A program made the translations under genes and the position numbers. From Candidatus Rokuibacteriota bacterium (GTDB taxonomy: Bacteria; Methylomirabilota; Methylomirabilia; Rokubacteriales; JACPHL01): a DNA stretch of 8,602 bases. The stretch spans positions 1 through 8,602 of the forward strand of contig JACPHL010000007.1 in the NCBI GenBank assembly GCA_016188625.1, written 5' to 3'. Positions 1 to 8,602 of the stretch are shown piece after piece. Position 1 is the first letter of the stretch. Each line of letters opens with the position of its first letter. The notes beneath the pieces were generated by a model. The model was not told where the DNA came from, did no database searches, and was given only the letters and a program-made list of their open reading frames with translations.

Positions 1-2
1 AG

Positions 3-956
3 CGGCTGCCGTTCCTGGCGGGCAAGGCCCCGCGCACGGCCCGGCTCGACGCCGCCATCGCCCGGGACTGTGAGGCGGCCCCCGTGAGTCGGGTGGCCGC
101 CCGGTGGGGCCTGGCCCCGGCCACGGTGCGCCGCCTCGACAAGCGCGCCCTCCAGGGCTGGGCTGCTGGCCGGACTCGCGAGCCCGTGCGCCCCCTGGGG
201 GTCGACGAGATCTTCCTCGGCAAGAAGGACAAGTTCTTGACGGTGGTGAGCGACCTGGAGACCGGCGAGCCCCTCTGGATGGGGCAGGATCGGAAGCGCG
301 AGACCCTGGACCGCTTCTTCGCCGAGGCCCTGCCGCCCCGCCGCCGCCGGGCAGTCCGCGCCGTCTGCGTGGACATGTGGAAGCCCTTCGTCCAGAGCCT
401 CCGGGCTCATCTGCCCAATGCCCGGATCGTCTACGACAAGTTCCACGTCCTCCGCCACGCCAACGAGGCGCTGGACGAGGTCCGGCGGGCCGAGTTCTTC
501 CGGCAGGGCGGGGAGGCCCGAGGGCTGATCCGCGGCAAGCGCTGGCTCCTGCTCCGGCGCTGGGCCGACCTGGCGCGCGACGAGCGGGTGACCCTCCGGG
601 AGCTCTTCGCCCTCAACCGCCGGCTGGCCAAGGCCTACCTCCTGAAGGAGCAGCTGGGCCGCCTCTGGGCCTACACCTACGAGGGGGCCGCCCGGCGGTT
701 CCTCACCACGTGGCTCCGTGCGCTCCGCTGGCAGCGCCTGCCGGCCTTCCGCAAGGTCGCGCAGCTCCTGCTCCGGCATCTGGACGGGATCCTCGCCTAC
801 TGCCACGAGAAGGTGCCGTTCGGGAAGGTCGAGGCCATCAACGGCAACATCCGCGCAATGCTCCGTCGGGGCCGGGGCTATCGAGATCACGAGTACCTGC
901 TCCTCAAGGTCCAGCGGGCCACGGCCGAGCGGCGCCGACTGCACAGAGCCGCGTGA
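3..956 (+). CDS. ISL3-family transposase, 5' end outside window
   Basis: DDE transposase that would cut and join the ends of its insertion sequence. The frame is open from base 3, and the residues before the first internal GTG (base 84) continue the family pattern, so the gene starts upstream of the window. Visible parts, numbering from the GTG at 84: a helix-turn-helix-like stretch (VSRVAARWGLAPATVRRLDK); the first catalytic Asp in LGVDEIFLGKK; the second in VCVDMWKPF, followed by the ISL3-typical YDKFHVLRHANEALDEVRR; and the acidic third position in the KVEAINGNIRAMLRRGRGYRDHEY block. All three catalytic regions and the natural C-terminus are intact, so the visible portion could be active. 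The protein points away from the minus-strand operon that follows and shares no function with it. The family call is firm; the subgroup is not determined. Confidence 0.9.
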   Translation, partial: RLPFLAGKAPRTARLDAAIARDCEAAPVSRVAARWGLAPATVRRLDKRALQGWAAGRTREPVRPLGVDEIFLGKKDKFLTVVSDLETGEPLWMGQDRKRETLDRFFAEALPPRRRRAVRAVCVDMWKPFVQSLRAHLPNARIVYDKFHVLRHANEALDEVRRAEFFRQGGEARGLIRGKRWLLLRRWADLARDERVTLRELFALNRRLAKAYLLKEQLGRLWAYTYEGAARRFLTTWLRALRWQRLPAFRKVAQLLLRHLDGILAYCHEKVPFGKVEAINGNIRAMLRRGRGYRDHEYLLLKVQRATAERRRLHRAA

Positions 957-957
957 A

Positions 958-975
958 TACTGGGTCCCGGACACA
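958..975. repeat. Candidate right end (IRR) of the ISL3-type element
   Basis: Just past the transposase stop lies GGGTCCCGGACACA (962-975). Read inward from the right it is TGTGTCCGGGACCC, a form that resembles many IS termini. The matching left terminus and any target duplication would be outside the window, so this is only a guess based on position and sequence style. Confidence 0.2.
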
Positions 976-1057
976 TTGTGATCAAGAGCGAAAAATCCTC
1001 TCCGGCCTCCCTCCGACGCCGGCCGGGACTTCAAAGGCATGCGGCCCGCGCCTCTAG

Positions 1058-1681
1058 TTACCCCGCGGCCCGGTACTCCCAGAGCGGGGCGAGGTCGAAG
1101 CGCCGGGGCTCCTCATCGAGCATGGCGCCGTAGCGGGCCCGCCCCTTGACGTGGCGGAAGTCCGAGGCCAGGTAGCGGGCGAGGTCGTCCGCCCGCGCCC
1201 ACTCCATCACGGAGAAGAAGGTGGTCGGGTTCTGGTGGGTCTGGCCGAAGGCGACGGCCACGAGGTCCCACGCCCCGAGGAGGTCATCGAGGAAGGCCTT
1301 GTAGGCGACGGGGAACGCCTCCACCTGCTCGGTGACCACCCGGTACTGGCTCACCGTCACCCACTCGGCGCGGCGCTGGGGGTGGCGGTAGTCGTAGAAC
1401 GTCCGGAGCTGGTGCAGGGTCGAGGGGAGGGTGGCATGGGCGGCCTCCACCCCGGCCAGGCCGGCAAGGTAGGCCTGGGGGCCGCTCCAGAGGAGCGCTT
1501 CTTCGCTCTCGAACACCCCAATCCCCAGGAACGCCTCAACCGTCAGGCGGTCCCGGAAGAGGCGCGCCTCGAGCACGCCGGGCACCCCCTTGAGCCGCTC
1601 CATCAGGCCGGTGAGCGCGGTCTGGAGCGGCTCGGCGTGGCCGGGGACGGCGTGCCAGAGCCGGAGGATGCGCACGGACAT
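1058..1681 (-). CDS. Protein with two ABM-like (dimeric alpha-beta barrel) domains
   Basis: A 207-residue soluble protein with two copies of a ferredoxin-like fold resembling the antibiotic biosynthesis monooxygenase (ABM) superfamily. Repeat 1 spans about residues 3-75: ILRLWHAVPGHAEPLQ, then LKGVPGVLEARL, then FLGIGVFESEEAL. Repeat 2 spans about residues 107-180: WVTVSQYRVVTEQVEAF, then DLVAVAFGQ, then FFSVMEWARADDLARYL. In single-domain ABM proteins two chains form one barrel; here one chain could form it alone. ABM-fold proteins include cofactor-free monooxygenases, heme-degrading IsdG-type enzymes and non-catalytic binding proteins, so the reaction cannot be read from this sequence. The ATG is preceded by a modest AAGGG about seven bases upstream. 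It lies 32 bases downstream of the HDO gene on the same strand and is almost certainly cotranscribed with it. Fold call moderate; function unknown. Confidence 0.75.
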   Translation of the reverse strand: MSVRILRLWHAVPGHAEPLQTALTGLMERLKGVPGVLEARLFRDRLTVEAFLGIGVFESEEALLWSGPQAYLAGLAGVEAAHATLPSTLHQLRTFYDYRHPQRRAEWVTVSQYRVVTEQVEAFPVAYKAFLDDLLGAWDLVAVAFGQTHQNPTTFFSVMEWARADDLARYLASDFRHVKGRARYGAMLDEEPRRFDLAPLWEYRAAG

Positions 1682-1713
1682 GGCTGACCCTTAGCACGCG
1701 CTCCCGCGGACTG

Positions 1714-2433
1714 TCAAGGCGCACCTGTCTCAGGCGAGGGTCCCGGGCATTCCTCGAAGACGACGCGGTAGAGCCCGTCCCAGAAGCGGGCCCGAGTCTC
1801 GAGGGAGGCGCGGGCCCCTTCGAGGATCCGAGCCTGGTTCGCTGGGTCGTCGGCAGAGCGGGCCAGGGCCGCCCGGAGCAGGCGGGCATGCTCGAGGTCC
1901 TGGGCGATGTGGAGGGTGAAGTAATCGAGGGCCTCCTCGGCCACTCCGGACCGTCTGAGCCCGTCCACGAGGCAAGCGAACATCACCGGGATCGCCCACT
2001 CGTGCCCCGGCCCCACCGCCCCGAGGCCGACCAGGTAGTGGCGGAGGGAGGTCAGCTCGATGTGCCGCGTGACGAAGGCCTTGGTCTCCGGGAGCGGCGC
2101 GACCGCGTCCCAGTCGCGGGGCTCGAGGCCGAGGGCGCGGAGGAACCGCCGGTAGAGGGCCGGGTGCGAACGGTGGTAGACATCGGGACGGGCGAACTCG
2201 TCCTCGAGGACCCGGTGGATCCAGTCGCGGACCGTCGCGTCCGGGACGCTGGCCAAGAGGGCCTCCAAGTAGGCCGTGAAGATCCGGACGAGCTGGTAGT
2301 GCTGGAGCCCGAAGGCCCAGAGCTGGAGCCGCCCGAGCCCGCCCTCGGCGAAGCGCACGAGGAACGGGTGGCGGAGGGCCGGATGGGCCCGAACCTCGAT
2401 CTCAAGGTCAGCGAGAAAGGCCTCGGCCGTCAT
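1714..2433 (-). CDS. Heme-oxygenase-like (HDO/TenA/PqqC-fold) iron-containing redox protein
   Basis: A 239-residue all-helical protein of the heme-oxygenase-like diiron oxidase/oxygenase type (relatives include CADD, UndA and the TenA/PqqC fold). The clearest evidence is H175-x3-D179-x2-H182 in TLHIAQDLEHA, the last-helix metal-ligand pattern, preceded by E145 in GPGHEWAIP. The first ligand set is probably in VLEDEF...YHRSHPALY: E77 or E79 with H87 or H90. Spacing here is not the usual E-x6-H (E79 to H87 is x7), so which residues bind metal is uncertain. Known members use two irons and dioxygen for C-C cleavage, N-oxygenation or desaturation; the substrate here is unknown. TenA (thiaminase) is less likely because the metal ligands are present. 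ATG start with SD GAGGGG nine bases upstream. First gene of the pair with the double-ABM protein. Confidence 0.8.
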   Translation of the reverse strand: MTAEAFLADLEIEVRAHPALRHPFLVRFAEGGLGRLQLWAFGLQHYQLVRIFTAYLEALLASVPDATVRDWIHRVLEDEFARPDVYHRSHPALYRRFLRALGLEPRDWDAVAPLPETKAFVTRHIELTSLRHYLVGLGAVGPGHEWAIPVMFACLVDGLRRSGVAEEALDYFTLHIAQDLEHARLLRAALARSADDPANQARILEGARASLETRARFWDGLYRVVFEECPGPSPETGAP

Positions 2434-2492
2434 GGCGGGCTACCCCTCACGCCGGGTAGCGAGACCAAGGAGCTGAAAGTGTGGTTGTGCCG

Positions 2493-2521
2493 ATGGTAAC
2501 AGAGCGCCCGAGGGCCCGCAA
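2493..2521 (-). promoter_or_regulatory. Candidate sigma-70 promoter for the HDO/ABM operon
   Basis: On the minus strand TTGCGG (2521-2516) is followed after 17 bases by TACCAT (2498-2493), which matches the -10 consensus at four of six positions. It lies about 60 bases before the HDO start codon. Spacing is ideal but both boxes are imperfect, so this is a candidate only. Confidence 0.3.
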
Positions 2522-2636
2522 CGCCGCTGACAACTTTTGTCCGGTCCCCCGACCAAATACGCGCCAAGCTGATTTTCGACGGAATTGCCGTGGGTTGCCT
2601 GGGGTGGGCCCTACTCGGCTGGCACACTTCGGGCTT

Positions 2637-2679
2637 CCGGCCTGGCCGGAATGGGGTATGATTCCGGTGGATCGGCCGG
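2637..2679. promoter_or_regulatory. Nested inverted repeat over a TATGAT box (possible operator)
   Basis: A perfect inner inverted repeat, CCGGAAT (2646-2652) and ATTCCGG (2661-2667), is separated by eight bases. It is nested in an outer pair, CCGGCC (2637-2642) and GGCCGG (2674-2679). TATGAT (2657-2662) falls inside the inner repeat and could be a plus-strand -10 box for the gene at 2816. A -35 is not clear (CTTCCG at the right distance is poor). The arrangement fits an operator overlapping a promoter, or a 5' RNA hairpin. Confidence 0.35.
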
Positions 2680-2815
2680 GTTCAGACCGGGCATGGGAAT
2701 TGCTTTGATGGCAGTTGGCGTAATCCCGATTGCCGGATCAGCGCTCAGGGGGGCTCGCCAAGGATGCGGCGTTTTCGGAGATCCGTCCTGAAAGAGGCGG
2801 GGGAAGCCGACTGAC

Positions 2816-3463
2816 GTGCTCAAGCTCTTGGCGATCGCGCTCCGTCTGGTTGGCCTGGGGATGATGGTCCCGATCCTCCTGTTCCTCACCGTCGCGGCCG
2901 CCCAGTTCGTCGATGGCGCGCGCGACTACCCGCTGATCAGGGAGGTGATCAGCCTCACGCGACCCGTCTCCCGCTCGATCCAGCAACACGTCCCGACGAA
3001 GATCAAGGGGTACGACGCCACGCCCTGGATGGTCATCGTTTTCGCCCTCGCCGTGCGGATGGCGTGTCGCAATTACGCCGACAGGCTCTGGAGCCACGCC
3101 GAGTACCTCGCCCACAAGCGCGCCCTGAGGCGCCTGCGCGCGGCCCGTCCCGCGAACGTGGAGGCGCTCAAGCCGGTCGAGGCGAAGCTCGAGGAGTTGA
3201 AGCAGGCGCCCAGGAAGGACCGCGACGCGCTCCTCCGGCAGTTCATCGAGGCGAAGAAGCGCCTGGAGGAGGAAAGAAGGACGAGCGCCCGGACCCCTCG
3301 GGCGACCAGGCCAGCCAGGGCGCCAAACCGGGGTGACGGGGCGCGCCGCCTTGACGGGGGACGCTGGCGCGCGCTCCGGTGCCGGCTGCGGAGGAGGCGT
3401 CGCGACGGGGTCGTGGCGGGCCCCGTTGCCAGGGCGCCAGATCGAGGGGAGGTGGTACACTAG
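2816..3463 (+). CDS. Small membrane protein with coiled coil; probable frameshift near C-terminus
   Basis: A 215-residue reading frame from a GTG start, with purine-rich GAGGCGGGGGAAG upstream. Residues 1-30 form a hydrophobic membrane segment (LGMMVPILLFLTVAAAQFV), and residues 68-84 (TPWMVIVFALAVRMAC) look like a second. Residues 95-153 are charged and helical, probably a coiled coil (VEAKLEELKQ, EAKKRLEEE). After Glu153 (codon 3272-3274) the frame becomes an Arg-rich string with poor third-position GC, typical of a wrong frame. Moving back one base at 3274 gives AAG AAG GAC GAG CGC and 20 high-GC3 codons ending at TGA 3334-3336, a 173-residue protein with a hydrophilic tail. So the annotated C-terminus is probably not the original one. 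The architecture resembles the membrane and linker part of a signalling protein, but no catalytic output domain follows. Function not recognised. Confidence 0.6.
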   Translation: MLKLLAIALRLVGLGMMVPILLFLTVAAAQFVDGARDYPLIREVISLTRPVSRSIQQHVPTKIKGYDATPWMVIVFALAVRMACRNYADRLWSHAEYLAHKRALRRLRAARPANVEALKPVEAKLEELKQAPRKDRDALLRQFIEAKKRLEEERRTSARTPRATRPARAPNRGDGARRLDGGRWRALRCRLRRRRRDGVVAGPVARAPDRGEVVH

Positions 3464-3473
3464 AAGATCGAGC

Positions 3474-4166
3474 ATGACGATCCGGGCCGTCCTCTTCGAC
3501 GCGGGGAACACCCTGCTCGAGCTCGACTATGCGGCGATCGCCGACCGCCTCCGCGCCGAGGGGCATCCGGTGACCCCGGCGGCGATCCGGGCGGCGGAGC
3601 ACCGGGCCCGCGTTCGGCTCGACCCTCACCTGGCGGCGAACGCCTCCACCGAATCGCGCGACATCTTCCTCCTCTACACCTCCTACCTCCTGGAGGGGCT
3701 CGGGATCGCCAGCGACGGGACGGCGGAGCGGGTGTGCGCGGCCCTCCGGGAGTACAATCCGCCGATCGGGCTCTGGACCGTGCCGGCCCCCGGGGCGCGG
3801 CCGGTCCTCGAGGCCCTCGCCGGCCGCGGGCTCCGGCTGGCCGTGGTCTCCAACTCCAACGGCAGCGTGGAGGCGATCCTCCGGGAGGTCGGGCTCCTCG
3901 GCTACCTCGATGCCGTCGTGGACTCGGCCGTCGTCGGGGTGGAGAAGCCCGACCCGAGGATCTTCCGCCGCGCGACCGGGGCGCTCGGGGTCGAGCCCGA
4001 GGAGGCCGTGCACATCGGCGACCTCTACTCCGTGGACGTGCTCGGGGCGCGGGCCGCCGGCTGCCGCGCCATCCTTCTCGATCCTGCCGGGGCCTGGCCG
4101 CCGCTCGATTGCCTGACGGCGCCCGACCTCCCCGCCGCGGTCCGCCTTCTCGACACTCTCGATTAA
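3474..4166 (+). CDS. HAD-superfamily hydrolase
   Basis: A 230-residue haloacid dehalogenase-superfamily protein, probably a phosphatase of a small metabolite. Motif I is LFDAGNT with nucleophile D9. Motif II is VVSNS (S126), motif III is VEKPDP (K158), and motif IV is IGDLYSVD (D183, D188). Residues about 17-100 form a helical C1 cap. The usual second aspartate of motif I (general acid, D+2) is Gly11; DxGNT forms exist in the family, but it may mean weak or altered phosphatase chemistry. The ATG at 3474 is chosen because motif I starts eight residues later, as is usual; the frame is open further upstream but that stretch has no family match. It follows the stop of the membrane-protein frame by 10 bases and is probably cotranscribed. 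Substrate unknown. Confidence 0.85.
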   Translation: MTIRAVLFDAGNTLLELDYAAIADRLRAEGHPVTPAAIRAAEHRARVRLDPHLAANASTESRDIFLLYTSYLLEGLGIASDGTAERVCAALREYNPPIGLWTVPAPGARPVLEALAGRGLRLAVVSNSNGSVEAILREVGLLGYLDAVVDSAVVGVEKPDPRIFRRATGALGVEPEEAVHIGDLYSVDVLGARAAGCRAILLDPAGAWPPLDCLTAPDLPAAVRLLDTLD

Positions 4167-4236
4167 CCCCAGCCGCCGCCCCCCGGCACGACGCTTCGCC
4201 TTGATTCACCCCCGGGGGTATGGTAGAGAGATGCTT

Positions 4237-4249
4237 CAGGGGTCCCCTG
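4237..4249. promoter_or_regulatory. Palindrome over the SD of the DUF1326 gene
   Basis: CAGGGG-T-CCCCTG is a perfect 6+1+6 palindrome ending immediately before the ATG at 4250. Its left half supplies the only SD-like sequence (AGGGG). It could be a protein operator or simply a GC-rich coincidence. A second small palindrome, CCCCCGGGGG, lies at 4209-4218. Confidence 0.3.
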
Positions 4250-4576
4250 ATGCCCTGGCATCTCCGCGGCGAGTATTTCGAGAGCTGTAACTGCGAGGTC
4301 CTCTGCCCCTGCCTGCTCGGCCCGCGGGACGCCGGGGGCGCGGCCCTGGCGCGGCCCACCGAGGGGCACTGCGACGTCCCTGTGATCTTCCAGACCAAGG
4401 CCGGGGCCTTCGACGGCTTCGATCTCGGGGGGCTCAGCGCCGTCCTCACAATCTACGCCCCGGGCCCCATGGGCGAGGGGAACTGGACCGCCGGGCTCTA
4501 CCGCGACCACGGTCTGGCCTGGGAGATCGCCGGGCGGAACGGCTACTACGCCTCCTTCGACTGGTCGGGTCCCTAG
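4250..4576 (+). CDS. DUF1326 domain protein, C-terminally shortened
   Basis: The start of a DUF1326 protein, a cysteine-rich family of unknown function. The N-terminus MPWHLRGEYFESCNCEVLCP carries the family's cysteine cluster (C13, C15, C19, C21), with C41 in GHCDVPVIF. The family pattern then continues as FDGFDLGGLSAVLTIYAPGPMGEGNWTAGLY, roughly residues 55-84. Normal members run to about 190-215 residues; this one stops at 108, and the last 24 residues (from about YRDHGLAWE) no longer look like the family. I found no continuation in the other forward frames. The stop codon is followed directly by repeat copy A, so the 3' half was probably lost in a rearrangement. ATG at 4250 is preferred to the upstream in-frame ATG at 4220 because the family begins at MPW. 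Probably cotranscribed with the amidohydrolase. Confidence 0.7.
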   Translation: MPWHLRGEYFESCNCEVLCPCLLGPRDAGGAALARPTEGHCDVPVIFQTKAGAFDGFDLGGLSAVLTIYAPGPMGEGNWTAGLYRDHGLAWEIAGRNGYYASFDWSGP

Positions 4577-4587
4577 GAGGGAGCCTA

Positions 4588-4731
4588 TCCGAGTCACGCC
4601 GATGCAGCTCGCGCGCTCTCGACCCGCGGCTCGCGGAGGGGTGGTCCGCTTCGAGCGCGGGCTCTGCCAGCGCCACGTTGGGGGGAGGGTCGGAAGGGGG
4701 GCGTTAGCCCCCCTCCGAGTCAGCTAGGAGG
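4588..4731 (+). repeat. Dispersed double-hairpin repeat, copy A
   Basis: About 144 bases that match copy B (8454-8597) over their whole length, and copy C (reverse, 7059-7184) over the right half. Shared blocks are the left start TCCGAGT.ACGC.GATGC, the middle GGTCCGCTTCGAGCGC, and the right TTGGGGGGAGG...CTCCGAG. Hairpin 1 is 4655-4662 with 4666-4673 (one mismatch). Hairpin 2 is GGGGGGC-GTTA-GCCCCCC (4696-4713), extended by CGGA/TCCG around a bulged A. TCCGAGTCA occurs at both 4588-4596 and 4714-4722. The right end TAGGAGG is the SD of the amidohydrolase. It fills the 160-base gap after the DUF1326 gene; no coding gene is seen in it. No U-tract follows hairpin 2, so simple terminator action is unproven. 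Confidence 0.75.
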
Positions 4732-4736
4732 AGCCG

Positions 4737-5855
4737 ATGTACGGACAGTTCCGCGTCATCGACGCCGACGGCCACGTCATGGAGCCGGACGCCCTTTACG
4801 ACGACTACCTGGACCCGGGCTTCCGCCCCCAGCTCGCCGCGCTCCGCGAGGCCGCCCGGGCCCGCCCGATGCAGACCTTCTTCGGCCTCCTCCACACCAT
4901 CCGGAGCGGCCGCCCGCTGGGCGCGGTCGAGCCGTACGAGCCGATCGTGAGGACCGCGGGGTTCCTGGAGGTGCCGAAGGGCGGCTGGGACCCCCGGACG
5001 CGCCTGGCCGACATGGACGCCGAGGGGATCGACGTGGCGGTGGTGTTTCCCACCGGCGTCTCGAGCTTCTGCGCCCTCGACGACCCCGCCTTCGAGTCGG
5101 CGATGTACGAGGCCTACGCCCGCTGGGTGGGGGAGTACTGCCTGGCCGCGCCGGACCGGCCCCGCGCGGTGGCCGTCGTGAACATGCGCGATCCGGTACA
5201 GGGCGCCCGCGAGATCCGCCGCTGGCGCCGCGAGGCCTGGTGCGTGGGGATCTACTGCTCCGGCCACATCGACGGCAAACTCCTCGATCACCCCGACCTC
5301 TTTCCCCTCTGGGACGCCGCCCAGGGCGAGGACCTCCCCATCTGCTTCCACGGCGGCACGGCCCGCCCGCCCTACGGGTGCGGGACCTTCGAGTTCGCCG
5401 AGAGCTTCTTCCTCATGCACGCGGCCACGAACCCCTTCGAGCAGATGCGCGCCCTCGGGGCGCTGATCGGGGGCGGGGTGCTCGAGCGGTTCCCGCGGCT
5501 CCGGGTGGCCTTCCTCGAGGCCGGGGTGGGGTGGGTCCCGTTCTGGCTTGATCGGTTGGACGAGCACTACGAGCGGCTGCCGGCCTACGCCCCCTTGCTG
5601 AGCCGGGCGCCGAGCGCACACGTCAGGGGTCCCCAGGTTTTCGTCTCCTGCGACCCGGACGAGTCCACCCTGCCGGTCTGCGTCGATGCGCTCGGGGCGG
5701 AGCGGATCCTCTACGCCTCCGACTACCCGCACTTCGACTCCCGCTTCCCGAACACGGCGAAGCTCATCGCCGAGCGGCCGGAGCTCTCCGAGGAGGCCAA
5801 GCGGAAGATCCTGGGGGAGAACGCCCGCCGTCTCTACCCCCGGCTGGGTGGGTAG
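4737..5855 (+). CDS. Amidohydrolase family 2 (ACMSD-like) metal-dependent hydrolase
   Basis: A 372-residue TIM-barrel amidohydrolase of the Amidohydro_2 group (relatives include ACMSD and related decarboxylases and hydrolases). Metal-site residues: the N-terminal VIDADGHVMEP holds D11-x-H13 (a D in place of the first His of the classic HxH, a common variant); H205 in CFHGG; and D329 in YASDYPHFDS. E261 in FLEAGVGWVPFWLDRLDEHYE and H228 are further candidates for the active site. Length is normal. ATG is preceded by a strong AGGAGG SD five bases away, supplied by the right end of repeat copy A. Five bases separate its stop from the acyl-CoA dehydrogenase start, so the two are translationally coupled and likely act in one catabolic route, perhaps hydrolysis or decarboxylation of a ring or acid substrate before CoA-dependent oxidation. 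Substrate not determined. Confidence 0.88.
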   Translation: MYGQFRVIDADGHVMEPDALYDDYLDPGFRPQLAALREAARARPMQTFFGLLHTIRSGRPLGAVEPYEPIVRTAGFLEVPKGGWDPRTRLADMDAEGIDVAVVFPTGVSSFCALDDPAFESAMYEAYARWVGEYCLAAPDRPRAVAVVNMRDPVQGAREIRRWRREAWCVGIYCSGHIDGKLLDHPDLFPLWDAAQGEDLPICFHGGTARPPYGCGTFEFAESFFLMHAATNPFEQMRALGALIGGGVLERFPRLRVAFLEAGVGWVPFWLDRLDEHYERLPAYAPLLSRAPSAHVRGPQVFVSCDPDESTLPVCVDALGAERILYASDYPHFDSRFPNTAKLIAERPELSEEAKRKILGENARRLYPRLGG

Positions 5856-5860
5856 GCCGG

Positions 5861-7057
5861 GTGGACTTCTCCTACACCCCGCAGGAGGAGGCCTTCCGGG
5901 CCGAGCTGCGCGCCTGGCTCGTGGCGGAGCTGCCGGCGCACCGGGCCGAGTGGCCGGCCACCGACGACGAGTTCACCCTCCACCCGGACAAGAGCTTCGA
6001 CGCCTGCCTCGCCTGGCACCGGCGGCTCTGGAGGGGCGGCTGGGTCGGGATCGCCTGGCTGCGGGAGTACGGCGGGCGTGGGGCGACCCCGGTCGAGCAG
6101 ATGATCTTCAACGAGGAGATGGTCCGGGCCGGCGCCCCTCCGGGGGTCAACACCATCGGGCTCATGCTGGTCGGCCCGGCGCTGCTGGAGTGGGGGACCG
6201 AGGCGCAGCGGCGGCGGTTCCTCCCCCCGATCCTCTCCGCCGCCGAGATCTGGTGCCAGGGGTTCTCCGAGCCGGGGGCCGGCTCGGACCTGGCCGCGCT
6301 CCAGACCCGGGCCGTCTCGGAGGGGGACGGCTTCCGCGTCACCGGCCAGAAGGTCTGGACCTCGAACGCCCACCGGAGCCAGTGGTGCCTCCTCCTGGCG
6401 AGGACCGACCCGGCCGCGCCCAGGCACGCCGGGATCTCGTGCCTCCTGGTGGACATGCGGTCGCCGGGGATCACCACCCGTCCCCTCGTCCAGATCACGG
6501 GCGACGCCGAGTTCAACGAGGTCTTCCTCGACGACGTCCGGGTGCCCCGGGAGCACCTGGTCGGCCCGCTCCACGGCGGCTGGAAGGTCGCCGTCTCGAT
6601 CCTCATGTACGAGCGCGCCGGGATCGGCCACGTGACCGGCCTCCCCCATTACCTCCGCCTCCTGATCGACCTGGCCCGCCGGCACCCGCGCGAGGGCCGG
6701 CCCGGGGCGAGCCACCCAGCGGTCCGCCAGGCCCTGGCCCAGTGCTGGATCGAGGCCGAGGCCCTCAGGCTGACCGGCCTCCGCGCCGTCACCCGCCAGC
6801 TCCGGGGCGAGCCGCCCGGCCCTGAAGGATCGGTCCTGAAGCTCTCGTTTACGGAGACTTATCAGCGAATGGCTCAGACAGCGGCTGAAGTGCTGGGCCT
6901 CCACGGCCAGCTCTGGCGCGGGACGCCGCACGCCCCGGACGGCGGGCGCTGGGCCTTCCAGGCCCTCTTCGCCCGCCGCTTCGGGATCGCGGGGGGGACC
7001 TCGGAGATCCAGCGGAACATCATCGGGGAGCGGCTCCTCGGGCTGCCGAAGGGGTAG
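5861..7057 (+). CDS. Acyl-CoA dehydrogenase family protein
   Basis: A 398-residue FAD-dependent acyl-CoA dehydrogenase of normal length, which would oxidise an acyl-CoA at the alpha-beta bond and pass electrons to an ETF. The N-terminal helical domain begins MDFSYTPQEEAFRAELRAWL. The middle beta domain has WCQGFSEPGAGSDLAALQT (130-148) and VWTSNAHRSQWCLLLART. The C-terminal domain ends FGIAGGTSEIQRNIIGERLLGLPKG. The MCAD-type catalytic Glu position (YEGT) is Gly here; the likely base is E251 in ILMYERAGIGHV, as in the isovaleryl/long-chain/FadE-like groups. GTG start five bases after the amidohydrolase stop, with no strong SD of its own, pointing to coupled translation. Codons at 6821-6895 are unusually A/T-ending compared with the rest of the gene. 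Substrate chain not determined. Confidence 0.92.
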   Translation: MDFSYTPQEEAFRAELRAWLVAELPAHRAEWPATDDEFTLHPDKSFDACLAWHRRLWRGGWVGIAWLREYGGRGATPVEQMIFNEEMVRAGAPPGVNTIGLMLVGPALLEWGTEAQRRRFLPPILSAAEIWCQGFSEPGAGSDLAALQTRAVSEGDGFRVTGQKVWTSNAHRSQWCLLLARTDPAAPRHAGISCLLVDMRSPGITTRPLVQITGDAEFNEVFLDDVRVPREHLVGPLHGGWKVAVSILMYERAGIGHVTGLPHYLRLLIDLARRHPREGRPGASHPAVRQALAQCWIEAEALRLTGLRAVTRQLRGEPPGPEGSVLKLSFTETYQRMAQTAAEVLGLHGQLWRGTPHAPDGGRWAFQALFARRFGIAGGTSEIQRNIIGERLLGLPKG

Positions 7058-7058
7058 G
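7038..7058 (+). repeat. 21-base direct repeat, left copy
   Basis: Identical over 21 bases to 7185-7205. This copy encodes the last residues of the acyl-CoA dehydrogenase (GLPKG) and its TAG stop. Together the copies bracket 126 bases that contain repeat copy C, as a duplication of the insertion target would. The flanking bases on both sides differ, so the match is bounded. Confidence 0.8.
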
Positions 7059-7184
7059 ATACCCTCGGAGGGGGGCTCTGCCCCCCTTCCGAAACCTCCC
7101 CCCAAGGTTTCGCGGGCAAAGCCCGCGTTCGGAGCGGTTCGGTCAGGGGTGGGCGTCGAGTCAGTCGGGGTCGGCGAACGGGCA
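7059..7184 (-). repeat. Dispersed double-hairpin repeat, copy C (reverse)
   Basis: The reverse complement of this segment matches copies A and B from CCGCT.CGA.CGC through TTGGGGGGAGG to the terminal CTCCGAG; the clear core is about 7065-7136. Hairpin 2 is CGGA-GGGGGGC (7066-7076), loop TCT, GCCCCCC-T-TCCG (7080-7091). Hairpin 1 is CGCGGGC-AAA-GCCCGCG (7111-7127). A third, private hairpin is GAAACCT (7091-7097) with AGGTTTC (7105-7111). The outer part (7137-7184) aligns poorly with A and B. It fills the gap between acyl-CoA dehydrogenase and hisN and may affect read-through. Confidence 0.75.
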
Positions 7185-7205
7185 TCGGGCTGCCGAAGGG
7201 GTAGG
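7185..7205 (+). repeat. 21-base direct repeat, right copy
   Basis: Exact second copy of 7038-7058. It repeats the codons for GLPKG-stop outside any gene and, with its GAAGGGG, provides the SD for the GTG start of hisN at 7209. Before the duplication the acyl-CoA dehydrogenase stop would have lain only a few bases before that GTG. Confidence 0.8.
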
Positions 7206-7208
7206 GGG

Positions 7209-7967
7209 GTGGACAAGGCGCTCGGGGCGGCGATCGAGGCGGCCCGGGCCGCGGGCGAGATCGCCCTCCGCTACTACACCGGCCGGGTCGAGGTGGAGTG
7301 GAAGGCGGACCGGACCCCGGTGACGCGCGCCGACCGCGAGGCCGAGCGGGCGATCGTCGAGATCCTGGGCGCGGCCTTCCCGGACTGGGGCTTCCTCGGT
7401 GAGGAGTCCGGCGCGAGCGGGGGCCAGGGCGGGGTCCGGTGGATCGTCGATCCCATCGACGGGACCAAGAACTTCGTCCGGGGGATCCCGTTCTGGGCCA
7501 CCCTGATCGCCCTCGAGGAGGAGGGGGAGATCACCCTGGGTGTCATCCACGCCCCGGCCACGGGCGATCTGCTCTACGCCCGCAGGGGGGCAGGGGCCCG
7601 CGCCAACGGCGAGCCGGTCCGGGTCTCGTCGATCGCGACCCTCGCCGAGGCCACCCTGCTCCACGCAAGCCTCGGCTACCTCCGGGGCGAGCACTGGGAC
7701 GGCTTCGTCCGGCTCGTGGATGCCACCGAGCGCCAGCGCGGCTTCGGGGACTACTTCGCCTACACCTTCGTCATCCGGGGCCAGGCCGAGCTCATGCTCG
7801 AGGCCGACCTCAAGCCCTGGGACCTCGCCGCCGTCAAGATCCTCGTCGAGGAGGCCGGGGGGCGCTTCACCGACTTCGCCGGCCGCCCCACCATCTACTC
7901 GGGGACCGCGCTCGCCTCGAACGGCCTCGTCCATGACGAGGCCCTGCGTCTCATCAGGGGTCGCTGA
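7209..7967 (+). CDS. hisN: Inositol-monophosphatase-family phosphatase, probably histidinol-phosphatase HisN
   Basis: A 252-residue Mg-dependent phosphatase. Motifs: FLGEES (metal Glu at 65-66); the DPIDGT box at 81-86 within VDPIDGTKNFVRGIPFWATLIAL; and WDLAAVKILVEEAGG (204-218, metal Asp205). The FVRGIPFWATLIAL stretch and the C-terminal SGTALASNGLVHDEAL resemble the HisN type, which removes phosphate from histidinol phosphate in histidine synthesis, more than SuhB or CysQ. No other his gene is in view, so the specific substrate stays an inference; the superfamily is firm. The GTG at 7209 is chosen because the family begins at VDKALGAAIEAARAAGEIAL and GAAGGGG is placed as an SD; the in-frame ATG at 7149 lies inside the repeat insertion. 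The gene probably once followed the acyl-CoA dehydrogenase directly. Confidence 0.85.
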   Translation: MDKALGAAIEAARAAGEIALRYYTGRVEVEWKADRTPVTRADREAERAIVEILGAAFPDWGFLGEESGASGGQGGVRWIVDPIDGTKNFVRGIPFWATLIALEEEGEITLGVIHAPATGDLLYARRGAGARANGEPVRVSSIATLAEATLLHASLGYLRGEHWDGFVRLVDATERQRGFGDYFAYTFVIRGQAELMLEADLKPWDLAAVKILVEEAGGRFTDFAGRPTIYSGTALASNGLVHDEALRLIRGR

Positions 7968-8399
7968 GCGGCCCCGGGCGGTCAGGGAGGCGGCGAGCGC
8001 CAGGATCTCCTTCATGAGGCGGTCGAGCCGCCGCGGCTCGAAGGTGCCCCGCACCGCGCTCCAGAGGTCGGCGAGAAAGCGCGGGTCGTGGGCCATGGCG
8101 GAGAAGACATGGGGGACGCGCTCCGCGGCGTAGAAGGCCCGGATCTCCTCGAAGACGGCCCGGACCTCCGGGGTCGCGCTCTCGGAATCGATCATCTCCT
8201 TCTGGGCGCGGGAGAGGGCCCCGTCGGGCATCGCCCGCTTGGTCGCGCGGCCGAGCCCGATCCCCACCTCGGGGATCACCCGGGTCACCAGGCTCATCTT
8301 CGGCACGACGTCGATCCGGAACCACGCCTTCATTCCCTCCAGGAGTTGCTGGACCTCCGGGGGGAACGCCTCGGGCGACGGGATCCGCACGGTCTCCAT
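7968..8399 (-). pseudogene. AhpD-like / carboxymuconolactone decarboxylase-like gene, 3' half lost
   Basis: From an ATG at 8399 with a strong SD (AGGAGGG, about seven bases upstream), about 140 residues read like the N-terminal part of an AhpD-like protein. Visible segments are METVRIPSPEAFPPEVQQLL, VRAVFEEIRAFYAAERVPHVFSAMAHDPRFLADLW and EPRRLDRLMKEILALAASLTAR. In the family the next residues hold the active-site C-x-x-C and a histidine; here the homology stops around base 7980, 13 bases from the opposing hisN stop. The frame stays open to 7161 but there it is only the antisense of hisN. A reading frame one step over ends at TGA near 7954. The CxxC half is therefore missing and redox activity is not expected. 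The intact SD and start suggest recent loss. Confidence 0.6.
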
Positions 8400-8453
8400 G
8401 GATGTCCCTCCTCGTGGTGTCAGGGGTGAAGGGGCCCGGGGGCTAGAAGCCCG

Positions 8454-8597
8454 TCCGAGTAACGCTGATGCGGCTCGCGCTCTCGAGAGCCTCGACTCAC
8501 GGATGAATGGTCCGCTTCGAGCGCCGGCTTGGCCGGCGCAACCTTTGGGGGGAGGCTCGGAGGGGGGTGGAACCCCCCTCCGAGCATTAGAGGAGGT
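8454..8597 (+). repeat. Dispersed double-hairpin repeat, copy B
   Basis: Matches copy A in the same orientation from TCCGAGTAACGCTGATGC to TAGAGGAGG. Hairpin 1 is a perfect eight-base stem, GCGCCGGC (8521-8528), loop TTG, GCCGGCGC (8532-8539). Hairpin 2 is a perfect 11-base stem, CGGAGGGGGGT (8558-8568), loop GGA, ACCCCCCTCCG (8572-8582). A palindrome GCTCTCGAGAGC lies at 8479-8490. The right end GAGGAGG is probably the SD of a plus-strand gene that begins beyond the window. It also lies upstream of and divergent from the AhpD-like fragment. Confidence 0.75.
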
Positions 8598-8602
8598 AGG
8601 CC

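Follow-up and report, generated by a model that had tools for sequence, protein, structure and literature searches.

A mobile, structured repeat family of Rokubacteria with insertion-sequence-like left ends and a tie to stop codons

MITEPsy1 of Pseudomonas syringae is a short, non-coding element whose terminal repeat matches that of an insertion sequence (IS). It has terminal repeats at both ends, duplicates CTAG or YTAA at its target and was shown to transpose (PMC3189936). For IS5, the target duplication was reported as YTAR, mostly CTAG (PMC5493358). For RUP of Streptococcus pneumoniae, with ~100 copies of ~107 bp, mobilisation in trans through an IS with matching ends was proposed, the partner being one IS630 element at TA (PMC2229807). 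CIR of Caulobacter is intergenic, has separate 5’ and 3’ stem-loops and lacks a terminal inverted repeat, and some copies of the Rickettsia palindromic elements are read in frame within a neighbouring protein (PMC2229807). IS1272, which is grouped with IS1182, is autonomous and reported to replace stem-loops without target duplication (PMC5678879).

The stretch analyzed here (the window) comprises 8,602 nt of a Candidatus Rokuibacteriota genome and contains three copies of a repeat, named A, B and C, which can be set beside these systems. Of the kinds described so far, CIR, RUP and the Rickettsia palindromic elements come nearest, CIR being compared by its published description. Unlike CIR, many copies carry an identifiable IS end. 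The core of the repeat is found with ends from two different IS groups at CTAG, whereas RUP has a single partner. In contrast to MITEPsy1, a hairpin forms the right end, any repeat there being degenerate at best, and the ends vary around a core that is conserved throughout the order. In-frame fusion as in Rickettsia is occasional, gives C-terminal extensions and, in the cases seen, affects gene ends only. With IS1182/IS1272 the repeat shares the terminal repeat and transposase family of its presumed partner and a link to stem-loops, but it carries no gene itself. The literature searched on Rokubacterial intergenic or palindromic repeats contained nothing relevant, and the family is apparently undescribed and unnamed.

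Copies were delimited using alignments and a covariance model built from 20 copies. Copy A (4573..4727, plus strand; cmsearch 154.7 bits) is a full-length form running from CTAG to CTAG, delimited also with ORF predictions and Pfam. It contains hairpin 1 at 4655..4673 (8 pairs, the fifth mismatched) and hairpin 2 at 4690..4718 (12 pairs, one bulge). Copy B (8443..8590, plus strand; 158.9 bits) is likewise full-length, with CTAG at the left and TTAG at the right; its left end CTAGAAGCCCGTCCGAGTAACGCT (8443..8466) matches the IS1182-type terminal inverted repeat CTAGGAGC[CG]TGTCGGAGAAA of related genomes, and its hairpins lie at 8521..8539 and 8556..8584. Copy C (7056..7190, minus strand; 83.3 bits) is a core without the standard left end, with hairpin 2 at 7065..7092 and hairpin 1 at 7111..7127. 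A and B align without gaps over 131 nt at 76% identity, and A and C share an inverted match of 74 nt with 78% identity. These alignments and scores bear out the three-copy repeat recognized by a first-pass annotation of the window; the covariance model found no fourth copy in it. In that annotation, the left borders of A and B were set ~11-15 nt too far in: the left edge is the CTAG at 4573 in A and at 8443 in B, and the right edge is the CTAG at 4724-4727 and the TTAG at 8587-8590, respectively. Compared to shuffled sequences, B folds better (z of -3.9 and -5.6), and A and C do so more weakly (z of -1.0 to -2.0).

All three copies are located between predicted genes, as had been stated, with A and C overlapping or abutting neighbouring stop codons. 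The left CTAG of A includes the TAG that terminates the upstream DUF1326 gene (4250-4576), and downstream of A follows a ribosome binding site and the ATG of an amidohydrolase gene (4737). Of the 177 positions in the Pfam profile, the DUF1326 protein, which ends at this CTAG, matches only 1-67; insertion of copy A may have shortened the gene. Copy C is antisense to an acyl-CoA dehydrogenase gene (5861-7057) and abuts its TAG stop. A 21-bp direct repeat flanks C: the first unit (7038..7058, plus strand) is the end of the dehydrogenase gene, encoding LGLPKG and the stop, and the second (7185..7205, plus strand) matches it perfectly. Downstream of B, an RBS-like AGGAGG is found at the window end. 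The window begins with an ISL3-family transposase gene (PF01610, 84-956); it was considered as a partner and shows no link to the repeat, and none is expected.

The family extends well beyond three copies. A covariance model search gave at least 143 matches in the window’s genome (2.6 Mb, 344 contigs, 84% complete) and matches in 40 of 40 genomes of the same order, ranging from 1 to at least about 80 each, so that further copies in source and relatives, as anticipated by the first-pass annotation, do exist. When the core pattern was searched in 84,980 genomes, nearly all records among the matches listed were Rokubacteria. The two others among them were a Dormibacter record (L269), which lacks both hairpin arms and is regarded as a chance match, and a Chloroflexi contig (L347). 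Judged by the matches listed from public genomes, the core is virtually restricted to Rokubacteria; those carrying it live in soil and groundwater. No match to the element was obtained in PLSDB, which was searched with regard to plasmid transfer. Overall, Rokubacteria harbour a genuine repeat family that is widespread, structured and mobile.

From the alignments, the parts of the element are ordered as follows: CTAG, the left end GAGCCYGTCCGAGTAACGC, a spacer, hairpin 1 (consensus GCGCSGGC-NNN-GCCSGCGC), GGGGGGAGG, hairpin 2 (TCGGAAGGGGGGC-loop-GCCCCCCTCCGA), GAG, 3-5 nt and CTAG or a variant of it. The two-hairpin core measures ~75 nt and the full element ~150 nt. In other genomes the same ~75-nt core occurs with different left parts or none, and left modules and right-end linkers are lineage-specific. 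Within the window’s genome, several cores whose left part is different or truncated (L003, L025, L042, L094, L105-L107) have another recurrent sequence, about GTTCCGCTCGGGGCCGACGCCTCCC, immediately to their left. A rearranged copy (L093, contig C287, about 6200-6350) has its left end inverted and joined behind hairpin 2.

The pair changes named in the first-pass annotation are correct: pair 5 of hairpin 1 is a G:A mismatch in A, C:G in B and G:C in C, and the closing pair of hairpin 2 is C:G in A and C but T:A in B. Three copies are a thin basis for covariation, and within the window’s genome double changes occur in just 2 of 34 predicted pairs (pair 5 of hairpin 1, G:C 20 and C:G 5; closing pair of hairpin 2, C:G 25 and T:A 2). 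Across genomes the signal is strong. When 76 copies were aligned to the model, 98.9% of cells were paired, compared to 43-53% in partner-slid controls, and double changes were present in 8 of 20 pairs, values which 0 of 500 shuffles reached. A MAFFT alignment made independently from 34 diverse cores, in which some of the rows were out of register, gave 90.2% paired against 48-55% for slid versions. Since cross-genome pairing exceeds both shuffled and slid controls, the hairpins are maintained. The proposal of a dispersed structured repeat of REP- or MITE-like type with hairpins kept by paired changes is supported in this respect. Maintenance may act on a DNA hairpin or on an RNA, the covariation being compatible with either.

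Three features had gone unmentioned in the first-pass annotation: a terminal repeat of an IS on the left side, boundaries formed by CTAG and the association with stop codons. TIR1 of IS1182-type elements is matched by the repeat’s left end (CTAGGAGCCCGTCCGAGTAA). Four elements in related genomes encode IS1182 transposases above the NCBIfam cut-off and are bounded at both ends by TIR1, CTAGGAGC[CG]TGTCGGAG, or close variants. Closely similar left ends are found on cores in G003, G025, G026, G035 and G039, and G014, which carries one of the IS1182 elements, belongs to the same genus as the copy-rich G026. Some cores of G025 start instead with TIR2, CTAGCAGGRTGCTGAAAAACTC, which is the terminal repeat of an IS5-group element; the transposase of the TIR2 group passes an IS5 cut-off. 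With TIR1 on some cores and TIR2 on others, ends from two IS groups, each flanked by CTAG, are joined to the core. Many cores in other genomes are without any TIR, and no core was found inside IS1182 or IS5 elements at the transposase loci. An IS1182/DUF772 transposase was found neither in the window’s genome, an 84%-complete draft, nor in several copy-rich relatives; the partner transposase is present in other genomes of the order. In another genome (G018:C205, L135 1500-1690), a compact ~180-nt MITE lacks the hairpin core and is bounded on either side by a terminal repeat of IS1182 type.

The left CTAG positions are conserved in about 64-77% of 44 copies, and conservation is at background level one base further out. 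Exact CTAG at both ends is seen in 7 of the 44, and left and right tetramers are often unequal. The repeat is short, non-coding, present in many copies and mostly intergenic, and its terminal repeat matches that of an autonomous element at the left end only, the elements compared being those of related genomes. Of the TIR, no more than CTAGG and a shifted TCGGAG recurs at the right end. Because inverted repeats at both ends are absent, the element is not filed as a MITE, though it works most like one.

Gene calls were made with a codon-usage script, hence counts of gene context are approximate. Only 3 of 109 copies lie inside predicted genes. For 62 of 105 copies with complete right ends, the right end falls on the stop codon of an antisense gene, compared to 3.4% of random intergenic points, a comparison that uses present-day gaps. 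The stops at the right end are TAG (28), TAA (16) and TGA (6), against a background elsewhere of TGA 142, TAG 58 and TAA 18 (Fisher P 5.5e-12). In the set of copies whose left end is complete, stops at the right outnumber those at the left by 27 to 11, with one copy contributing to both counts (P 0.014). In the relatives, the right end is at an antisense stop in 33 of 60 copies, usually at a distance of 3-6 nt from the core; in 17 of the 60, a start codon follows closely. The element’s own end, which is able to supply TAG or TAA in two frames, could account for some of the excess of stops.

For the form present in this window, we infer trans-mobilisation as the best-supported account. The element is probably a chimeric, MITE-like, non-autonomous repeat specific to Rokubacteria which is moved in trans by CTAG-targeting transposases. 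Transposases of the IS1182 and IS5 groups would mobilise the TIR-bearing form and duplicate CTAG or YTAR. In GC-rich genomes, harmless sites of this kind would largely be stop codons, and copies would collect at gene ends; TAG and TAA stops would be selected because a YTAR, CTAG or YTAA target favours them. Hairpin 2, 3-5 nt behind a stop, might be kept as a tolerated and perhaps useful transcript-end structure, a step we consider weaker than the others. Against this account stand the right end, which is no proper inverted counterpart of the left TIR, the absence of a partner transposase from the window’s genome and several copy-rich relatives, and the many TIR-less cores of other genomes. Left and right tetramers often differ, and the duplication is deduced from such degenerate ends. 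Also, the 21-bp repeat around copy C and other long repeats are not explained, because the expected duplication is only 4 bp.

Differences between congeneric species show mobility or loss of the element, insertion and precise loss being indistinguishable at each single site. In genus g15 (G019, G033, G037), at least four collinear junctions carry the core in one or two of the species and lack it in another. The core-only empty sites in this genus showed no consistent duplication. One junction with the element is common to two congeners; there is also a junction at which G037 has an unrelated short element instead of the core. Two insertions are read through in frame and, as translated by eye, lengthen the upstream protein. 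In G033:C7 (L430, reverse strand 3074-3215 and 19530-19640), an in-frame C-terminal tail ends at or near the next start codon. Other repeats were also observed in this genus. Another short element, in G037 (G037:C42, L397 near 9785-10010), has inverted ends CCGGACTATTCATGAACG / CGTTCATGAATAATCCGG and lies at or near a stop codon. In G019:C166 (L361), this element is seen at 12658-12855 with a similar right end, again at or near a stop codon, and a further dispersed repeat of ~184 nt (555-738) occupies a gene junction at which it is absent from G033 and G037, with many matches elsewhere in both.

A different mobile unit is conceivable, though with a rather low probability: the hairpin core itself would move by a one-sided mechanism of its own, and the IS left ends would be captured passengers. 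Such a core would have a fixed 3’ hairpin end, a variable 5’ end and target duplications of variable length, as in target-primed insertion; we know of no one-sided or target-primed insertion for such small bacterial repeats. The order-wide conservation of the core next to variable or missing left modules agrees with it, as do many copies in which the right end is intact while the 5’ end differs in position; such one-sided truncation could also result from selection protecting the gene at the right end. Further, flanking direct repeats scoring at least 12 were found in 11 of 245 core copies against 1.25 expected, in most cases with the right repeat beginning 2-9 nt beyond the core. The clearest long ones are those of copy C (21 nt), L313 (36 nt), L284 (44 nt), L213 and L254, and flanking repeats of 11-14 nt starting with CTAG are seen in L240, L342 and L353. 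However, some flanking repeats are tandem copies of the element (L013, L076, L110, L344) or neighbouring tRNA genes (L333). Those of L213, L254, L274, L284 and L313 are ends of coding sequences which differ mainly at synonymous positions, and paralogy or recombination of gene ends could explain them. A long repeat is missing from most copies, and the examined empty sites do not show a consistent one. In the window’s genome, 100 copies were generally at control level for long target duplications, direct and inverted, with the exception of copy C and a few others. The more specific version, in which a mobile two-hairpin core makes duplications of ~11-44 nt at gene ends and picks up different IS ends, seems distinctly doubtful.

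It is also unlikely that the repeat is primarily a cis-acting RNA element (a transcript end, 3’-end stabiliser or leader hairpin) selected at gene junctions, with dispersal being secondary. The covarying hairpins would suit such a function, as would the position 3-5 nt after stops or a few nt before starts, the bias of full-left-end copies towards a stop at the right (27 against 11) and the junction with an element common to two congeners. Palindromes can be kept at the DNA level too, however, and the element is present or absent at orthologous junctions, with neighbouring genes differing between copies. There are no T-tract terminators, no T run following the hairpin. The first-pass suggestion of a structured-RNA family found no backing in Rfam, where nothing matched above the curated score and no family was hit at either threshold.

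A REP/REPIN spread by a RAYT (Y1, TnpA-REP) transposase, the other form considered in the first-pass annotation, would fit the high copy number, intergenic position and palindromes, but is highly improbable and largely refuted: PF01797 has no match in the window’s genome and occurs in 8 of 40 relatives, missing from the copy-rich G003, G005, G025, G026, G033, G035 and G039, no core lies within the loci around Y1 genes, and the consensus has no GTAG/CGTC tag at the hairpin foot.

One conserved structured core bearing ends from two IS groups clearly exemplifies terminal exchange among small mobile elements. The link to stop codons offers a simple account of the gathering of such repeats behind genes, namely a YTAR target in a GC-rich genome. 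For Rokubacteria, an order-wide repeat sits on gene ends by the hundred. It lengthens proteins in some species, and complicates annotation and assembly in these uncultured bacteria.
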